A DNA stretch of 64,000 nucleotides from Parapedobacter luteus (lineage in GTDB: Bacteria; Bacteroidota; Bacteroidia; Sphingobacteriales; Sphingobacteriaceae): NCBI RefSeq assembly GCF_900168055.1, contig NZ_FUYS01000004.1:186001-250000 (forward strand), given 5' to 3'. The position numbers and the translations under genes are program-made. A model generated the notes under the pieces. It saw only the letters and a list, made by a program, of their open reading frames with translations. It had not been told where the DNA came from and searched no databases. Positions 1-64,000 of this stretch are shown here, piece after piece (position 1 is the stretch's first letter; the number at the start of each line of letters is the position of its first letter).

Positions 1-56
1 ACAAACAGTCGTATTTTCTGCTTATTTTAGCCCACAAAAAGCGATTATAGCAGCGG

Positions 57-869
57 ATGGGACATTACGTAAGCAGGTATTATATTACGGAAGTGGATCG
101 TTTTCCGGATACGATTTATTGCCATCACGCCGTGATGGGCGAAAAATTCATTCCCGAGCACGAGCACAAAAAAGGCCAGTTCCTCTACACGGAGGGTGGC
201 GTGGTATACCTCAACACCCCTCAACAGTCTTATTTTTTACCTGCAAGGCACTACATCTGGATTCCGGCCGGTGTACGGCATAGTATTCATCCCAGCACAC
301 CCAAGGTCATCATGCGCAACCTGTATTTTCCGGTATCTGCATGCGATGACGTTTTTTTTTCCAAAACGGCTATCTATCCGGTCGACAATTTATTGATGGA
401 GTTGATGATGTTTACCAACCGCTGGAACGGCAACATCCGCCCGGAAGAGGAAAGCAGGTACAGTATCGCCAAGGCATTCAAAATGTTGCTTCCTGAGCTT
501 GGCAGGGGCGCTTTACCGCTGGCACTGCCCTACCCGGGCGATAGCCGGCTGGTAAAAATCGTGGAATACCTCGACGAGCATGTTGCCGACAACATCGGGT
601 TTAAACATGTTGCCGATCATTTCGGCGTAAGCGAACGGTCATTAGCGCGTTTATTCCAAAAGGACCTCAACATGTCTTTTATCCAGTATTTTACCATTTT
701 ACGGATGCTGAAAGGCTTGAAATTGTTACTTGATGACAAGCTCAGCATCAATGAAGTGGCCTCAAAAGTGGGATATAGCAGCCTGCCCACCTTCAGCAAT
801 ACCTTTACTAAAATCATCGGCGTAAGGCCGAGTGAATATGTCAAGCACCGTGGGCTATGGTACAAATAA
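57..869 (+). CDS. AraC-family transcriptional regulator (cupin + HTH)
   Basis: A 270-residue one-component regulator. The N-terminal half is a cupin-like sensor: residues 30-80 are rich in His and Gly (PEHEHKKGQ, IPAGVRHSI), typical of a small-ligand-binding barrel. The C-terminal ~100 residues form the paired AraC helix-turn-helix, with VADHFGVSERSLARLF as the first HTH and INEVASKVGYSSLPTFSNTF as the second, ending in the usual RPSEYV. The next gene, a DUF1080 lipoprotein, starts 36 bases downstream on the same strand, so the two may be cotranscribed. That suggests control of a sugar-related function, but the ligand cannot be read from the sequence. Only 56 bases lie upstream in the window, so its promoter cannot be judged. 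Confidence 0.9.
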   Translation: MGHYVSRYYITEVDRFPDTIYCHHAVMGEKFIPEHEHKKGQFLYTEGGVVYLNTPQQSYFLPARHYIWIPAGVRHSIHPSTPKVIMRNLYFPVSACDDVFFSKTAIYPVDNLLMELMMFTNRWNGNIRPEEESRYSIAKAFKMLLPELGRGALPLALPYPGDSRLVKIVEYLDEHVADNIGFKHVADHFGVSERSLARLFQKDLNMSFIQYFTILRMLKGLKLLLDDKLSINEVASKVGYSSLPTFSNTFTKIIGVRPSEYVKHRGLWYK

Positions 870-905
870 CACAAATCAATTGACACTAACCTCAATGGCG
901 ATTAC

Positions 906-1772
906 ATGAAAGCACCCTTTATGAAAGCACCCCTTATCCTTGCTGCAGCACTTGCTTCAGCAGTAACAGCCTGCACAGGCGCCAATGATCATGACGAGTT
1001 GAAATGGATCCAGCTCTTTAACGGCAAAGACCTCACCGACTGGACCGTAAAAATTGCTAAACACGAAGTCGGCGAAAACTACGCCAATACATTCCGTGTG
1101 GAAGACGGCATGCTGAAAGTACGGTATGATGGCTATACGGACTTCGACTTCCAGTATGGCCACATTCACTACAACACGCCTTACTCGGCGTATCTCCTTC
1201 GCGTAGAATACCGCTTTACCGGCGAGCAGGCTCCCGGCGGCGAAGGTTGGGCTTGGCGCAATAGCGGCGCCATGCTGCATGGACAGGATCCGCAGACGAT
1301 GCTCAAAGACCAGGACTTCCCGATTTCCATCGAAGGTCAGCTGCTTGGCGGTGATGGCACAAACGAACGGACTACCAGCAACCTATGCACACCCGGCACC
1401 AATGTACTGATGAAAGTTGATGGTGAGCTGTTTACCCCGCATTGTACCAATTCGTCATCAAAGACTTATCATGGTGACCAATGGGTAACTGCTGAATTTC
1501 TCGTGTTGGCAGATTCCGTGGTGCATCACATACTCGAAGGCGATACGGTGCTGACGTATTATAAGCCTCAGATAGGCGGCGGAAGCGTATCCAACTATGA
1601 CCCGGCCGTGAAGGAGGATGGCAAATTGCTGAGCAGTGGATACATCTCACTACAGAGTGAAAGCCATCCTATTGATTTCCGGAAAGTGGAGTTGCTCGAC
1701 TTGGAACCGTACATGCAGGACAAGGCAAAACTCCAGCAGGTGCTGCAACGGTTGCGGAAAGGCGCCCGGTGA
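906..1772 (+). CDS. DUF1080 (3-keto-disaccharide hydrolase family) lipoprotein
   Basis: A 288-residue secreted protein of the DUF1080 / 3-keto-disaccharide hydrolase fold (concanavalin-like sandwich). The N-terminus is a lipoprotein signal with lipobox AVTAC, Cys23. The start of the domain is the family signature LFNGKDLTDWTV. Later blocks typical of the family are YRFTGEQAPGG, WAWRNSGAMLHGQ and ISIEGQLLGGDG. Family members act on glycosides oxidised at C3, or simply bind polysaccharide; which applies here is unknown. It follows the AraC gene by 36 bases. The start is duplicated: ATGAAAGCACCC occurs at 906 and again, in frame, at 921, so translation could begin at either. Confidence 0.88.
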   Translation: MKAPFMKAPLILAAALASAVTACTGANDHDELKWIQLFNGKDLTDWTVKIAKHEVGENYANTFRVEDGMLKVRYDGYTDFDFQYGHIHYNTPYSAYLLRVEYRFTGEQAPGGEGWAWRNSGAMLHGQDPQTMLKDQDFPISIEGQLLGGDGTNERTTSNLCTPGTNVLMKVDGELFTPHCTNSSSKTYHGDQWVTAEFLVLADSVVHHILEGDTVLTYYKPQIGGGSVSNYDPAVKEDGKLLSSGYISLQSESHPIDFRKVELLDLEPYMQDKAKLQQVLQRLRKGAR

Positions 1773-1794
1773 CCGGCCAGCGCCAGCGAAGCAC

Positions 1795-1830
1795 AAAAAA
1801 AAAAGCCGCTCTGCTATCCAGGGCGGCTTC
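1795..1830 (-). terminator. Rho-independent terminator of rpsT
   Basis: Read on the minus strand, a stem of 7 pairs (AAGCCGC with GCGGCTT, positions 1803-1809 and 1823-1829) is followed by ten T (the A-run at 1795-1804). It lies just past the rpsT stop. On the plus strand the hairpin has no T-run, so it would terminate the DUF1080 gene poorly. Confidence 0.8.
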
Positions 1831-1851
1831 TCGCTTATGATATCTGTAGTA

Positions 1852-2106
1852 TTATGACAAGCTATTCACATGTTTGGTCAGCTTCGACTTATTATTGGAA
1901 GCCTTATTTTTATGGATGACGTTTTTCTTTGCCAAACGGTCGAGCATAGAAATCACCCGGGGCAACAGTGCTTTTGCCTCTTCGGCATTGGTTGTCGTCC
2001 TCAATTTCTTGATTGCATTACGCGTTGTCTTCGCTTGGTAACGGTTCCGTAAACGCTTCGCAGCGTTGGACCGAATTCTTTTAAGTGCTGATTTATGATT
2101 TGCCAT
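1852..2106 (-). CDS. rpsT: 30S ribosomal protein S20
   Basis: A complete 84-residue S20. It opens with the family hallmark [23 protein letters not shown] and is lysine/arginine-rich throughout, with the C-terminal [19 protein letters not shown] helix. S20 binds 16S rRNA (5' and 3'-minor domains) early in 30S assembly. It stands as a single gene with its own promoter at 2145-2174 and a strong terminator at 1795-1830. The length is normal for the family. Confidence 0.97.
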
Positions 2107-2144
2107 CTATTTAGCTTAATAGTTCTATTTCAATTTTCAGACCG

Positions 2145-2174
2145 CAAAGTTACCACCTTCTTTTTAATATTCAA
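2145..2174 (-). promoter_or_regulatory. Bacteroidetes-type promoter of rpsT
   Basis: On the minus strand there is TTG at 2172-2174 (-33 element), 19 bases, then TAACTTTG at 2145-2152 (-7 element TAnnTTTG). The ATG of rpsT is 38 bases further on. Both elements match the sigma-ABfr consensus. Confidence 0.7.
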
Positions 2175-2258
2175 AACAAATCCTAAAAATTTCACCATCG
2201 CCGGGCTTCGGGGTGCACGGCACGTTCAACCCTTGGCCGATCAACGTTGTTTCTTGAG

Positions 2259-2361
2259 CGTTGTTTCCGGCGGTGGGCTTTTTTGGCCTAGGAGCGTGAA
2301 CGGAGTGAGCGTTCCAGTCAATGAGCGTTCCAGTCAAAAAGCCCATCGCCTGAAACAAACG
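2259..2361. repeat. Long imperfect inverted repeat with ~26-base arms
   Basis: The left arm 2259-2285 (CGTTGTTTCCGGCGGTGGGC then a T-run) pairs with the right arm 2335-2361 (CAAAAAGCCCATCGCCTGAA, then ACAAACG) with few mismatches and one bulge. The ~50-base apical part contains the tandem 16-mer at 2306-2337 and a small stem GAACG/CGTTC (2298-2314). It could be a structured RNA, a miniature repeat element, or a protein-binding cruciform. It does not look like a normal terminator. Confidence 0.6.
2306..2337. repeat. Two perfect tandem copies of a 16-mer
   Basis: TGAGCGTTCCAGTCAA occurs at 2306-2321 and again, directly abutting and identical, at 2322-2337, inside the loop of the large inverted repeat. 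Confidence 0.85.
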
Positions 2362-2405
2362 AAAGCTGCCGTCCCCCCTACGCTACCGGGCTCCCAAACT
2401 TTCTC

Positions 2406-2413
2406 TATCTTTG
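2406..2413 (+). promoter_or_regulatory. -7 element (TATCTTTG) four bases before the trmH-type start codon
   Basis: A perfect match to TAnnTTTG. Only CCGC separates it from the ATG at 2418, so the transcript would have almost no leader. No convincing -33 TTG is seen at the expected distance. Confidence 0.5.
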
Positions 2414-2417
2414 CCGC

Positions 2418-2966
2418 ATGCAGAAATTATCCATGGATCAATTGCAGCGGCCATCAGTCGCGGCATTCAAGGAACAGGAAAAACTGCCTGTCGCGCTAGT
2501 GCTGGACAATGTGCGCAGCATGCACAATGTGGGCTCGGCTTTCCGTACATCAGACGCCTTCGCACTCGAACGGATATTATTATGTGGCATTACGGGCACG
2601 CCGCCCCACCGGGAAATCGAAAAGACTGCACTTGGTGCTACCCAATCCGTGGCGTGGAGCTACGCAGAAAATACGGCGCAGGCTATCCAGTTGCTTCGTG
2701 AAGAAGGCTACCGGATTCTGGCTGTGGAACAGGCCAAAGGCAGCATCCCGCTCCAGCAATTCCCCCCGTTAACCACCCAAAAATATGCGTTGGTATTCGG
2801 CAATGAAGTACACGGCGTGGCCGACGAGGTGATGTCCCTCGTGGATGCATGCATCGAAATTCCCCAATCCGGCACCAAGCACTCACTCAACATCGCCGTA
2901 TCTATCGGTATCGTGTTGTGGAGCTTTTATAGCAAGCTTTATCTGTCCGCAACGAATTCGGGGTAA
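2418..2966 (+). CDS. TrmH/SpoU-family RNA 2'-O-methyltransferase
   Basis: A 182-residue SPOUT methyltransferase that transfers a methyl group from SAM to a ribose 2'-OH of tRNA or rRNA. All three SpoU motifs are present: [18 protein letters not shown] from residue 31 (with the catalytic Arg), FGNEVHGV (about residue 128), and [15 protein letters not shown] near the end, which builds the trefoil-knot SAM site. There is no N-terminal substrate-binding extension, so this is a minimal-core member, and its exact RNA target cannot be assigned. The alternative start at 2411 in another frame is a shadow. sucD follows in the same direction under its own promoter. Confidence 0.92.
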
Positions 2967-2974
2967 AGACAAAC

Positions 2975-3005
2975 TTGCATATCAAAGCAATTTTATCTAA
3001 GTTTG
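2975..3005 (+). promoter_or_regulatory. Promoter of sucD
   Basis: TTG at 2975-2977, 20 bases, then TAAGTTTG at 2998-3005: a complete -33/-7 pair. The ATG at 3026 lies 20 bases beyond. The TTG could be mistaken for a start codon of a longer SucD but is far better explained as the -33 element. Confidence 0.75.
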
Positions 3006-3025
3006 CGGTACAAAAAACCAGAGCA

Positions 3026-3904
3026 ATGAGTGTATTAGTAAATAAGGATTCGAAAGTAATCGTACAGGGCTTCACGGGCAACGAAGGCACCTACCACGCT
3101 TCGCAAATGATTGAATACGGCACCAATGTGGTGGGTGGCGTGACACCCGGCAAAGGCGGGCAGACACATTTGGAACGTCCGGTGTTTAACACTGTACAGG
3201 AAGCTGTAGATCAAACCGGCGCTAATGTGTCCATTATCTTTGTTCCACCGGCCTTTGCTGCAGACGCTATCATGGAAGCTGCTGCCGCCGGCATCGAAGT
3301 CATTGTATGCATTACCGAGGGTATCCCTACTAAGGATATGATTCAGGTAAAATCTTATCTGGGCGACAAAAAATCAAGGCTCATTGGGCCGAACTGCCCC
3401 GGCATCATCACTGCTGACGAAGCAAAAATCGGCATCATGCCCGGATTTATCTTCAAAAAAGGCTCGGTAGGTGTAGTATCCAAATCGGGTACACTCACCT
3501 ATGAGGCTGTTGATCAAACGGTCAAGGCCGGATTGGGCATCACCACGGCCATTGGTATCGGCGGCGACCCCATCATCGGCACCACGACCAAAGAAGCCGT
3601 GGAATTGCTGATGAACGACCCAGAGACCGAAGGCATCATTGTCATCGGTGAGATCGGCGGTGGCATGGAAGCTGAAGCCGCGCGCTGGATTAAAGAACAT
3701 GGCACCAAACCGGTGGTCGGCTTTATCGCCGGCCAAACAGCGCCCCCGGGGCGTCGTATGGGCCATGCCGGAGCTATCGTGGGCGGAGCAGAGGACACGG
3801 CCGCTGCAAAAATGAAAATTATGCGCGAATGCGGCATTCGCGTGGTAGAATCGCCAGCAGAAATCGGGAAAGCCATAGCAGAAGAATTGGGCGTTGGTGT
3901 ATAA
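3026..3904 (+). CDS. sucD: Succinyl-CoA synthetase (ADP-forming) alpha subunit
   Basis: A 292-residue TCA-cycle enzyme subunit that, with SucC, interconverts succinyl-CoA and succinate plus ATP. The start [18 protein letters not shown] matches the family N-terminus. The CoA-binding Rossmann part comes first ([10 protein letters not shown]). The ligase part carries the phosphorylated active-site histidine in [12 protein letters not shown] (His247). I chose 3026 because an in-frame upstream TTG at 2975 is the promoter's -33 element. sucC is not in this window; separate sucC and sucD loci are common in Bacteroidota. A good terminator follows at 3930-3960. Confidence 0.96.
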
Positions 3905-3929
3905 ACCGACACCGCCAACTATATAACGA

Positions 3930-3960
3930 GGCGTTGGGCAATCATCCCAACGCCTTTTTT
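3930..3960 (+). terminator. Rho-independent terminator of sucD
   Basis: Nine-pair stem GGCGTTGGG/CCCAACGCC with a 7-base loop, followed by six T. It lies 25 bases past the sucD stop. Confidence 0.9.
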
Positions 3961-3990
3961 ATGATGGTGCCATATTCCTGACAATTTACC

Positions 3991-3998
3991 TACCTTTG
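3991..3998 (+). promoter_or_regulatory. -7 element of the DtxR-family gene
   Basis: TACCTTTG matches TAnnTTTG and ends five bases before the ATG at 4004, implying a leaderless or near-leaderless transcript. The -33 element is not clear. Confidence 0.5.
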
Positions 3999-4003
3999 CA
4001 AGT

Positions 4004-4666
4004 ATGCTATCCGATACCGAGGAAAATTACTTGAAGGCGTTGCTCCGTCTCACCGGCGAACACGACGGTGCAGGTGAAACGGGCACCAACCAATTGGCCG
4101 GCACGCTCAACGTACGACCGGCTACGGCTACCGATATGCTCAAGAAATTAAAGGAAAAACAGCTTGTCAATTACGAAAAGTACGGCAAAATATCACTTAC
4201 CGACACAGGGCGCGATCTGGCGGTAGCCATAATCCGGAAACACCGGCTCTGGGAAACGTTTCTATTTGATAAACTGGGCTTCAGCTGGGATGAGGTACAT
4301 GATGTCGCCGAGCAGTTGGAACACATCAAATCCGAAAAGTTGGTGGAACGGCTTGACAAGTTTCTAGGATTTCCGCAATTTGACCCGCATGGCGACGCTA
4401 TTCCCACGGCCGATGGCGATTATGCCAGCGAGGCCCGGTTTATGCTCGCCGAGGCCAGCGTAGGCAAGCAATACACGATTGTCGCGGTAAAAGACAACAG
4501 TCCGCCGTTTCTGCAATACGTAAGCCAAATCGGCATCGGCATTCACAGCCAGGTGGCGGTCCTGCACCGATATGAATTTGACCACTCCATGACGTTGGCC
4601 ATTAACGGCACAAGCATCAATATCTCGGACAAGGTCGCTCAAAACATTTATTGTAAACCGGTTTAA
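4004..4666 (+). CDS. DtxR/MntR-family metal-dependent transcriptional repressor
   Basis: 220 residues with the three-part DtxR layout. First is an N-terminal winged helix (TEENYLKALLRL...NVRPATATDMLKKLKEKQLV). Next is a metal-binding/dimerisation domain with HRLWETFLFDKLGFSWDEVHDVAEQLEHI, where the His/Glu ligands lie. Last is a C-terminal FeoA/SH3-like domain from about residue 150. Such proteins bind DNA when loaded with Mn(II) or Fe(II) and repress metal uptake genes. No metal transporter is adjacent, so its regulon lies elsewhere. smpB follows on the same strand after 58 bases. Confidence 0.9.
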   Translation: MLSDTEENYLKALLRLTGEHDGAGETGTNQLAGTLNVRPATATDMLKKLKEKQLVNYEKYGKISLTDTGRDLAVAIIRKHRLWETFLFDKLGFSWDEVHDVAEQLEHIKSEKLVERLDKFLGFPQFDPHGDAIPTADGDYASEARFMLAEASVGKQYTIVAVKDNSPPFLQYVSQIGIGIHSQVAVLHRYEFDHSMTLAINGTSINISDKVAQNIYCKPV

Positions 4667-4724
4667 GCTTTTTTAAGCGGTAAGCCGTACGCAATGAATA
4701 CGCTATACACTATATAAATACGCT

Positions 4725-5180
4725 ATGGCACTATCATCAGATATCAATATCAAAAATAAGAAGGCTTTTTTTGAGTACCATATATTGGATACCTACGTAG
4801 CCGGCGTCCGTCTTCTTGGTACGGAGATCAAGTCCATACGGGAGGGCAAAGCCAACATCAATGATTCCTTCTGTTCATTTTTTGACGATGGCCTGTATAT
4901 CCGCAACATGCACATCGCCGAATATTCACACGGATCCTTCTACAACCACGAGGCCAAGCGCGACCGCCAGCTGCTGCTCACAAAAAAAGAACTTAAAAAA
5001 TTAAAAACGAAAAGCGAAGAGCGTGGGTTTACCATCATTCCCCTGCGCATGTTCATCAGCAAACGGGGATTTGCCAAAGTGGAAATCGCATTGGCCCAAG
5101 GTAAAAAAGACTTCGATAAACGGGAAACCATCAAGGAGCGGGATACCAAACGCGAACTGGCCCGGGTGATGAAAGGATAA
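4725..5180 (+). CDS. smpB: SsrA-binding protein SmpB
   Basis: A 151-residue tmRNA partner in trans-translation. The beta-barrel OB-fold has the family blocks KKAFFEYHILDTYVAGVRLLGTEIKSIR, KANINDSFC and RDRQLLLTKKELKKL. The basic C-terminal tail (KKDFDKRETIKERDTKRE) enters the ribosomal A site. No tmRNA gene is recognisable in this window. It converges on the AraC gene at 5202. Confidence 0.96.
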   Translation: MALSSDINIKNKKAFFEYHILDTYVAGVRLLGTEIKSIREGKANINDSFCSFFDDGLYIRNMHIAEYSHGSFYNHEAKRDRQLLLTKKELKKLKTKSEERGFTIIPLRMFISKRGFAKVEIALAQGKKDFDKRETIKERDTKRELARVMKG

Positions 5181-5201
5181 ACAACCCGGCCATACCCGGA
5201 T

Positions 5202-6113
5202 TTATTTCGTCAGCAATAGACGATAAGCCCCCGGGGTTATCCCCTCATGCTTCTTGAATATCCGGATAAAATAGTTCAGGTTATTGAAGCCCGACCCAAA
5301 ACAGGCTTCTTTTATTGTACTGCCGGCCGCCAGCAGCTGCTTGGCTTGGTTTATCCGCTCCAGAATAACAAATTCCATGGGACTGATACCCATTTCATGC
5401 TTAAATGCACGGTAGAAATGTGGTTTGCTAATGTGGGCGACCTGGCTCAGCTCGTCTACACTCAGGGAATGGGCTATGTGCTGCCTGATATAAGCAACCA
5501 CCTGCCCTATCCGGCTGTCCGGCTGGGTGGCGTCCGTTGCCGTATACCGGTTTTGCAACTGGATGATCCGGATGAGCAGCTCCTTCAGGGTAAGGTCTGC
5601 GAGCACATCTTTATGTACATCCCCGCTCGTGCTGATGGCAATCAATTTATTGATCAGCACGGCCAGCTCCGTATGGTTATAGAAATGATATTTATCAAAC
5701 GTCAGCTGCCAGTTTAACGCTCCCAAACTACGCGGGTGGTATTCATTGAGGTAGTTGATGGTATCGGCAATTTGCTTCCTTCCAATAGCCAAAGCCGTAC
5801 ATTGGGTTGGTTCGTTATCAGACGCAAGGGGAAAATCGATCTCCATCCGCACCGATGGCGGTACGATGACCGTTTCGCCGGGTAAGTAATCAAACCCCGG
5901 CTTCCCGAACAGGTGCATCACCTTCTTACCGCGCAGCATGCTCGTAATCACCAGGTCATCGAACTGGAGGGGCACCAGCTCACTCCGCTTATACGTCTCA
6001 AAGACATTCAGCTCACAGCTGTTGAGCGTGTATGCACGCCGGTTTTCCACGAGCGTACGCAACTCGCGCTGACTGCTCAATGGCAATGGTCGTAATGTAT
6101 TTTTACGGTTCAT
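5202..6113 (-). CDS. AraC-family regulator of the divergent aldehyde dehydrogenase operon (predicted)
   Basis: A 303-residue AraC regulator starting MNRKNTLRPL. The first ~180 residues are an AraC_N-type ligand domain (RGKKVMHLFGKPGFDYLPGE, VIVPPSVRMEIDFP). The last ~100 are the double HTH (SVDELSQVAHISKPHFYRAF, then IKEACFGSGFNNLNYFIRIF, then GITPGAYR). An upstream in-frame ATG at 6143 would place a perfect -7 box (6128-6135) inside the gene, so 6113 is the better start. It is transcribed away from the aldehyde dehydrogenase at 6303 across a 189-base region holding a palindrome at 6208-6221. This is the standard layout for a local activator. The ligand is probably an alcohol or aldehyde by context (inference). 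Confidence 0.88.
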   Translation of the reverse strand: MNRKNTLRPLPLSSQRELRTLVENRRAYTLNSCELNVFETYKRSELVPLQFDDLVITSMLRGKKVMHLFGKPGFDYLPGETVIVPPSVRMEIDFPLASDNEPTQCTALAIGRKQIADTINYLNEYHPRSLGALNWQLTFDKYHFYNHTELAVLINKLIAISTSGDVHKDVLADLTLKELLIRIIQLQNRYTATDATQPDSRIGQVVAYIRQHIAHSLSVDELSQVAHISKPHFYRAFKHEMGISPMEFVILERINQAKQLLAAGSTIKEACFGSGFNNLNYFIRIFKKHEGITPGAYRLLLTK

Positions 6114-6127
6114 CGCTTGGTTTTTAC

Positions 6128-6135
6128 CAAAGATA
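6128..6135 (-). promoter_or_regulatory. -7 element of the AraC gene
   Basis: TATCTTTG on the minus strand, 14 bases before the ATG at 6113. No clear -33 TTG at the normal distance. Confidence 0.5.
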
Positions 6136-6197
6136 ACCCACATGCCCTTGCTTTTGTGTCACGAAAATGCAATACCTTCTGCCTGCATGCGATACGA

Positions 6198-6260
6198 TAG
6201 CTTTGTGCTATCACATGATAGGATAGTGCTCAGTAAAACACGGCCTTCTTGTTACCTTCG
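6198..6260 (+). promoter_or_regulatory. Candidate promoter/operator of the aldehyde dehydrogenase operon
   Basis: This stretch contains TAGCTTTG (6198-6205, perfect -7 box), the palindrome CTATCA-CA-TGATAG (6208-6221), a further GATAG at 6222-6226, and TACCTTCG (6253-6260, one mismatch from the -7 consensus) 42 bases before the ATG. Repeated GATAG/CTATC units look like an AraC-type operator. Confidence 0.45.
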
Positions 6261-6302
6261 AAAAAACATGTTCACCAATTATTAAATTAATATTAAATCG
6301 TT

Positions 6303-7805
6303 ATGGCACTAATCGAAAGACCATCGTTCAAAGAACGATACGACAATTACATCAACGGCACGTGGACACCCCCTGTCAACGGCAAGTATTTTGACAATAT
6401 TTCTCCTATCGACGGGAAAGCATTTACCCAAGTGGCCCACTCCACCGCTGCAGACCTGGATCTGGCTGTCGATGCCGCAGCTGAAGCGTTCAAGACGTGG
6501 AGCAAGACATCCGCCACGGAGCGGAGCATCATCCTCAATAAAATCGCGGATCGCATCGAGGCCAACCTGGACTTCCTTGCGGCCGTCGAAACGGTGGAAA
6601 ACGGCAAAGCTGTCCGCGAAACGCTGAATGCTGATATCCCACTGGCGGCGGATCATTTCCGTTATTTTGCCAGCGTTATCCGTGCTGAAGAGGGTTCGCT
6701 GTCCGAGCTTGATGCCCACACCGTGTCACTGATCGTACACGAACCCATCGGCGTCGTGGCGCAGATTATCCCCTGGAATTTCCCCTTGCTGATGGCGGTG
6801 TGGAAACTTGCGCCGGCATTGGCGGCAGGGACCACCGTCGTGCTCAAGCCCGCTGAAAGCACACCAGCATCCATCCTGGTGCTCTTCGAACTTATCGGGG
6901 ATCTACTGCCCGCAGGCGTGGTCAACATTGTCAATGGATTTGGGGCGGAGTTGGGCCGGCATCTTGTGACCCACCCTAAGGTAGCCAAGGCGGCCTTCAC
7001 CGGATCGACCGCTACCGGACGGCTGGTGGCCCAATATGCTACCGAAAACATTATCCCGGTTACGCTGGAACTGGGAGGCAAATCACCGAATATCTTCTTT
7101 AACTCGGTGCTCGACCATGATGATGAGTTCTTGGATAAGGCCGTCGAAGGCGCGGTCCTCTTTGCCTTCAATCAAGGGGAAGTATGCACCTGCCCGTCGC
7201 GCCTGCTCATCCAGGAGGACATCTACGACCGGTTCATCGAACGCGTTATCCAACGCACCGAAGCCATCAAGACCGGCAACCCCCTGGATACAACGGTGCA
7301 AATCGGTGCCCAAGCGTCCAAAATACAATTTGATAAAATCAACGCCTACCTTAAGCTGGGCAAGGAAGAAGGTGCCGAAGTACTTACCGGAGGTGAAATA
7401 AACCACCTTGGCGGCGATCTGGAGCAGGGCTATTACATCAAGCCCACCATTTTCAAAGGACACAACAAGCAACGCATCTTCCAGGAAGAGATTTTCGGCC
7501 CCGTTTTGGCCGTGACGACGTTCAAAACGGAAGAAGAAGCCATCGAAATCGCTAATGACACGCTTTACGGCTTAGGAGCCGGCGTCTGGACGCGGGATGC
7601 CCATCAGCTCTACCAAGTGCCGAGGGCCATACAGGCGGGCCGCGTATGGGTAAACCACTACCACAGCTATCCGGCGGGTGCACCATTCGGGGGTTACAAG
7701 CAATCTGGCTATGGACGGGAAAATCACAAGCTAATGCTCAACCATTACCGGCAAGCGAAAAATATCCTGATCTCGTACAGTAAAAACAAACTTGGGTTCT
7801 TCTGA
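6303..7805 (+). CDS. NAD-dependent aldehyde dehydrogenase (ExaC/AldB-like)
   Basis: A complete 500-residue aldehyde dehydrogenase oxidising an aldehyde to the acid with NAD(P)+. Visible hallmarks are the [20 protein letters not shown] nucleotide-fold block, FTGSTATGR, the general base Glu256 in LELGGKSPN, the catalytic cysteine region GEVCTCPSR (Cys295/Cys297) and EEIFGPVL. The CTCPSR form and the partner DUF779 gene 124 bases downstream are typical of the acetaldehyde/ethanol-oxidising ExaC-AldB branch. It is divergent from an AraC gene that probably controls it. A strong perfect-looking hairpin lies between it and DUF779. Confidence 0.95.
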
Positions 7806-7837
7806 CCCTCCAACCGTGGGACGCCCCAATGGCTCCC

Positions 7838-7871
7838 GCTCAACCGGCAGGCAATTGCCTACCGGTTGAGC
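7838..7871 (+). promoter_or_regulatory. Loop-less 17-base-arm inverted repeat between ALDH and DUF779
   Basis: GCTCAACCGGCAGGCAA is followed directly by TTGCCTACCGGTTGAGC: 17-base arms with one mismatch and no T-run. It may set differential expression or mRNA stability within the operon, act as a weak terminator, or be a protein-binding palindrome. Confidence 0.7.
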
Positions 7872-7929
7872 CATACGGCACTCCAAATCCTTGAATCATC
7901 CGTTCTGACCAACAGCAAAGGTATAGCCC

Positions 7930-8316
7930 ATGAAAACAACAATGCAGCGCCTCGACGCCACAGACAACGCAAAGGCCCTCGTCAGACAGCTCGCCGAAAC
8001 GCATGGCGACCTCATGTTTTACCAAGCCGGCGGCTGCTGTGAAGGTACACAGCCCCAATGTTTTGAAAAAGGCGGATTCTTTCCCCGCACCAACGATGTA
8101 TGCATCGGCACCGTGGAAGGTTACGAATTTTGGGTAGACAAAGACCTTTTCGAATATTGGAAACATGCCCATTTCACGCTGGATGTGACCGATGGTTTTG
8201 GCGCAGGCGGGTTTTCGCTGGAAACGCCACTGGGAAAAACGTTTCAGGTACACTACCGGGTTTTCGCCGAAGAAGAACTGGAAAAACTACCGCCCGTAAA
8301 ACGGAATATCCCGTAG
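7930..8316 (+). CDS. DUF779 protein, aldehyde dehydrogenase partner
   Basis: A small 128-residue cytoplasmic protein of family DUF779. The conserved features are the N-terminal LMFYQAGGCCEGTQPQC, with three cysteines, and the C-terminal FSLETPLGKTF block. Members are nearly always encoded beside ExaC-type aldehyde dehydrogenases. Their biochemical role is not settled; a redox or metal role is suggested only by the cysteines (inference). It lies 124 bases after the dehydrogenase stop with the hairpin at 7838-7871 in between, and ends 6 bases from the convergent thioesterase. Confidence 0.9.
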   Translation: MKTTMQRLDATDNAKALVRQLAETHGDLMFYQAGGCCEGTQPQCFEKGGFFPRTNDVCIGTVEGYEFWVDKDLFEYWKHAHFTLDVTDGFGAGGFSLETPLGKTFQVHYRVFAEEELEKLPPVKRNIP

Positions 8317-8322
8317 CCAGGG

Positions 8323-8733
8323 TCACCCCAGCACCGGGACCGGATTTTTATGCTCATCAATCGCCACAAAAGTAAAGGTGCCTTTTATCGCTAGTTCACG
8401 GTGATCTTCATACATCTGTTCGACGAAAATCTCCACTTCGATTTTGAGGCTGGTGCGCCCCACGTGTACTACCTTCCCTATCAGTTCCACAATCGTTCCG
8501 GCCGGTATCGGCTTGGTGAAATCTATGCGATCGGACGAAACGGTCACCAATCGCTTCCGGCAAAACCGGGTCCCGGCGATAAAGGCCACTTCATCCATCA
8601 ATGCCATGGCCGTACCGCCGTACAGCGTATCGTAATGATTAGTGGTATTTGGGAAAACCGCCTTAAAGATGTGGGTTTCGGATTGTTTAATGCGTTCGGC
8701 TACGGACAGGTTTGCGGCATCGCTCATGATCAT
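8323..8733 (-). CDS. Acyl-CoA thioesterase, hotdog fold (YciA/BACH type)
   Basis: 136 residues with a single hotdog domain. The signature is NHYDTLYGGTAMALMDEVAFIAGTRF, carrying the Asn/Asp region and the long hydrophobic helix. It continues with VTVSSDRIDFTKPIPAGTIVELIGKV. It hydrolyses acyl-CoA to free acid and CoA; chain-length preference is not predictable. It is the last gene of a minus-strand series pcm, MutS-like ATPase, thioesterase, starting 9 bases after the MutS-like stop. Met1 or Met3 could be the start. Confidence 0.9.
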   Translation of the reverse strand: MIMSDAANLSVAERIKQSETHIFKAVFPNTTNHYDTLYGGTAMALMDEVAFIAGTRFCRKRLVTVSSDRIDFTKPIPAGTIVELIGKVVHVGRTSLKIEVEIFVEQMYEDHRELAIKGTFTFVAIDEHKNPVPVLG

Positions 8734-8742
8734 GACAGTTAA

Positions 8743-10554
8743 CTAATTAATATTTATCCCTATCCCTTTTAATAACAGGGATGCATTGAAAATCGTACAC
8801 TCGCCGGATTTCAGCTTATAGTCAAAAAGCATCTCGTCTCCTTTTACCTGGATATCGAAATGGTAGTTGGCGAGCACACCGGGATAGTCATCGGCCAGTT
8901 TGGCGAGCTGCAAATCGTGCGTGGCCACCATGCCCACGCCTCCATCTGCAATCAATTGCTTGATAATCGCTTTTGACCCCAGGTATTTATCCATGGAATT
9001 GGTACCACGCAACATTTCGTCGACGAGGAAAAACGTATCGGCTTGGTTTTTTACAGTCTGCAACACCAGCTTTATCCGGTTGAGCTCGGCCTTGAACGTA
9101 GAGGTACTCTCGTTCAGTGAATCGGCGATACGCATGTAGGTGACTAAATGGAACGTCGATAGTCGCATCTCCCGGGCGCAGACGGGTGCCCCGCAAAATG
9201 CCAATACGGCATTTATCCCCACGGTGCGCAGAAACGTACTTTTCCCGGCCATATTCGAGCCCGTGATAAGGGCCACGCGATGATTTTCCTGCCGGTAGTC
9301 ATTCGTTACGGCGGCATGGCCGGGAATCAGGGGATGCGCCAGTGCGGTGGCTTGCACGGTGGGCTTTGGCGCTTCACATACCTGCGGGAAAGCCCATTGC
9401 GGATGGTTGCGGCTCAAGGTCGCCAAGCTTACCAACCCTTCCATTTCGGCGACGGTATAAAATGCGTTGAGCATATCCGTACCGTATTGCTTGCGCCATT
9501 CGAGGATGGCAAAAGCCTGCCGTAAATCCCAAAGGGCGACCATGTTGAGCACGGCCCCTACCAGCATATTCAACCGGTAATCCAGCCGGTCAATCAATCG
9601 CCCAAGCTCGCGGAAAGCAGCGGAAACTGGCTTGTCCTTTCCTTTGGCATGGAGTGATGACGCCAGCTTCTCACCCAACTGGCTTTGCCACGCTCGGCTT
9701 TCGATCAGTTCAAACGATGCGGCAAAAGCTCCGAGCAGCCGGCCGGCCTTGTTGACTTCCCCCGCAATACGATTGATGGTTCTTCCATGGCCAATCGCGA
9801 TAAGAAAATGTGCCAATGCAAGAACAATTGCGATGCGTGAAAAGGCAGGTACAAAAATGGCCAATCCGACAGCCAGAGCCATCAACCATGGAACAGCGCT
9901 AACATAGCGGCGCAGCACGAAGTTGCCCAATGTGACCTGTTCATTAGTTAAGAAGCGCTCAAACTGTGTTTTAAAATCGATCCCATGCCGAAGGTTAAAC
10001 CACAACTTGGTCTGAAACCTTTGGCTCCAGCCGGTATCACCGGCCAATTCCTTTACGGCATGTTGCCGCATGGCTATCGTTGCCGCACCGGCTGGCGAAG
10101 ACAACCATCCGGCCAACAAGCGGTTGGCCTGCGCCGTGGCGCAACGGTTGATCCTGGCGAATAACGACGACGATCCGAATACATCCAGGTCGCCTGTATA
10201 AGGGTGGTCGCGGTCCATGAAACGCTCGCCGTGGGGATACCGGTTGGGGTTGCCGTCTGCAATGGCGATTTCGTTTAGATTGACAGCCAAAAAGTCGTCC
10301 AATGCAGCCTTGCGTGCTTCCAGCTTACTCTGCCGCCACACCAAGCCCATAAACAGCACAATAACGAGAAAAAAAAGCGCCAGAACAAGCCACAGTTGCT
10401 CGGATTGAACGGCCATGAACAGTGCGGCCCCTCCGCAGATGATGGCCACCAGGCGCAGCAGCGAATTGTTGTTTATCGCCCTGCGCAGCGCTGTCAATTG
10501 AACTTCGGTATTGGCTATATGCTGACGATAGTGCTGGTAAATGTTTTCTGACAT
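8743..10554 (-). CDS. Membrane-anchored MutS-like ATPase
   Basis: 603 residues. The C-terminal third is a MutS domain V ATPase: Walker A GSNMAGKST (residue 432 on), signature loop SLNESTSTFKAEL, Walker B FFLVDEMLRGTNS (about 507) and THDLQLAKL. The rest is unlike DNA-repair MutS. There is no mismatch-recognition domain. Hydrophobic hairpins at about residues 32-70 and 218-255 (PWLMALAVGLAIFVPAF then a second helix) predict four membrane spans. It sits between pcm and a thioesterase, 36 and 9 bases away. Homologues in Bacteroidota are usually labelled simply MutS or DNA mismatch repair protein. I think a membrane-linked function is more likely, but none is established. Confidence 0.88.
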   Translation of the reverse strand: MSENIYQHYRQHIANTEVQLTALRRAINNNSLLRLVAIICGGAALFMAVQSEQLWLVLALFFLVIVLFMGLVWRQSKLEARKAALDDFLAVNLNEIAIADGNPNRYPHGERFMDRDHPYTGDLDVFGSSSLFARINRCATAQANRLLAGWLSSPAGAATIAMRQHAVKELAGDTGWSQRFQTKLWFNLRHGIDFKTQFERFLTNEQVTLGNFVLRRYVSAVPWLMALAVGLAIFVPAFSRIAIVLALAHFLIAIGHGRTINRIAGEVNKAGRLLGAFAASFELIESRAWQSQLGEKLASSLHAKGKDKPVSAAFRELGRLIDRLDYRLNMLVGAVLNMVALWDLRQAFAILEWRKQYGTDMLNAFYTVAEMEGLVSLATLSRNHPQWAFPQVCEAPKPTVQATALAHPLIPGHAAVTNDYRQENHRVALITGSNMAGKSTFLRTVGINAVLAFCGAPVCAREMRLSTFHLVTYMRIADSLNESTSTFKAELNRIKLVLQTVKNQADTFFLVDEMLRGTNSMDKYLGSKAIIKQLIADGGVGMVATHDLQLAKLADDYPGVLANYHFDIQVKGDEMLFDYKLKSGECTIFNASLLLKGIGININ

Positions 10555-10590
10555 GTCGTTTTTTTCATTATGCTGACGGGGTATTCACGC

Positions 10591-11247
10591 TCACCATGCC
10601 TGGTCGCCTACCAAAGGAACAAACCGGAAGGTATCCAGCTCTATCCGTTCGTACTCCTGCTCACCAACGCGAAGGATGGTGACCATCTTTTGCTCTTTTT
10701 CACTCCCTACCGGAATGACCATGACACCACCGATACGGAGTTGCTTAAGCATCACCTCGGGCACGAACGGTGCTCCGGCAGTCACCAAAATTTTATCGTA
10801 AGGCGCATGGTCCGGAATCCCTTTGGACCCATCCCCCAGAAAAAAATGGGGTTTATACCCCATGTATGGCAGCACCTGAATGGTTCGATTATAAAGGTTG
10901 GCCTGCCGCTCAATGGTATATACATCTGCCCCAAGCTCCAGCAGGATACACGTTTGGTACCCCGATCCGGTGCCGATTTCAAGCACCTTGTCTCCGGGCT
11001 GGATGTGAAGCAATTCTGTTTGGTAAGCCACGGTATAAGGCTGTGAGATCGTTTGGCCATCGCCGATGGGAAAGGCGATGTCTTTATACGCCTGGTTCCA
11101 AAATGTCTCATCAAAAAAATAGTGCCGAGGCACCTTGCCAATGGCTTCCAAAACCTGTTTGTCTTCAATTCCCCGCCGCTTCAGCAGTGCTACCAACTGC
11201 TTGCGGGCACCGCGTTCACGATAGTTGTCAATAAATTTATATGCCAT
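10591..11247 (-). CDS. pcm: Protein-L-isoaspartate O-methyltransferase
   Basis: 218 residues. It repairs isoaspartyl residues in aged proteins by SAM-dependent methylation. Features are the early RHYF block (KVPRHYFFDETFWNQAYKD), the PIGDGQTISQPYTVA loop typical of PCMT, then the SAM motif VLEIGTGSGYQTCILLELG and the late VTAGAPFVPEVMLKQL. It is the first gene of the operon with the MutS-like ATPase and thioesterase. A -7 box (TATTTTTG, 11255-11262) sits only 7 bases before the ATG. Confidence 0.95.
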   Translation of the reverse strand: MAYKFIDNYRERGARKQLVALLKRRGIEDKQVLEAIGKVPRHYFFDETFWNQAYKDIAFPIGDGQTISQPYTVAYQTELLHIQPGDKVLEIGTGSGYQTCILLELGADVYTIERQANLYNRTIQVLPYMGYKPHFFLGDGSKGIPDHAPYDKILVTAGAPFVPEVMLKQLRIGGVMVIPVGSEKEQKMVTILRVGEQEYERIELDTFRFVPLVGDQAW

Positions 11248-11254
11248 TACGGCC

Positions 11255-11262
11255 CAAAAATA
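11255..11262 (-). promoter_or_regulatory. -7 element of pcm operon
   Basis: TATTTTTG on the minus strand fits TAnnTTTG, with seven bases to the ATG. No clear TTG lies 19-21 bases upstream. Confidence 0.4.
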
Positions 11263-11385
11263 AGGATATTAAACGAGATTAATGCCGATCGGCTGTATTG
11301 CCCAGGCTTAATCCAGGGAAGCTGCTATCGTTCCATTAATATATCATTTTATTTACTATTTTCGCACGGTATAAACTTTTTGCGC

Positions 11386-12120
11386 ATGAGGTATGTTCTT
11401 TTAGTTGCTATCCTTTGTATTACAGCCGATCAATTGGCTGCTCAAGTAACGCGAATTGATACGGTCAGCTACCCCAATCCGATTATTCCCAAAAGAAAGC
11501 AATATAATTTTAATACCGATTTCTGGTACACCATAGCCCTGCGGACGTACGCCTACGAGCAGTTCCCGCAATTGCTCAACCAGCCAACGGGGCAGTCGCC
11601 CACGTTGCGTTCGTCGTTTAATGGTGTCCTTTTCAAAATTAACGACAACCAGGTGGCTTACCGCCTGCAAGCTACTCATTTCAACAACGATATCACGTTT
11701 GATCACGAATGCGATGGATGTGCCGAAGTAGCGGGCAAATTCCGCAATACAGCTATCAAAGTGGGAGCCGAAAAAAGCGTCAACTACTCACGTTTTCAAC
11801 CGTATTTCGGGGGCGACTTGGGCTTTATGATCCAGAAGTTCAACACCAAAGATCAGGATCCGGTGGTGTTTGCCGAAGACAACAAAAATGCGGTGCTCTT
11901 TTCGCCCTTCATCGGGACCAAGCTCTACGTGGTTCCGCGGGTCGCTATCGGTATCGAGGCAAACTTCAACATCGCGTATTCGTACCAAAAGGTCAACACC
12001 TATGCCGACAACTCGTTTACCGGCGATCCGGAGCAAACCAAACGCTACCGCTGGGAGTATTTTTTCTCGCCGGTGGCCGCCGTGACCCTCCAGTATAACT
12101 TCGGCTTAATCAATCAGTAG
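11386..12120 (+). CDS. Predicted outer-membrane beta-barrel protein of unknown function
   Basis: 244 residues beginning MRYVLLVAILCITADQLAAQ, a clear Sec signal peptide. The mature protein alternates polar and hydrophobic residues and ends in VTLQYNFGLINQ, a strand with terminal aromatic character, as in small OmpW/OmpA-like barrels. An internal pair DHECDGCAEV holds the only two mature cysteines. The open frame extends upstream to 11053 but that part overlaps pcm and its promoter, so I start at 11386. The stop overlaps the stop of convergent priA by 7 bases. No family assigned. Confidence 0.75.
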   Translation: MRYVLLVAILCITADQLAAQVTRIDTVSYPNPIIPKRKQYNFNTDFWYTIALRTYAYEQFPQLLNQPTGQSPTLRSSFNGVLFKINDNQVAYRLQATHFNNDITFDHECDGCAEVAGKFRNTAIKVGAEKSVNYSRFQPYFGGDLGFMIQKFNTKDQDPVVFAEDNKNAVLFSPFIGTKLYVVPRVAIGIEANFNIAYSYQKVNTYADNSFTGDPEQTKRYRWEYFFSPVAAVTLQYNFGLINQ

Positions 12121-14606
12121 GGATCGACATCAATTTGTACGCGTATCCCTTTATTGAGTTTGTCTGCCTCGAATCGCAATAAGGTTGCTTTAACCAATTC
12201 TTTGACCTTGACCATGCTGGTACCTGTGCGCTCCACCTTAAGCAGGATGCTGTAAATGTAGTAATTGCGTACCCGCGCCACCAACGGTGCCTCGGGCCCA
12301 TATACACGCGGCCCCAGCCCCTCGCGCAAAACCGCGGCCAACCGATGTGCCGCATCATGCACGGCCTGCTGCTCCTTATGTTTGACATCGATCTTAAACA
12401 ACCGGTAAAATGGCGGGTAGGCGTAGTTTTTCCGCTCAGCCACCTCCGTCATGAACATCTCCGCATAGTCATTATGGATGACCTGTTGGATAATGCGGTG
12501 ATTAGGCGCGTACGATTGGATGATAACCTTCCCGCTGTCATTGCGCCGCCCGGCCCGGCCACTCACCTGCGCAAGCAACGAAAAGGCTCTTTCGTAGGCC
12601 CTGAAATCCGGATAGTTGATCAGTCCGTCGGCATTGATAATGCCGATGAGGCTTACTTTACCAAAATCCAGTCCTTTGGCGACCATTTGCGTACCCACCA
12701 AGATATCATAGCGGTGTTCGTCAAAAGCGTTCAGGACCCGATCAAACCCATGTTTGCCGCGCGTCGAATCCAAGTCGAGGCGGCCTATCCGCGCATTGGG
12801 CAGTAGGGTCTGCAGTTCTTCCTCCACCCGCTCGGTACCAAAGCCCTTGCTCTCAATATGGGTAGAACCGCAAGCCGGACATACCTGTATGGGGTCTTCA
12901 GAGAACCCGCAGTAATGACAGTGCAATTTGCCGCTGCTTTTATGGTACGTCAGGCTCACATCACAATGGATGCACTTGGCAATATAGCCGCAGGTCTTAC
13001 ACTGCAGAAGGGGGGTGTGCCCCCGCCTGTTCTGGAAAAGTATAATTTGTTGCTGCCGGCCTAACGCATCTTCCATGGCCTGCAATAGGGTGGTACTGAA
13101 ATAGGAAAACATGTTTCCCTTGCGGCTTTCTTCACTGATGTTAACGGTGATAATCTCCGGCAGCTTGGCATTCCCGAAGCGTTCCTTGAGTGCGACCAGC
13201 CCATATTTGCCCGCCCGGGCATTGTAAAAACTCTCAATAGCCGGTGTCGCGGAGCCCAATAGCACATTAGCGCCGTGAATATGCCCCAGGTAAATGGCCG
13301 TATCCCGGGCATGGTAGCGCGGCGATGGGTCAAATTGTTTGTAAGAGACTTCATGTTCTTCGTCGACGATGACGAGCCCCAATGCTTGAAAAGGCAGAAA
13401 GACGGCCGAACGCGCACCTACTACAACCTGATATTCGTTGTTGCGTATTTTATGCCACACTTCGGCACGCTCATTATCACTGAAGCGGGAATGGTAGACG
13501 CCCAATTTGTTGCCAAAATGCATCCGCAACCGCTCGGTAATCTGCGCCGTCAGGGCAATTTCCGGCAAGAGGTACAGCACGCAATTTCCTTGAGCGACCA
13601 CCTCCTCCATTAAGCGGATATACACCTGCGTCTTACCCGAGGCGGTGACGCCGTGCAGTAAGACGACGTCCTTGGTACTGAACTGGTCCTTGATACGCTC
13701 AAAAGCATCCGACTGCGCAGCACTAAACGTAAAATCACCGCCGATTTCGACATCTTCGCCATCCAACCTACTGACTGCTTTTTCCTCCTGCACAAATATT
13801 CCTTTCTCTACCAACGCTGAGATGGTCGCCGCACTGCAGCCGCTGGCCTCCATCAAGTCGGCCTTGGCTACCTTGGCTTGCTGGCGGCGCAACTGGATGT
13901 AAGCCAATACTGCGTCCTGTTGTTTTGGCGCGTTATTGAGCGAATCCAGCAACAGCCGGAGGCCCAGCTCGTCGGCGTAGTCCTCGTGAAGGTGAACAAA
14001 TAATTTGACCTTGGGCTTATATTTCGGCATTACTTCTTCCGAAATCAGAATCAACCCTTTATCAAACAGCTTCTTTAGGATGGGAAATACGGTTTTTTGG
14101 CCCAGGAGTTTAACGATATCGCTTACTTTCAGTTCAGGCGAGATATCCAAGGCGTCCAGAATAAGAAATTCCTTATCCGACAATTCGCTGCGATCCACCG
14201 GTTCGCGATGGGCCGCGATGACCTTGGTCTCACTGGCCAGCTTCAGGGCCGCAGGTAAAGCCGCCTGCATCACCTCGCCCAACGTACATAAGTAGTAGGA
14301 CGCTATCCAATCCCACAATCGGAGTTGTACCGGATCAACAATGGGCCGCTCATCCAATACATCAAGGATATACTTCGCCTCATACCGTTCCGGGGCCTGA
14401 TCGGTCACCCGGTAGACGACGGCAGAATAGACCTTGTTCTTCCCGAATTGGACGATGACACGTTTGCCCACCCCTACCCTGGCATTCCACTCATGGGGAA
14501 CCCGATAGGTATAGGTCTTGGAAATCGCTAACGGCAATACCACATCGACAAACAATGTGGTACGCATATTGACATCGCCTTCCGTAAATTCAAGCATATC
14601 AGACAA
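12114..14606 (-). CDS. priA: Primosomal protein N' (replication restart helicase PriA)
   Basis: 830 residues. PriA recognises stalled forks and reloads the replisome. The order is the 3'-end-binding domain (TLFVDVVLPLAISKTYTYRVP), winged helix, SF2 helicase core with Walker A LLHGVTASGKTQ and Walker B VIVDEEHEVSYKQ, then the zinc-binding cysteine region CKTCGYIAKCIHC ... CHYCG ... CPACGS. The helicase C-lobe has VGTQMVAKGLDF and SGRAGRRNDSG. It follows DUF423 by 13 bases as one operon. The very N-terminal residues MSDMLEFTEGDVN are variable, and Met14 is possible but less likely. Confidence 0.96.
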   Translation of the reverse strand: MSDMLEFTEGDVNMRTTLFVDVVLPLAISKTYTYRVPHEWNARVGVGKRVIVQFGKNKVYSAVVYRVTDQAPERYEAKYILDVLDERPIVDPVQLRLWDWIASYYLCTLGEVMQAALPAALKLASETKVIAAHREPVDRSELSDKEFLILDALDISPELKVSDIVKLLGQKTVFPILKKLFDKGLILISEEVMPKYKPKVKLFVHLHEDYADELGLRLLLDSLNNAPKQQDAVLAYIQLRRQQAKVAKADLMEASGCSAATISALVEKGIFVQEEKAVSRLDGEDVEIGGDFTFSAAQSDAFERIKDQFSTKDVVLLHGVTASGKTQVYIRLMEEVVAQGNCVLYLLPEIALTAQITERLRMHFGNKLGVYHSRFSDNERAEVWHKIRNNEYQVVVGARSAVFLPFQALGLVIVDEEHEVSYKQFDPSPRYHARDTAIYLGHIHGANVLLGSATPAIESFYNARAGKYGLVALKERFGNAKLPEIITVNISEESRKGNMFSYFSTTLLQAMEDALGRQQQIILFQNRRGHTPLLQCKTCGYIAKCIHCDVSLTYHKSSGKLHCHYCGFSEDPIQVCPACGSTHIESKGFGTERVEEELQTLLPNARIGRLDLDSTRGKHGFDRVLNAFDEHRYDILVGTQMVAKGLDFGKVSLIGIINADGLINYPDFRAYERAFSLLAQVSGRAGRRNDSGKVIIQSYAPNHRIIQQVIHNDYAEMFMTEVAERKNYAYPPFYRLFKIDVKHKEQQAVHDAAHRLAAVLREGLGPRVYGPEAPLVARVRNYYIYSILLKVERTGTSMVKVKELVKATLLRFEADKLNKGIRVQIDVDPY

Positions 14607-14619
14607 AATCGGGAACGTG

Positions 14620-15009
14620 TTATCCCTTGTTCTTTATCGTGGCCACAAATAAGCCAAGCCAGCCCAGGATAAAACACACCCCACCCAACGGCGTGATCGG
14701 GCCAAGAATAGCCGGATTTCCAACAGCTGTAATTGCTCGCGTACTTAACAGATACAATGAGCCGGAAAACAAGAGGATTCCCAGCGTAAAGGTAACAAAG
14801 GAAAACCGGATGTATGTATTTTTTGCCCGTGAGAATGTCGCCAAAAACAGCAATGCGATGGTATGATAAAATTGATACTCCACTGCCGTCTCCCAGGTCT
14901 CAAGACCGTCTTCACTGATCTTCCCTTCCAAACCGTGCGCCCCGAAAGCGCCTAATACGACTGCAGCAAGACCAAAAAAGGAAGCCGTGAGTATAATACG
15001 TTTATTCAT
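14620..15009 (-). CDS. DUF423 family small membrane protein
   Basis: 129 residues with four predicted membrane helices. Conserved features of DUF423 (YgdD-like) are GLAAVVLGAFGAHGLEGKI near the N-terminus, WETAVEYQFYHTIALLF in the second helix and PLGGVCFILGWLGL in the fourth. Function is not established. It is transcribed from a good promoter at 15059-15089 and is followed by priA after 13 bases. Confidence 0.92.
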   Translation of the reverse strand: MNKRIILTASFFGLAAVVLGAFGAHGLEGKISEDGLETWETAVEYQFYHTIALLFLATFSRAKNTYIRFSFVTFTLGILLFSGSLYLLSTRAITAVGNPAILGPITPLGGVCFILGWLGLFVATIKNKG

Positions 15010-15058
15010 CAGTACGTCAATGAGTTAATTAAGGCCAATATCTGATCGCAATATTTGC

Positions 15059-15089
15059 CAAACATAGGCATAATTGGAGTTATTTGCAA
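15059..15089 (-). promoter_or_regulatory. Promoter of the DUF423-priA operon
   Basis: On the minus strand, TTG at 15087-15089, 20 bases, then TATGTTTG at 15059-15066. The start codon is 49 bases downstream. Confidence 0.7.
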
Positions 15090-15177
15090 GACAGTTAATA
15101 AAGTCCGGCAGCGATATAACAACGTTTCCAAGAGCAACAAAATTGCGAAAAATTTTCGCTTTCGGCACTTTTTATGT

Positions 15178-15185
15178 TAGGTTTG
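15178..15185 (+). promoter_or_regulatory. -7 element of the propeller-protein gene
   Basis: TAGGTTTG, a perfect -7 match, overlaps an apparent ATG at 15174 and lies 6 bases before the ATG at 15192. It argues for the later start. Confidence 0.5.
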
Positions 15186-15191
15186 CAGGAG

Positions 15192-17825
15192 ATGAGGAAT
15201 ACCATTATCGTCACATCGATTGCATTTATAGCCGTGGTGGTCGCCTCTGTTTTTTATTTTTCCAGCCTCAATAAGGGCGATCAAACCAAGCGGAAGCCTT
15301 TTTTACACATCCCCGAAGATGCGGTCATGATGGCGACTTTCAAAAATGATGAGGCAGTGGACGGCGTTTTCTCCGATTTTGAACTATTTCGGGCGATACT
15401 CGGCGATGATCATAGCCGGCGCCTCCGCGATCTCCAATACACCTTATTGCGCGACGAACAGCTTGCACCTTATACCCTCGGACAGGAAATCCTGATCTCC
15501 TTCCACCTCGGCGAAGACCAACTCAACTATTTAATGGCGGTCCCGCTTACTGAATCCCTGCCTGTACAAGTATTATTTGACGCGGTACGCCGCATCGACA
15601 GGCGCTATGAGCCACGGTGGCTGGATTCATTGTCGCAGCAATCCTTCATGCTGCGACTCCCCGATAGTACAGCGCTTTATGTGGCAGAATCGGGAGATGT
15701 ATTGTTGGCGAGTTTCAGCGAAGCCCTGCTGAACGATGCATTGAATCAAGATGTTCCCCGGCTCGCTGCGGGGGCCATTGACTATTTCTTGCGGATAGAC
15801 AACAAAAACGCACCGCTGACTTGGTATATCAACCACGGCCAGTTGTTTGGTTTGGCTACCGGTGCTATGCATACCGCGCCTCAGCATACCGAGCAGCTTT
15901 TGGATGGGCTGTCTGGGTATTCTGCGTTACATATGAATTTCAAAAGTGATGCCCTGATGTTCAGCGGCAATAGTACACTCGATAGGGATACCGCCGCTTA
16001 CTTATCGCTGTACCGCGAGCAACGCCCTATTGAACAGACCTTGGCAAGCGTATTTCCGGCCAATACCGCTTCGTATCTGACCTTTGGCATCAGCGACTTC
16101 ACGGCATTGCATAGTGGCATCACCCGGCTGCTTACCGACCGGGGAGAGCTCAACCAGATGCTCGAACAACATCGGCTAATCCAACGCGCATCGGCACTGT
16201 CTGTGCAGGACGAATTGCTACCGGAATGGGGCAACGAGTTTGCGGTGATCGAATTAGCCAATCAAGCAGAACTCGCTATCATAAAAGTCAGCGATTCCCT
16301 GTCTTTTGCCAATACCATTCGACGGATCAGCACCGCTTACCCTGAAGGGCTGTACCGGCTCAACCATTCCAATTTGCTCTATTATAGTTTCGGGGATCCA
16401 TTAAAAACGTTCGCCCGCCCTTATTTCCAGCTTGTCGGCCAATATTTCGTTTGCGCCAACCAGCCCGTTACCCTCAGGCAATTTGCAGCGGATTATGCCG
16501 CACGGAAAACATTGGCCACCACCCTTGACTATATTGATTTTGAATCCCTGCTGGCTAACCAAAGTAATGTCACCTGGTTTGTAAACAATCAACTCGCCGC
16601 GAACACCATTGCAAGGCGGCTGAATCCCCCATTTGCAGCGGCTTATCGCGACACCACTAATTTTGGCTACCACCGGTTTTACGGATGGTCGTTCCAGCTC
16701 TCCGGCGCTGCCGGAAATTTATTCACCAGTTTCTATGCCAAATACGCCCGCAAAGCGGCATCCGCCGCCGCACAGGAATGGGCATTTGACTTAAACGGCA
16801 ACCTCATCACTAATCCCGAGGTGTTCCATTACAACGATACGAGCGAATTTATCCTGGCACAGGACGCCGGTCACATCCTCCATGCAATCAATAGCAATGG
16901 CCAGAAGCTGTGGAATGCGCAACTACCGGGCCCAATATTGGGCAAGATCCGGCAACTGACAGACAGCACCATCGTATTGACCACGGCAAAAAGGCTATAC
17001 CGGATAGACACCGACGGCAATCCGCTGCCTGGATTCTCGTTAGTGCTTCCACGTGATGCGACCCACGGTGCCACCGTTTACGAAGATGACCAGCAGGTCC
17101 GCATTTTTATACCCGCCAAAAACCGCATACTGGCCTATGATGGCCGTGGATCGCGCTTAGGGGGCTGGGACAATAAAACGGTTACCGGTGATATCCTATT
17201 TGATATAAAAACCGCCCATGTAAACGATATACACTACATCATCGCAGCCACGGATGCCGGCCGGGTGTATTTCTTCAACGGCAACGGCCAGCCAATAAGC
17301 GTCGAAGACGGTGGACGCGGTGCGATATCCCGGAATCCGATCGGTCTGTACCTGCCGGCCGACGACCCGGATAGGTCATGGGTGGCTACCACAGACACCT
17401 CCGGCACCGTACATACCTTTACTTTCGGGCGGCAGCATGCTGAGCAGCACATCGGACCACGGACTTCGACGCATACCGTTGACTTCGTCAACATCTCGGA
17501 TAACCCAATCCCAGACTGGGTTTTTACAGACCATGGGCAGCTATCCGTTTATCAAGATACGAGCTTGGTCTACCATTACGAATTCGGGCAACGCCTGGCG
17601 GCACGACCGCTGTTTTTCAGGCTTGCCCATGGCGCACACCAGATCGGCATAGCGACCGAAGGCAACCGGTTGATTTATGTATTCAACCCTGATGGAACCA
17701 TTGTCGATGGTTTTCCGTTGGAAGGACATTCCCATTTTTATTTCGGCCCATTGCGAAAGGACGGCCGACGTTATTTGCTGTACAGCACCGGCGACCGTAA
17801 ACTGTACGCCGCTCGCTTCGATTAG
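15192..17825 (+). CDS. Large envelope protein with C-terminal beta-propeller, function unknown
   Basis: 877 residues starting MRNTIIVTSIAFIAVVVASVFYF, one N-terminal membrane anchor with the rest outside the cytoplasm. Residues ~35-540 form an unrecognised module, loosely DUF3352-like (LHIPEDAVMMATFKNDEAVD...). Residues ~550-877 have repeated short strands (AWDL-like blades: GHILHAINSNGQKLWNAQL, RILAYDGRGSRLGGW, GRVYFFNGNGQPI, RLIYVFNPDGTIVDG), as in PQQ/WD-type propellers. The start was moved from 15174 because a -7 box overlaps that codon. It converges on the acyltransferase with a 4-base overlap. A scaffolding or envelope-assembly role is possible but not supported by a named family. Confidence 0.75.
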   Translation: MRNTIIVTSIAFIAVVVASVFYFSSLNKGDQTKRKPFLHIPEDAVMMATFKNDEAVDGVFSDFELFRAILGDDHSRRLRDLQYTLLRDEQLAPYTLGQEILISFHLGEDQLNYLMAVPLTESLPVQVLFDAVRRIDRRYEPRWLDSLSQQSFMLRLPDSTALYVAESGDVLLASFSEALLNDALNQDVPRLAAGAIDYFLRIDNKNAPLTWYINHGQLFGLATGAMHTAPQHTEQLLDGLSGYSALHMNFKSDALMFSGNSTLDRDTAAYLSLYREQRPIEQTLASVFPANTASYLTFGISDFTALHSGITRLLTDRGELNQMLEQHRLIQRASALSVQDELLPEWGNEFAVIELANQAELAIIKVSDSLSFANTIRRISTAYPEGLYRLNHSNLLYYSFGDPLKTFARPYFQLVGQYFVCANQPVTLRQFAADYAARKTLATTLDYIDFESLLANQSNVTWFVNNQLAANTIARRLNPPFAAAYRDTTNFGYHRFYGWSFQLSGAAGNLFTSFYAKYARKAASAAAQEWAFDLNGNLITNPEVFHYNDTSEFILAQDAGHILHAINSNGQKLWNAQLPGPILGKIRQLTDSTIVLTTAKRLYRIDTDGNPLPGFSLVLPRDATHGATVYEDDQQVRIFIPAKNRILAYDGRGSRLGGWDNKTVTGDILFDIKTAHVNDIHYIIAATDAGRVYFFNGNGQPISVEDGGRGAISRNPIGLYLPADDPDRSWVATTDTSGTVHTFTFGRQHAEQHIGPRTSTHTVDFVNISDNPIPDWVFTDHGQLSVYQDTSLVYHYEFGQRLAARPLFFRLAHGAHQIGIATEGNRLIYVFNPDGTIVDGFPLEGHSHFYFGPLRKDGRRYLLYSTGDRKLYAARFD

Positions 17826-18967
17826 GATTCACGCTTATTCAAGCGGGCACGCCAACGCAAAAACGGATGTTCAACCAAACAATTGAGCAACAAAGCACCT
17901 AATACCGAGACCACCGCGCAGATCAACACACGCGTATTGCCGGCCTTCTCCAATCCAATGACATCCAGTGGCTGCTGCATCAGATGGTTCAGAAACTTGT
18001 GGCAAAGGTAGATGCCGTAGGACAACGCCGCAATGACAGCGCTCGCGCTCCAGCGGACACGGTACAAAATACAGGATGGGGAAAGCGCAGCGAAGACCAG
18101 CATCCCATAGGCAACGGACAATATGGGATAGCCAACCACAGTCGGCCAAAACGTCAGCCGATCGCCCCGGAAAATGAAGTATGCTACCGCGACCAACAAT
18201 AATCCGCCTATCAGCAACAAGTTACCGCGTCTGGCCTGCCAAGCACACCAACGCGGACGATAGTTCATTATCGATGCTATGGCTACGCCCACCACGAGGC
18301 TATCCAGCCGGTTATACGTCGGGTAATAGATCCATTTATTATAAGCCACGAATCTATTCTCCGTAATAGCGGCATCGTAAAAAGGCTGCATGACCTGGAG
18401 CCATAGGATCCCCCGAATCAACAGTCCAAAAACCATAATACCCAGAAAAATCCAGGGGCCATGACGCCAAATCCGTGATCCGGCAAGTGACCACAGCGTG
18501 AGTGGCAACAGCAGGTAAAATTGCTCTTCTATCGCCAGCGACCAAGCATGCGAAAACGTACCCTCATTGCCAAAATCCAAGTCAAAGTTTTGTGTGAATG
18601 TCAAGAATTGCCATAGCGGCGCGATGCCATCGCGCTCCCGGATGAACGGAAAGGCAAAATAGAGGAATACGACGAGAAAATACGCCGGAAAAATACGCAA
18701 CGCGCGGTTCAGGTAAAACTCGCCGAAGCGGATCGCGCCTGCATCGAGCTGGCGCATTAGCTGGTTGCCAATCAAATAACCACTCAACACAAAAAACAGG
18801 TCAACGCCGGTCCAGCCAAACAAGCCGACTTCATCGACCCACCCCGGACGCTCGTAAGCACGGTAATGACAGAGAAACACCAAGATAATAGCCAACGCAC
18901 GGAGGTGGTCCAAACCCGCCAGGTGTTTGCCATCGGCATCCGAAATACGCCGCCAATACCCGATCAT
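17822..18967 (-). CDS. Acyltransferase 3 family membrane protein (OafA-like)
   Basis: 381 residues, about ten membrane helices. The diagnostic N-terminal block LDHLRALAIILVFLCHYRAY carries the catalytic His of the family, followed by GVDLFFVLSGYLI. Later comes the FSHAWSLAIEEQFYLLLPL motif. Such enzymes acetylate cell-surface sugars or other envelope molecules. It lies 25 bases downstream of the ThuA/dehydrogenase lipoprotein on the same strand, so the two may be cotranscribed. Its stop overlaps the convergent propeller gene by 4 bases. Confidence 0.93.
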   Translation of the reverse strand: MIGYWRRISDADGKHLAGLDHLRALAIILVFLCHYRAYERPGWVDEVGLFGWTGVDLFFVLSGYLIGNQLMRQLDAGAIRFGEFYLNRALRIFPAYFLVVFLYFAFPFIRERDGIAPLWQFLTFTQNFDLDFGNEGTFSHAWSLAIEEQFYLLLPLTLWSLAGSRIWRHGPWIFLGIMVFGLLIRGILWLQVMQPFYDAAITENRFVAYNKWIYYPTYNRLDSLVVGVAIASIMNYRPRWCAWQARRGNLLLIGGLLLVAVAYFIFRGDRLTFWPTVVGYPILSVAYGMLVFAALSPSCILYRVRWSASAVIAALSYGIYLCHKFLNHLMQQPLDVIGLEKAGNTRVLICAVVSVLGALLLNCLVEHPFLRWRARLNKRES

Positions 18968-18992
18968 TGCTCATCCGTCAATTGCAATGCCA

Positions 18993-21900
18993 TCAGTCCG
19001 TTTTGGGCTTCATGGTCAAATTGACGGTTTTCGATCCCGACAATGGCCGAACGCCCATGCCTGGATTGTTGGTATATTGGGCGGTAATCCGCAGTACCGT
19101 TTGCTCGTCATCACCACCAGCAGGCGGGCGGGCTACGATGGTGCCCTTGACCGGAAGCGATTTCCGCTTAGCCGTTTGGTCATCCGCCAATGACATGACC
19201 CACTGCACAATCTGGCGAGCCTCGGATTCTTTCATATCGGGGTGTGCAGGCATAGCCACTTCGCCCCACACACCGCTGCTGCCTTGCAGGATTTTTTCAA
19301 CCAGGTAACTGGTAGCCTCGCGCTGGCCTTTGTACTTGGACGCCACAAGGGCGTACGAAGGACCTACACTCGGTTCATTGACTTTATGGCATGACTGGCA
19401 ATCCGAAGCCATCATCAAGCTTCTACCCAGTACAATCTCCGATACCTGTTGATGGCCCATGGAAGCCCCGGCCAAATCGGTCCCTTTGATATAATCGACG
19501 GCGATTACGAGGTTAGCCGTGTCTATCGTGCGGCCACGATCATCCACCTTCACCTCGTACCCGATAGATTCTCCCGGCGTGTATACCCCCGATGTATTGG
19601 TCAATATAATATCGACCACCGGGTTGTCGTTGCCCGCATAAACGGTCACCGGATTGCTCTCGGACTGGCCCTTGCCGTCCGCTACCGTGACACTGATGGA
19701 ATATTCGCCCATCTTATCCAGCGTGTAGGTCAATTCAGGACCAGCCGTCTGTTGAGTCGCGTCGCCGATCTTCCAGGTATACGTAAGCTTGTCGTTCTCG
19801 TTGTCTTTCGCCTCCACGGTCGCCCTTACCGTGAAAGGCACACTCCCATTGCTTTTCTCCACGGTGATTTCACCGACCTGCGGCGGCAGGTTGCCGGCAA
19901 TGTAGTCGATGCGGACGATACCCGCATCCGGGTTCTTGGCAAACCAACCCCTGCCATATTCCAATATATATAATCGGCCGTCCTTGCCCACTTCCATGTC
20001 AATCGGGTTGGCAAACGACTCGCCTTCCATAAAGGGTTCCATCTTATCGAAATCACCATTGGGCAACATCGTTACCGCTTTTATCCATCCCCTTATCCAA
20101 TCGTAGATAATCAATTTTCCATCATAATAACCGGGATACCGGGTGGCCTTCGGAAACATGTCCGTATAATAGACTGGGCCGGCCATGGCATTGCGTCCCC
20201 CGGTGCCTACTTGCGGGAAATCGGGCGAAGCAGCATACGGATACCAGATGTATGCCGGTTGCGCCGGCGGCAGTACCTGCAGCCCCGTATTGTTCGGCGA
20301 ATTGTTTTCCGGCTTTTCCGGATCAAACGGCTCCCCCGAACGGCCGGTGTCATAGTCAAACGGCCGATAAGCATAGTTATCCCCCACAAACAGCGGCCAC
20401 CCAAAGAACCCGGCCTGCCGTGCTTGGTTTACTTCGTCGTATCCGCGGGGGCCCCGGGTGTCGAGGCTGTCATTGTTTGCATCAGGCCCTACTTCGCCCC
20501 AATAGAGGTAGCCCGTTTTTTGGTCTACCGCAATGCGGTAGGGATTCCGGTTGCCCATCACGTAGATCTCAGGCCGCGTCTTGGCTGTGCCCTTAGCGAA
20601 AAGGTTGCCATCAGGCACTTCATAGCTTCCGTCCGCCAACACTTTGATGCGCAGGATTTTGCCTCGCAAATCATTGGTGTTGCCTGATGAACGGCGGGCA
20701 TCGTATTGCTCATACCCCGGACGGCCATCTAAAGGTGCGAAACCATGATTCTTGAAACGAGAGGGATCCGGCTGGTCAAAAGGCGTTGAGTTGTCACCTG
20801 TGGAGAGGTATAGCAATCCATCGCCGCCGAATGCAATGGATCCACCGGTGTGGCAGCAAATATCGCGCTGCGAATAGAATTGCAGCACAATCTTTTCCGA
20901 ACTGGTGTCCAACGTATCGTTGTCGTACACAAACCGCGATAGCCGGTTTACCGACGTATCAGCCGGACTATAAAATGCATATACGTACTTATTTTTCTCA
21001 AAATCAGGATCCAGTGCCAATCCCATGAACCCTTCCTCGGCATTCACGTTGGGCACTTCGGTACGGTGGTATACGTTAAGGTATCCCACCTGCTTGACCG
21101 TTTTCGCTTCCTGGCTGTATCGCATCAATTCTCCCCGCCGTTGAGCGACAAGAATATCAAAATTGGGCAGTATGGCCATCTCCGTAGGCTCGAACAGTTC
21201 GCCCTGGAGCAACTGTGTTTTTACAAAACGTTGCCTTTCCGGTACCGGCTGCGTTTTCGCCTTGGAGTAGTTCAGCTTCAAGTTATCACCTATTGCATAG
21301 TTGATTCCACCCAACAATATCTTTAATTGCAAGGAATCACTGAAGGAAGCATCCGAATGTCCAAAGGCCGTGAAGAAAGACCGCCCCCCATCATAGTCAT
21401 GATACCATACCATGGGATGGTTTTCGCCGTTTTCACCACCTTCATAGCTTTTTTCTTCAATGCTGACCAATACCTTCACGTCGGGGTTGAGCTTCTTGAA
21501 ATTATACCATTCGTCATGGTAAGTGAATGTAGCAGGTAATCCTTCCGTAGCCGGATGCTGAGTGTCCACCACGTGGAAGGTTGCTTCCTGCGGCTTGGGG
21601 TGGTTTTGGAAATACCCGCCGACCAGCCGACCGTACCACCCCCAGTCGTATTCTGCATCCGATGCAGCGTGGATGCCCACAAAACCACCACCGGCTTGGA
21701 TATACCGCTCAAAAGCCACCTCTTGATAGTGATTAAGCACGTCGCCCGATGTATTTAGGAATACGACCGCCGAGTAATTTTTCAAGCTGTCTTCGTTGAA
21801 CCACTCGGCATTGGTCGTCGTATCGATATCATAGCCGTTTTCCGCAGCAAGCTTGATCAAGGCCTCATTACCTGCCGGTATGGATTCGTGGTAAAACGCG

Positions 21901-22046
21901 GCGGTTTTGCTGAACACCAAAATTCTCGGCTTGCCACTACGTTTGTTACAAGCGTTTAAAACAAAAAGAGCGGCCAAGGGTAAAATCAATAAAAACGATT
22001 TAGTGGAGGCCAACAAAGAAAGTCTTTTCATGCTACGGTTTATCAT
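18993..22046 (-). CDS. Four-module lipoprotein: ThuA + sorbosone/glucose dehydrogenase propeller + PKD + cytochrome c
   Basis: 1017 residues, exported as a lipoprotein (LNAC lipobox, Cys33). Residues ~40-270 are a ThuA/trehalose-utilisation domain (ILVFSKTAAFYHESIPAG, GGGFVGIHAASD, GGYFQNHP). Residues ~290-710 are a six-bladed glucose/sorbosone dehydrogenase propeller (GFMGLALDPDF, DICCHTGGSIAFGGDG, NRNPYRIAVD). Then comes a PKD-like Ig domain (residues ~725-810). Last is a class I cytochrome c with haem motif CQSCH (Cys883, Cys886, His887) and likely Met932 ligand in MPAHP. The design suggests sugar oxidation with electrons passed to the attached haem in the periplasm. Met6 is an alternative start. 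The acyltransferase gene follows. Confidence 0.92.
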   Translation of the reverse strand: MINRSMKRLSLLASTKSFLLILPLAALFVLNACNKRSGKPRILVFSKTAAFYHESIPAGNEALIKLAAENGYDIDTTTNAEWFNEDSLKNYSAVVFLNTSGDVLNHYQEVAFERYIQAGGGFVGIHAASDAEYDWGWYGRLVGGYFQNHPKPQEATFHVVDTQHPATEGLPATFTYHDEWYNFKKLNPDVKVLVSIEEKSYEGGENGENHPMVWYHDYDGGRSFFTAFGHSDASFSDSLQLKILLGGINYAIGDNLKLNYSKAKTQPVPERQRFVKTQLLQGELFEPTEMAILPNFDILVAQRRGELMRYSQEAKTVKQVGYLNVYHRTEVPNVNAEEGFMGLALDPDFEKNKYVYAFYSPADTSVNRLSRFVYDNDTLDTSSEKIVLQFYSQRDICCHTGGSIAFGGDGLLYLSTGDNSTPFDQPDPSRFKNHGFAPLDGRPGYEQYDARRSSGNTNDLRGKILRIKVLADGSYEVPDGNLFAKGTAKTRPEIYVMGNRNPYRIAVDQKTGYLYWGEVGPDANNDSLDTRGPRGYDEVNQARQAGFFGWPLFVGDNYAYRPFDYDTGRSGEPFDPEKPENNSPNNTGLQVLPPAQPAYIWYPYAASPDFPQVGTGGRNAMAGPVYYTDMFPKATRYPGYYDGKLIIYDWIRGWIKAVTMLPNGDFDKMEPFMEGESFANPIDMEVGKDGRLYILEYGRGWFAKNPDAGIVRIDYIAGNLPPQVGEITVEKSNGSVPFTVRATVEAKDNENDKLTYTWKIGDATQQTAGPELTYTLDKMGEYSISVTVADGKGQSESNPVTVYAGNDNPVVDIILTNTSGVYTPGESIGYEVKVDDRGRTIDTANLVIAVDYIKGTDLAGASMGHQQVSEIVLGRSLMMASDCQSCHKVNEPSVGPSYALVASKYKGQREATSYLVEKILQGSSGVWGEVAMPAHPDMKESEARQIVQWVMSLADDQTAKRKSLPVKGTIVARPPAGGDDEQTVLRITAQYTNNPGMGVRPLSGSKTVNLTMKPKTD

Positions 22047-22229
22047 CTATATCTGGATTGCAAAAATGATAATTTTCATAATAATTCCGTGATAAAATTA
22101 AAATATACTTTGGTAAGTTTTCTGGTACAATCGGTTATTCCCTGTACATCCGCCCAAATTCCCAATTCTTTACAGATTTGGACGGTTATTTCACCGCCGA
22201 TGACAACAACTCGTGGGAAGAAGGATCAG

Positions 22230-23279
22230 ATGGAAACCTACCAAGACCTGGCAATGGTCATCGCCTGGCCGGATAAAACAGCACGCGGTGACGAACGTTG
22301 GATGGCCCTGCTCAAGCAACTCCGCATTGTGAAAAACTTGAATTTCAAGGTCGGTCATGCGGCTATTATCCTGATTAATCATCAAACCGGTTCGCTGGCT
22401 TACTATGATTTCGGCCGTTACATTACGCCCCGTGGTTATGGGCGGGCCCGGGATGCCGAGTCCGATCCCAGGCTTAAGCTATTCACAAAAGCGCAGTTGA
22501 GCAGCCAAGGGACCATCACCAATTTGAAGGCGATTTTAAGCGAACTTCAACAAATGGAATACGCTACGCATGGCGGGGGGCGGCTTCTTTTCTCGCTCAT
22601 CACGGGAATCTCCTTTTCAGCATCAACGCGATTTGCGCAGCGCATCATCGCTCATGGCCCAATACAATACGGGGCTATTGCCAAAGGCAACAACAGTTGT
22701 TCGCGTTTCGTGGCCCAGGTCCTGCTGGCAGGCCTGCCAAGCCGGCATCCTGCCCGGAAACGGATTGCGCTGCCGGAAAGCTTCAAAGCAAGTCCGGTCA
22801 GCAACGTGGTAAATGCTGCGCCCAATGGCGTTGTCTATTGCGACCAAGCGGGCGTATTGACGATGCTTCGGATGACGCGTTGGCAATCGCTACGTTTTCA
22901 AGTCGATCTCCTGTGCCACAACCTCTCGTCGGCCAAAGCCAAGGAATTGCCGTGCGACAAGAAGCCCGGCAGTATGGACGAACCAGTCAAGCCAGTACAA
23001 GTCCCCAAATCCGCCCAATGGTTGGGTGGCATTGGGGAGGGTGCTTGGTACGCGCTGGAAAACAGCGGTGTACAGGACGGGTTAGTCCTGACCAAGTATG
23101 CCGCTGACGGCAGCGAAGATTACCGCGTCGACTGTGTGGCCAGCCACCCTGTAAACCTCAATCTGCCCTTTCAGTTTACATACCATTGCCATTATCAACG
23201 GCACATTATTATACAAAACGGAACGCAAATTGTACTGGAAACATTTAGCCTTCCCATTAAGCGTACAGGCGTCGCTTAA
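22230..23279 (+). CDS. NlpC/YiiX-like putative thiol hydrolase (DUF6695-like)
   Basis: 349 residues from METYQDLAMVIAWPDKTARG. Two blocks look like a permuted papain-like (NlpC/YiiX/LRAT type) active site: His43 in FKVGHAAIILIN, preceding the Cys157 in GNNSCSRFVAQVL. I recall similar Bacteroidota proteins as DUF6695 but cannot verify it. The frame is open back to 22089, which would add a weak signal-like segment (MIKLKYTLVSFLVQ...). I prefer 22230 because of the purine-rich GGAAGAAGG just before it and the loss of protein-like composition upstream. It ends 23 bases before panD and the two are likely cotranscribed. Confidence 0.65.
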   Translation: METYQDLAMVIAWPDKTARGDERWMALLKQLRIVKNLNFKVGHAAIILINHQTGSLAYYDFGRYITPRGYGRARDAESDPRLKLFTKAQLSSQGTITNLKAILSELQQMEYATHGGGRLLFSLITGISFSASTRFAQRIIAHGPIQYGAIAKGNNSCSRFVAQVLLAGLPSRHPARKRIALPESFKASPVSNVVNAAPNGVVYCDQAGVLTMLRMTRWQSLRFQVDLLCHNLSSAKAKELPCDKKPGSMDEPVKPVQVPKSAQWLGGIGEGAWYALENSGVQDGLVLTKYAADGSEDYRVDCVASHPVNLNLPFQFTYHCHYQRHIIIQNGTQIVLETFSLPIKRTGVA

Positions 23280-23302
23280 TGCCAGCATAACAAACAAACA
23301 CT

Positions 23303-23671
23303 ATGGAGTTAACTATTTTAAAATCAAAAATCCACACCGTAAAAGTCACCGAAGCAAACGTCGCATATAATGGGTCAATTACCGTAGATGCCGATCTACT
23401 GGATGCCGCCCAAATCAAGAAATACGAACAGGTTTATGTCAACAACGCGGTAAACGGCAGCAGGATCATGACCTATGTGCTCCCGGGGAAACGCGGAAGC
23501 GGTGAAGTGTGCATGAATGGTGGGGCTGCGTTACATGCTAAGGTCGGCGATACCGTACATATTCTGAGCTTTTGTACCGTAAGCGAAGAGGAAGCGGACA
23601 GCTACCAGCCGGTATTGGTATTCACCAAAGATGGCAACCAAATTGCATCCGTGGAGCGATACAACTATTGA
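23303..23671 (+). CDS. panD: Aspartate 1-decarboxylase, pyruvoyl-dependent
   Basis: 122 residues. It makes beta-alanine for pantothenate and CoA. It is a self-cleaving proenzyme: the Gly24-Ser25 processing site is present in AYNGSITVDADLLDAA, Ser25 becoming the pyruvoyl group. Also present are Lys9 (LKSKIH), Tyr22 and the YVLPGKRGSGEVCMNGGAA block. Length is typical. panB and panC are not in the window. It follows the NlpC-like gene by 23 bases. Confidence 0.95.
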   Translation: MELTILKSKIHTVKVTEANVAYNGSITVDADLLDAAQIKKYEQVYVNNAVNGSRIMTYVLPGKRGSGEVCMNGGAALHAKVGDTVHILSFCTVSEEEADSYQPVLVFTKDGNQIASVERYNY

Positions 23672-23756
23672 CGGGTACGGGTTCTGCACACACCACTTTT
23701 TTGTCCGCAAACCGGCGTAAGGCAGCGATGGCAACAACTCATACTATTTTATTTAG

Positions 23757-23764
23757 TATCTTTG
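23757..23764 (+). promoter_or_regulatory. -7 element of the DUF763 gene
   Basis: TATCTTTG, perfect TAnnTTTG, 18 bases before the ATG at 23783. No obvious -33 TTG. Confidence 0.45.
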
Positions 23765-23782
23765 TCCAAAAGAAGATAGCGT

Positions 23783-24988
23783 ATGAGACGATCTGGCATC
23801 GCCAATCTGCCACTGCACCACGGCCACGTACCTGGATGGCTCGCCGAACGGATGACAAGGCTCGGGCTGGCCATTACGGAATGTATCCTGCAAGATTTCG
23901 GAAAGCAGGAATACCTGAAAAGGCTGAGCGATCCCTTTTGGTTTCAAAGCCTGGGGTGCGTGATGGGCATGGATTGGCATTCGTCAGGCATCACCACTTC
24001 CGTACTCGGCGCCCTGAAAAAGGCAGTCAACCCACTGTCGAAAGAGCTGGGCATCTATATCTGCGGCGGCAAAGGCAAACATTCGAAAAACACGCCTCAG
24101 GAGCTATATCGCTATAGCGATAAGCACGGGCTGGACGGAGCCGGGTTGGCGCGGGCCTCGAAGTTGGTCGCGAAGGTGGATAATTCTGCCATCCAGGATG
24201 GCTACCAACTCTATTTACATGCGTTTATCGTCAACGACGAAGGGGGATGGACCGTCGTACAGCAGGGAATGAAGGATGCAGACGCCACGGCCCGGCGTTA
24301 CCACTGGCATAGTGAGGGGTTTGCGTCCTATACCGAACAGCCCCACAGCGGCATTTGTGGCGCAAACCAAGGGAAAATCATCGACATGACGGCGCTGGAA
24401 GCGAAACCTACGAAAGCAGCCATCCTCAGTTTGTGTACGGAAAAGCCGGCAACTGTCCTGGCTGAGCTGTCCACGCTGTCGATGCCCAACCGCCACCATG
24501 TCACGGCAAACGACATCAATCTCAAACGGCTGGGCGCCATGCTTTGGCTTACGCACGAAAGACAACCTGCCGACTTCGATGAGCTGCTGCTGTTGCAAGG
24601 TGTGGGAGCCCGCACCTTACAGTCGTTGGCGTTAGTCAGCGAAGTGATTTACGGAACACCGACCCGGTTTGACGACCCCGCGCGGTTTTCATTTGCCCAT
24701 GGCGGTAAAGACGGACATCCTTTTCCCGTACCGACAAAAATCTACGACGAAACCATCGATGTACTCAACCGAGCGGTTCGACAAGCGAAGCTCGGACTGC
24801 ATGACAAAAAACAGGCAATACAAGCGCTGAGCAGCCTCGCATACCGAGCTGAAAAAGACTTCGTAGCACGTGACAACCTCAATGAACTGCTCGAAAGAGA
24901 GCGGAACAATGCATGGCAATATGGAGGAAAAACCGTCTTTGGCGATTCCATGCCTCCCGTAAATAACCAATTAAGGTTGTTTGATTGA
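23783..24988 (+). CDS. DUF763 domain protein
   Basis: 401 residues. The N-terminus MRRSGIANLPLHHGHVPGWLAERM is the DUF763 signature. The middle carries HSKNTPQELYRY and a run of conserved blocks to about residue 230, and DELLLLQGVGARTLQSLALV (about 270-290) resembles a helix-hairpin-helix. DUF763 proteins are found in archaea and scattered bacteria and have no settled function; a nucleic-acid role is suggested by the helix-hairpin-helix-like segment (inference). It stands alone between panD and the convergent SDR gene, with its own -7 box. Confidence 0.88.
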   Translation: MRRSGIANLPLHHGHVPGWLAERMTRLGLAITECILQDFGKQEYLKRLSDPFWFQSLGCVMGMDWHSSGITTSVLGALKKAVNPLSKELGIYICGGKGKHSKNTPQELYRYSDKHGLDGAGLARASKLVAKVDNSAIQDGYQLYLHAFIVNDEGGWTVVQQGMKDADATARRYHWHSEGFASYTEQPHSGICGANQGKIIDMTALEAKPTKAAILSLCTEKPATVLAELSTLSMPNRHHVTANDINLKRLGAMLWLTHERQPADFDELLLLQGVGARTLQSLALVSEVIYGTPTRFDDPARFSFAHGGKDGHPFPVPTKIYDETIDVLNRAVRQAKLGLHDKKQAIQALSSLAYRAEKDFVARDNLNELLERERNNAWQYGGKTVFGDSMPPVNNQLRLFD

Positions 24989-25012
24989 AACAACGCGGCG
25001 CATCGTGCTGGC

Positions 25013-25780
25013 CTAATACGGCGGAGGGCTTACCGATGTCCATCCTCCGTCGACGATAAGTGTCTGTCCGGTAATGTGCCGCGCTTCTTCGCTGACCAGA
25101 AACAGCGCAGCCGCAGCGATATCGGCTGTGGTTGCTGGCCGCCCCATTGGCGTTAAACGTGACCAGACCGCTTCATATTCCCTATCCGTCACCGTCCGCT
25201 CTGTCAACGTCGCACCGGGGGCCACGGTGTTTACATTGATCCCGAACGGTCCCAACTCCACCACCAAGTGCTTTGCAAGCATCTCCAACGCTGCTTTGGA
25301 CATGCCGTAGGCTGCCAGGTTTTTGTGTGCCTGATGGCCCGTCGCCGAGGAAGTAAAGAGTATTGTCCCCCCTTTTCCCTGCGCAATGAATTGTTTGGCT
25401 ACCGCTTGCGCGAGGAAAAATGTACCGCCCAGGTTTACATCCATCACTTTGCGGAAGGATTCCGGCGAATACCCCAGGAAGTCACCAAACAAGGTGATTC
25501 CTGCATTGGCTATCGCAATATCGATACGCCCGGTTTCGGAAACAGCTGTCTCAACAAGCTGTGTAATGACCCTCAAGTCGCTTGAATCTCCCGGGCAAGC
25601 GATGCATTTCCCCACATCCTGTAGTTGCCGGGTAGCATCGGCCGTCAATGATTCGTCGATGTCGTTGAGTAACACGGTTGCTCCTTCGAGGGCCAACCGC
25701 TTGCATAGTTCAAAGCCGATGCCTTGGCCAGCACCGGTAACAATGGCCGTCTTGCCAATAAATCTTGTTGATGCCATCAA
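25013..25780 (-). CDS. SDR-family dehydrogenase, probably of a sugar or sugar acid
   Basis: 255 residues, classical short-chain dehydrogenase. The nucleotide-binding loop is TGAGQGIG, then NAGITLFGDF and the catalytic Ser (TSSATGHQAH) with the YGMSK Tyr/Lys pair. The C-terminal GQTLIVDGGWTS is the usual closing strand. An Asp in LLNDID at the end of strand 2 favours NAD over NADP. It is 29 bases downstream of the sugar-acid dehydratase on the same strand, so the probable substrate is an aldose or a 2-keto-3-deoxy acid of the same pathway (inference). Confidence 0.9.
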   Translation of the reverse strand: MMASTRFIGKTAIVTGAGQGIGFELCKRLALEGATVLLNDIDESLTADATRQLQDVGKCIACPGDSSDLRVITQLVETAVSETGRIDIAIANAGITLFGDFLGYSPESFRKVMDVNLGGTFFLAQAVAKQFIAQGKGGTILFTSSATGHQAHKNLAAYGMSKAALEMLAKHLVVELGPFGINVNTVAPGATLTERTVTDREYEAVWSRLTPMGRPATTADIAAAALFLVSEEARHITGQTLIVDGGWTSVSPPPY

Positions 25781-25809
25781 ATTCGGTAATTACGTATGCG
25801 TATCGTTAA

Positions 25810-27525
25810 TCAGTGTGAGTCGCGTGAAACCGTGCTCCCCGAACCGCCCTTCAGGAAGTCAAAATCGGCACCCAGATGAGCTTGCTCCACATGGTCTACA
25901 TACAGCTTGGCATACCCCCGTGTAAACGCGTTGGTGGCGTGTATGTGCGATGCCCTCCGTTTCTCCAGCTCAACGGCATCCACCAGCAGGTCAAGCCGCC
26001 GGCCAGCAACATCCAGCCTGATGAGATCGCCATCCTGTACAAGTGCAATCGTGCCTCCGTCGGCAGCCTCTGGCGATACGTGCAACACAACGGTCCCAAA
26101 CCCGGTTCCACTCATCCGGCCATCCGATATCCTTACCATATCCGTAATCCCCTTGGCAAGCAATTTCCTTGGCAACCCCATGTTCCCTACTTCCGGCATC
26201 CCCGGATAGCCTTTAGGCCCTACGTGCTTCAGCACTAAAACACTGTTTTCATCCACGTCGAGGTCAGGATCATCGATCTTGCGCTTATAATCCTCAATAT
26301 CTTCAAATACCACTGCTTTTCCTGTATGCTGCATCAGCCGCACGCTGGCGGCCGAAGGCTTAAGCACTCCACCGGCTTCACAGAGGTTGCCTTTCAGCAC
26401 TACCACACCCGAAATCTCATTAAAAGGCTGGTCCAGATCTGAGATGACGCTTCGGTTTAAACTTACTTTTCCGGCGATATTATCCCCTACGGTACGGCCA
26501 TTTACCGTGATGCAGTCCTTATGGAGATGTTTGTCGATGGCGTTCATCACTGCGGGCAGTCCACCAGCATAGTACAGGTCTTCCATAAAATAGTTGCCGG
26601 AGGGCTGCAAATTTGCCACCAGTGGAATATCCCTGGACAACACGTCGAAGTCATCTATCGTCAGCTGCACGCCAATCCTTCCGGCTATGGCGAGCAAGTG
26701 GATAACGAAATTGGTCGATCCGCCTATTGCCGCGTTTACCTTAATGGAATTTTCAAAAGCTTGGCGGATGAGTACGCTGGACAACGTTAAGCCATCGTTT
26801 ACCATCTCGACGATACGCCTGCCGGACAACTGGGCAAGCACTTTCCTGTTGGCGTCTGCTGCGGGTATCGCCGCATTTCCAGGCAACGTAAGCCCCAGCG
26901 ACTCAACCATGCATGCCATGGAAGAAGCCGTTCCCATTACCGCACAATGCCCCTGGCTCCTGCACAAACCGGCTTCCGCTAAATTCAACTCTTCCTCGGT
27001 CATGATACCCGTGCGCACGTCTTCCGAAAACCGCCATACATCGCTGGTGCCGATATCCCGTCCATTATACTTTCCTGTGAGCATGGGGCCACCCGACACG
27101 ACGAGCGTGGGAAGGTCAACGCTGCATGCACCCATCACCAATGACGGTGTCGTTTTGTCGCAGCCGCATAGCAAGACCACACCGTCAATGGGATTCGCTC
27201 GGATGGACTCTTCCACATCCATGCTGGCCAAGTTGCGGAATAGCATCGCCGTCGGCTTCATGAGGGTCTCACCCAGCGACATCACGGGAAACTCAACCGG
27301 ATATCCCCCGGCCTCAAGGACACCCCGCTTTACCGATTCGGCCAATTCCCTGAAATGCCCGTTGCACGGGGTAAGCTCCGACCAGGTGTTGCAGATACCA
27401 ATGATAGGCTTCCCTTTGAACTCGTAGTCGGGTATCCCCTGGTTCTTCATCCATGCACGGTAAATAAATCCGTCTTTCCCCTTTCTACCGAACCATTCTT
27501 GACTCCTTAATGATTTCGCAGACAT
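25810..27525 (-). CDS. IlvD/Edd-family sugar-acid dehydratase (arabonate/xylonate dehydratase type)
   Basis: 571 residues from MSAKSLRSQEWFG. The N-terminus (LRSQEWFGRKGKDGFIYRAW, GICNTWSELTPCNGHFRELA) matches L-arabonate and related aldonate dehydratases rather than IlvD of branched-chain synthesis. The three Fe-S cysteine regions are visible: GICNTW, LLCGCDKTTPS and CRSQGHCAVMGTASS. It removes water from an aldonate to give a 2-keto-3-deoxy acid. An in-frame TTG at 27579 is inside a perfect -7 promoter box (27577-27584), so I chose the ATG at 27525. The SDR gene follows. Together they form two steps of a non-phosphorylated sugar oxidation route. Confidence 0.92.
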   Translation of the reverse strand: MSAKSLRSQEWFGRKGKDGFIYRAWMKNQGIPDYEFKGKPIIGICNTWSELTPCNGHFRELAESVKRGVLEAGGYPVEFPVMSLGETLMKPTAMLFRNLASMDVEESIRANPIDGVVLLCGCDKTTPSLVMGACSVDLPTLVVSGGPMLTGKYNGRDIGTSDVWRFSEDVRTGIMTEEELNLAEAGLCRSQGHCAVMGTASSMACMVESLGLTLPGNAAIPAADANRKVLAQLSGRRIVEMVNDGLTLSSVLIRQAFENSIKVNAAIGGSTNFVIHLLAIAGRIGVQLTIDDFDVLSRDIPLVANLQPSGNYFMEDLYYAGGLPAVMNAIDKHLHKDCITVNGRTVGDNIAGKVSLNRSVISDLDQPFNEISGVVVLKGNLCEAGGVLKPSAASVRLMQHTGKAVVFEDIEDYKRKIDDPDLDVDENSVLVLKHVGPKGYPGMPEVGNMGLPRKLLAKGITDMVRISDGRMSGTGFGTVVLHVSPEAADGGTIALVQDGDLIRLDVAGRRLDLLVDAVELEKRRASHIHATNAFTRGYAKLYVDHVEQAHLGADFDFLKGGSGSTVSRDSH

Positions 27526-27576
27526 TGAAAATATGTTTAGTTTATAATTAGCAGGTATAGTTAAAGCTACTTCGCT

Positions 27577-27584
27577 CAAAGCTA
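27577..27584 (-). promoter_or_regulatory. -7 element of the dehydratase-SDR operon
   Basis: TAGCTTTG on the minus strand, 51 bases before the ATG. It shows that the longer reading frame start is not used. No -33 TTG at standard spacing. Confidence 0.5.
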
Positions 27585-27701
27585 TAAAAAATTTCCGAGT
27601 TTACCGTGCCTACGATACAACAGCGGTTTGACGGCCCAATCATTTAATTAGAAAATTTTTGTTTTCACTGGCCAAAAATTCCTTAATCGGATTTTTTGTA
27701 G

Positions 27702-27709
27702 TAGGTTTG
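27702..27709 (+). promoter_or_regulatory. -7 element of the DHH-FKBP operon
   Basis: TAGGTTTG, perfect TAnnTTTG, 18 bases before the ATG at 27728. The -33 element is weak. Confidence 0.5.
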
Positions 27710-27727
27710 CACACTTTTAGCAATTGA

Positions 27728-28738
27728 ATGTTTACACCGGAAGCGCTTAAGAAGGAGCTGGCCAAACCGAAGCATATCGTTGTCACCACGCACCATAAAC
27801 CTGATGGGGATGCATTGGGCTCATCGTTGGCTGTCTACCATTGGCTGAAAGCCAAGGGCCACGCCGTACACGTCATCGTCCCATCCGACTTTGCCGCTTT
27901 TCTTGATTGGATGCCCGGCAGGCAGGATGTAAAGATATATTTGGACGATAAAGCGGCCCATGACGCATTGATTGCCGAAGCCGACTTCATCTACTGCCTT
28001 GACTTCAACGGATTGGCTCGCATCCACGCGATGGAGGAAGCGGTAAGGCAAGCCCCGGGTGCCAAAATCATGATTGACCATCATCTCGAGCCGGAAAATT
28101 TCGATGACTATCGGCATTGGGATAGCCAGGCCGCCGCTTCTGCACAGCTGGTGTACGACTTCATTGCCAATGTCATGGACGAACATCAGTCCATCACGCC
28201 AGACATCGCCACATGCCTGTATACGGGCATCATGACGGATACTGGTTCTTTCCGGTTTCAGACGACCACGCCGGCTACACACCTCATTGCGGCAGACCTC
28301 ATCACGCTGGGCGCACAAAATTGGAAAATACACGAGGCAGTATATAACAGCTACACCGAAAACCGCCTTAAGTTTCTCGGGTTCTGCTTGTTGAACAGGC
28401 TTGAAGTACTCCACGAGTATCGTACCGCACTATTCAGCATCTCCCGTGAAGACCTCAATCGGTTCCAAATCACGACCGGCGATACGGAGGGGCTGGTAAA
28501 TTATGCCCTTGCCATCAGCGGCATGAAGCTTGCGGCATTAATTATCGATCGCACCGAACAGGTAAAGCTCTCGCTGCGTTCCGTGGGGGACTTCCCCTGC
28601 AATGAGGTATGCAAAACGCATTTCAACGGCGGCGGGCATCGCAATGCAGCCGGAGGAAATTCAAATGAACCACTGACGAACGTGGTACTGAAATTCAAAT
28701 CGATATTGCCGGAATATAAAGCACTTTTAATACCATAA
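27728..28738 (+). CDS. DHH-family phosphoesterase (NrnA-like nanoRNase / pAp phosphatase)
   Basis: 336 residues. The N-terminal DHH domain has THHKPDGDALGSS (metal ligands), CLDFNGL and the DHH triad itself in MIDHHLEP. The C-terminal DHHA1 domain ends with the substrate loop HFNGGGHRNAAGG. NrnA-type enzymes degrade 2-5 nucleotide RNAs and often dephosphorylate pAp. The length fits. It is followed after 19 bases by an FKBP isomerase lipoprotein, an arrangement I recognise as frequent in Sphingobacteriia, though the functional tie is unclear. Confidence 0.93.
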   Translation: MFTPEALKKELAKPKHIVVTTHHKPDGDALGSSLAVYHWLKAKGHAVHVIVPSDFAAFLDWMPGRQDVKIYLDDKAAHDALIAEADFIYCLDFNGLARIHAMEEAVRQAPGAKIMIDHHLEPENFDDYRHWDSQAAASAQLVYDFIANVMDEHQSITPDIATCLYTGIMTDTGSFRFQTTTPATHLIAADLITLGAQNWKIHEAVYNSYTENRLKFLGFCLLNRLEVLHEYRTALFSISREDLNRFQITTGDTEGLVNYALAISGMKLAALIIDRTEQVKLSLRSVGDFPCNEVCKTHFNGGGHRNAAGGNSNEPLTNVVLKFKSILPEYKALLIP

Positions 28739-28757
28739 TTTTAATTACACACAAAAA

Positions 28758-29714
28758 ATGAAGAAATCAATTTTTAGTTTAGGGCTTGCAATCGTTGTGC
28801 TGGCCGGTGCCTGCCAGCAATTCAAGACGGGTGAAGGGGGTTTGAAATACAAAATCGTGAAGGATAACGGCCAGCCAAAAGCACAGACGGGAGATTTGCT
28901 ATCCGTAAACCTGACCGTCACAACCGACAGGGACTCCTTGCTTTCCAGCACCTACAAAATCGGATTGCCGCAGATCGTGACAATTGCGGCCGACTCACTG
29001 CCGGGCCTGTATCCCGGCGATTACAATTCCATGTTTAAGATGCTGGGCGAAGGCGACAGCGCCGTATTCCAACTTGATCTGGACACCATGGCGGCCAAAA
29101 CTATGCAGCCGAAGCCGGATTTTGCCAATAAATACGTAACCTTCAATGTGAAGGTAAACAAGCATTTCAAAAAGGGCGAATTAACAGACAGCGCATTATA
29201 CGCCGAAGTAAACACCTATTTCGATGCTGAAATCGAAAAATTGAAAGCGTCAGAAGAAAGCAAAATCAACAATTACATCGAGAAGAACAATTTAGAGCCA
29301 TTGAAAACGGCATCCGGACTGCAATACATCATTACCGAAGAAGGTACCGGTGAAAAGCCTGTTGCCGGAGATACCGTGAAGGTCAACTACACAGGTGCAT
29401 TGGTAGCTTCCGGAGATGTATTCGACACCTCCATCAAGGAAGTGGCCGAAAAGAATAAGATATTTAATCCGATGCGCCCGTATGAGCCTGCCAAATTTGC
29501 CATTGGCGTACGCCAGGTCATCCCCGGTTGGGACGAAGGCTTATTGCTGTTGCCTAAGGGAACGAAGGCTAAGCTCATCATCCCTTCGCAGTTGGGCTAC
29601 GGCGAACGCGGCGATGGACGTGGTGTCATCCCGCCTTTCGCACCGTTGGTTTTCGACGTCGAGCTTATCGACATCCTTAAGCCTGCAGCACAGGATACCA
29701 CCGCGCAGCAATAA
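28758..29714 (+). CDS. FKBP-type peptidyl-prolyl isomerase lipoprotein with two FKBP-like domains
   Basis: 318 residues. The signal ends in the lipobox LAGAC (Cys19), so the protein is anchored in the periplasm or outer membrane. Residues ~25-140 form a degenerate FKBP-like domain (GGLKYKIVKDN, LLSVNLTV, GDSAVFQLDLD). Residues ~185-305 are a canonical FKBP with GDTVKVNYTGALV, VIPGWDEGLLLLPKG, PSQLGYGERG and FDVELIDI, containing a ~20-residue insert between DTS and PAKFAIG. It assists folding of exported proteins. It is second in an operon with the DHH gene, closed by the terminator at 29721-29748. Confidence 0.94.
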   Translation: MKKSIFSLGLAIVVLAGACQQFKTGEGGLKYKIVKDNGQPKAQTGDLLSVNLTVTTDRDSLLSSTYKIGLPQIVTIAADSLPGLYPGDYNSMFKMLGEGDSAVFQLDLDTMAAKTMQPKPDFANKYVTFNVKVNKHFKKGELTDSALYAEVNTYFDAEIEKLKASEESKINNYIEKNNLEPLKTASGLQYIITEEGTGEKPVAGDTVKVNYTGALVASGDVFDTSIKEVAEKNKIFNPMRPYEPAKFAIGVRQVIPGWDEGLLLLPKGTKAKLIIPSQLGYGERGDGRGVIPPFAPLVFDVELIDILKPAAQDTTAQQ

Positions 29715-29720
29715 AAAAAC

Positions 29721-29748
29721 AGAACGCCTTCCACCCGGAAGGCGTTCT
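29721..29748 (+). terminator. Terminator after the DHH-FKBP operon
   Basis: Ten-pair stem AGAACGCCTT/AAGGCGTTCT with an 8-base loop, seven bases past the stop. The T-tract after it is poor (TGCTTTGG) but the stem is strong. Confidence 0.75.
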
Positions 29749-29796
29749 TGCTTTGGACACATTGCCGGCTCCGGCAACGAAATGCCCGCCGGCATG

Positions 29797-29826
29797 TTGC
29801 ATATAAAAGGAATTTATCTAAGTTTG
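29797..29826 (+). promoter_or_regulatory. Promoter of tatD-ansA
   Basis: TTG at 29797-29799, 19 bases, TAAGTTTG at 29819-29826: a full consensus promoter. The ATG is only 4 bases after the -7 box, so the message is probably leaderless. Confidence 0.7.
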
Positions 29827-29830
29827 CGTC

Positions 29831-30607
29831 ATGGCAAGCATTTCACTGACCGATACCCATACGCACATCAATTATCTATATGGCACGCCGGAGTTAGATC
29901 ATCAGATGCAACGCTGTTTGGCCAATGGCGTACAGCAACTGCTACTTCCCAATGTGGATAGCGGTTCAATCTCCCAGGTATTGGATACCGCCGCCGCTTA
30001 TCCGGACAACTGCTATCCCATGATGGGGTTGCATCCCTGCGATGTAAAAACGGATTACCTCACCCAATTGGCCACCATCGAAAAAACAATAGCCAACCAT
30101 AGCGTCTACGGCATTGGCGAGATCGGCATTGACCTCCACTGGGACAAAACGACCTTACCGCTACAACAGGAGGCTTTCCGCATACAAACCGGATGGGCCA
30201 AAGCCTTAGGATTGCCGGTATCCATACACTGCCGGAATGCTTTTGACGAGCTCTTCCAGTTACTCGACGAGGTGCAGGACGGGCGACTCACCGGTGTACT
30301 ACATTGCTTCACGGGAAATAAGGAACAAGCCCAACGCACGATCGCCCTGGGGTTACATTTGGGTATCGGCGGGGTGGTTACCTATAAAAATGCCGGGCTT
30401 GATACGGTCGTCGCCGCACTAGGTCTCGAACACCTCGTCCTGGAGACCGACTCACCCTATCTCGCACCGGTGCCGTATCGCGGCAAAAAGAATGAAAGCA
30501 GTTATCTATTGTATATTGCACAAAAAGTTGCAGATTTGCACGGCGTACCATTAGAAGCCGTGGCCGCTGCCACCACGGCAAACGCTAAGCGGGTTTTTGG
30601 GATTTAG
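29831..30607 (+). CDS. TatD-family metal-dependent deoxyribonuclease
   Basis: 258 residues, amidohydrolase-type barrel. Metal ligands are visible in order: DTHTHINYL, GEIGIDLHWD, SIHCRNAFDE, LHCFTGNKEQA and ETDSPYLAP. TatD enzymes are 3'-5' DNases / hydrolases involved in DNA clean-up and repair. It shares a promoter (29797-29826) with the asparaginase gene, which follows after 35 bases. Confidence 0.94.
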   Translation: MASISLTDTHTHINYLYGTPELDHQMQRCLANGVQQLLLPNVDSGSISQVLDTAAAYPDNCYPMMGLHPCDVKTDYLTQLATIEKTIANHSVYGIGEIGIDLHWDKTTLPLQQEAFRIQTGWAKALGLPVSIHCRNAFDELFQLLDEVQDGRLTGVLHCFTGNKEQAQRTIALGLHLGIGGVVTYKNAGLDTVVAALGLEHLVLETDSPYLAPVPYRGKKNESSYLLYIAQKVADLHGVPLEAVAAATTANAKRVFGI

Positions 30608-30642
30608 CCCGCACCAGTCAAGATAACCATAACACTAACCGG

Positions 30643-31659
30643 ATGAATAATATATTCGTAATTTACACGGGAGGGACTATTGGAATGGTCAAAGACGAAC
30701 AGAACGGCACGTTTATGCCATTCGACTTCGACTTGATCGCCAAGAATATTCCCGAACTTGCACGGCTCAATTACAACCTCAGTGTACATTCGTTTACCCC
30801 CATTATCGATTCATCCAATATGCAGCCCGCCATTTGGCTGGAAATGGCCAGTATCATTAAGGACAACTACGATGAATATGATGGCTTCGTTATTCTCCAC
30901 GGCTCAGACACCATGGCATTTTCAGCATCGGCACTGAGTTTCATGCTTGAAGGGCTCCAAAAACCCGTGATTCTGTCGGGCTCACAGCTGCCCATCGGTG
31001 AGATCCGCACGGATGCCCGCGAAAATCTCATCACCGCCCTGGAGCTTGCATCAGCCAAGAAAAAAGGGCGATCCCTCATCCATGAGGTATGCATATTCTT
31101 CGACAACAAGCTCTTCCGGGGCAATCGTTCGTTCAAATACAATTCGGCCAAATTCGAGGCATTCCGATCACCCAATTACCCGGTGTTGGTCGAAGCGGGG
31201 GTACACCTGAAGTATAACCAAGAAGCACTGCTCGACAACAGTGACAAGGAATTTATTCTACACACCAAGCTGGATAATGCCGTATCGGTGCTTAAGTTAT
31301 ATCCCGGTATCAGTCCGCAGGTGGTACGCGCTGTACTCGAATCCGAGGCCAGGTCCGTCATTATGGAAACCTTTGGCTCAGGAAACACAACTACCGCACA
31401 ATGGTTCCTTGATCTGATCGGCGAGGCTATCCGCAACGGTAAGAATATCCTCAACATTTCCCAATGCAAAGTCGGCAGCGTCGAACTGGGGCGCTATGAA
31501 ACCAGCAAGTACCTTAAGGAAATGGGTGTGCTCAGCGGCTATGACATGACGTTTGAGGCTGCCGTAACCAAGCTCATGTACCTGCAGGGCGAGTTTGAAA
31601 GCCAAAGCGACGTAGCCTACTGGGCTGAACAGAACATCCGGGGAGAACTTACGGCATAA
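30643..31659 (+). CDS. ansA: Type I (cytoplasmic) L-asparaginase
   Basis: 338 residues converting L-asparagine to aspartate and ammonia. The first catalytic threonine is in the YTGGTIGMV block at the N-terminus, the second in LHGSDTMAFSASALSF. The hinge/allosteric part is ILSGSQLPIGEIRTDARENL. No signal peptide is present, so it is the cytoplasmic type. It follows tatD by 35 bases and converges on the NTF2-like gene with only 9 bases between stops. Confidence 0.95.
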   Translation: MNNIFVIYTGGTIGMVKDEQNGTFMPFDFDLIAKNIPELARLNYNLSVHSFTPIIDSSNMQPAIWLEMASIIKDNYDEYDGFVILHGSDTMAFSASALSFMLEGLQKPVILSGSQLPIGEIRTDARENLITALELASAKKKGRSLIHEVCIFFDNKLFRGNRSFKYNSAKFEAFRSPNYPVLVEAGVHLKYNQEALLDNSDKEFILHTKLDNAVSVLKLYPGISPQVVRAVLESEARSVIMETFGSGNTTTAQWFLDLIGEAIRNGKNILNISQCKVGSVELGRYETSKYLKEMGVLSGYDMTFEAAVTKLMYLQGEFESQSDVAYWAEQNIRGELTA

Positions 31660-31668
31660 ACGGTACGG

Positions 31669-32115
31669 CTACCTGTCCGTTTTCACCGCCTGCCTGGCAA
31701 GCAGCTTCCATTGCCCCCCGGCATGTTGCCAAACCGTCAATACATGCAAGCGGATTGTGGCACGCGGCTTACCGGCATCCTCCGTTTCGGCATCCAATTG
31801 ATGGCGTACAATCGCAACATCCCCTGAAGTGGTGACCTGCTGATCCGAAAGCCGGATGTCCAGGAAGTTGGAGGTACCGTCGACCAACGCCGATATAAAT
31901 TCCTCCTTGTTTTCTATTAAGCCGCTGGAATGCCCATAGGTGAGCGACGCAGCGGTCAACTGGTCCAGTGCCTCTGCATCGGCTTCGACCAACGCCTTTT
32001 TGAAAGCTTCGATTGTACCCGCTATGGATGGTTCCTGGCCCGAGTCCGGATTGCCTGGATTACAGGCAATCAATCCCACGACGGCCAATACAATCATTAA
32101 TTTATACCTTTTCAT
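31669..32115 (-). CDS. NTF2-like (DUF4440) lipoprotein, last gene of the SusCD operon
   Basis: 148 residues from the second of two adjacent ATGs (32118 or 32115). A lipoprotein signal ends at LIAC. The mature domain is an NTF2-like cone: IEAFKKALVEADAEALDQL (helix 1), TYGHSSGLIENKEEFISAL, then the strands AIVRHQLDAET, TIRLHVLTVWQHAGGQWKLLARQAV. DUF4440 domains bind or process small ligands. Its start overlaps the end of the aldolase gene by about 14 bases, so translation is coupled and it belongs to the utilisation operon. Its exact role is unknown. Confidence 0.88.
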   Translation of the reverse strand: MKRYKLMIVLAVVGLIACNPGNPDSGQEPSIAGTIEAFKKALVEADAEALDQLTAASLTYGHSSGLIENKEEFISALVDGTSNFLDIRLSDQQVTTSGDVAIVRHQLDAETEDAGKPRATIRLHVLTVWQHAGGQWKLLARQAVKTDR

Positions 32116-32881
32116 CATTCAGTTGTTTATACCATGTTATCATATCCTGATATCCCTTCCGCAATATAGCCAAATCCGAATCCACGGCCATGCAACGGTA
32201 TCCCATGGACACGAAGTTAGCAAAATCATCCCTATTGCGCAAAAGGATCCCAGCTTGCTTACCGTGCACTTCGGCCGCGCGTGCCACCTGCTCCAACGCC
32301 TCCTCAAAGCCCAGCTTATCTCCCGCAGGCTGATGAGCCAGTGCCAGCTTCAGATCCCCCGGTCCTACAAATAAGATATCCACGCCATCTACGGCCGCTA
32401 TCTCGTGTGCATGGCGTACCCCCGCTACATCCTCTATCTGAGCAAGAAATAGGGGTTTGACATCGCGCGGGTCTACCGGAGGCTCCAAGCCATACCGATA
32501 GGTACGCACCGTAGTCGAATAACCCCGGTGCCCCATAGGCGGATACCGCATCGCCGCCACACATTCAGCCGCCTGCCGCGCAGACGTGACGTGTGGCAGC
32601 ATAATGCCGTCAGCACCCCAGTCCAGCACCCGGGCTATTGTAGCGGCCTGCAGGTCGGGCACCCGGACAATCGCACAGGGCTCCCTGCCGCCGATGGTTC
32701 GCAAGAGCTCGGGAAGCTGCGCTTCGGGCGCGCTTCCATGTTCGAGATCGAGCAAAAGCCAGTCAAAAGGAAACTGCGCGGCGAGGTCCACGACGACCGG
32801 AGATCCGATGCTCAGCCAAGTCCCCAAGGTGACCGAGCCATCCAGAAATCGGTCATATTTTCTAACGTCGTATTTGTTCAT
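32102..32881 (-). CDS. HpcH/HpaI-family class II aldolase (2-keto-3-deoxy acid aldolase type)
   Basis: 259 residues. The HpcH/HpaI barrel features are DWLLLDLEHG, VRVPDLQ, GADGIMLPHVTSARQAAE, MGHRGYSTTVR, AQIEDVAGV and LFVGPGDLKLAL. These enzymes cleave 2-keto-3-deoxy sugar acids or 4-hydroxy-2-oxo acids to pyruvate plus an aldehyde, with a divalent metal held by Glu and Asp. There is no signal peptide, so it is cytosolic. Its ATG overlaps the kinase stop (ATGA, 32878-32881). It is thus translationally coupled to the kinase and transporter of the SusCD operon, implying that the imported product is finally split here. Confidence 0.92.
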   Translation of the reverse strand: MNKYDVRKYDRFLDGSVTLGTWLSIGSPVVVDLAAQFPFDWLLLDLEHGSAPEAQLPELLRTIGGREPCAIVRVPDLQAATIARVLDWGADGIMLPHVTSARQAAECVAAMRYPPMGHRGYSTTVRTYRYGLEPPVDPRDVKPLFLAQIEDVAGVRHAHEIAAVDGVDILFVGPGDLKLALAHQPAGDKLGFEEALEQVARAAEVHGKQAGILLRNRDDFANFVSMGYRCMAVDSDLAILRKGYQDMITWYKQLNDEKV

Positions 32882-33963
32882 AATGTGTCAATTGATTTAT
32901 CTCCCCGTAGGCCTTCGCAAGCACTGTCTATACGATCAAGCGTGAATTGTTTAAGGCCTTTATGTTTCGGATTGTTCAAGAAAAACTTGTCCGACTTTTC
33001 AAAATAATTTCCTTTCACCCGGATGACGGACTTGAAGATGATATTGCGCAGCAGGTGCAACCAGAACCGCTGCTCGAAATCAGGAGGCAGGGCTTTCACG
33101 CGCTGATAGCCAGCTATGGCCGATAGCACCACGTCGCCGGAATGGAAGCACCCCAATAAAGAAAGGTCATCAGTCGGATCGCCAGACACGGCATCGTCCC
33201 AGTCAATAACGGCGGTAATCTGATTATCATTTCCGAGAATATTCCATAGCGCGAGGTCCTTATGCACCAGACATCCGGTGTCCAACTGGAGCAAGGGTCT
33301 GAAGCCGTTTACCAACTCCTTTAATTCGGCAACCTTATATGCGCTGATGAATCCACTGGCACGAAGATACTCCAGATGCACATCCCAATTCAGGAAAAAG
33401 TACTGCTCATAAGCATCATGATACCCTTCCAATCTACCCACCGAATGCAGCACATCAGGATTGAAAAGCCCGTATTTTCCCGGTTGTATGGATTGCCAAA
33501 GCGCCACATACCTCCCAATTGTGCCCGCCACAGCCAGTAGGTCCAGCTCACCCCGCTTGTCTACCACATTCAAGTCGCTACTGTCTACGCAGTCCATCAC
33601 CTGAATGGCAAAAGGAACCACCGTGCGCGATACATCGGTGAGATAGATCAACGGGCAGGGAATGCCCTGCTGCCTTACCATCTCCATGACCTTCGACTCT
33701 ACAGCCATGTAGTTGTCACCCTCAGGGCCGTTTTCCAGCCGAACGAAATAGTCACCGTCCGGATAATGTGCCGTGAAGGTAATGTGATTGCCCTGCCCGT
33801 TTGCAGGTTCGATGTTGATAAGCCCATTCCTGAAATGACGGTTGAGGTAGTCACGCACCTGAATGGTGATTTCCGGTAGCGACGAACCGGCAGTACTGCG
33901 GGTATTCTCGGAAGCAAAAGCGCGGTCCGATTTCCAATAGTAAATATTCTTGCGCCCAGCCAT
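32878..33963 (-). CDS. APH/choline-kinase-fold phosphotransferase
   Basis: 361 residues of the aminoglycoside phosphotransferase/homoserine kinase fold. The N-lobe carries GNHITFTAHYPDGDYFVRLENG and AVESKVMEMVRQQGIPCPLIY. The catalytic loop is VHKDLALWNILG (HxDxxxxN) and the metal site is AVIDWDDAVSGDPTDD. Such enzymes phosphorylate small alcohols or sugars. Being cytosolic and wedged between the transporter (start ATG overlaps its TAA as TAATG) and an aldolase, it probably phosphorylates the imported substrate (inference). An antibiotic-resistance role is unlikely in this context. Confidence 0.9.
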   Translation of the reverse strand: MAGRKNIYYWKSDRAFASENTRSTAGSSLPEITIQVRDYLNRHFRNGLINIEPANGQGNHITFTAHYPDGDYFVRLENGPEGDNYMAVESKVMEMVRQQGIPCPLIYLTDVSRTVVPFAIQVMDCVDSSDLNVVDKRGELDLLAVAGTIGRYVALWQSIQPGKYGLFNPDVLHSVGRLEGYHDAYEQYFFLNWDVHLEYLRASGFISAYKVAELKELVNGFRPLLQLDTGCLVHKDLALWNILGNDNQITAVIDWDDAVSGDPTDDLSLLGCFHSGDVVLSAIAGYQRVKALPPDFEQRFWLHLLRNIIFKSVIRVKGNYFEKSDKFFLNNPKHKGLKQFTLDRIDSACEGLRGDKSIDTL

Positions 33964-35036
33964 TAATCTTTAGGAGTTTTGCGGTGCCACCATGAAGCTA
34001 AAATAGATCCCGTTACGTTCATCAACGGTCCAAAAATAGCTGCCGCCAGTCCGAGGGTTGCAATACGTCCCATTTCCTTGGACAGCCCAGACGCCAAGCC
34101 GCCGTTTTGCATCCCCACCTCGATTGCGATGGTCCGGCAATCCCGCTCTTTGAGCCGGAATAGCCGGGCCGTCCAATACCCCACGGTGTATCCCAGGACA
34201 TTATGAGTGAGGACCAGCATCACAAGCAGGGGCCCCACTGTCAGTAGGTTGTCGCGCCCCGCAGCCGCGATGACAACGATCGAAAATGCGATACCGAACA
34301 TGGACACATAGGGCATGACGGCAGCAAGCCATGGCGTTTTACCGTGGAACAACTGATTGAACAGCAAACCGATACCTACGGGTAAAATAACCATCTTCAG
34401 AATGTCCCACATCATTTTTAGGGTATTGATTTCGATGAATTCACCGGCAAGGGTCTTCATGAGCAACGGCGTGAACAGTGGCCCCAGCATGGTGGCTATC
34501 GACGTAATTGTGACGGACAGTGCCACATTCGCCTTGGCGAGGTAAGCGATCACGTTTGACGCCATGCCGCTAGGTACGCAGCCAATCAGCACGATACCTG
34601 CAGCTATTTCATTGGGCAACCCGCTCAGCTGAGCAATGGTATAACCCAAAACCGGCATAATGGCGAACTGACAGGTTACCCCGATCAGTACCGGGGTTGG
34701 CATTTTAAGCAAGCCGGCAAAATCCCTCAAACTCATCGTTGTACCCATGCCGAACATGATAAGCTGTATGGACGGCGTGATCAGCGTAGACAGGTCAAAA
34801 TTGCCCCACCGCGTAAAATACTGCGGGTAGCTGACTGCAGCTGCAAAGCATGTCAGGATAACCATCGTGTAGCTGAAGCCTTTGAGCGTTGGGTAGCCTT
34901 GGAAGGCTATGGAAAGGAAAATAAAAAAAAGAATCAACAGCGGTGGTATAAACGGAAGATTGCCCGTTAGTGCGGCTCCACCGCAAGCCACAACCGCCAC
35001 AAGAGCTGAATAAAGAAAAAATTTACTAATATGCAT
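33963..35036 (-). CDS. Bile acid:sodium symporter (BASS) family transporter
   Basis: 357 residues, about nine or ten membrane helices. Family blocks are LIMFGMGTTMSLRDFAGLLKMP, GCVPSGMASNVIAYLAKANVALSVT (the Na+ site region) and EVGMQNGGLASGL. BASS proteins move organic anions such as keto acids, pantothenate or bile acids with sodium. I start at ATG 35036; the upstream 35054 codon is TTG. The gene overlaps the end of the propeller-protein gene by 11 bases and the kinase start at its stop. An anionic or acid product of the outer enzymes is the natural cargo (inference). Confidence 0.92.
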   Translation of the reverse strand: MHISKFFLYSALVAVVACGGAALTGNLPFIPPLLILFFIFLSIAFQGYPTLKGFSYTMVILTCFAAAVSYPQYFTRWGNFDLSTLITPSIQLIMFGMGTTMSLRDFAGLLKMPTPVLIGVTCQFAIMPVLGYTIAQLSGLPNEIAAGIVLIGCVPSGMASNVIAYLAKANVALSVTITSIATMLGPLFTPLLMKTLAGEFIEINTLKMMWDILKMVILPVGIGLLFNQLFHGKTPWLAAVMPYVSMFGIAFSIVVIAAAGRDNLLTVGPLLVMLVLTHNVLGYTVGYWTARLFRLKERDCRTIAIEVGMQNGGLASGLSKEMGRIATLGLAAAIFGPLMNVTGSILASWWHRKTPKD

Positions 35037-36819
35037 ATTTACCTTTCGTATCAATTATCCCATCATATTCCGGTCCGCCCGCTCCTACGTAACCGTGGCT
35101 TGCTCCACTTTCGTCGGGGCTCACCCAAAAGGCGTAAAGCTTGCCGTTGGTCAAGTGAAAGCGGAATTTCACGGGTGTTCCAGCCAAAGATGACAAATCA
35201 TTACCGCCTTTCCATTCCACCTTGTACAACGTGCTGTCTGTTCGGATAGGCTCGCATGCCTTTGCAGCAAACTGCTTCACCACCCGATTACTTTCGTCGA
35301 GCACTTCTACCCGCAGCTCGCCTTCCGGGCAATCGACGTTGATAAACAGGTGTCTACCCTTGAAGACAACCGGGCGGGTTACCAACGTTCCGCCCCGCCT
35401 ATCCGCATCCATGGATGCAAAGCCATCCCGGCGCAGGGTAGCCATGCCGATACTGGCGCCGGTATACATCCCTGTCCTTCCATTGGGATCCACACCCGAG
35501 TACCCACAATAGGGAAACCATAATTTGTCGCCCATTACCAGGCAGACCCCCATTGTGCCATGCAGGTAGCCGCGATCCCAATCCCCTTCCTTGCGTGTCG
35601 CCTCAATAAACGGCCGGCGGTCCGGCCTGTGCCAATGAAAACCGTCGCGGCTGAATCCCAATTTCAACTCCGTGATTTTCGGAAACCTACCTTCTTCACA
35701 CACCCTATTATATGGCCCCAAATGGATATAAAATTCACCGAGCAAGATACTCTCATACGCCACGGCATTGAGGCTGTAAAGCTGAGCCGGGTTGTCTATC
35801 GCCGGATCGGGCGCATCCAGCGTATCGGCATTTACCCAATATACGGCATTGTCAAAGGCCGCGCCCTTAATAAATTCCTCGCTTTCGGAATAATATCGGG
35901 CCCGCCCCCTTTTTGTGCTCTTTTTAATGCTGAATGTCCATACATTACGGAAGGGATTATGGAAAAATGAGGTATAGTCTTCGGCATCGGCCGTATACAC
36001 GCCTGTTGACCAAACCTTGCCATCAGCAGCGGTATGTAACGTATGCCTGGGACCGTCAGCCCGCTTTTCGAAGTACGTTTTCCAATCGCCATCGACCCAG
36101 CGCTCGATGATTGCCTTATACCGCTGCATGCTATCCTGTGCGTTCACATCCAGCCATATTGCATTGTCCCCTCCAGCCATCAACGAACCTGGAGGCAGAA
36201 TCAGGTTCCCGCCCGCAAGCCCCAGATCGGGTCGCTCCCATGAAACCAGATCCGTACTCGTAGCCATCGCCAGGGCACCGCGCCATCCCGCCGTATAGAA
36301 CATCTTAAAGCGCTTGTCGGCCGGGTCGTAGAACACCCCTCCGTGTCCCAGGTATGTCACCGCACTGTTGTCATGGTATGTTGCCAGCTCCTGCTCCGTC
36401 TGGGGGAAGAATACCGGGTTGCCCTCGTATTTTTCCGGCCGATGGAAAACCCGGTCCAGGTCGGTCCGCTCAATCAGGAAATCATCTACAAACAGCTGCC
36501 TTCCCACATCAATAGGAATGACCTCAGGCGGGTTTTCAAGATAAGGCACACGCATCGGCCCCAAATCAGCGGGGTCCTGATCGCGCGGGGGCCACACTTC
36601 AGGCAACCGGATTCCATTGTACAACAAACGCGAGGTGTCGCCGTGCGCTATCGCCAAGGTATCGCGCCGTGCTGCCAAATGGTCCGTTTGAGCCATTGCG
36701 TCATCCGCAGCCGACGACATAGCTAGTCCAAAAACACCATAACAAACCGCCTTCCGGACCCTGCACACGGCCAATGGCCCAGCCCATCTACTCAAAGTCA
36801 AAAAAAACGTAAATCTCAT
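35026..36819 (-). CDS. Secreted five-bladed-propeller putative glycoside-active protein
   Basis: 597 residues. A long n-region with hydrophobic segment (AVCYGVFGLAMSSAADDAMA) suggests export; the exact cleavage is unclear. Residues ~95-480 resemble the GH43/GH32-like five-bladed propeller proteins abundant in Planctomycetes and Bacteroidota: VGRQLFVDDFLIERTDLDRVFHRP is the characteristic opening, and LATYHDNSAVTYLGHGGVFYDP, FKMFYTAGW and ATSTDLVSWERPDLGL mark blades. A C-terminal beta-sandwich (about 490-597) follows (LFINVDCPEGELRVEVLDES). No validated catalytic triad can be named from the sequence. It sits between the BNR protein and the transporter of the SusCD operon. Confidence 0.82.
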   Translation of the reverse strand: MRFTFFLTLSRWAGPLAVCRVRKAVCYGVFGLAMSSAADDAMAQTDHLAARRDTLAIAHGDTSRLLYNGIRLPEVWPPRDQDPADLGPMRVPYLENPPEVIPIDVGRQLFVDDFLIERTDLDRVFHRPEKYEGNPVFFPQTEQELATYHDNSAVTYLGHGGVFYDPADKRFKMFYTAGWRGALAMATSTDLVSWERPDLGLAGGNLILPPGSLMAGGDNAIWLDVNAQDSMQRYKAIIERWVDGDWKTYFEKRADGPRHTLHTAADGKVWSTGVYTADAEDYTSFFHNPFRNVWTFSIKKSTKRGRARYYSESEEFIKGAAFDNAVYWVNADTLDAPDPAIDNPAQLYSLNAVAYESILLGEFYIHLGPYNRVCEEGRFPKITELKLGFSRDGFHWHRPDRRPFIEATRKEGDWDRGYLHGTMGVCLVMGDKLWFPYCGYSGVDPNGRTGMYTGASIGMATLRRDGFASMDADRRGGTLVTRPVVFKGRHLFINVDCPEGELRVEVLDESNRVVKQFAAKACEPIRTDSTLYKVEWKGGNDLSSLAGTPVKFRFHLTNGKLYAFWVSPDESGASHGYVGAGGPEYDGIIDTKGKYAY

Positions 36820-36837
36820 TCCTTGCTCTTAATTATT

Positions 36838-38139
36838 TCATTTATTCGATATGTCGCTTGCAACGGACCCCGAAGGCGGAGGCAATTTATCCAGCCCCCG
36901 AGGTCGGCTGATCAGTATCCTCGAACCGGACTCCGGACTTTGGAAGCGTCCTTCCAGTATGTCGGCCTCCGTGAAACGTGCCATCAGTATTTCGCCGTCC
37001 AGCTCACGGTTCCGGTCGTAGGCTATATATATGGTACCATCAGAAGCCTGGAAGCCATCCGGGTAGGATACTCCCCGCCGCTCGTCGATCATTAAGCCTC
37101 CCTTCCAGCTTTTACCATCGTCTTCTGAAAGATAAGCGGTCAGTTTAGAACGGAACGCCGTGCGCTCATCCAGCGCGCCGTGCCGTACCATTAGCAGACG
37201 GCCCGATTGCAGCCGCCGGATGAAATGGCGGGAGCTGATATGTGGCATGTATCGCTGCGGTGCAGACCAGGTCCTACCCTTATCGGACGAGACGCTCTGC
37301 CAGATACCGTCACCTGTCCTGGCGGTCATCCACAGCGTGCCGTCTCGGCGCTCGATGACCTGATGTTCATCGAACTTTGGTTTGGGAAAACGTACGCCTC
37401 CCCTGCGCTGCCATGTCTGGCCCCGATCGTTTGAAACGAAGACGTTGGCCATTCGGAATGTGTCCAGCTCGGGGAACGCTCTCTTATAAACCTCATCCTT
37501 TATTTTGCCGCGGTCCCATAGCGACACCGGAAGCATCCATGTGCCATCGGAGAGGACTACCGGTTTGTTGAGCGCGCAGCCGTGCCAGAGCCGTTTTGGC
37601 GCTGACCACCGTGGCTCATCGCTGTCAGGGTTTTCGCACACTGTGTACCACAACCCGGCCCGGCCATCGAAGTACGTCATGGACTGATCGAAAAACAACC
37701 ACAGATTCCCTTGAGGATCCGTCCACAGGTTTCCCACTATCGTCCGTCTGGCATCACTGAGGCTTGGGTCGTGCGGATCGATCACCACCCTTGGCTCAGA
37801 CCATGTCTGTCCATTATCGTCACTGGTATTCAATACAAAAAAGGCATCTTCATTGTCACCCCCGCCCACCCAACAGGCCCAAATACGCCCATTTGGCGTG
37901 CGTTCGATGCCAATGGTCATGCCGTAGTCTAGTCGGTCATAACCATATGTAGGAAGCGGGTTTGTATTGACGATGGGCGTTTCCATGGCTGGCTCTGCAC
38001 GCTCTTCTACGTTGATCTGATTTCCCTGTGCGCGACTAGCTACATTGAAATATACGATAAACGACAATGTCGCCACCGCAATGCCTATGCACTTAACTAA
38101 AACCGACTTGCAATTCATATATCCGCTAATTTTGCTCAA
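36838..38139 (-). CDS. BNR/Asp-box sialidase-fold protein A, exported
   Basis: 433 residues with an N-terminal signal (VATLSFIVYFNVASRAQG). The six-bladed sialidase-like propeller shows several Asp boxes: SDDNGQTW, SNDRGQTW, SSDKGRTW and SEDDGKSW. The RIP motif and arginine triad context of true sialidases are not apparent, so a different glycan-cleaving or lyase activity is more likely. The end, YIAYDRNRELDGEILMARF, is closely matched by the protein at 45174. It is part of the SusCD operon, 18 bases before the propeller gene. Met8 is another possible start. Confidence 0.88.
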   Translation of the reverse strand: MSKISGYMNCKSVLVKCIGIAVATLSFIVYFNVASRAQGNQINVEERAEPAMETPIVNTNPLPTYGYDRLDYGMTIGIERTPNGRIWACWVGGGDNEDAFFVLNTSDDNGQTWSEPRVVIDPHDPSLSDARRTIVGNLWTDPQGNLWLFFDQSMTYFDGRAGLWYTVCENPDSDEPRWSAPKRLWHGCALNKPVVLSDGTWMLPVSLWDRGKIKDEVYKRAFPELDTFRMANVFVSNDRGQTWQRRGGVRFPKPKFDEHQVIERRDGTLWMTARTGDGIWQSVSSDKGRTWSAPQRYMPHISSRHFIRRLQSGRLLMVRHGALDERTAFRSKLTAYLSEDDGKSWKGGLMIDERRGVSYPDGFQASDGTIYIAYDRNRELDGEILMARFTEADILEGRFQSPESGSRILISRPRGLDKLPPPSGSVASDISNK

Positions 38140-38151
38140 TATCTAGCGGCA

Positions 38152-38910
38152 CTAATCCGCCTTTGTAATCTTGACATGACCCAGAAAAAACCGACCTACC
38201 TGTGTTGGATCAGACTTAATTTCTATCTGTGTCTCCTTAGTGGCATTCAATACCCGGAATTCCCTTGTTGTCCAACTATCTCTGGTGGTCACCTCCAGCT
38301 GGCTGACCGATGATATACCGCCATTAGCAACGCTGACGTACAACGTCTGCGAAGAACCACCCCAAATGGCCAAATCGACCGACACATTAATATTTACGCT
38401 TCCTTCGCCAATCATGTCCAGCGGTGGCGTTCGGATGTATGCATCCCTGGATGACTCTGTACCAATTTTCAGATAGCCGGGGCGTTCATACACTTTCGAG
38501 CCTTCCCACCCACTGATGCCGCGCAACTCCTTATAAGCCTCGGATACAAGCGCAAAAAAATCCGGGCAACCGTCCGTGTTGATACCGCATTCAGCAACCG
38601 GTTTGCTTTCGTCAATAATGTACCTATTGTCGTCATCCCGAGTAAATTCGCCCTTAACACCCGGCTGTTGGTTAATATAATCTCCTCCCCAAATCATTTT
38701 CTCGAAGTCCTCCTCAAAATAAACGGATCCGATGGTATCATCTTCATCGTCGTCTTTATGCTCCTCATCTTTGGCACAGCTCCATAATGAAGTCACAAAA
38801 AGGATAAGCGCAAAAGACCTCAACATCGTCCTCCAATTTCCCGTGCCATATTGTTTTGCAGTTAGCAGATTCGCTGTTGTAACGCGGTTTTTATTTATTC
38901 CGTTATTCAT
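38152..38910 (-). CDS. Surface lipoprotein of the SusCD operon, unknown fold
   Basis: 252 residues from the first ATG; Met29 (38826) is an alternative that would leave a compact signal MLRSFALILFVTSLWSC. After the lipobox cysteine comes KDEEHKDDDEDD, an acidic stretch of the kind that directs Bacteroidota lipoproteins to the cell surface. The C-terminal ~110 residues are beta-rich (VNINVSVDLAIWGG, SQTLYVSVANGGI, TTREFRVLNATKETQIEIK), like a jelly-roll glycan-binding domain. Position behind SusD and between two BNR genes fits a surface glycan-binding protein. I cannot name the family. Confidence 0.78.
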   Translation of the reverse strand: MNNGINKNRVTTANLLTAKQYGTGNWRTMLRSFALILFVTSLWSCAKDEEHKDDDEDDTIGSVYFEEDFEKMIWGGDYINQQPGVKGEFTRDDDNRYIIDESKPVAECGINTDGCPDFFALVSEAYKELRGISGWEGSKVYERPGYLKIGTESSRDAYIRTPPLDMIGEGSVNINVSVDLAIWGGSSQTLYVSVANGGISSVSQLEVTTRDSWTTREFRVLNATKETQIEIKSDPTQVGRFFLGHVKITKAD

Positions 38911-38935
38911 GATTCTATCGTCTAAATAAGTTAAA

Positions 38936-40237
38936 TTATTCGAGTTCGAGTGCGCTCAATGGCACACGGGTAATCCCCATATCTTCTTTGCCAATGGAAT
39001 ACATGGTGTATAACCAGCCATCGCGCACGATGGAGCTGGAGTAGGCATATCCAGGGTTCCGTCCGCCTATACCGGAAAATCGATGTCCTGTAGGAGATCC
39101 TGTCCGAAGGGCATATACCCGGTCGAAGGTATAGCCGTCTTTGCTGATGGAAATGGTCATGGGGTCGCGATCCAAATACAGGGCTTGATCATATCGGTTG
39201 ACGTTTTGGTTACCAATGAGCAATACGGTTCCGTCTTCCAAGGTTAATGCTTGTGCACGGCTAGGCGAGTCCGGGATATCGGTTGGATAGGGTGCCGCCC
39301 ATCCACCGGTTCCATCGTTAAAACTCACATACATCCTATTGGTGTGCACGGGGTTATTGGCATGCCCCCAGTCCCTCAGCATGAGCACCAAACCGCCATC
39401 CTTGGCCCGGTAGATAAAACTTTCGATCAAACTTTGGCCGTCAACCGCTGTTCGCTGTACACCCCAGCTTGCATTGGCCCACCAACTGATTTGGTCGTTT
39501 TCACGATACCATCGATATAGGCGCTCGCCGATAGGCGAAGGAGCAGTTGGCGCATCGTCGCCTTCCATGAATACGGGAAGCGATCCGTTATTGGGCAGGC
39601 TTTGGACCAAGAATGGCTCGCCCAACGTTCCTTCCTCGCTCACTGCCCGAGCGATGGGATATACCCCCGCACCGTGCACATACGTGATTGCATAAAGGAC
39701 ATCATCGATGATCGCCCAACAATCAGGCTTGAGATGTATGCCGTTTTCCGAACGCGGCAACACCGGGCCCGGAGCAGGAAACAACTCTTCGGCATCCGTC
39801 CAATTTCCCCATTCATCAGCGTGGGCATAGAGCACCCGCTGCCCGGGTGCATCTTCGCCAAATTCATGATTGCCCCACATGGCATAAAACCGACCGTTGT
39901 GGTGAATCAGACAGGCATAGTGATTGTATGCACCATCTTCACGTACCGAAGGCTGCCACACCACATCATGCTCCGCGTCCGAAAGTATCGGAAACCCTGC
40001 CCCATTTCGGATGTCAACCGTGGCCATGGGTGCCTTCCACATCGGAACCACCGGCGTGCCCTTGCTGGTAAACTGATCGGTTTCAACATCCCGCGTGCCC
40101 ACTTGGATTTTAATGGTTCGGTCGTCTTCTTCCTTAGGTGCATCAGCTTGGCCAGCTTTACCACATCCACAGGACTGTAACAGAATGAAAAGCCCTACAG
40201 TCCAAAAGATATGGTGTTGTTTTGTTATCCGTGTCAT
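38936..40237 (-). CDS. BNR-4-type propeller lipoprotein
   Basis: 433 residues. The signal ends with lipobox LLQSC, followed by GCGKAGQADAPKEEDDRT, so it is probably anchored in the outer membrane and possibly surface-exposed. The mature protein is a BNR/propeller protein: WQPSVREDGAYNHYACLIHHNGRFYAMWGNHE, DGGLVLMLRDWG, RMYVSFNDGTGGWAAPYPT and SSSIVRDGWLYTMYSIGKED. It differs from the other two BNR proteins here and lacks clear Asp boxes. This family occurs with rhamnose- and uronate-linked glycan loci (general impression, not verified). It lies directly after SusD. Confidence 0.83.
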   Translation of the reverse strand: MTRITKQHHIFWTVGLFILLQSCGCGKAGQADAPKEEDDRTIKIQVGTRDVETDQFTSKGTPVVPMWKAPMATVDIRNGAGFPILSDAEHDVVWQPSVREDGAYNHYACLIHHNGRFYAMWGNHEFGEDAPGQRVLYAHADEWGNWTDAEELFPAPGPVLPRSENGIHLKPDCWAIIDDVLYAITYVHGAGVYPIARAVSEEGTLGEPFLVQSLPNNGSLPVFMEGDDAPTAPSPIGERLYRWYRENDQISWWANASWGVQRTAVDGQSLIESFIYRAKDGGLVLMLRDWGHANNPVHTNRMYVSFNDGTGGWAAPYPTDIPDSPSRAQALTLEDGTVLLIGNQNVNRYDQALYLDRDPMTISISKDGYTFDRVYALRTGSPTGHRFSGIGGRNPGYAYSSSIVRDGWLYTMYSIGKEDMGITRVPLSALELE

Positions 40238-40285
40238 TTTGTGTTTGCTTTATTGTTTTATACGATCTATGATACCCGCCATCGC

Positions 40286-41926
40286 TCAGTAGCCCGGATT
40301 CTGTTCCAGCCTTCTTCCGATATTGGCATCTATGGCCGATTGCGGAATGGGCCACCATTGGTGATGATCCTGGATTGAATTTCTGGTGAGCTCCCTTATG
40401 CTATATTGCCTTACCCGGTCTACCAACCGGCCCATACGCACCAATGTCCGCCGCCGGGGTTCTTCCGTAATCAGTTCCCGCGCACGTTCGTCGAGGATGA
40501 AGTCTTCCGTCACATCAGCGGCATCTATCAACGTTGCGTTCGCACGCCCCCTCACCACATTAATGTCGGTTGCCGCATGTTCTCGATCACCCATCCTGAA
40601 ATAAGCTTCCGCGCGCAACAAATACGTCTCAGCAAGGCGGTATACGATAAAATCCTGATAAGTGCGGCCGGACCAGGAAGTGCTGGTATGGGTCAGCGTA
40701 CCCACATCGCCTTCGATCTTGCGCGGATAGGGATAAATATTCTGCATGGTATCGATTTCTGATGTCTTCGGTTCTACAACCTGCCCGAAGTAAGCCGATG
40801 AGGGGTTGGTGTACCGGAGCTCCCTCCGCATGTTATGCACGGAATTGCGCATGTCGTTGTTCCAATCGCTGGCCCATACGTCGTAGAGGAAATAAGGCGT
40901 GGGCCGGACTTGTCCGGTACCTCTGCCCAAGCTATCGACGACGACCATGCCCGACCGACCATCCGGGTCAGTAAGCCGCTCATACCAAGGTCCCCAGTTC
41001 CGCAGCCGATTATTTCCGTTGCTTCCCCCCTGGCCGCCTATGGTCATGTCTTCAAATTGCCAAACGTAAATAGATTCCAGGTTACCTGAACTTCTGTTTT
41101 GATTACCGTCCTTGAACAAATCCGAAAACGGGTCACCGGGTTCATTCAGCTTAGTACCAAACCGCTCGGTCATCAGTTGGTAATGACCCGAATTGATGAC
41201 CCGATCAGCACTTGCCACCGCATTTTCGTATTGGCCCAGACTGATATAGACTTCCGTCAGCAGGTGGTCCGCAGCAGCCTTAACGATCCGGCCTTCCTTT
41301 TCGACAGCGACCGGCAGCCACTGGGAAGCAAACTCGAGGTCTTCCCGTGCAAAGTCCAGTACTTCCTCGCGTGAATTGCGCACAAAGTCCGTTTTTGGGC
41401 TGGTATAGATGGTGTCGACAATCGGTACACCACCATAAAGATTAGCCAGCATATTATGCGTGTACGCCCTGAAAAATTTAGCTTCTGCGATAATGGCATT
41501 TTTGCGCTCCTCACTGCTCCATATATCAGCCAGTTCGGGATTTTCGGCATATACAATAATCGTATTGGCCTGGAGCAGCATATCCTGATAAGCCCAGTTC
41601 CACACCCATTCGATGTGGTTTTCGGTGGGCGTTTGCAAGGTATTGTAGTTGTTGCTGCTGACCGAACTGTTTCCAAACGAGGCGACGTCAGTGGAAGTCT
41701 GCATGATGTAAAAGTAACGCGACGCATCGCGAGCCGCCATTTCATCGCGCGCCGCCTTATGCAGCGCAGTCATATAGGCTTCAAAGCCCCTTTCAGACGT
41801 CAAGATGCCCACGGTGCTGTAATCCGATAATGGCACCTCTTCGAGGAAATCCGAAGTGCATGAGTGATGGGCCATTAGCAATACCGCTAAAACCATCACA
41901 TTACCTATCTTCTTAAGCGTTTTCAT
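40286..41926 (-). CDS. SusD/RagB-family nutrient-binding outer-membrane lipoprotein
   Basis: 546 residues. Lipobox ending in AHHSC, then the SusD hallmark TSDFLEEVPLSDY. TPR-like helices include EARAFRAYTHNMLANLYGGVPI-type sequence (AEAKFFRAYTHNMLANLYGG) and QDFIVYRLAETYLLRAEAYFRMG, and the usual end RRLEQNPGY. SusD caps the SusC channel and captures the glycan. It follows SusC by 34 bases. Its sequence gives no clue to the ligand. Confidence 0.96.
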   Translation of the reverse strand: MKTLKKIGNVMVLAVLLMAHHSCTSDFLEEVPLSDYSTVGILTSERGFEAYMTALHKAARDEMAARDASRYFYIMQTSTDVASFGNSSVSSNNYNTLQTPTENHIEWVWNWAYQDMLLQANTIIVYAENPELADIWSSEERKNAIIAEAKFFRAYTHNMLANLYGGVPIVDTIYTSPKTDFVRNSREEVLDFAREDLEFASQWLPVAVEKEGRIVKAAADHLLTEVYISLGQYENAVASADRVINSGHYQLMTERFGTKLNEPGDPFSDLFKDGNQNRSSGNLESIYVWQFEDMTIGGQGGSNGNNRLRNWGPWYERLTDPDGRSGMVVVDSLGRGTGQVRPTPYFLYDVWASDWNNDMRNSVHNMRRELRYTNPSSAYFGQVVEPKTSEIDTMQNIYPYPRKIEGDVGTLTHTSTSWSGRTYQDFIVYRLAETYLLRAEAYFRMGDREHAATDINVVRGRANATLIDAADVTEDFILDERARELITEEPRRRTLVRMGRLVDRVRQYSIRELTRNSIQDHHQWWPIPQSAIDANIGRRLEQNPGY

Positions 41927-41960
41927 TGTATCGTCTTTATGTAGTTAGTTTAGTAATCGT

Positions 41961-44960
41961 TTAAAAGCCCAGTCTTAAACCCAGTGTATATGATCTGGCA
42001 ATCGGATACCGATCGGTAGAGACCGATTCCGGATTTGTGCCCAACCAATCGGTAAAGGTCAACAGGTTTTTGCCGCTCAAAAACACACCGAGCTGGGTCA
42101 ACCGATGTTTCGACAGGAATTCCGATGGAAACCGGTAAGCCAATGATACATCCTGTACGCGGATGAAATTGCGGCTCAAATACCAGCTATGCCCGAGGAC
42201 GCTTCGCCGGTATTCGAGCGAAGGCCTCGTATTGGAGCGGTTTTCCGGGGTCCACCAACCTCCATCGAACATATTACCGGGCCGTATCGGATCCAAGCTA
42301 TTACTATAGAAGTCCAAATCGTTGAACGTCGCAATCCAACCCTGCATCGCATTGATAAAGATCGACAGATCAAAGTTGCCGTACCTAAAATTGTTGGTTA
42401 TGCCCCAACGGAATTTAGGTTGGCCTCCCTGTCCGATAATGGTTCGGTCATTATCGGCTTCGACGCGGCCATCTCCATTAAGGTCCCGGAACCGAGCGAA
42501 GCCCGGTTCGTATCCCGCAGGAAGCTCATCGCCCTCCTGGTAGATACCATCAAACACGTAGTCGTAATATACGTTGATCGGCTGGCCAATAAACCACCGA
42601 TTCCCCAGATCATCATCTTCCCGGCCGTCGCCGTCGGCATCCACGCCGTAGAGGCTCACAATTTTATTTTTATTACGAGAAAGAACAAAATTGGAGGTCC
42701 ATTCAAACTTTTCCTTTTTGATATTTACCGTGTTCAAGGTCAATTCGATCCCTCTGTTATTTACCTTGCCCAGATTGGTCCAGATGGAGGAATATCCAGT
42801 CATTATCGGTATTGACCGCTCGACCAGTAGGTCACGGGTATCCATGTTGTACAGTTCGACAGTGCCACCGATCCGACTATTGAAGAGCTCAAAATCAACC
42901 GCCAAATTAGACGTGTAAGTCGTCTCCCACTTGAGGTTTTCATTGGATATATTTGATGGGTATATACCCAACGCCGATTCTGGCCCATAAACGTAACGGG
43001 TGATGTTGGCCAAGCTCAACGATTGATAAGGCGAAATCGCTTGGTTGCCCACAGCACCATAGGAAACTCTCAGCTTGAGCAAATCCACATAGCTGCTGTT
43101 TTGCAGAAATGACTCGTCGGATGCGATCCACGCGAATGCTGCAGACGGGAATGTTGCATATTTATTGTTAGCCGCGAATACGGAGCTACCATCCCGCCTT
43201 GCCGTCAAGGTAACGAGGTACCGGTCTTTCAGCCGGTAATTGATCCTTGCCATCGACGAGATGCCTGACACCTTTTGAGCAGAAGAAGATACCGTTTGAA
43301 GTTCGCCGACATTAAGCCGATTCCATCCAAATGCATCAAACTCCAGCTGATCTGCACTCGCTGTCGTGGTCTCCTGGTTTTCGCGGTTTGCGCCGTACAT
43401 CAACGTGACGTCAAACGCATGGTTGTCTCCCAATTTGAACTTGTAATCCAAGATATTTTCCAGCACCCAGTCCTGCGCTTTCCAGTTCCGCTTAGAGGCA
43501 GATGTCGTATTGGCTTCGGGCAGATGGATGTCCTGAGCGGTAGCTTGGTAATCGCGAATCCAACGATAATTCGCCGAATAGTTGACCCGAAAGCTCAACC
43601 CATCAATCCAAGGAACGTCAACCAATGTAAAGAAATTGGCAAAGAGATTATTCCTGTAATTGTCGTTTTCCGAAAGGTAATTGTTTCGCATGGGATTTGC
43701 AGATACGCCTTGGTCCTCCGGTACCGTAAATTGCGTGGGGGATCCGTCCTCACGATACCACGTTCCATAGGGACTTTGTCTCGAAGCCAATGAAATCGAT
43801 GCAGGTACACCGGATTGGTCATTTTCTGAAAACATCGTATTGGTACCGATGGTCAACCAATCTGTAATCTTATTTTCAAGATTCACGCGGAAAGCCATTC
43901 TACGGAGGTTGTCATCGTGTACCAACCCATTTTCGCGCGACATGGAAGCGGAGAGGTAATAGTTCGTGTGGTTGGTATTGCCGGCAAGGCTCACATCTGT
44001 TGAAAAGATCCTACCCTGTTGAGCGATCATGTCATATGGATCTACAATACGGCCATTCCGGTAGTTTTCGGCTTCTGTCAGCGTCAAATATGTGGCGACA
44101 TTGTCTGGATCAAAAGGTACGCCCCTGAGCCTGCGGATTTCCATTGACTTTTCGAGATAGCGCTCCGGCGTTAGTAGCTGCATCCTAGCCGCCCAGTCGG
44201 ACAGGCCGTAAAACGTATTCAGGTTAATGTTTGGTTTTTCGGTTTTGCCCCGCTTAGACGTGATCAGGATCACGCCATTCGCTGCTCGTGAGCCGTAGAT
44301 AGCCGCCGCACTGGCGTCTTTCAGGATCTCCATGGACTCAATATCATTGGGATTGATATCGATCATACTTCCGTTAAAAAAAATACCGTCAAGAATGATC
44401 AATGGATTGTTCCCGGCACTCAAGGACCTGGGGCCACGTACTAGAATGGTTCCATTCTGTCCAGGCCGGCCATTGTCTGTAAACTGCACGCCGGCTACCC
44501 GGCCCCGCAGTGCCTGCGTCACGTTGGTATTAGGCAGGTTCTCAGTTTCCGCCATATCCACCTTGCTCACCGACCCGGTAACGTTGCGGCGCGATTGGGT
44601 GCCATAGCCCACGACCACCACTTCGTCTAAGGATGAAGTGCTGGCCATAAGCAGCACATGAATTGTTTCATTCTGCCCTACAGCCACTTCTTGTGTGGTG
44701 TAACCCACATTCCTGAATACCAAAGTGTCGCCGCTGTTGGCTTGGATGCGGTATTGGCCGGTTGCGTCGGTGACTGTACGTGCAACACCTTGCTTCACTT
44801 CCACGGATACCCCCTCCAAAGGCCCGTCGCTATCGCTCACCACGCCCGACACCGTTTGTTGTCCCTGTGCAAAAGTGGCAGCTATTGGCAAGGTCAAGGC
44901 CAGACAGAGGCAAAATACCTGTTGGCTTCTTAATAGCAATAAAAATTTACTCATCATCAT
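41961..44960 (-). CDS. SusC/RagA-family TonB-linked outer-membrane transporter
   Basis: 999 residues. Signal peptide to about residue 31 (ALTLPIAATFAQG). The carboxypeptidase-like regulatory domain spans ~34-110 (TVSGVVSDSDGPLEGVSVEV). The TonB-box/plug transition is SLDEVVVVGYGTQSRRNVTGSVS, followed by plug blocks GVQFTDNGRPGQNGTILVRG and KDASAAAIYGSRAANGVILITSKRG. The beta-barrel ends in SYTLGLRLGF with terminal Phe. It imports oligosaccharides with TonB energy. Three ATGs in a row leave the exact start open. It heads the ten-gene operon and has the shared regulatory module at 45016-45082. Confidence 0.97.
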   Translation of the reverse strand: MMMSKFLLLLRSQQVFCLCLALTLPIAATFAQGQQTVSGVVSDSDGPLEGVSVEVKQGVARTVTDATGQYRIQANSGDTLVFRNVGYTTQEVAVGQNETIHVLLMASTSSLDEVVVVGYGTQSRRNVTGSVSKVDMAETENLPNTNVTQALRGRVAGVQFTDNGRPGQNGTILVRGPRSLSAGNNPLIILDGIFFNGSMIDINPNDIESMEILKDASAAAIYGSRAANGVILITSKRGKTEKPNINLNTFYGLSDWAARMQLLTPERYLEKSMEIRRLRGVPFDPDNVATYLTLTEAENYRNGRIVDPYDMIAQQGRIFSTDVSLAGNTNHTNYYLSASMSRENGLVHDDNLRRMAFRVNLENKITDWLTIGTNTMFSENDQSGVPASISLASRQSPYGTWYREDGSPTQFTVPEDQGVSANPMRNNYLSENDNYRNNLFANFFTLVDVPWIDGLSFRVNYSANYRWIRDYQATAQDIHLPEANTTSASKRNWKAQDWVLENILDYKFKLGDNHAFDVTLMYGANRENQETTTASADQLEFDAFGWNRLNVGELQTVSSSAQKVSGISSMARINYRLKDRYLVTLTARRDGSSVFAANNKYATFPSAAFAWIASDESFLQNSSYVDLLKLRVSYGAVGNQAISPYQSLSLANITRYVYGPESALGIYPSNISNENLKWETTYTSNLAVDFELFNSRIGGTVELYNMDTRDLLVERSIPIMTGYSSIWTNLGKVNNRGIELTLNTVNIKKEKFEWTSNFVLSRNKNKIVSLYGVDADGDGREDDDLGNRWFIGQPINVYYDYVFDGIYQEGDELPAGYEPGFARFRDLNGDGRVEADNDRTIIGQGGQPKFRWGITNNFRYGNFDLSIFINAMQGWIATFNDLDFYSNSLDPIRPGNMFDGGWWTPENRSNTRPSLEYRRSVLGHSWYLSRNFIRVQDVSLAYRFPSEFLSKHRLTQLGVFLSGKNLLTFTDWLGTNPESVSTDRYPIARSYTLGLRLGF

Positions 44961-45015
44961 TATAATTGATTAGGTTTGAAAATTGGTTAACGCGTTTCCC
45001 GTTTATCAACTTCGG

Positions 45016-45082
45016 CAAATATCCGGCAAAGGCCGGTAAATGCTGTTCAATCATTTATCAACTCTGTATACTCGTTTACCAT
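45016..45082 (-). promoter_or_regulatory. Shared regulatory module, copy 1 (SusC operon)
   Basis: On the minus strand: GTATAC (45066-45071), 15 bases, TTG (45048-45050, in TTGAACAG), 24 bases, GATATTTG (45016-45023). It aligns without gaps to 46715-46781 at about 47 of 67 positions. The module ends 55 bases before the SusC start. GATATTTG is one base from TAnnTTTG and is probably the -7 element; GTATAC looks like an operator core. Confidence 0.75.
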
Positions 45083-45173
45083 TTCGCCAAACGCTGGGAT
45101 GTAGCTGATGCACGAATCAAAAACAACATCCTATAGACCAATATGTTGCATACCACCAAAGCTAGCGCCAAGG

Positions 45174-46697
45174 TCAGTCATCCGCTTTACTGATCAACTG
45201 CTTTTGTTTGGCTTGTTTACCGACAAACCGTCCCTGCTTGATATCTTCCTCGGTAAATGCAGCCATCAAAATCTCTTTCTCTCCCCCACGGGATCTATCG
45301 TAGCACACATAGATCAGGCCGTCATCATCCTGTACCACATCCGGATACGAAACGTTGTTACGCTCGTCCAGCAACAACTCATATGGCCATGTCTGCCCAT
45401 CGTCCAAGGAAAGGCGAGCCGTCATATTCTTCCTTGCCTTACGCGTAGGATCGTTGTTATACACAAGAAGAAGGTTGCCGGACTGCAGCCGTCCGATATA
45501 TAGCCGTGAATTAGCTGAGGCCAATTCTTCAACTTCCTGCAGGGAAGTCCAGCTTTTTCCTTGATCATCGGAAATACTTTCCTGCACATTTCGTTGCAGC
45601 ATCCAGATATTTCCGTTAGTCAACTGCACGCACATGTGTTCATAAAAATTGCTGATAGGCTTGTTCAGCGGCCCGCCCTGCAATGTCCAGTGCTCACCTT
45701 CATCATCGGAAATGTAAACTGCACTTTGGTGGTTAATCCAATCATAGGACGGCAATAACCACTTTCCCGAAGCCAACACAATGGGTTTGTTCCGGGTCAG
45801 CCCATCGCATAAACGCCTTGGAGACGTCCAGGTAGGTTTGTCTGAGGTTGGATTATCAATACGGACAGCCCACGTCCCCCATATGCCGTCAAAACCCTTT
45901 GGCCCGGTATTCTGCACCCAAAAAATCCATAATCGCCCTTGGGGATCTTTCCAAAGCTGTGGGTCCATAACCCGCACCGCACTATTGGGATGAGTGATTA
46001 CCATGGCGGGATCTACCCACTCTTTGCCGTCATCGCTGTACGATATGATGCCGTAATTGCCTGCATCCGGCTCACGAGTGCCGCCCGAAAACCATGCAGC
46101 CCACAGCCGCGTTCCCGTTTTTGTGATAGATGGACATCCCTGCCATTTCCGTGTGCTTCTGCCGTATTCAATACCCGGTAACCAGCTGACCTGAGCCGGT
46201 TCAGTGATAGATGGCAACGGTCGCGCATCAAAGAATGCTACCGCCCAGCCTTCGTATCGGACATCTTTCAGGCGGAAATTATCGTACACTATGTCCTTCT
46301 TGAATATACCAATTTGAACCTCTTGGCCGCTAAAAAGCGTAAACGACGGATGATCCAGTTTAATAAAACCCTGTTCATGTAGAACCGGCTCCTGTGATCC
46401 CGGCTCTCCCGCAAGCGGAGTAACGACGAAGAGGCTACCTGTAGTAACCGGAACAATACGGTTTCTCCCTGCCATTGAGCCAATAATGTAGCCTGACCCC
46501 CGCAGGAAACGGGGCAATTGCTTAAATACATAACGCTCATCGGCAAATATGGGAGCTCCTTTTCGTGCTATACCCACTTTATCCGCTTTTTCAGGAACAA
46601 CGGCTGCAAGGACCTTGGTACTGTCGGGAAATTGTGCACGGACATCGGTCCCGAAGCAAATTATCAACGCGATAGTAATGATAGATTTATAAAACAT
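45174..46697 (-). CDS. BNR/Asp-box sialidase-fold protein B, exported
   Basis: 507 residues, signal peptide MFYKSIITIALIICFGTDVRAQ. An N-terminal ~150-residue beta domain (SGQEVQIGIFKKDIVYDNFRL region) precedes the propeller. Asp boxes or variants are seen in SYSDDGKEW, SDDEGEHW, SDDQGKSW and SLDDGQTW. The C-terminal VSYPDVVQDDDGLIYVCYDR, then ILMAAFTEEDIKQGRF, is clearly related to the protein at 36838, so the two are paralogues. No RIP motif is evident, so it is probably not a true sialidase. It lies upstream of the SusC promoter with its own copy of the regulatory module. Confidence 0.88.
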   Translation of the reverse strand: MFYKSIITIALIICFGTDVRAQFPDSTKVLAAVVPEKADKVGIARKGAPIFADERYVFKQLPRFLRGSGYIIGSMAGRNRIVPVTTGSLFVVTPLAGEPGSQEPVLHEQGFIKLDHPSFTLFSGQEVQIGIFKKDIVYDNFRLKDVRYEGWAVAFFDARPLPSITEPAQVSWLPGIEYGRSTRKWQGCPSITKTGTRLWAAWFSGGTREPDAGNYGIISYSDDGKEWVDPAMVITHPNSAVRVMDPQLWKDPQGRLWIFWVQNTGPKGFDGIWGTWAVRIDNPTSDKPTWTSPRRLCDGLTRNKPIVLASGKWLLPSYDWINHQSAVYISDDEGEHWTLQGGPLNKPISNFYEHMCVQLTNGNIWMLQRNVQESISDDQGKSWTSLQEVEELASANSRLYIGRLQSGNLLLVYNNDPTRKARKNMTARLSLDDGQTWPYELLLDERNNVSYPDVVQDDDGLIYVCYDRSRGGEKEILMAAFTEEDIKQGRFVGKQAKQKQLISKADD

Positions 46698-46714
46698 AGG
46701 TTTCTCAATTCGTC

Positions 46715-46781
46715 CAAATATCCCTTGATCAATCCTAAATTCTGTTCAACCATTTAGCTATTATGTATACTAATTTATCAT
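46715..46781 (-). promoter_or_regulatory. Shared regulatory module, copy 2 (BNR protein B gene)
   Basis: On the minus strand: GTATAC (46765-46770), 15 bases, TTG (46747-46749), 24 bases, GATATTTG (46715-46722), with identical spacing to copy 1. It ends 17 bases before the gene's ATG. The most divergent part is the 12 bases just beside the -7 element, which supports functional conservation of the rest. Confidence 0.75.
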
Positions 46782-46886
46782 ACCAATAATCCCGAATTGA
46801 CCGTCAAACGATCAGAAAAACAACACACATCACTAAAAATCAATTATTTACACAAAAACAAAACCCAACTACCTCCTACAGGGTGA

Positions 46887-46918
46887 TTTGTATTTGTATA
46901 CACTTTTCCTTAAACTTG
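46887..46918 (+). promoter_or_regulatory. Promoter of the AraC gene with an embedded GTATAC
   Basis: TTTG at 46887-46890, 20 bases, TAAACTTG at 46911-46918 (one mismatch from TAnnTTTG). GTATAC at 46896-46901 lies between the two elements, followed by N3-TTT as in both module copies, a natural site for autoregulation. Confidence 0.55.
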
Positions 46919-46944
46919 TCCCTATAACCAATTATTAGCAAGTC

Positions 46945-47829
46945 ATGAAGCCCCATTTTCATTTGGTACCAAGGACCACAGCATACCCCTATCTTTCGCG
47001 ACAGCACACCCTACCTAACTTTGGTACAGTATGGCATTATCATCCTGAATTGGAGTTACATTACATCGTCCGGGGCGAAGGGGTTCGTTTTGTCGGCGAC
47101 AACATCAGCAATTTCGATGCGGGGGAGTTATTACTGTTAGGCGAAAACCTTCCCCATATGTGGCGATGTAACAAGCGGTATTTCCAGGGAAACCCCAATA
47201 TTACGGCGGAGGCCGTCGTCGTGCAGTTCCTCGCCGATTTCATGGGAAGAGATTTCCTGCGGAAGCCAGAAGCAGCGGCCATCCACGCCCTGTATGAACG
47301 CGCCCGGTACGGGCTGGTCATCCACGGCAGGACCAAAAAACAGGTGGTAACCCTAATGCGGGAGTCCGTTCAAGCTGAAGGCCTGTCCCGGCTGATGCTG
47401 ATATTCAACATGCTGCACGTATTGGCCGACAGTAAAGAGGTAACGCAAATCGCGACAGGCTGGACGACACACCAGGCGAATAAGGACGAGACCGATCGGA
47501 TTAATAAGGTATACCATTATATCCTGTCCAATTACCGCAACGAAATCACGTTAGACGAGATTGCTACAGTGGCCCATTTGAGTGTCACATCATTTTGCCG
47601 TTACTTCAAGATGATGACCAAAAAGACGTTTCGCGATTTCCTCATCGAAGTGCGCATTAGCCACGCTAAGCGTATGCTTATTGAAGACAGCATATCTACC
47701 ACGGAAGCCATCTGCTTTGAGTGCGGATTCAACAACCGTTCTAACTTTTTCCGGCATTTCAAACGCATCACCGGCTGCACACCGGTTGAATACCGGCATC
47801 GGTATTTGTACGAAAACGTATTTGTGTAG
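46945..47829 (+). CDS. AraC-family regulator adjacent to the SusCD locus
   Basis: 294 residues. The N-terminal cupin sensor has TVWHYHPELELHYIVRGEGVRFVGD and GELLLLGENLPHMW, as in sugar- and rhamnose-responsive AraC proteins. The C-terminal DNA-binding part is LDEIATVAHLSVTSFCRYFK, TTEAICFECGFNNRSNFFRHF and CTPVEYR. It is divergent from the BNR B gene across 247 bases that hold one copy of the shared module and its own promoter. It is the only regulator near the locus, since no HTCS or ECF sigma/anti-sigma pair is present. So it is the likely controller (inference). Confidence 0.92.
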   Translation: MKPHFHLVPRTTAYPYLSRQHTLPNFGTVWHYHPELELHYIVRGEGVRFVGDNISNFDAGELLLLGENLPHMWRCNKRYFQGNPNITAEAVVVQFLADFMGRDFLRKPEAAAIHALYERARYGLVIHGRTKKQVVTLMRESVQAEGLSRLMLIFNMLHVLADSKEVTQIATGWTTHQANKDETDRINKVYHYILSNYRNEITLDEIATVAHLSVTSFCRYFKMMTKKTFRDFLIEVRISHAKRMLIEDSISTTEAICFECGFNNRSNFFRHFKRITGCTPVEYRHRYLYENVFV

Positions 47830-47836
47830 GAGCGCC

Positions 47837-49132
47837 TCAATAAATCGCCAACAATTCGCCAACCACGAATGTGCTCCCGCCGACGAAAATCAGATCATCC
47901 GCCCCTGCGTGCTGCCTCGCCGCCTGCAACGCTTCGCGCACGCTGGTAAATGCGCTGCCCTCCAGGCCATAGTTTATGGCTGCGGCATGCAGCTCTTGCG
48001 CAGGGAGTGCCCTGGGCATCGCCACCTGGCAAAAATAATAGCGGGCCTCCCGGGGCAGCATGGGAAGCATGTTGTTCAAGTCCTTATCGCGCATCACACC
48101 GATGACCATATGCAACGCATGATGAGGCGTGGCGCTGATATTCGCCAGCACTTCGCGCCACCCATCGGCATTATGGCCGGTGTCGCAAATAACCAATGGG
48201 TCAACCGACAGCGTCTGCCAGCGGCCCATCAAGCCGGTAAGGTGCTGCACTTGCATCAGGGCTTGCCCCACATGCGTATCAGTAATGGAAAATCCCATCC
48301 GTCGCAGCTCATCCACCGCACAAAGTACGGTAGCAAGGTTTTTCGTCTGGTAGCTACCCGTCAAATCCAATGCATACACCGCTTCGTTCCTTGCAGACCG
48401 ATGGTTGACGTTTACGTGCAAGAATCCCGAGTGCTTGTTCATGGACGTCACCTGCCACAGCTGCGATGCGTACATCAGGCGGCTTGCATGGACGGCAGCG
48501 GCACGTTCGAAAACACCGGCCACTTCCATCTGCCATTCGCCGATTATCACTGGCACACCCGGTTTGATGATTCCGGCTTTTTCACTGGCGATCTCCTGCA
48601 ACGTGTTGCCCAATAGCTGGATATGGTCATAACCAATGTTGGTAATAATGGAGAGCAAGGGGGTGATAATATTGGTCGAATCAAGCCTGCCTCCCAACCC
48701 CGTTTCGACGATAGCGATATCTACCTGTTCGTCAGCAAAACACTTAAATGCCATTGCAACCGTCACTTCAAAGAATGAAGGTTCGACGGCCGCTATCAAC
48801 GGTTGGTATTCGCCTACGAAGTCAACGACTGCCTGCTTGGCAATCATGGCCCCGTTGATGCGTATCCGCTCGCGGAAATCCAGCAAATGCGGTGAGGTGT
48901 AGAGTCCGGTTTTGTAACCAGCAGCCTGCAGGATGGCCGCCAGCATATGCGACGTAGAGCCTTTGCCGTTCGTGCCGGCAATATGCACCGCCTTAAAGCG
49001 CTCCTGCGGGTTGCCGAGCGCTTCGCAAAGTCGGTAAGTGTTAGTCAGATCTTTTTTTAACGCCGATGCACCATCGCGCGTAAACATCGGCAAACGCGCG
49101 TACAGGTAGTCGACCGCCTCTTCGTATTGCAT
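47837..49132 (-). CDS. folC: Bifunctional folylpolyglutamate synthase / dihydrofolate synthase
   Basis: 431 residues, Mur-ligase-like. The P-loop is VHIAGTNGKGSTSHMLAAIL, followed by GLYTSPHLLDFRERIRING. Further blocks are VTVAMAFKCFADEQVDIAIVETGLGGRLDSTN, SIGYDH-type (IITNIGYDHIQLLG) and CDTGHNADGW. It adds glutamates to folates. It is the last gene after tonB, 4 bases downstream, and converges on the AraC gene with 7 bases between stops. The link with the TonB genes is a shared operon rather than a shared pathway. Confidence 0.95.
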   Translation of the reverse strand: MQYEEAVDYLYARLPMFTRDGASALKKDLTNTYRLCEALGNPQERFKAVHIAGTNGKGSTSHMLAAILQAAGYKTGLYTSPHLLDFRERIRINGAMIAKQAVVDFVGEYQPLIAAVEPSFFEVTVAMAFKCFADEQVDIAIVETGLGGRLDSTNIITPLLSIITNIGYDHIQLLGNTLQEIASEKAGIIKPGVPVIIGEWQMEVAGVFERAAAVHASRLMYASQLWQVTSMNKHSGFLHVNVNHRSARNEAVYALDLTGSYQTKNLATVLCAVDELRRMGFSITDTHVGQALMQVQHLTGLMGRWQTLSVDPLVICDTGHNADGWREVLANISATPHHALHMVIGVMRDKDLNNMLPMLPREARYYFCQVAMPRALPAQELHAAAINYGLEGSAFTSVREALQAARQHAGADDLIFVGGSTFVVGELLAIY

Positions 49133-49136
49133 GCGC

Positions 49137-49958
49137 TTATTTCAACCGAAATCGAACCGGAACAATGGCCTTCTGAACAGTTGGTGCCCGTTCCAGCTCA
49201 TTCAGCCGCGCTCCGCGCAAAGCACGCTCGCATTTTTCCCAAAGGCTTCTGTCGGGCAAGGTCGTGCCTTTCACGCCCGCCCGGGCATAAGTAATCGTTC
49301 CGTTTGGCGCTACATGCACCTCCACCGCCACGACCCCAGCCTGCTGGCCGTTGTCTTCAATTTGCGGCGGCACAACCCAGCGCCTATTTGCGATGGTGAG
49401 CCCCTCGGTACCAAAGCCCGACCCGCCTTCGCCATAGTTTGCTGCCAGCGGATCACCCTGGGCGCTTCCCTGATTGCCTCCTTCGGCTCCCGTACCATCG
49501 CCCCTTCCTGCGGCATTATTGCGCTTGCCGGTGTACAGGGCATTGGGATTGACTGCCGGTTTACTTTCCTTTTTTTCTACGGTAGCCTCCTCGGCGTTGG
49601 CCTTTTTTGTTTCGTTAGCCACCACAGCCGGTGCATCATCCATATCTTGGGTAGCGACTGTCCGCTCGGTTACCTGCTGGGACGGCGTCGGTTGTGTCTC
49701 CTGCTGTGGGTCTATCCTATCCGGCCGTACATGATTAGCATTTGGATCCATGGACGCCTCGTCGACGGTCATGTAGTCATCCCCCATGCCCACTTCCGCA
49801 GTGCCGTAATTGACAATAATGCCTCCTGTCCCAATTTCAGGGAAAGCAGAACCGATCATGATAAAAAAACTAAGCAGTAACAGCCCGCCCATCACGCCGC
49901 CCGAAATCCACAACGCCTTCGGGTAGTTGTTGTCTTCCTGTAAGTGATAATAGCCCAT
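49137..49958 (-). CDS. TonB-like energy transducer
   Basis: 273 residues. A single N-terminal membrane helix (ALWISGGVMGGLLLLSFFIMIG), then a long Pro/Gln/Thr/Ala-rich periplasmic linker (QQETQPTPSQQVTE ... GRGDGTGAEGGNQGS). The C-terminal ~90 residues are a TonB-type domain (GVVAVEVHVAPNGTITYARAG ... VQKAIVPVRFRLK). It transmits proton-motive energy to outer-membrane receptors. Together with ExbD 63 bases upstream and ExbB it forms a complete energiser. Whether it serves the SusC at 41961 cannot be told. Confidence 0.88.
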   Translation of the reverse strand: MGYYHLQEDNNYPKALWISGGVMGGLLLLSFFIMIGSAFPEIGTGGIIVNYGTAEVGMGDDYMTVDEASMDPNANHVRPDRIDPQQETQPTPSQQVTERTVATQDMDDAPAVVANETKKANAEEATVEKKESKPAVNPNALYTGKRNNAAGRGDGTGAEGGNQGSAQGDPLAANYGEGGSGFGTEGLTIANRRWVVPPQIEDNGQQAGVVAVEVHVAPNGTITYARAGVKGTTLPDRSLWEKCERALRGARLNELERAPTVQKAIVPVRFRLK

Positions 49959-50021
49959 GGTGTTTAAAACGTCCCCTTTTAATTAGATGCGTGCCCAATA
50001 CGCATTCCATAAATCAACCTG

Positions 50022-50429
50022 TTATTCCCGCAGTGGTTCGGTTGCCAATACCAATCGTATCTTGAGCTTATTGGCAATATCCATCACCGAGATAATATTT
50101 TGTATCGGCACCGTGCTATCTGCATACAGCATAATGGTCAGCTCCTCTCCCGGCTGGACATAGGCCTGGATAGCGTTCGATAGATTAGCGTAAGGCACCT
50201 CCTGCTTATCAAGATAATATTTCAAATCCTGGGTCACAGACACCGTCACCGTCTTCTTCGCGACTGATTGCTCACCCGCACTCGAACGGGGCAACAGTAA
50301 TTTCACGACCTGCGGGTTTGCCACAGCAGAGGCCAACAGGAAAAACAACATCAGGAAAAACATGATGTCGTTCAACGAATCCGTAAATACCCTAACTTCT
50401 GATTTATTTCGTCTTGCTCGTAAATTCAT
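50022..50429 (-). CDS. ExbD/TolR-family protein
   Basis: 135 residues. A short cytoplasmic start (MNLRARRNKSEVRVFTDSLNDIMFFLMLFFLLASAVANP) contains the essential transmembrane Asp (Asp21 region, SLNDIMF). The periplasmic domain has VSVTQDLKYYLDKQEVPY and IKLVLATEP-like end (LKIRLVLATEPL). It works with ExbB as a proton-driven stator. The gene lies 13 bases after exbB and before tonB. Confidence 0.92.
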   Translation of the reverse strand: MNLRARRNKSEVRVFTDSLNDIMFFLMLFFLLASAVANPQVVKLLLPRSSAGEQSVAKKTVTVSVTQDLKYYLDKQEVPYANLSNAIQAYVQPGEELTIMLYADSTVPIQNIISVMDIANKLKIRLVLATEPLRE

Positions 50430-50442
50430 CGCATTAGCCTAT

Positions 50443-51144
50443 TTAAGCCCCCGGCTCATCCAACAAGTCAACAAACTCTATGGCATCTGTTTCTATCCGG
50501 AGAATCAATCGCTCGAGCATGGTATTCAACACATGGTATCCGGAGAACGCCAAAATGCCGATGGTCAACCCCGCAGCCGAGGCTATCATCTTTACATATA
50601 ATCCTCCTGAGACACTGGCGATATCGATTCCACCTGCAGCCTCTACATCCCTGAAGATGATGATAACACCGAAAATGGTACCGACGAACCCCAGCATCGG
50701 CGCTACCGCGGCAATGATACTTAATAGATTAAGGTTTTTCTCTAATCTCGCGACCTCCAGTTTGCCGATGTTCTCAATGGCACCCTCGATATCTTTGATG
50801 GGCCTACCAATGCGCAGCAGCCCTTTCTCAAGCATTCGTCCAAGCGCGCTGTTACTTGCTCGGCATACGGATAGCGCGGAGTCCAATCTTCCTGATAGTA
50901 CACTCTGCTTTACGTGCGACATCAAACTGGGATCATATTTTGATGCCTTCTTGATGGTCAGGTATCGTTCAATAAAAACGACCAATGTGGCAAAAAGTAA
51001 GAGCGCCAATGGAACCATGATCCATCCTGCTTTTACCAAAAGCCCAATCAAGCTTACTTGTTCGTTTGCAAGTTCTACGGTTTGCTGTGCAGCCCCCGCT
51101 AAGCTATCAAGCGGGTATACGGTGTCTTGTTGTAATAGTGACAT
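50443..51144 (-). CDS. ExbB/TolQ/MotA-family proton channel protein
   Basis: 233 residues. Three membrane helices: VSLIGLLVKAGWIMVPLALLLFATLVVFIERYL, then LLSIIAAVAPMLGFVGTIFGVIIIF, then IASAAGLTIGILAFSGYHVL. The AAVAPMLGFVGTIFG block is the family signature. It forms the pentameric channel around ExbD. It follows the HU-SPOR gene by 67 bases and precedes exbD by 13. Confidence 0.94.
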   Translation of the reverse strand: MSLLQQDTVYPLDSLAGAAQQTVELANEQVSLIGLLVKAGWIMVPLALLLFATLVVFIERYLTIKKASKYDPSLMSHVKQSVLSGRLDSALSVCRASNSALGRMLEKGLLRIGRPIKDIEGAIENIGKLEVARLEKNLNLLSIIAAVAPMLGFVGTIFGVIIIFRDVEAAGGIDIASVSGGLYVKMIASAAGLTIGILAFSGYHVLNTMLERLILRIETDAIEFVDLLDEPGA

Positions 51145-51211
51145 AAATTGTTGGTGGTTTCCTGAGCTTGTTTTATAATCTGCTTATTAAATTTTATTAC
51201 TTATCTCCTTA

Positions 51212-52291
51212 TTATTTTTCCTCGCCGTGTTCTATTTTCGCTATCCAAGCACCCGGTTCGAACGTCTTTTGTACCCTCGCCAACTCACGGTACGCTTCTT
51301 CTTCGGTCGCGAAAGATCCCCAGCTTATCTTTTTCCGGTTGCCCGGCATCCGGCTCTCGATGGCATAAAGATCATAGCCTTTGGCTTTCATCTGCGCGAC
51401 ATATTTATTAGCTTGCGCCATTGTGGCAAACGAGCCGACAATAATTTCATAAGTGACCGATGGTTTTGCAACCATGCCGTTCCCCGGATGTGCCACACTA
51501 TCTGCTACGATACTATCCGCAGACATGGCGGCCAATGCCGTGTCTAACTCGGACGTATCGGCGGTAACAACATGCAGTTGAGTAGGCTGGTCTGACGGAT
51601 CGCTATCCTCCTTATGGGCAGCATCGCTTCCCCGTTGCCCAAAAATCGCGGCCAACTTTGCCCGCTCAAACCAAGCTGGCTTGAAATACCACGCCAACCC
51701 GACAGCTGTGGACAACAGCACAGCGGTAAGCACCGCTGCAACCAGCCAGCGCGAGCGCCGCTTTCCGCTTATTGACACCTCATCGGTTGCTTCCTCTCGC
51801 TCGGTGACCGCCCCGTTGGTTTCAGCAACCGGCGCTGGCACCACCTTTTGTTCATTCGGCTCCGCCGTAGCGGCTGCAACGGACGGCTGTTTCTGTACAA
51901 GGGCGGGCTCCTTGACGGGCTTCAGGCCGAAGCCCTCCATGTCAAAAGGCTTGAATAGCAAGGAAGCACCATCAGCAAATAAATAGCCCAGCCCCGTCAA
52001 TAGCGCCTGGCCATGGCGACTGATGGATTCCATAACCTGCGCAACTGCCTTATCCAGTATACGCTTGGCTGTCTGCTCATCCACATGACGTTGCCTTTGC
52101 AGGTAAGTGATAATTGGAAACGCTTCCGCATCGCTTTCTATCAACTCAATATAGCTCGTAGGCGGAAGGTAGGCCGACTGCTTTTCATCGTACGACGCAG
52201 CTACATGCGTTACCTTAAACACACCGATCTCCGGCACATCCACTGCTGGGTATCGCCTTAACAAATTCACTATACACAGACCCAAATTCAT
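51212..52291 (-). CDS. HU-CCDC81-type and SPOR domain membrane protein
   Basis: 359 residues. Residues ~1-130 form the two HU-like subdomains of the Bacteroidota CCDC81-HU type (VDVPEIGVFKVTHVAASYDE, ITYLQRQRHVDEQTAKRILD, ALLTGLGYLFADG). A low-complexity linker leads to a membrane helix at about residues 185-207 (WLVAAVLTAVLLSTAVGLAWYF). The C-terminus (about 280-355) is a SPOR domain (YEIIVGSFATMAQANKYVAQMKAKG, KISWGSFATEEEAYREL) that binds denuded peptidoglycan. The layout puts the HU part in the cytoplasm and SPOR in the periplasm. It is transcribed from the promoter at 52343-52373 ahead of exbB. Confidence 0.9.
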   Translation of the reverse strand: MNLGLCIVNLLRRYPAVDVPEIGVFKVTHVAASYDEKQSAYLPPTSYIELIESDAEAFPIITYLQRQRHVDEQTAKRILDKAVAQVMESISRHGQALLTGLGYLFADGASLLFKPFDMEGFGLKPVKEPALVQKQPSVAAATAEPNEQKVVPAPVAETNGAVTEREEATDEVSISGKRRSRWLVAAVLTAVLLSTAVGLAWYFKPAWFERAKLAAIFGQRGSDAAHKEDSDPSDQPTQLHVVTADTSELDTALAAMSADSIVADSVAHPGNGMVAKPSVTYEIIVGSFATMAQANKYVAQMKAKGYDLYAIESRMPGNRKKISWGSFATEEEAYRELARVQKTFEPGAWIAKIEHGEEK

Positions 52292-52342
52292 ACGATATGA
52301 TTCCCTTTACTTACCACGTCATAACTGCCGACGCTCGACCCG

Positions 52343-52373
52343 CAAACTTAGCTAACTTGCCGTTTATATGCAA
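52343..52373 (-). promoter_or_regulatory. Promoter of the HU-SPOR/exbB/exbD/tonB/folC operon
   Basis: On the minus strand TTG at 52371-52373, 20 bases, TAAGTTTG at 52343-52350, 51 bases before the ATG. This is a full consensus match. Confidence 0.7.
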
Positions 52374-52409
52374 GTTACAAAAACAGCCTCTAACGCTAAG
52401 TGCTAGCCA

Positions 52410-54143
52410 TTAAAACGAAAAGTTTACACCACCGATGACATTCAATCCCAACCTCGGGTAAAACAGATACCGTTCATAATGGGTACCCAGCATATTGTTC
52501 ATCCGCAGATAAACGCCTATCTGGTCAGTCACCCGGTATTCCGCGCCAGCACTTAGATCGGCAAACGACGGGATGGTGGTTTTACGGGCACCTGTACCAC
52601 CCAACTCGGTGATGGAATACTCCGATAAATCAATATTCGCATCTCGTACCAAGCCATACGTTTGCCCTTGGAACAGCAACTCGCCGTCGATATATAGCTT
52701 ATCGCTGATATTGAACCGGGCGTTAGCCGCCAAGCGCATTTTGGGCATATACCAGGCCTCTTCCTCGCGTTGCAGGTCGAACTCATTGAAATTCAACCTG
52801 CCCCCGATCGTTACGACCTCCGACACACGTACATTGAGCTCGCCTTCCAGTCCGATAATGGTGCTGGCATTTTCGCCATCCTCATAGAGCAGGCCAAATT
52901 CGTAAGGTCTATCCGGAGCGACCGCATAAAATGGCATGCCTTCTATACGGCGGTAGAACGCTTTTACTTTATAGCCGAAGGTCGCGCCTGCATTCCCCTT
53001 AATACCGCCGAATATTTGCATGCGATCCACCGAATTGCGTATATAGTTTGTCCCCCCCAATGCGCCCAGCCAAGGGTTTTCCTTGGTCAGTTCTTTGACC
53101 GATGTCTTATTCACGTCACCGTTGATCCCACCAAAAAGGTGCGCATATTGCGGGATTAGTGCAAAATCGATTTCTGCTGAAGGAAAGATGTTGGTCCGCG
53201 AAGAATCGCCAAATTCAGACACAAAGTTAGCGCCCAACGTAATGTTGTAGTTCGAACCCTGAAAACGTATGTAAGGATTTATCCGGGCGATATGGTTGCC
53301 CAAGTCATACGAAGCGTCTTTTACCGAGGTAAAATCTCCGGAAATGTTTGCTCCGACATTGAATACATTAAGCTGTTTATTCACATAACCTGACAAGGCA
53401 AAAGCACTTTCTTTGGTTTCATAGGCATTGCTGTAACTGTATGCATCTGCCTTGAGCGAATAAGAAAGTGCGTCCGTTGCTTGCTCATCGTAATTGCTCG
53501 TCAATTCACCGGTAAAATAAATATCATTGAACGCCTGCTTGGCGGGGTTGAGGTTCAAATTCGTGCCATCGATATCGCCGACCAGACCGTAAAACCGCGT
53601 TCCGTACCGATTGTAGCCAATTTCACCGTCCAGGGTGATAGGACCAAGTATCGTCCGGCCAAACACGCCCACTTGTTGTGACGAAAACTTTTGCTCTTCG
53701 TAGCTTCCTTGTTGGCTTAAATGCTTTACATAGCCGCCCAACCGCGTATCTACATAATAGTCTGAACTCAAATAGACTTCTCCCAATATCGAACCCAGAT
53801 TACCGGCGCCGACCTTCACGTAATTGTTGGTCAGCGCTTGTGTCCTCGTAAAAGGCATCTCCTGGATGGTAAGCTGTTTGGTACCTGTGTTGATATCCAG
53901 CTTTCTATCCAGGATGTGATAAGTCAGCTTTGGCTGGTATTGCCGTTTATTGGTCATATCAGGGCTGCGCCGTATTTTCACGGCGTCCGCCAATATCGGA
54001 CGGTAATCGCGTACGACATCAATCGAATCAATAGTAGCAGGTCTTTCGTCCTTCTGCTCTTCCTGGGCGTACCCCATCATGATCATGCCCGAAAAAATCC
54101 CTGTAAGCAAATACCTGTAGCGCATTGATGTATGAAAGATCAT
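52410..54143 (-). CDS. Predicted outer-membrane beta-barrel (TonB-receptor-like, no plug seen)
   Basis: 577 residues. Signal peptide near the start (YRYLLTGIFSGMIMMGYAQ); Met7 (54125) is an alternative start. The mature N-terminal segment TIDSIDVVRDYRPILADAVKIRRSPD is reminiscent of a TonB-dependent receptor's N-terminal region, but no canonical plug block follows. The rest is many amphipathic strands (NNYVKVGAGNLGSILGEVYL, GGYVKHLSQQGSYE) ending NVIGGVNFSF with terminal Phe. It follows the TPR protein by 17 bases, forming a two-gene unit. Function unknown; an envelope or lipoprotein-linked role is likely from context. Confidence 0.8.
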   Translation of the reverse strand: MIFHTSMRYRYLLTGIFSGMIMMGYAQEEQKDERPATIDSIDVVRDYRPILADAVKIRRSPDMTNKRQYQPKLTYHILDRKLDINTGTKQLTIQEMPFTRTQALTNNYVKVGAGNLGSILGEVYLSSDYYVDTRLGGYVKHLSQQGSYEEQKFSSQQVGVFGRTILGPITLDGEIGYNRYGTRFYGLVGDIDGTNLNLNPAKQAFNDIYFTGELTSNYDEQATDALSYSLKADAYSYSNAYETKESAFALSGYVNKQLNVFNVGANISGDFTSVKDASYDLGNHIARINPYIRFQGSNYNITLGANFVSEFGDSSRTNIFPSAEIDFALIPQYAHLFGGINGDVNKTSVKELTKENPWLGALGGTNYIRNSVDRMQIFGGIKGNAGATFGYKVKAFYRRIEGMPFYAVAPDRPYEFGLLYEDGENASTIIGLEGELNVRVSEVVTIGGRLNFNEFDLQREEEAWYMPKMRLAANARFNISDKLYIDGELLFQGQTYGLVRDANIDLSEYSITELGGTGARKTTIPSFADLSAGAEYRVTDQIGVYLRMNNMLGTHYERYLFYPRLGLNVIGGVNFSF

Positions 54144-54160
54144 AAGTTATTAAATTCCCG

Positions 54161-57100
54161 TTACTTATTATTCAATTTTTGTAGACGCTCTTTTGCAGAA
54201 GGTATCACGTCATCCTCACCTTCATAATTTTCAATCACACTCTCCAACGTGCTCTTTGCCTGAAAATCATCACCTTTCCCCGCATACGCGTCAGCCAGTA
54301 GAATAAAGCTCTTGGCTACCCAATAATCATGTGATGCCATATTGTTAATCACCTCGAAAGCAGATTCGATAGCTTTGTCATAGTCCTTGGCCTCGTATTG
54401 CAGCTGGCCAACCCGATAGCGCGCCTCGGCGCCCACCACAGTCTGGCTTTTTAGGGCTGCAAGGTTCAATTCTTTCATCGAATTTTGGGTATCTCCTTGG
54501 CGCAGGAGGGCCCTCGCCGTATACAGGTGCGCTTTCGCAATATCTTCTTCAGACGAGCGATCATAATCCTTGATCAGCTTGGCATACTTGATGACCTGTT
54601 CCATATCGCCGATCTCATAGTAGCAAACCAAGAGGTTATTTACGGCATACCCGTAATTGGCCTTGTATTCAGACGTAAGTTCCAATTTCTTAAGGTGCAC
54701 AATTGCTTCGTTGTACTGCCCCAAACCAAGGTAAAGCTCCGATACCGTAAGCAAGGTATTCTCAGTATACTGGCTGGTCCAATCGTTGAGGATGATGTTC
54801 AGATCGTGCAATGCTTCCTTAGGGTGACCGGTCCGGTAAAGGCTCACACCTCGGATATAGCGGGCATGTTTTTCCTGTATCGGCTTGGGGAATTTATCAA
54901 AATACGCATTGATAGCCTCCACCGCGGCCTGGTATTCTCCGCGTGCAAACAAGGTATGGGCCGCTTGGAATGCCAGGTTATCCTGCTCGGCGGTAGACAG
55001 GTCGCCAATATTCGTGCTCGTGGCGTAGTTGATATACCCCGAAGCATCGCCCCTGTCCAGGTAAATGTTTTCAATAGACCGCAGCGCCTGCCGGGCCTCG
55101 TCGGTTGTGGAATGTTCCTCCACGACCCTTCTAAATGTCGCCATCGCCGCCTCAGTGTCATCCTTATTATACTGGACAAGGCCGATCGTCATCAATGCCC
55201 GCGGAGCGTAACTGCTGCGCGGATATTTCTCAATCATTTGCTGCAGCCCGTCAATAGCGGTATCGTAATCACCCATGGTGAAATAAGTGTAGGGGATTTC
55301 AAACGCTACGTCGTCTGCATAGTTCGAGTTGGGGAACCGCTCCACGACCGATCGCAGCGTACTGAGCTTCGCATCGTTATTGCCTTGCAGGCCTTGAATG
55401 ATGCCCCGTTGAAACAACGCATAATCCTGGCTGGACGCTTTGCTATTGATCAGCCGATCATAGTATTGCATGGCCCTGCCGTAATTGCGCATCGAGAAGT
55501 ACGAGTCGCCCAGCCGTGCAATGGCGTCGTTACGTACGTTGGGCTCTATGGCGTTGCCCCCAGTAGACAGAAAACGCTCAAAATAATTGGCGGCGGTATT
55601 AAAGCTGTTGTTCCGGAACGCGGCATAAGCCAGCGCATAGTTTGCGTAGGCATAAACGTCGGTATTGCGCGCGGCAGGCATGCGCAGGAAACGTGAAAAA
55701 TTCTGTACAGCTTCGCCATATTTACGCACTTCGTACATCGCCTCGGCTTTCCAGTACGTCGCTAACGCAGCGATTTCCGGATCGATAGAATATTGCTCCG
55801 ATCGCATAAACAACGAGATACTGTTTTCGAATGCCCGCTCGTTGTAAAACTCCAATCCCCGGTAGTAAGTAACTTTCTGGTAGGCGGCATCGGCTTCTCG
55901 ACCACGGTTTTTGATCGATTCCAGGATATCCACCGCTGCCCGGTAGTTGTTGGTGCCCAACAGTGTCTCCGCATAAAGCGTTTTGGCTTCCTCCAGCCGC
56001 TTGCTGTTCGGATAGGTGTCCAAATATTCCTTTGCGGCCTCCAATGCCACTTGGTGAAACTCCAGTTCGTACGATAGCTTCGCATAGTTAAAGAGCCCTT
56101 CTTCCTTCAGCGCCGGGTCAAAGTCCAGCTTGGAGGCCTTGAAAAATGCATTACGGGCACTCTGTTTGTTGCCCACCTTCAGGAAGGCATCGCCGAGCGC
56201 AATCATTGCACTTTGGTAATACGCATCAGGTTCCTCCATTTTCTCCAATTCGGCAATGGCTTTTTCATAGTCGCCATTTTTGTAAGCGATATAACCAATC
56301 TGGTAGCTATCCTGGTTATTCTGGGTCTTGCCCTGATCGGCTGATTGGAACCTGTCATAGTATTCCTTGGCCCGCTCAAAATCGTTCTTTGCAAAGTAGG
56401 TCGCGGCTATGATACGAAACATATCCGTTTCATGCGCTTGCTTGGTGGTCTCCAATATCGGCAGCGCATAGTCCAACACATCATCATACCGGTGATCAAG
56501 ATAGTACAGGGCCGTGATGTAATAAGGATAGGTCGCCTCATAGGTCTTCGAACCTTTCAACTTCTCAAATTCAGCCAGGGCAACTTTAAACTCCCTGTCC
56601 AGGTAGCACAGGTAGGCGTAATAGTAAATGGATGCTTCCTGGTAAACTCCTCCCTCATCTTTAAGCTGCTGGAAAAGCGGCTTTGCCGAGGCATAATCAT
56701 CTGTCATGAAAAAGGAGTAGGCCTGTTTATACCGGAATTCCTTATTTTCGCGCCCCGCTAAATTGCGGCTATCCAGCCTGTTAAACCATTCCAGCGTTTT
56801 TTTGTAATCTTTCTTCGCGAAATAGGATCGACCCACCTGGAAGTACGCAGCCTTAGCATTTGCACTGGCTGGGTAATCCTTGATATAACGAAGGAAGCGG
56901 CTCTCGGCGTCAGACTCTTCCAGTTCAAGCGCGCAGATAGCCTGATAAAAACGGACATTTTCTTTCAGCAGGGTCAGCTCGGCATGTTCATCTTCCTGCA
57001 AGGTCGAATTTATCCGGATCGCTTCCACTTTATCGAAGTGCTTTGCAGCTGCGGCGTACTTCCCTTTTTCGTACAACTCCATACCGGTTTTGTATGCCTG

Positions 57101-57190
57101 GTTGACTTCCTGCCATGCGCTTTGCTGCGCTAATGCAGGTGATGCTGCTAAACTTAATAGTAAACCTAACTGATAAATCCGATTACACAT
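54161..57190 (-). CDS. Large periplasmic TPR protein (CpoB/YbgF-like repeats)
   Basis: 1009 residues. Signal peptide MCNRIYQLGLLLSLAASPALAQQ, then TPR units over essentially the full length: AAKHFDKVEAI, AYFQVGRSYFAKKDYKKTLEWF, AIARLGDSYFSMRNYGRAMQYYD, VAFEIPYTYFTMGDYDTAIDGL and ILLADAYAGKGDDFQAKSTLE. Such repeats occur in CpoB/YbgF, which regulates Tol and peptidoglycan machinery. It is cotranscribed with the outer-membrane barrel and lies next to the HU-SPOR/ExbB/ExbD/TonB operon. That suggests a shared envelope function, though on a separate transcription unit. Partners are unknown. Confidence 0.9.
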   Translation of the reverse strand: MCNRIYQLGLLLSLAASPALAQQSAWQEVNQAYKTGMELYEKGKYAAAAKHFDKVEAIRINSTLQEDEHAELTLLKENVRFYQAICALELEESDAESRFLRYIKDYPASANAKAAYFQVGRSYFAKKDYKKTLEWFNRLDSRNLAGRENKEFRYKQAYSFFMTDDYASAKPLFQQLKDEGGVYQEASIYYYAYLCYLDREFKVALAEFEKLKGSKTYEATYPYYITALYYLDHRYDDVLDYALPILETTKQAHETDMFRIIAATYFAKNDFERAKEYYDRFQSADQGKTQNNQDSYQIGYIAYKNGDYEKAIAELEKMEEPDAYYQSAMIALGDAFLKVGNKQSARNAFFKASKLDFDPALKEEGLFNYAKLSYELEFHQVALEAAKEYLDTYPNSKRLEEAKTLYAETLLGTNNYRAAVDILESIKNRGREADAAYQKVTYYRGLEFYNERAFENSISLFMRSEQYSIDPEIAALATYWKAEAMYEVRKYGEAVQNFSRFLRMPAARNTDVYAYANYALAYAAFRNNSFNTAANYFERFLSTGGNAIEPNVRNDAIARLGDSYFSMRNYGRAMQYYDRLINSKASSQDYALFQRGIIQGLQGNNDAKLSTLRSVVERFPNSNYADDVAFEIPYTYFTMGDYDTAIDGLQQMIEKYPRSSYAPRALMTIGLVQYNKDDTEAAMATFRRVVEEHSTTDEARQALRSIENIYLDRGDASGYINYATSTNIGDLSTAEQDNLAFQAAHTLFARGEYQAAVEAINAYFDKFPKPIQEKHARYIRGVSLYRTGHPKEALHDLNIILNDWTSQYTENTLLTVSELYLGLGQYNEAIVHLKKLELTSEYKANYGYAVNNLLVCYYEIGDMEQVIKYAKLIKDYDRSSEEDIAKAHLYTARALLRQGDTQNSMKELNLAALKSQTVVGAEARYRVGQLQYEAKDYDKAIESAFEVINNMASHDYWVAKSFILLADAYAGKGDDFQAKSTLESVIENYEGEDDVIPSAKERLQKLNNK

Positions 57191-57350
57191 GCTTCAAATT
57201 AATCTATTTTCGTTTTCCTCGATTTCCACACAAAGTTGGGGCCATAAAATACACTCAACGCCAATCCAACCCCCTAAATTACGGGGAAACCATGACGTTT
57301 TCCTCAAAAGTTGTCCACAAATGTTAATAACATTGCCCCGCTAAAGCACC

Positions 57351-58286
57351 TTATCCGCGTGTACCCGCAAGCAAATACAATACGGCCATCCGTACAGCCA
57401 CACCATTTTCCACCTGGTCCAGGATAATCGAATGATGGCTGTCGGCCACATCACTGGTGATCTCCACGCCACGGTTTATCGGTCCGGGGTGCATGATCGT
57501 TATCTCTTTGTCGAGTGAATCGAGCAATTGCTTATTCAACCCGTAAAGCATGGCATATTCCCGTAGGGACGGGAAATAGGCAATATCCTGCCTTTCCAAT
57601 TGGATACGCAGCATATTAGCTACATCGCACCAGTTGAGTGCATTGACTAAGTTATACTCAACCTTTACCCCGAGCGAACTGATATATTTGGGTATTAAGG
57701 TCGTGGGGCCGCACACCATTACCTCCGCACCCAGTTGGCGGAGGCATAGGATATTCGACAACGCGACCCTAGAATGCAAGATATCGCCAATAATAGCGAC
57801 TTTCTTCCCCGCTACATCCCCATAACGTTCGCGGATAGAGAACGCATCCAATAAAGCTTGGGTAGGATGCTCATGCGCGCCGTCACCCGCATTGACGATC
57901 TGTGCCTTTACATGTTTACTCAAAAAAATCCCCGCCCCGGGGTACGGATGCCGCATGACAATCATATCCACCTTCATGGCCAAAATGTTGTTTACGGTAT
58001 CGATGAGCGTCTCTCCTTTGCTCACCGAGGACGAAGAAGCCGCAAAGTTGATGGTGTCCGCAGATAGCCGCTTTTCCGCCAACTCAAACGAAAGCCGCGT
58101 ACGGGTAGAGTTTTCAAAAAAGACATTGGCTATCGTGATATCACGCAACGAAGGGACCTTTTTTATCGGACGGTTCAGCACGTCCTTGAAATTGTCAGCT
58201 GTCTCGAAAATAAGCTGAATATCGTCCTCGTTAAGGTCTTTAATACCTAAAAGGTGACGCGTGCTGAGTTGCCTTGATGTTGTCAT
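57351..58286 (-). CDS. pyrB: Aspartate carbamoyltransferase catalytic chain
   Basis: 311 residues from MTTSRQLSTRHLLGIKDL (the upstream 58295 codon is TTG). First committed step of pyrimidine synthesis: carbamoyl phosphate plus aspartate. Landmarks are FFENSTRTRLSFELAEKRL (carbamoyl-phosphate loop), HPTQALLDAFSIRERYG, GDILHSRVALSN and the MHPGPINRGVEI block. No regulatory chain pyrI is present, as expected for a Bacillus-like class. It follows pyrR by 21 bases. Confidence 0.96.
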   Translation of the reverse strand: MTTSRQLSTRHLLGIKDLNEDDIQLIFETADNFKDVLNRPIKKVPSLRDITIANVFFENSTRTRLSFELAEKRLSADTINFAASSSSVSKGETLIDTVNNILAMKVDMIVMRHPYPGAGIFLSKHVKAQIVNAGDGAHEHPTQALLDAFSIRERYGDVAGKKVAIIGDILHSRVALSNILCLRQLGAEVMVCGPTTLIPKYISSLGVKVEYNLVNALNWCDVANMLRIQLERQDIAYFPSLREYAMLYGLNKQLLDSLDKEITIMHPGPINRGVEITSDVADSHHSIILDQVENGVAVRMAVLYLLAGTRG

Positions 58287-58307
58287 TGATTGCAAAAAAC
58301 GATGGTC

Positions 58308-58859
58308 TTAACTTTCTTCTTCTGTCAGTAATGTAATCCTATCGTGCGTATCCACTTCTTTCCACCTCACGGTTACCCGTTGTGAATCTATGGAATCCAC
58401 CTGAATGCCGATGTAATCGGGCTCGATGGGCAATTGCCGTGAAAAACGACGATCCACCAGGACTAACAATTCTATCTTGGCAGGACGTCCGAATGCTTGC
58501 AGTGCATCCATCGCCGCGCGGATGGTCCTTCCGGTCCACAGCACGTCATCCATAAGGATGACCTTCTTGCCCTCTACAATGAAATCAATATGTGTGCTGC
58601 TCGGCACCAGCGGCCCACTGTCTTTTCTTCGGAAATCGTCGCGAAAAAAGGTGATGTCCAACTCACCGTAAGCAATGGCCGATACGCCTTCTATCTCCTT
58701 TAGCTCCTCCACAATCCGCCTTCCAAGATAGATACCCCGGGGCTGAATACCAATAATCACCGAATCGGAGAAGTCGGCATGATTCTCTATCAGTTGATGA
58801 CACAGTCGCTGAATAGTAATCTGGAATTTCTGACCTTCCAATAATATAGATTGTTTCAT
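58308..58859 (-). CDS. pyrR: PyrR, bifunctional pyrimidine regulator / uracil phosphoribosyltransferase
   Basis: 183 residues starting MKQSILLEGQKFQIT (an in-frame TTG at 58868 is less likely). The PRPP-binding signature is KKVILMDDVLWTGRTIRAAMDAL, and SVIIGIQPRGIYLGRRIVEEL is the N-terminal loop. PyrR binds pyr leader RNA when UMP is high and also makes UMP. It is first in the operon with pyrB. The leader upstream is about 160 bases and contains a UUCG hairpin, which would suit PyrR-type RNA regulation (not proved). Confidence 0.94.
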   Translation of the reverse strand: MKQSILLEGQKFQITIQRLCHQLIENHADFSDSVIIGIQPRGIYLGRRIVEELKEIEGVSAIAYGELDITFFRDDFRRKDSGPLVPSSTHIDFIVEGKKVILMDDVLWTGRTIRAAMDALQAFGRPAKIELLVLVDRRFSRQLPIEPDYIGIQVDSIDSQRVTVRWKEVDTHDRITLLTEEES

Positions 58860-59035
58860 CAAAAACAATTATTGATTGATTGTATGTTCTTCAGTGGCAT
58901 CAATGAGATCGCTACGCTGAGTTTTCCTTTGGCCAGATGGAACCTGCATTTCATCGCCTTTTCCGTCGGGCACTGACCTATCAGGCCTCAGTCGAAACTG
59001 ACTTTCAAATCGGCACGGAATACGGCACAAACCTA
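58860..59035 (-). promoter_or_regulatory. pyrR-pyrB promoter -7 box and long leader
   Basis: TAGGTTTG on the minus strand at 59028-59035 is a perfect -7 box, and transcription would begin near 59022. The leader to the ATG is about 160 bases. It holds a short hairpin with arms TCAGT/ACTGA and loop TTCG (58988-59001), a stable tetraloop type, and a GC-rich stretch. I see no clear T-run terminator in it. Confidence 0.45.
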
Positions 59036-59082
59036 CTACATTTTTTTGACTTACCATGTCCCCGTACAATATTTTTCCGCCA

Positions 59083-59550
59083 TCACAGCCTATCCAACAG
59101 CCTCGAATCCATCGTAAAAACTTCAGGTTTGGAAAATCTCAGGGCATTGAAATTCACGGCCTGTGTATTGATAATGACATTGCGCTCAGATGGAACAATT
59201 ACCGACGGCACGGAGAAGGCCACAATGGAAGGTTCGTTGAGGATCTGTGCGCCTAACCACTGCGAATAACCAACGTTATCCGGCCAATCATCCACCAAGC
59301 GCGAACTATCGGCATGGTAAATCCGGCCCGCAGCTTCCGGTATTTCAATTTGCAAAAGCATCAATTCCGTCATATTTTCCCTCCCCCGGGCATGTACAAA
59401 TTTCTCCAACAAAGCGAGCGAAATATGTTCGCTGGTATACAGACAGGCCAGGCCTTTTGGATTCCAGCGACCGCCGTACAATCGGGCTCCCACACCTGCC
59501 ATGTCCATGATGTAATTTCGGGCAGCCAACCGGTACACCTTCATGCTCAA
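59083..59550 (-). CDS. RES-domain toxin of a RES/Xre pair
   Basis: 155 residues, compact RES domain. The conserved residues that name the family are visible: Arg in YGGRWNPKG (about residue 28), Glu in SLALLEKFVHA (about 49), and Ser in VIVPSERNVIIN (about 124). RES toxins deplete or modify NAD+ in the cell. The start ATG overlaps the antitoxin stop as ATGA (59547-59550), ensuring coupled translation. Met3 is an alternative start. Confidence 0.92.
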   Translation of the reverse strand: MSMKVYRLAARNYIMDMAGVGARLYGGRWNPKGLACLYTSEHISLALLEKFVHARGRENMTELMLLQIEIPEAAGRIYHADSSRLVDDWPDNVGYSQWLGAQILNEPSIVAFSVPSVIVPSERNVIINTQAVNFNALRFSKPEVFTMDSRLLDRL

Positions 59551-59984
59551 CTGTAAACACCATAAATCATCCGGCCCAGCTCATCGGCAATAAGCTGAAC
59601 CCCACCAAAAGACTGTAGCGCCTCGAATCCAATATCCTTGCCAAGGATGGACTTCGGCATACGAAGCCAGGCTTCAAAAGCCTTTACATTGTCAAAAACC
59701 GACAAGCCTGTATTGGCCAACGCAGCCAGCTGATGAAGATGCTCGGCATGTAACCCTTCGAATGGTTTCTGATCCTTAAGGTAGCGCTGCAACGTACGCT
59801 CGCTAATGTGGAGAATGCCCGCCCATTCCTGCTGCGTGAAAGGCAACTTCTCGCTAAGGGATTCAAATTGGGATATCGGAAACAAACCGAGCTCCACAGA
59901 AGACAAATACATAGCCGCCGGCTCCGTAGCTAGTCGAGCGCTTATGGCCGACGATTGCGGCTTGTCGTATTGGATAGCTTTCAT
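59547..59984 (-). CDS. Xre/MbcA/ParS-type antitoxin
   Basis: 145 residues from MKAIQYDKPQSSAI. An HTH-like middle (LPFTQQEWAGILHISERTLQRYLKD) is followed by the DUF2384 toxin-binding domain (GLSVFDNVKAFEAWLRMPKSILGKDIGFEALQ, then GVQLIADELGRM). This is the cognate neutraliser and repressor for the RES toxin that follows. The frame is open back to 60143, but that part overlaps the gene at 60029. An ATG at 60002 sits only two bases past the -7 box, so 59984 is the supported start. Confidence 0.9.
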   Translation of the reverse strand: MKAIQYDKPQSSAISARLATEPAAMYLSSVELGLFPISQFESLSEKLPFTQQEWAGILHISERTLQRYLKDQKPFEGLHAEHLHQLAALANTGLSVFDNVKAFEAWLRMPKSILGKDIGFEALQSFGGVQLIADELGRMIYGVYS

Positions 59985-60003
59985 GATTACGCCTTTTGTC
60001 ATG

Positions 60004-60024
60004 CAAACATACGACAATTGTTTG
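60004..60024 (-). promoter_or_regulatory. Antitoxin promoter with operator-like inverted repeat
   Basis: TATGTTTG (60004-60011 on the minus strand) is a perfect -7 box. It overlaps the inverted repeat CAAACA-N9-TGTTTG (60019-60024 and 60004-60009), the expected arrangement for autorepression by an Xre antitoxin. Confidence 0.55.
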
Positions 60025-60028
60025 ACTC

Positions 60029-61054
60029 CTAAAAATTCATTTGTAAGGAGGCTATCCGCCCATTTGCCCCAGCCAGAACCACCCAGGTACCGGCTTTGGC
60101 TTGCCGCACCACATGGAAACCCTCCTTTGAAACGGCATTCCACGTCATCCCGCCATCCGACGAAATATCCACACCCGATGTACCAACGGCCACTAAATCA
60201 CGCGCACCTACATACTCGGCGGCCGAACGGAAACCATGGGTACCCACCATCGGCTGTTGCCATGTAGCACCACCGTCGGCAGTCACGAATACGACACTGT
60301 CCGTGCTCCGATCTACCTGATAGTCACCGCCAACTACGACACCGTGCCTTTCATCCCGGAAGGCCACGGAGAATATTCCGGTGGAAGCGCTGCCGTGGAT
60401 AATCGGGCAACCATAGGCCCGCCACGTATTCCCATGGTCTGCTGAATGCAAAAGCCGGGCGTGGCTGCCCCCTGTGCCGATAAACGCATGCCCTGCCGAC
60501 AAGGTACGGATGCCGGTCCCGCTGGCAGCAAACCCGGCTTCACCATCGCCCAGACGGACGTCGGCCTGTTCACTGATGTCTTGCCATGTCTTTCCCCGGT
60601 CTTCGGTTGCCAGCAGTTGCATAACGCCGTCAATCGGATCACCGTAGGCCAGTCCCCTCCCGTTGTCCCAGAAATCCATGCCGTCAAAAAAAATTTCGTG
60701 CCGCTCATCCCGGTAGGTTTCCTGCCAGGTCGTGCCCCCATCAGTAGTGCGGAGTATCACTAAGGGCGATCCAGCGCTGATAATAATTGCCTCAAGGCCC
60801 GAAAACACCTCGATATCACGGAAGTCTGTCGCTTCATGGCCGGCTACCTGTTGCCAGCGCCATGTTCGTCCGCCATCCGTCGTACGGCTTACCCAACCAG
60901 CGCTCCCGCTTACCCAAGCTACCGAATCGTCGAGTACTGAAAGCCCACGGATACTGGTTGGCTTACCCCCTTCCAACATCGCGATTTGTGCCCCTTGTCC
61001 GTATGCAGATAGCACCACGGCACAGCTACTGATGATGCCTAATAACCACTTCAT
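60029..61054 (-). CDS. YCF48/BNR-like photosystem-assembly-type propeller protein
   Basis: 341 residues with signal peptide MKWLLGIISSCAVVLSAYG. Six Asp-box-like blade turns are seen: TTDGGRTW, TTDGGTTW, TEDRGKTW, SADHGNTW, TADGGATW and SSDGGMTW. This is the YCF48/Ycf48-like six/seven-bladed propeller also seen in secreted oxidoreductase-related proteins of Bacteroidota. There is no active-site residue to name. It is the gene after the DUF2723 protein on the same strand, 23 bases away. Confidence 0.87.
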   Translation of the reverse strand: MKWLLGIISSCAVVLSAYGQGAQIAMLEGGKPTSIRGLSVLDDSVAWVSGSAGWVSRTTDGGRTWRWQQVAGHEATDFRDIEVFSGLEAIIISAGSPLVILRTTDGGTTWQETYRDERHEIFFDGMDFWDNGRGLAYGDPIDGVMQLLATEDRGKTWQDISEQADVRLGDGEAGFAASGTGIRTLSAGHAFIGTGGSHARLLHSADHGNTWRAYGCPIIHGSASTGIFSVAFRDERHGVVVGGDYQVDRSTDSVVFVTADGGATWQQPMVGTHGFRSAAEYVGARDLVAVGTSGVDISSDGGMTWNAVSKEGFHVVRQAKAGTWVVLAGANGRIASLQMNF

Positions 61055-61077
61055 CGTATTCCTTTCGTTAACCGCCC

Positions 61078-64000
61078 CTAACCCTTGTCAAAAAACACTT
61101 GCCGATACCGGTCAAACACAGCCATAGCCGCCTGATGCTGCTTTTGCTGTCCGCGCGCCGCTGCCACAAATGCAAATTGTTGCAATGCAACCAGGCTATC
61201 GCGTATGGCCATGCCCTCGATATTGGGCTTGGTCGCTGCGATGGCCGCGTAGTAAGCCAGCTGCTCATCCAAAAAAGCCACATTCCGATCCAGCAATTCA
61301 TTGGCTTTAGCCGTTTCTCCCACCTCATACAGCTGATCTGTCAATACGGGGTAACGCGCGGCGAGCTCCACCAGATGGATCCGCTCGGGCAGCACCTCCA
61401 CCGCACGGTTTACTACATCATGTGCGGCATCTTTCTTTCCTTCCGCTATCAGCATCTCGGCTGTATCTGAAAACACCTTCATCGATTGGCCCACGAGCGC
61501 ATAGGAGGTGGGATCAAGGTGTGCCGTTTCTTTCATGTTGCCCCAGGCATATTGCTGCATAATGTTTTCATAAGTGGCCTCCGTATTGACCAACCGCTTA
61601 CCGTCTTTACCTTCCGCTCGTGCGTTTACCGGCATCAGCCTTAAGGCAAACCCTTCGGACACCAGGTAGTCGTCAAGTCCGAGCCGTTGACGTTCAGGCA
61701 CCGAAAACGCAAAGTATATGGGGCGTTTCCACGCATTATGCACGAGGACGTCCATCATTGCCAGCTCTGCACGGGTCACGATATCCTGGTTATAATTCCA
61801 GATCATGGTATCTACGATATCCCCGTACCACTTCGCAGGCACTACCTGGTTTTCAATTACCTGATCTTTATCCACCGTCAGCTTAAACCGTTTGGTCGGG
61901 AGAAAATTACGTCGTGTACCGTTTGAATATTCCAGTTGGTCTGACGGGTTATCGGATAGCAGCAGGGCCAGCAATGTTTCCAGCTCCACCGAATCCTGGA
62001 TACCATAATCGTGATAATAAAGCACATCGCGTTGCCCTTTTACAAACTGGCGGTCCTCCATGGAAATGGGCAGTGCCCCGGCGTCATTAATAGGCTTCTT
62101 CATCTGCCGCACCTGCCAGTCCATCCCCAGCAAGCTTAAATTTACGACACGGACATCCGGCCTTATGCCCTCCACCTCCTGCAAGTACCAAAGGGGGTAC
62201 GAATCGTTATCGATATAAGTAAACAGAATGGCGTTCGGCGCGCAGGATTCCAGGTAATTGCGTGCTATATCCCGGGCCATAAACTTTTGCGAGCGGTCGT
62301 GATCATCCCAACCTTCGGCAGCCATCAATATAGGCGCCGCGAACAATGCGATCCCGACGGCGACCGGTACGGCGGTGTGCCGATTCAATCGTCTGTTCAG
62401 CAGGTCTGCCACCGCTGCCGCCCCCATGCCTATCCATATAGCAAACGCATAAAACGAACCTGCATAAGCATAATCCCGTTCACGGGGCTGCAGCGGGCTC
62501 TGATTGAGGTAGAGCACAATAGCAAGGCCTGTAAAAAAGAACAGCAACCCCACGACTGCCATGTCTTTCCGATGCCGCCGCACATGCCAAACCAACCCCA
62601 CAATGCCGAGCAACAACGGAAGGAAATAAAACGTATTGCGCGAAGGATCCATCCGCATCGCTTCGGGCAGATCATTTTGGCCGCCAAGCCGCCACTGATC
62701 AAGGAAGCTGATGCCGCTAATCCAGTTGCCTTCCGTATAGTTTTCGAAAAGCGGCTGCCTGTCGTTCTGCCGCCCGGCAAAATTCCACATAAAATACCGC
62801 CAATACATGTGACCGAGCTGGTAAGTGGTTAGAAACCTAAGGTTATCCGCAAATGCCGGCCGTTCCTGGTCGCCCAGGCCCAGCCAAGCGCGGTACGCCT
62901 GCGGATGGAAATCGCGATCGCTGTAAACGCGGGGAAACACCGTCGTGCGATCATATACGTATGTCAATGCTTTCCCGGCCACTTCGTACTTGGTCTCACC
63001 CTTACGGTAGGTGTTGGATCCCTGTTTGACATCGACGATATTGGCATCAAAGTACGGTCCGCTCAGCAACGGCTCGCTGCCAAACTGCCCCCGATTCAGG
63101 TACCATAAAAACGAAAAAGCATCATCGGGTTGACTGTTGTTCAAGGACGGATTGGCTTTCGCCCTGATAAGCACCATGGCAAATGAGCTATACCCAAAAA
63201 TGATGAAGCTAAAACAGACAAACGCCATGTTCAGCATAGGTTTTGCACGGCGCATGGTATACCACAGGCCATAGGCAATACCACCTACCAACGACAGCGC
63301 AAACACAGCGGCGCCGGTTCCGAATCCTGCTCCCAACGTATTTACAAAGAAGAGGTCGGTATACGCAGCGAATTTGACGAGGTATTGAACCACTCCCCAA
63401 AGAATGAAGGCCAGCAGGGCACAACCAATCAATAACGCACGCGTCACGCCTCGGGCGGTCACTTTGGAAGTCCTGCGGAAATACACCACCAGCGCCAGTG
63501 CGGGAATGGTCAATAAATTGAGCAAGTGCACACCAATGGAGAGTCCCATGATGTATGCAATGAACACCAGCCACCGGTCGCCCCCCGGCTCATCGGCCCT
63601 CGCCTCCCATTTCAGGATGGCCCAAAAGACGACCGCCGTACATAGGGAAGACATGGCATAGACCTCTGATTCCACTGCGGAAAACCAAAACGTGTCCGAA
63701 AACGTGTACGCCATCGCGCCGACCACACCCGCCCCCATGATCTGAAGCAGCCCCATTGGGGTGAGCGGTTCACCGTTCTTCCAGCAAATTTTCCGCACCA
63801 GCGCCGTGATGGTCCAGAACAAGAACACAATGGTCAACCCGCTGGATAAGGCCGACCCGAAATTCATCCAATAGGCTATGCGTTGCGGATCACCGAATGC
63901 GAGGTTTGAAAACACATTTTGAAGCATCAAGAACAACGGCGCCCCCGGTTGGTGCACAATCTGCATACGGTACGCGGCAGCAATGAATTCGCCCGGATCC
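61078..64000 (-). CDS. DUF2723 protein O-mannosyltransferase-like membrane protein (truncated at window edge)
   Basis: At least 974 residues; the 5' end lies beyond 64000. Translation continues past the apparent Met at 63966 into DPGEFIAAAYR, the family's N-terminal Asp/Glu block, so the ORF is not complete. Many membrane helices fill the first ~550 residues (LTIVFLFWTITALVRKI, FLPLLLGIVGLVWHVRR). A soluble C-terminal part with helical repeats (FLDEQLAYYAAIAATK) follows. The DUF2723 / GT-C-like family is predicted to transfer sugar from lipid carriers to proteins, as in Bacteroidota O-glycosylation. Directly downstream is the YCF48-like gene. Confidence 0.9.
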   Translation of the reverse strand, partial: DPGEFIAAAYRMQIVHQPGAPLFLMLQNVFSNLAFGDPQRIAYWMNFGSALSSGLTIVFLFWTITALVRKICWKNGEPLTPMGLLQIMGAGVVGAMAYTFSDTFWFSAVESEVYAMSSLCTAVVFWAILKWEARADEPGGDRWLVFIAYIMGLSIGVHLLNLLTIPALALVVYFRRTSKVTARGVTRALLIGCALLAFILWGVVQYLVKFAAYTDLFFVNTLGAGFGTGAAVFALSLVGGIAYGLWYTMRRAKPMLNMAFVCFSFIIFGYSSFAMVLIRAKANPSLNNSQPDDAFSFLWYLNRGQFGSEPLLSGPYFDANIVDVKQGSNTYRKGETKYEVAGKALTYVYDRTTVFPRVYSDRDFHPQAYRAWLGLGDQERPAFADNLRFLTTYQLGHMYWRYFMWNFAGRQNDRQPLFENYTEGNWISGISFLDQWRLGGQNDLPEAMRMDPSRNTFYFLPLLLGIVGLVWHVRRHRKDMAVVGLLFFFTGLAIVLYLNQSPLQPRERDYAYAGSFYAFAIWIGMGAAAVADLLNRRLNRHTAVPVAVGIALFAAPILMAAEGWDDHDRSQKFMARDIARNYLESCAPNAILFTYIDNDSYPLWYLQEVEGIRPDVRVVNLSLLGMDWQVRQMKKPINDAGALPISMEDRQFVKGQRDVLYYHDYGIQDSVELETLLALLLSDNPSDQLEYSNGTRRNFLPTKRFKLTVDKDQVIENQVVPAKWYGDIVDTMIWNYNQDIVTRAELAMMDVLVHNAWKRPIYFAFSVPERQRLGLDDYLVSEGFALRLMPVNARAEGKDGKRLVNTEATYENIMQQYAWGNMKETAHLDPTSYALVGQSMKVFSDTAEMLIAEGKKDAAHDVVNRAVEVLPERIHLVELAARYPVLTDQLYEVGETAKANELLDRNVAFLDEQLAYYAAIAATKPNIEGMAIRDSLVALQQFAFVAAARGQQKQHQAAMAVFDRYRQVFFDKG

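Follow-up and report, generated by a model that had tools for sequence, protein, structure and literature searches.

Gene content of the locus and its two 67-bp modules

The locus lies in a 64-kb window (the whole stretch of DNA analysed here) of a 4.83-Mb genome (G000). It comprises two presumed target units on the minus strand: the gene of a BNR-repeat protein, BNR1, on its own, and a run of genes from SusC to an aldolase that ends at 32102. SusC (44960-41961) and BNR1 (46697-45174) are separated by a gap of 213 bases, and the araC gene (46945-47829) is situated beyond BNR1 in divergent orientation. The genes are as follows.

46945..47829, plus strand: AraC-family regulator of 294 aa, the predicted binder (Pfam HTH_18 2.5e-21; HTH_AraC and AraC_binding above cut-off)
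45174..46697, minus strand: BNR1, BNR-repeat protein, first target unit (Pfam BNR_2 2.9e-38)
41961..44960, minus strand: SusC-like TonB-dependent receptor, heading the second target unit (TIGR04056 6.7e-235)
40286..41926, minus strand: SusD-like lipoprotein (Pfam SusD_RagB)
38936-40237, minus strand: BNR protein, first after SusD (Pfam BNR_2)
38152-38910, minus strand: small protein between two BNR genes (no Pfam family)
36838-38139, minus strand: BNR protein, second after SusD (Pfam BNR_2)
35026..36819, minus strand: 597-aa protein (no Pfam or NCBIfam family)
32102..35054, minus strand: SBF symporter, APH-type phosphotransferase and HpcH/HpaI aldolase (Pfam); presumed operon end

The intergenic gaps measure 12-48 bases from SusC to the gene of the 597-aa protein, with short overlaps further downstream; this spacing suggests that the nine genes from SusC to the HpcH/HpaI aldolase form a single operon. 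With a SusC-SusD pair, a regulator and putative glycan-active enzymes (the BNR proteins), the locus has the constituents of a polysaccharide utilization locus. BNR1 gave a weak match to the structure of a GH33 candidate sialidase. As to the substrate, the operon's HpcH/HpaI aldolase and, at a distant site in P. composti (see below), a GH78 rhamnosidase were noted as leads only. The regulator combines an N-terminal AraC_binding domain with a C-terminal AraC HTH (Cupin_2 fell below the Pfam cut-off), and Pfam detected no kinase or receiver domain in its 294 aa, which sets it apart from the hybrid two-component regulators (HTCS), where both are fused to the AraC-type domain. A sigma-70 promoter scan returned no matches, as expected for this phylum, and a terminator scan found two candidates against 2.1 by chance.

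The DNA in front of the two target units contains a pair of similar stretches.

45016..45082, minus strand: 67-bp candidate promoter/operator module of the SusC operon, 47/67 identical to the BNR1 copy
46715..46781, minus strand: 67-bp candidate promoter/operator module of BNR1, 47/67 identical to the SusC copy

A sequence-only reading of the window had singled out these stretches for their likeness, and the counts bear it out: exactly 47 of the 67 bases are identical in an ungapped alignment, whereas the best ungapped 67-mer match between dinucleotide-shuffled upstream regions reached at most 37/67 in 400 trials (mean 32.1, sd 1.4). No third place in the 64-kb window is identical to either module at 36 or more of the 67 positions. 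The equal spacings of GTATAC, TTG and GATATTTG (15 and 24 bases) that had been reported are present in both copies, and so is the uneven conservation: identity amounts to 13/17 and 15/17 in the two half-sites described below and 8/8 in GATATTTG, as opposed to 7/19 in the spacer before GATATTTG. Moreover, the genome scan proposed in that reading placed the exact pattern GTATAC-N15-TTG-N24-GATATTTG at precisely two positions in the 4.83-Mb genome, both at this locus (reversed control, 0); the pattern is not widespread elsewhere. The tandem part alone, with up to three mismatches, likewise occurs genome-wide only here. GTATAC by itself is weak evidence. It is found 20 times in the 64-kb window, with 9.2 occurrences expected from dinucleotide shuffles. 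Two features had been overlooked: both copies contain a 21-bp direct repeat, and the promoter of araC has a third element of related sequence.

Internal anatomy of the modules

The core of each module consists of two 17-bp half-sites in direct orientation, with starts 21 bp apart, followed by a -7-like element.

45064..45080, minus strand: distal AraC-type half-site GGTAAACGAGTATACAG, SusC copy (21-bp direct repeat)
45043..45059, minus strand: proximal half-site GATAAATGATTGAACAG, SusC copy (21-bp direct repeat), holding the TTG of the sequence-only reading
45016..45023, minus strand: -7-like element GATATTTG of the SusC operon, TTTG invariant at its offset in 13/13 sites
46763..46779, minus strand: distal half-site GATAAATTAGTATACAT, BNR1 copy (21-bp direct repeat)
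46742..46758, minus strand: proximal half-site GCTAAATGGTTGAACAG, BNR1 copy (21-bp direct repeat)
46715..46722, minus strand: -7-like element GATATTTG of BNR1, TTTG at a fixed offset

GTATAC turns out to be the end of half-site 1, and TTG is part of half-site 2. From the end of half-site 2 to the end of TTTG the distance is 27 bp, the predicted -7 octamer beginning 19 bp after half-site 2. In an alignment of 13 sites from the six orthologue genomes (found with related patterns and not independent), the invariant columns are G3, A6, A7, ATACA at 14-18, G24, A27, A28, AAC at 36-38 and TTTG at 64-67; among these, G3/G24, A6/A27, A7/A28, A16/A37 and C17/C38 form pairs exactly 21 apart. A weighted profile test on the 13 sites gave 21 as the best among offsets 8-49, and column shuffles equalled the profile score in 0/5000 cases at offset 21 and in 39/5000 at any offset. 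The same offset was also best in 9 and 30 further sites, a partly circular result since these sites were chosen with a tandem matrix. The repeat signal in raw identity is weak because AT-rich half-sites match easily: it was equalled in 112/2000 shuffles and, in a second test, in 205/5000, and when the four closest rows were left out 806/5000 shuffles reached the repeat score. As raw-identity shuffles are too weak to decide, the weighted profile test and further loci were used instead. The arrangement is that of a tandem operator—similar direct half-sites about two helical turns apart, the proximal one covering the -33 region in 13/13 sites as counted from a predicted -7.

The modules might alternatively be the operator of another regulator that recognizes, for example, a palindrome, TAAAT-N11-ATTTA, whose arms can be seen by eye in the middle of both window copies. 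This appears extremely improbable: the exact right arm can be made out in 3/13 sites (by eye, alignment A1), whereas conservation follows the columns of the direct repeat.

The consensus of the Bacteroidota primary sigma factor, as given in a portion of PMC7366714, is TTTG at -33 and TAnnTTTG at -7, and the same portion reports that -33 could not be identified in F. johnsoniae. Across the 13 sites, the octamer carries TTTG in 13/13 and the A in 12/13; the canonical first T of TAnnTTTG is found in 0/13, the first base being G or C in all of them. TTG at N17-23 before the octamer (the range used in the sequence-only reading) occurs in 0/13, 0/9 and 0/30 sites, i.e., 0/52 overall, a count to be read with the caveat that half-site letters fill part of the N17-23 stretch, which alone disfavours TTG. 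The predicted leader of BNR1 is short, with 17 nt from TTTG to ATG.

These counts bear on the earlier proposal of an ordinary primary-sigma promoter, with TTG as -33 and GATATTTG as -7 at a spacing of 24, plus GTATAC as an operator. While that spacing does hold in both copies, the position in question carries TTG in only 4/13 sites and GTG, ATG, AAG or TTA in 9/13, whereas the AAC of the half-site and the TTTG of the -7 element are invariant; we consider this reading highly improbable. Its TTG lies inside the proximal half-site and is not a -33 box, so the argument for activator dependence from an overlong spacer falls. The conclusion itself is still supported, and fits the actual anatomy better—no -33 element, and a proximal half-site in its place. 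A further alternative is that AraC uses the same sites as a repressor rather than as an activator. AraC proteins are capable of both roles (compare the pertinent part of PMC6018408), and a half-site-like element is present in the araC promoter region. However, the tandem site lies upstream of the -7 element and not over it, and with no TTG at -33 spacing (0/52) and no first T in the octamer (0/13) the promoter looks weak without help. The geometry thus suggests activation, and repression through these sites is unlikely.

Conservation beside orthologous and more distant AraC regulators

Orthologues of the regulator, with at least 74% identity, were found in P. composti (G002, 95%), Sphingobacterium sp. 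SGG-5 (G150, 80%), S. haloxyli (G130, 78%), G006 (77%) and P. pyrenivorans (G004, 74%). All five loci carry the tandem site, each time with TTTG at an unchanged position, in one to three copies per locus; orthologous promoters therefore keep the motif, which the sequence-only reading had named as a check, and its claim that the SusC operon and the upstream BNR gene share a regulatory module gains support. The sites are located before SusC and BNR1 in the main locus of P. composti, before SusC and a BNR gene in SGG-5, and before a CstA-type gene, a FAD oxidoreductase gene and SusC in S. haloxyli. In G006 and P. pyrenivorans, a single site lies between directly divergent araC and SusC genes, with no BNR1 between them. 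When a matrix was built from six sites without the -7 region, all seven newly accepted sites (scores 17.9-30.3) had TTTG at the predicted base; two of these seven places had already been seen in an earlier pattern search, likewise without -7. Matches scoring 19.4 (G375), 16.4 (L094) and 14.4 (L090) were not accepted; none has TTTG at the predicted place. The one in G375, a genome without an orthologue, outscores the weakest accepted site (19.4 vs 17.9).

The single-site loci make a duplication in the window lineage plausible, and the two modules could then be a mere leftover of it: BNR1 would have entered between araC and SusC along with a copy of the promoter, and there would be no co-regulation at present. 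We regard this as very unlikely, since the two copies have kept their half-sites and -7 element but not their spacer, both copies are also kept in P. composti, and S. haloxyli has separate copies before three units. Duplication may be the origin of the arrangement, and the pattern of conservation makes the sites look as if kept by selection.

On a separate contig of P. composti (L092, 6593-6762) there are two more tandem sites, back to back and divergent, possibly a remote part of the regulon. Behind one of them comes the gene for a GH78 alpha-L-rhamnosidase and then that for a 63% relative of the 597-aa protein of the window. The gene behind the other (L092, 6749-8610) is spread over three overlapping frames and looks frameshifted or misassembled. 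The listed ORF starts fall within these sites, and translation therefore probably begins further downstream. In S. haloxyli, the FAD oxidoreductases at L091 4234-6240 and 12545-14560 are nearly identical by eye, and only the first is directly behind a tandem site.

The third element of the locus lies in the araC promoter.

46895..46909, minus strand: element GGAAAAGTGTATACA, resembling a single half-site; a GTGTATACA-centred element is present in 6/6 orthologous loci

The GTGTATACA-centred element is positioned 129-132 bp from the tandem site in all six orthologous loci. The first G, invariant in the half-sites, is missing from GGAAAAGTGTATACA. The element may serve autoregulation or looping.

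Specificity was examined across 399 genomes of the family, where the tandem pattern with at most one mismatch gave 10 matches in 7 genomes. The six exact matches, in 4 genomes, all lie beside an AraC orthologue; those with one mismatch comprise one at the S. haloxyli locus, one at a distant P. composti site and two in genomes without an orthologue, and the SGG-5 sites were missed by the pattern. The matches in the latter two genomes (G375 and G396, one mismatch each) probably arose by chance, because TTTG is absent at its expected place in G375 and a reversed control pattern matched in 3/399 genomes. In addition, a model built from the sites' sequence recovered 13 sites, each with E no higher than 7e-10 and each in one of the 6 orthologue genomes among 20 searched; these 13 are its own training set, and matches come from the best 150 candidates scored per genome. 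In the 14 genomes without an orthologue, the best match had E 0.025, so that at E 0.01 the model and the cognate AraC-family gene co-occur in 6/6 orthologue genomes and 0/14 others. The SusC-copy module gave E 2.9e-14 with sequence model R1, of which it is itself a training site. A 27-bp partial model match recurs with equal score at seven places in G023, of the same family, and is probably an unrelated repeated element.

To extend the analysis, 80 of 421 AraC relatives were kept; L125, L126, L128 and L203 were excluded since their genomes had already been used, leaving 11 + 65 test loci. The 11 loci (64-70% identity) belong to Chitinophagaceae, Sphingobacteriales, Dyadobacter, Runella, Larkinella, Pedobacter and Pollutibacter, and none was used in training; the 65 have 51-57% identity. 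Several test loci are closely related, so the following counts are not independent events. With the -7 region masked, the best match to half-site matrices from the 13 sites was taken within 700 bp upstream of araC. TTTG stood at the predicted base in 9/11 loci of the first group (L133 and L137 failed) and in 30/65 of the second, the best upstream match in the other 35/65 lacking TTTG there. By comparison, two controls, the opposite strand and the araC gene, each gave 0/76, repeat periods of 17-20 or 22-25 instead of 21 gave at most 3/11 and 2/65, and permuted matrix columns gave means of 0.14/11 and 1.07/65 (worst cases 4/11 and 16/65). The full model matched L127, L130, L131, L190 and L136 at full length with E of at most 2.2e-4, L137 at a second location with a partial match (2.9e-4) and L129 only at 0.14; L132, L133, L134 and L135, i.e., 4/11 distant loci, were not reported at E up to 5.

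The 51-57% loci had been intended as negative controls, a use that was dropped because the same geometry is present there with other half-site letters. The tandem sites of these relatives (L138-L204) follow the consensus ATGaTAAtATccTAtA.TA. A matrix built from the 30 sites of this group retrieves both window modules, which rank first and second in the 64 kb (16.5 and 14.2; next, -1.6). Although the 30 sites share none with the 13, they were chosen via the first tandem matrix and the TTTG ending; the cross-check thus supports a shared design but is not fully independent, and its -7 columns are circular. The 30-site matrix gave 92 matches above the reversed-matrix maximum in 60/65 loci, its own training sites included, and 24 of those loci hold two to four matches each. 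Their distance to the next ORF has a median of 61, vs 63 for random positions, in a weak test that allowed any start codon. The genes behind some sites look, by eye, like those of SSS-type symporters and SusC. For the 19 matches in the orthologue and 64-70% loci, the median distance to the next ORF is 42, and that ORF is SusC-like in 11/19 according to a rough text pattern.

Among 55 AraC proteins compared, the 6 orthologues are identical in the first recognition-helix region (LSVTSFCRYFK) and the second (NRSNFFRHF). The 43 relatives of 49-57% carry NVSNFYRHF in 41 cases and exactly LSVTSFCRYFK in 38, and in six proteins at 36-39% both stretches differ. The change in the second helix (arginine in the 6 orthologues, valine in the 41 relatives) accompanies the other half-site letters of the 51-57% group—a correlation only, with helices (49-57%) and site consensus (51-57%) drawn from different lists of relatives. 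On balance, we favour the view that a Bacteroidota clade of soluble AraC activators shares one rigid promoter design (half-sites 21 bp apart, the proximal one replacing -33, at a fixed distance to a weakened -7) in which the half-site letters drift with the second helix between subfamilies and the spacing stays constant.

Proposed mechanism and relation to known systems

Each copy contains the direct repeat, its geometry is fixed, the site is conserved beside AraC orthologues and the -33 element is absent. We infer from this that the two modules are very probably AraC-activated promoters, with the neighbouring AraC binding both of them, replacing the -33 contact and co-inducing both units; binding by this protein, activation, the inducer and the start sites are all predictions of this model. 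Two directly repeated half-sites with a period of 21 bp, equal to two helical turns, would seat an AraC-type dimer on a single face of the helix. The proximal half-site would then occupy the -33 place of the primary sigma factor, in front of a -7 element that ends in TTTG at a fixed distance downstream. The AraC protein encoded at 46945 would sense a product formed when the imported glycan is degraded and bind both copies, contacting RNA polymerase in lieu of -33, as AraC does at araBAD. Occupation of both sites would then induce BNR1 together with the SusC-to-aldolase operon and its sugar importer, i.e., co-regulate them locally.

The two copies would thereby define a local regulon and predict base changes that abolish induction. 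They offer a clean case for how an activator replaces the poorly defined -33 of Bacteroidota promoters. Additionally, the spacing rule 17-4-17-19-octamer, with TTTG as the last four bases, led to sites next to related regulators from several families; if the clade-wide design is true, whole regulons could be read from sequence across several families.

In the E. coli araI1-araI2 pair, the half-sites have 17+4 spacing and overlap the -35 element. The resemblance to araBAD extends to paired half-sites beside the RNA polymerase site and an extra half-site near the araC promoter (described in part of PMC6018408). However, the half-site sequence and the sigma factor differ from those of E. coli AraC, and the distance to the extra element is about 130 bp here, vs about 200 for araO2 looping. 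A similar layout is seen with Vibrio XylRA, which has an AraC-type DNA-binding domain: according to a section of PMC12125979, two AT-rich direct repeats lie upstream of several operons of one xylan locus, and the motif was bound in gel shifts. XylRA differs in its LacI-type sensor domain and in its proteobacterial host and promoters.

Within the Bacteroidota, Bacteroides SusR is likewise an activator of SusC operons with repeated sites, but its repeats are 67 or 77 bp apart (both in a section of PMC3878776), as compared with 21 bp here, which places the present sites outside the SusR type. CgrA (ZGAL_3159) of the Zobellia carrageenan regulon is also an AraC-family protein acting positively on a Bacteroidota polysaccharide locus (PMC5698469, in part). 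It has a different substrate and gene set, and the passages of PMC5698469 consulted describe no binding site. A survey of open-access papers, mostly by their listed entries, yielded no description of binding sites for soluble AraC regulators at glycan loci of Sphingobacteriaceae.

A close parallel is offered by the HTCS regulators of Bacteroides, with predicted direct repeats that average 21 bp and lie before SusC/SusD operons, several operons, distant ones included, making up a regulon (as set out in a portion of PMC3878776). In contrast to these, the regulator here is a soluble AraC that carries an AraC_binding domain at its N-terminus, and the sites occur in Sphingobacteriaceae, Chitinophagaceae and Cytophagales. 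The constant spacing to -7 and the absent -33 were measured here; the portion of PMC3878776 consulted says nothing of where the repeats lie with respect to -7. Paired AraC-type sites of about 21 bp are thus already predicted for the Bacteroides hybrid regulators, and the present sites extend that kind.
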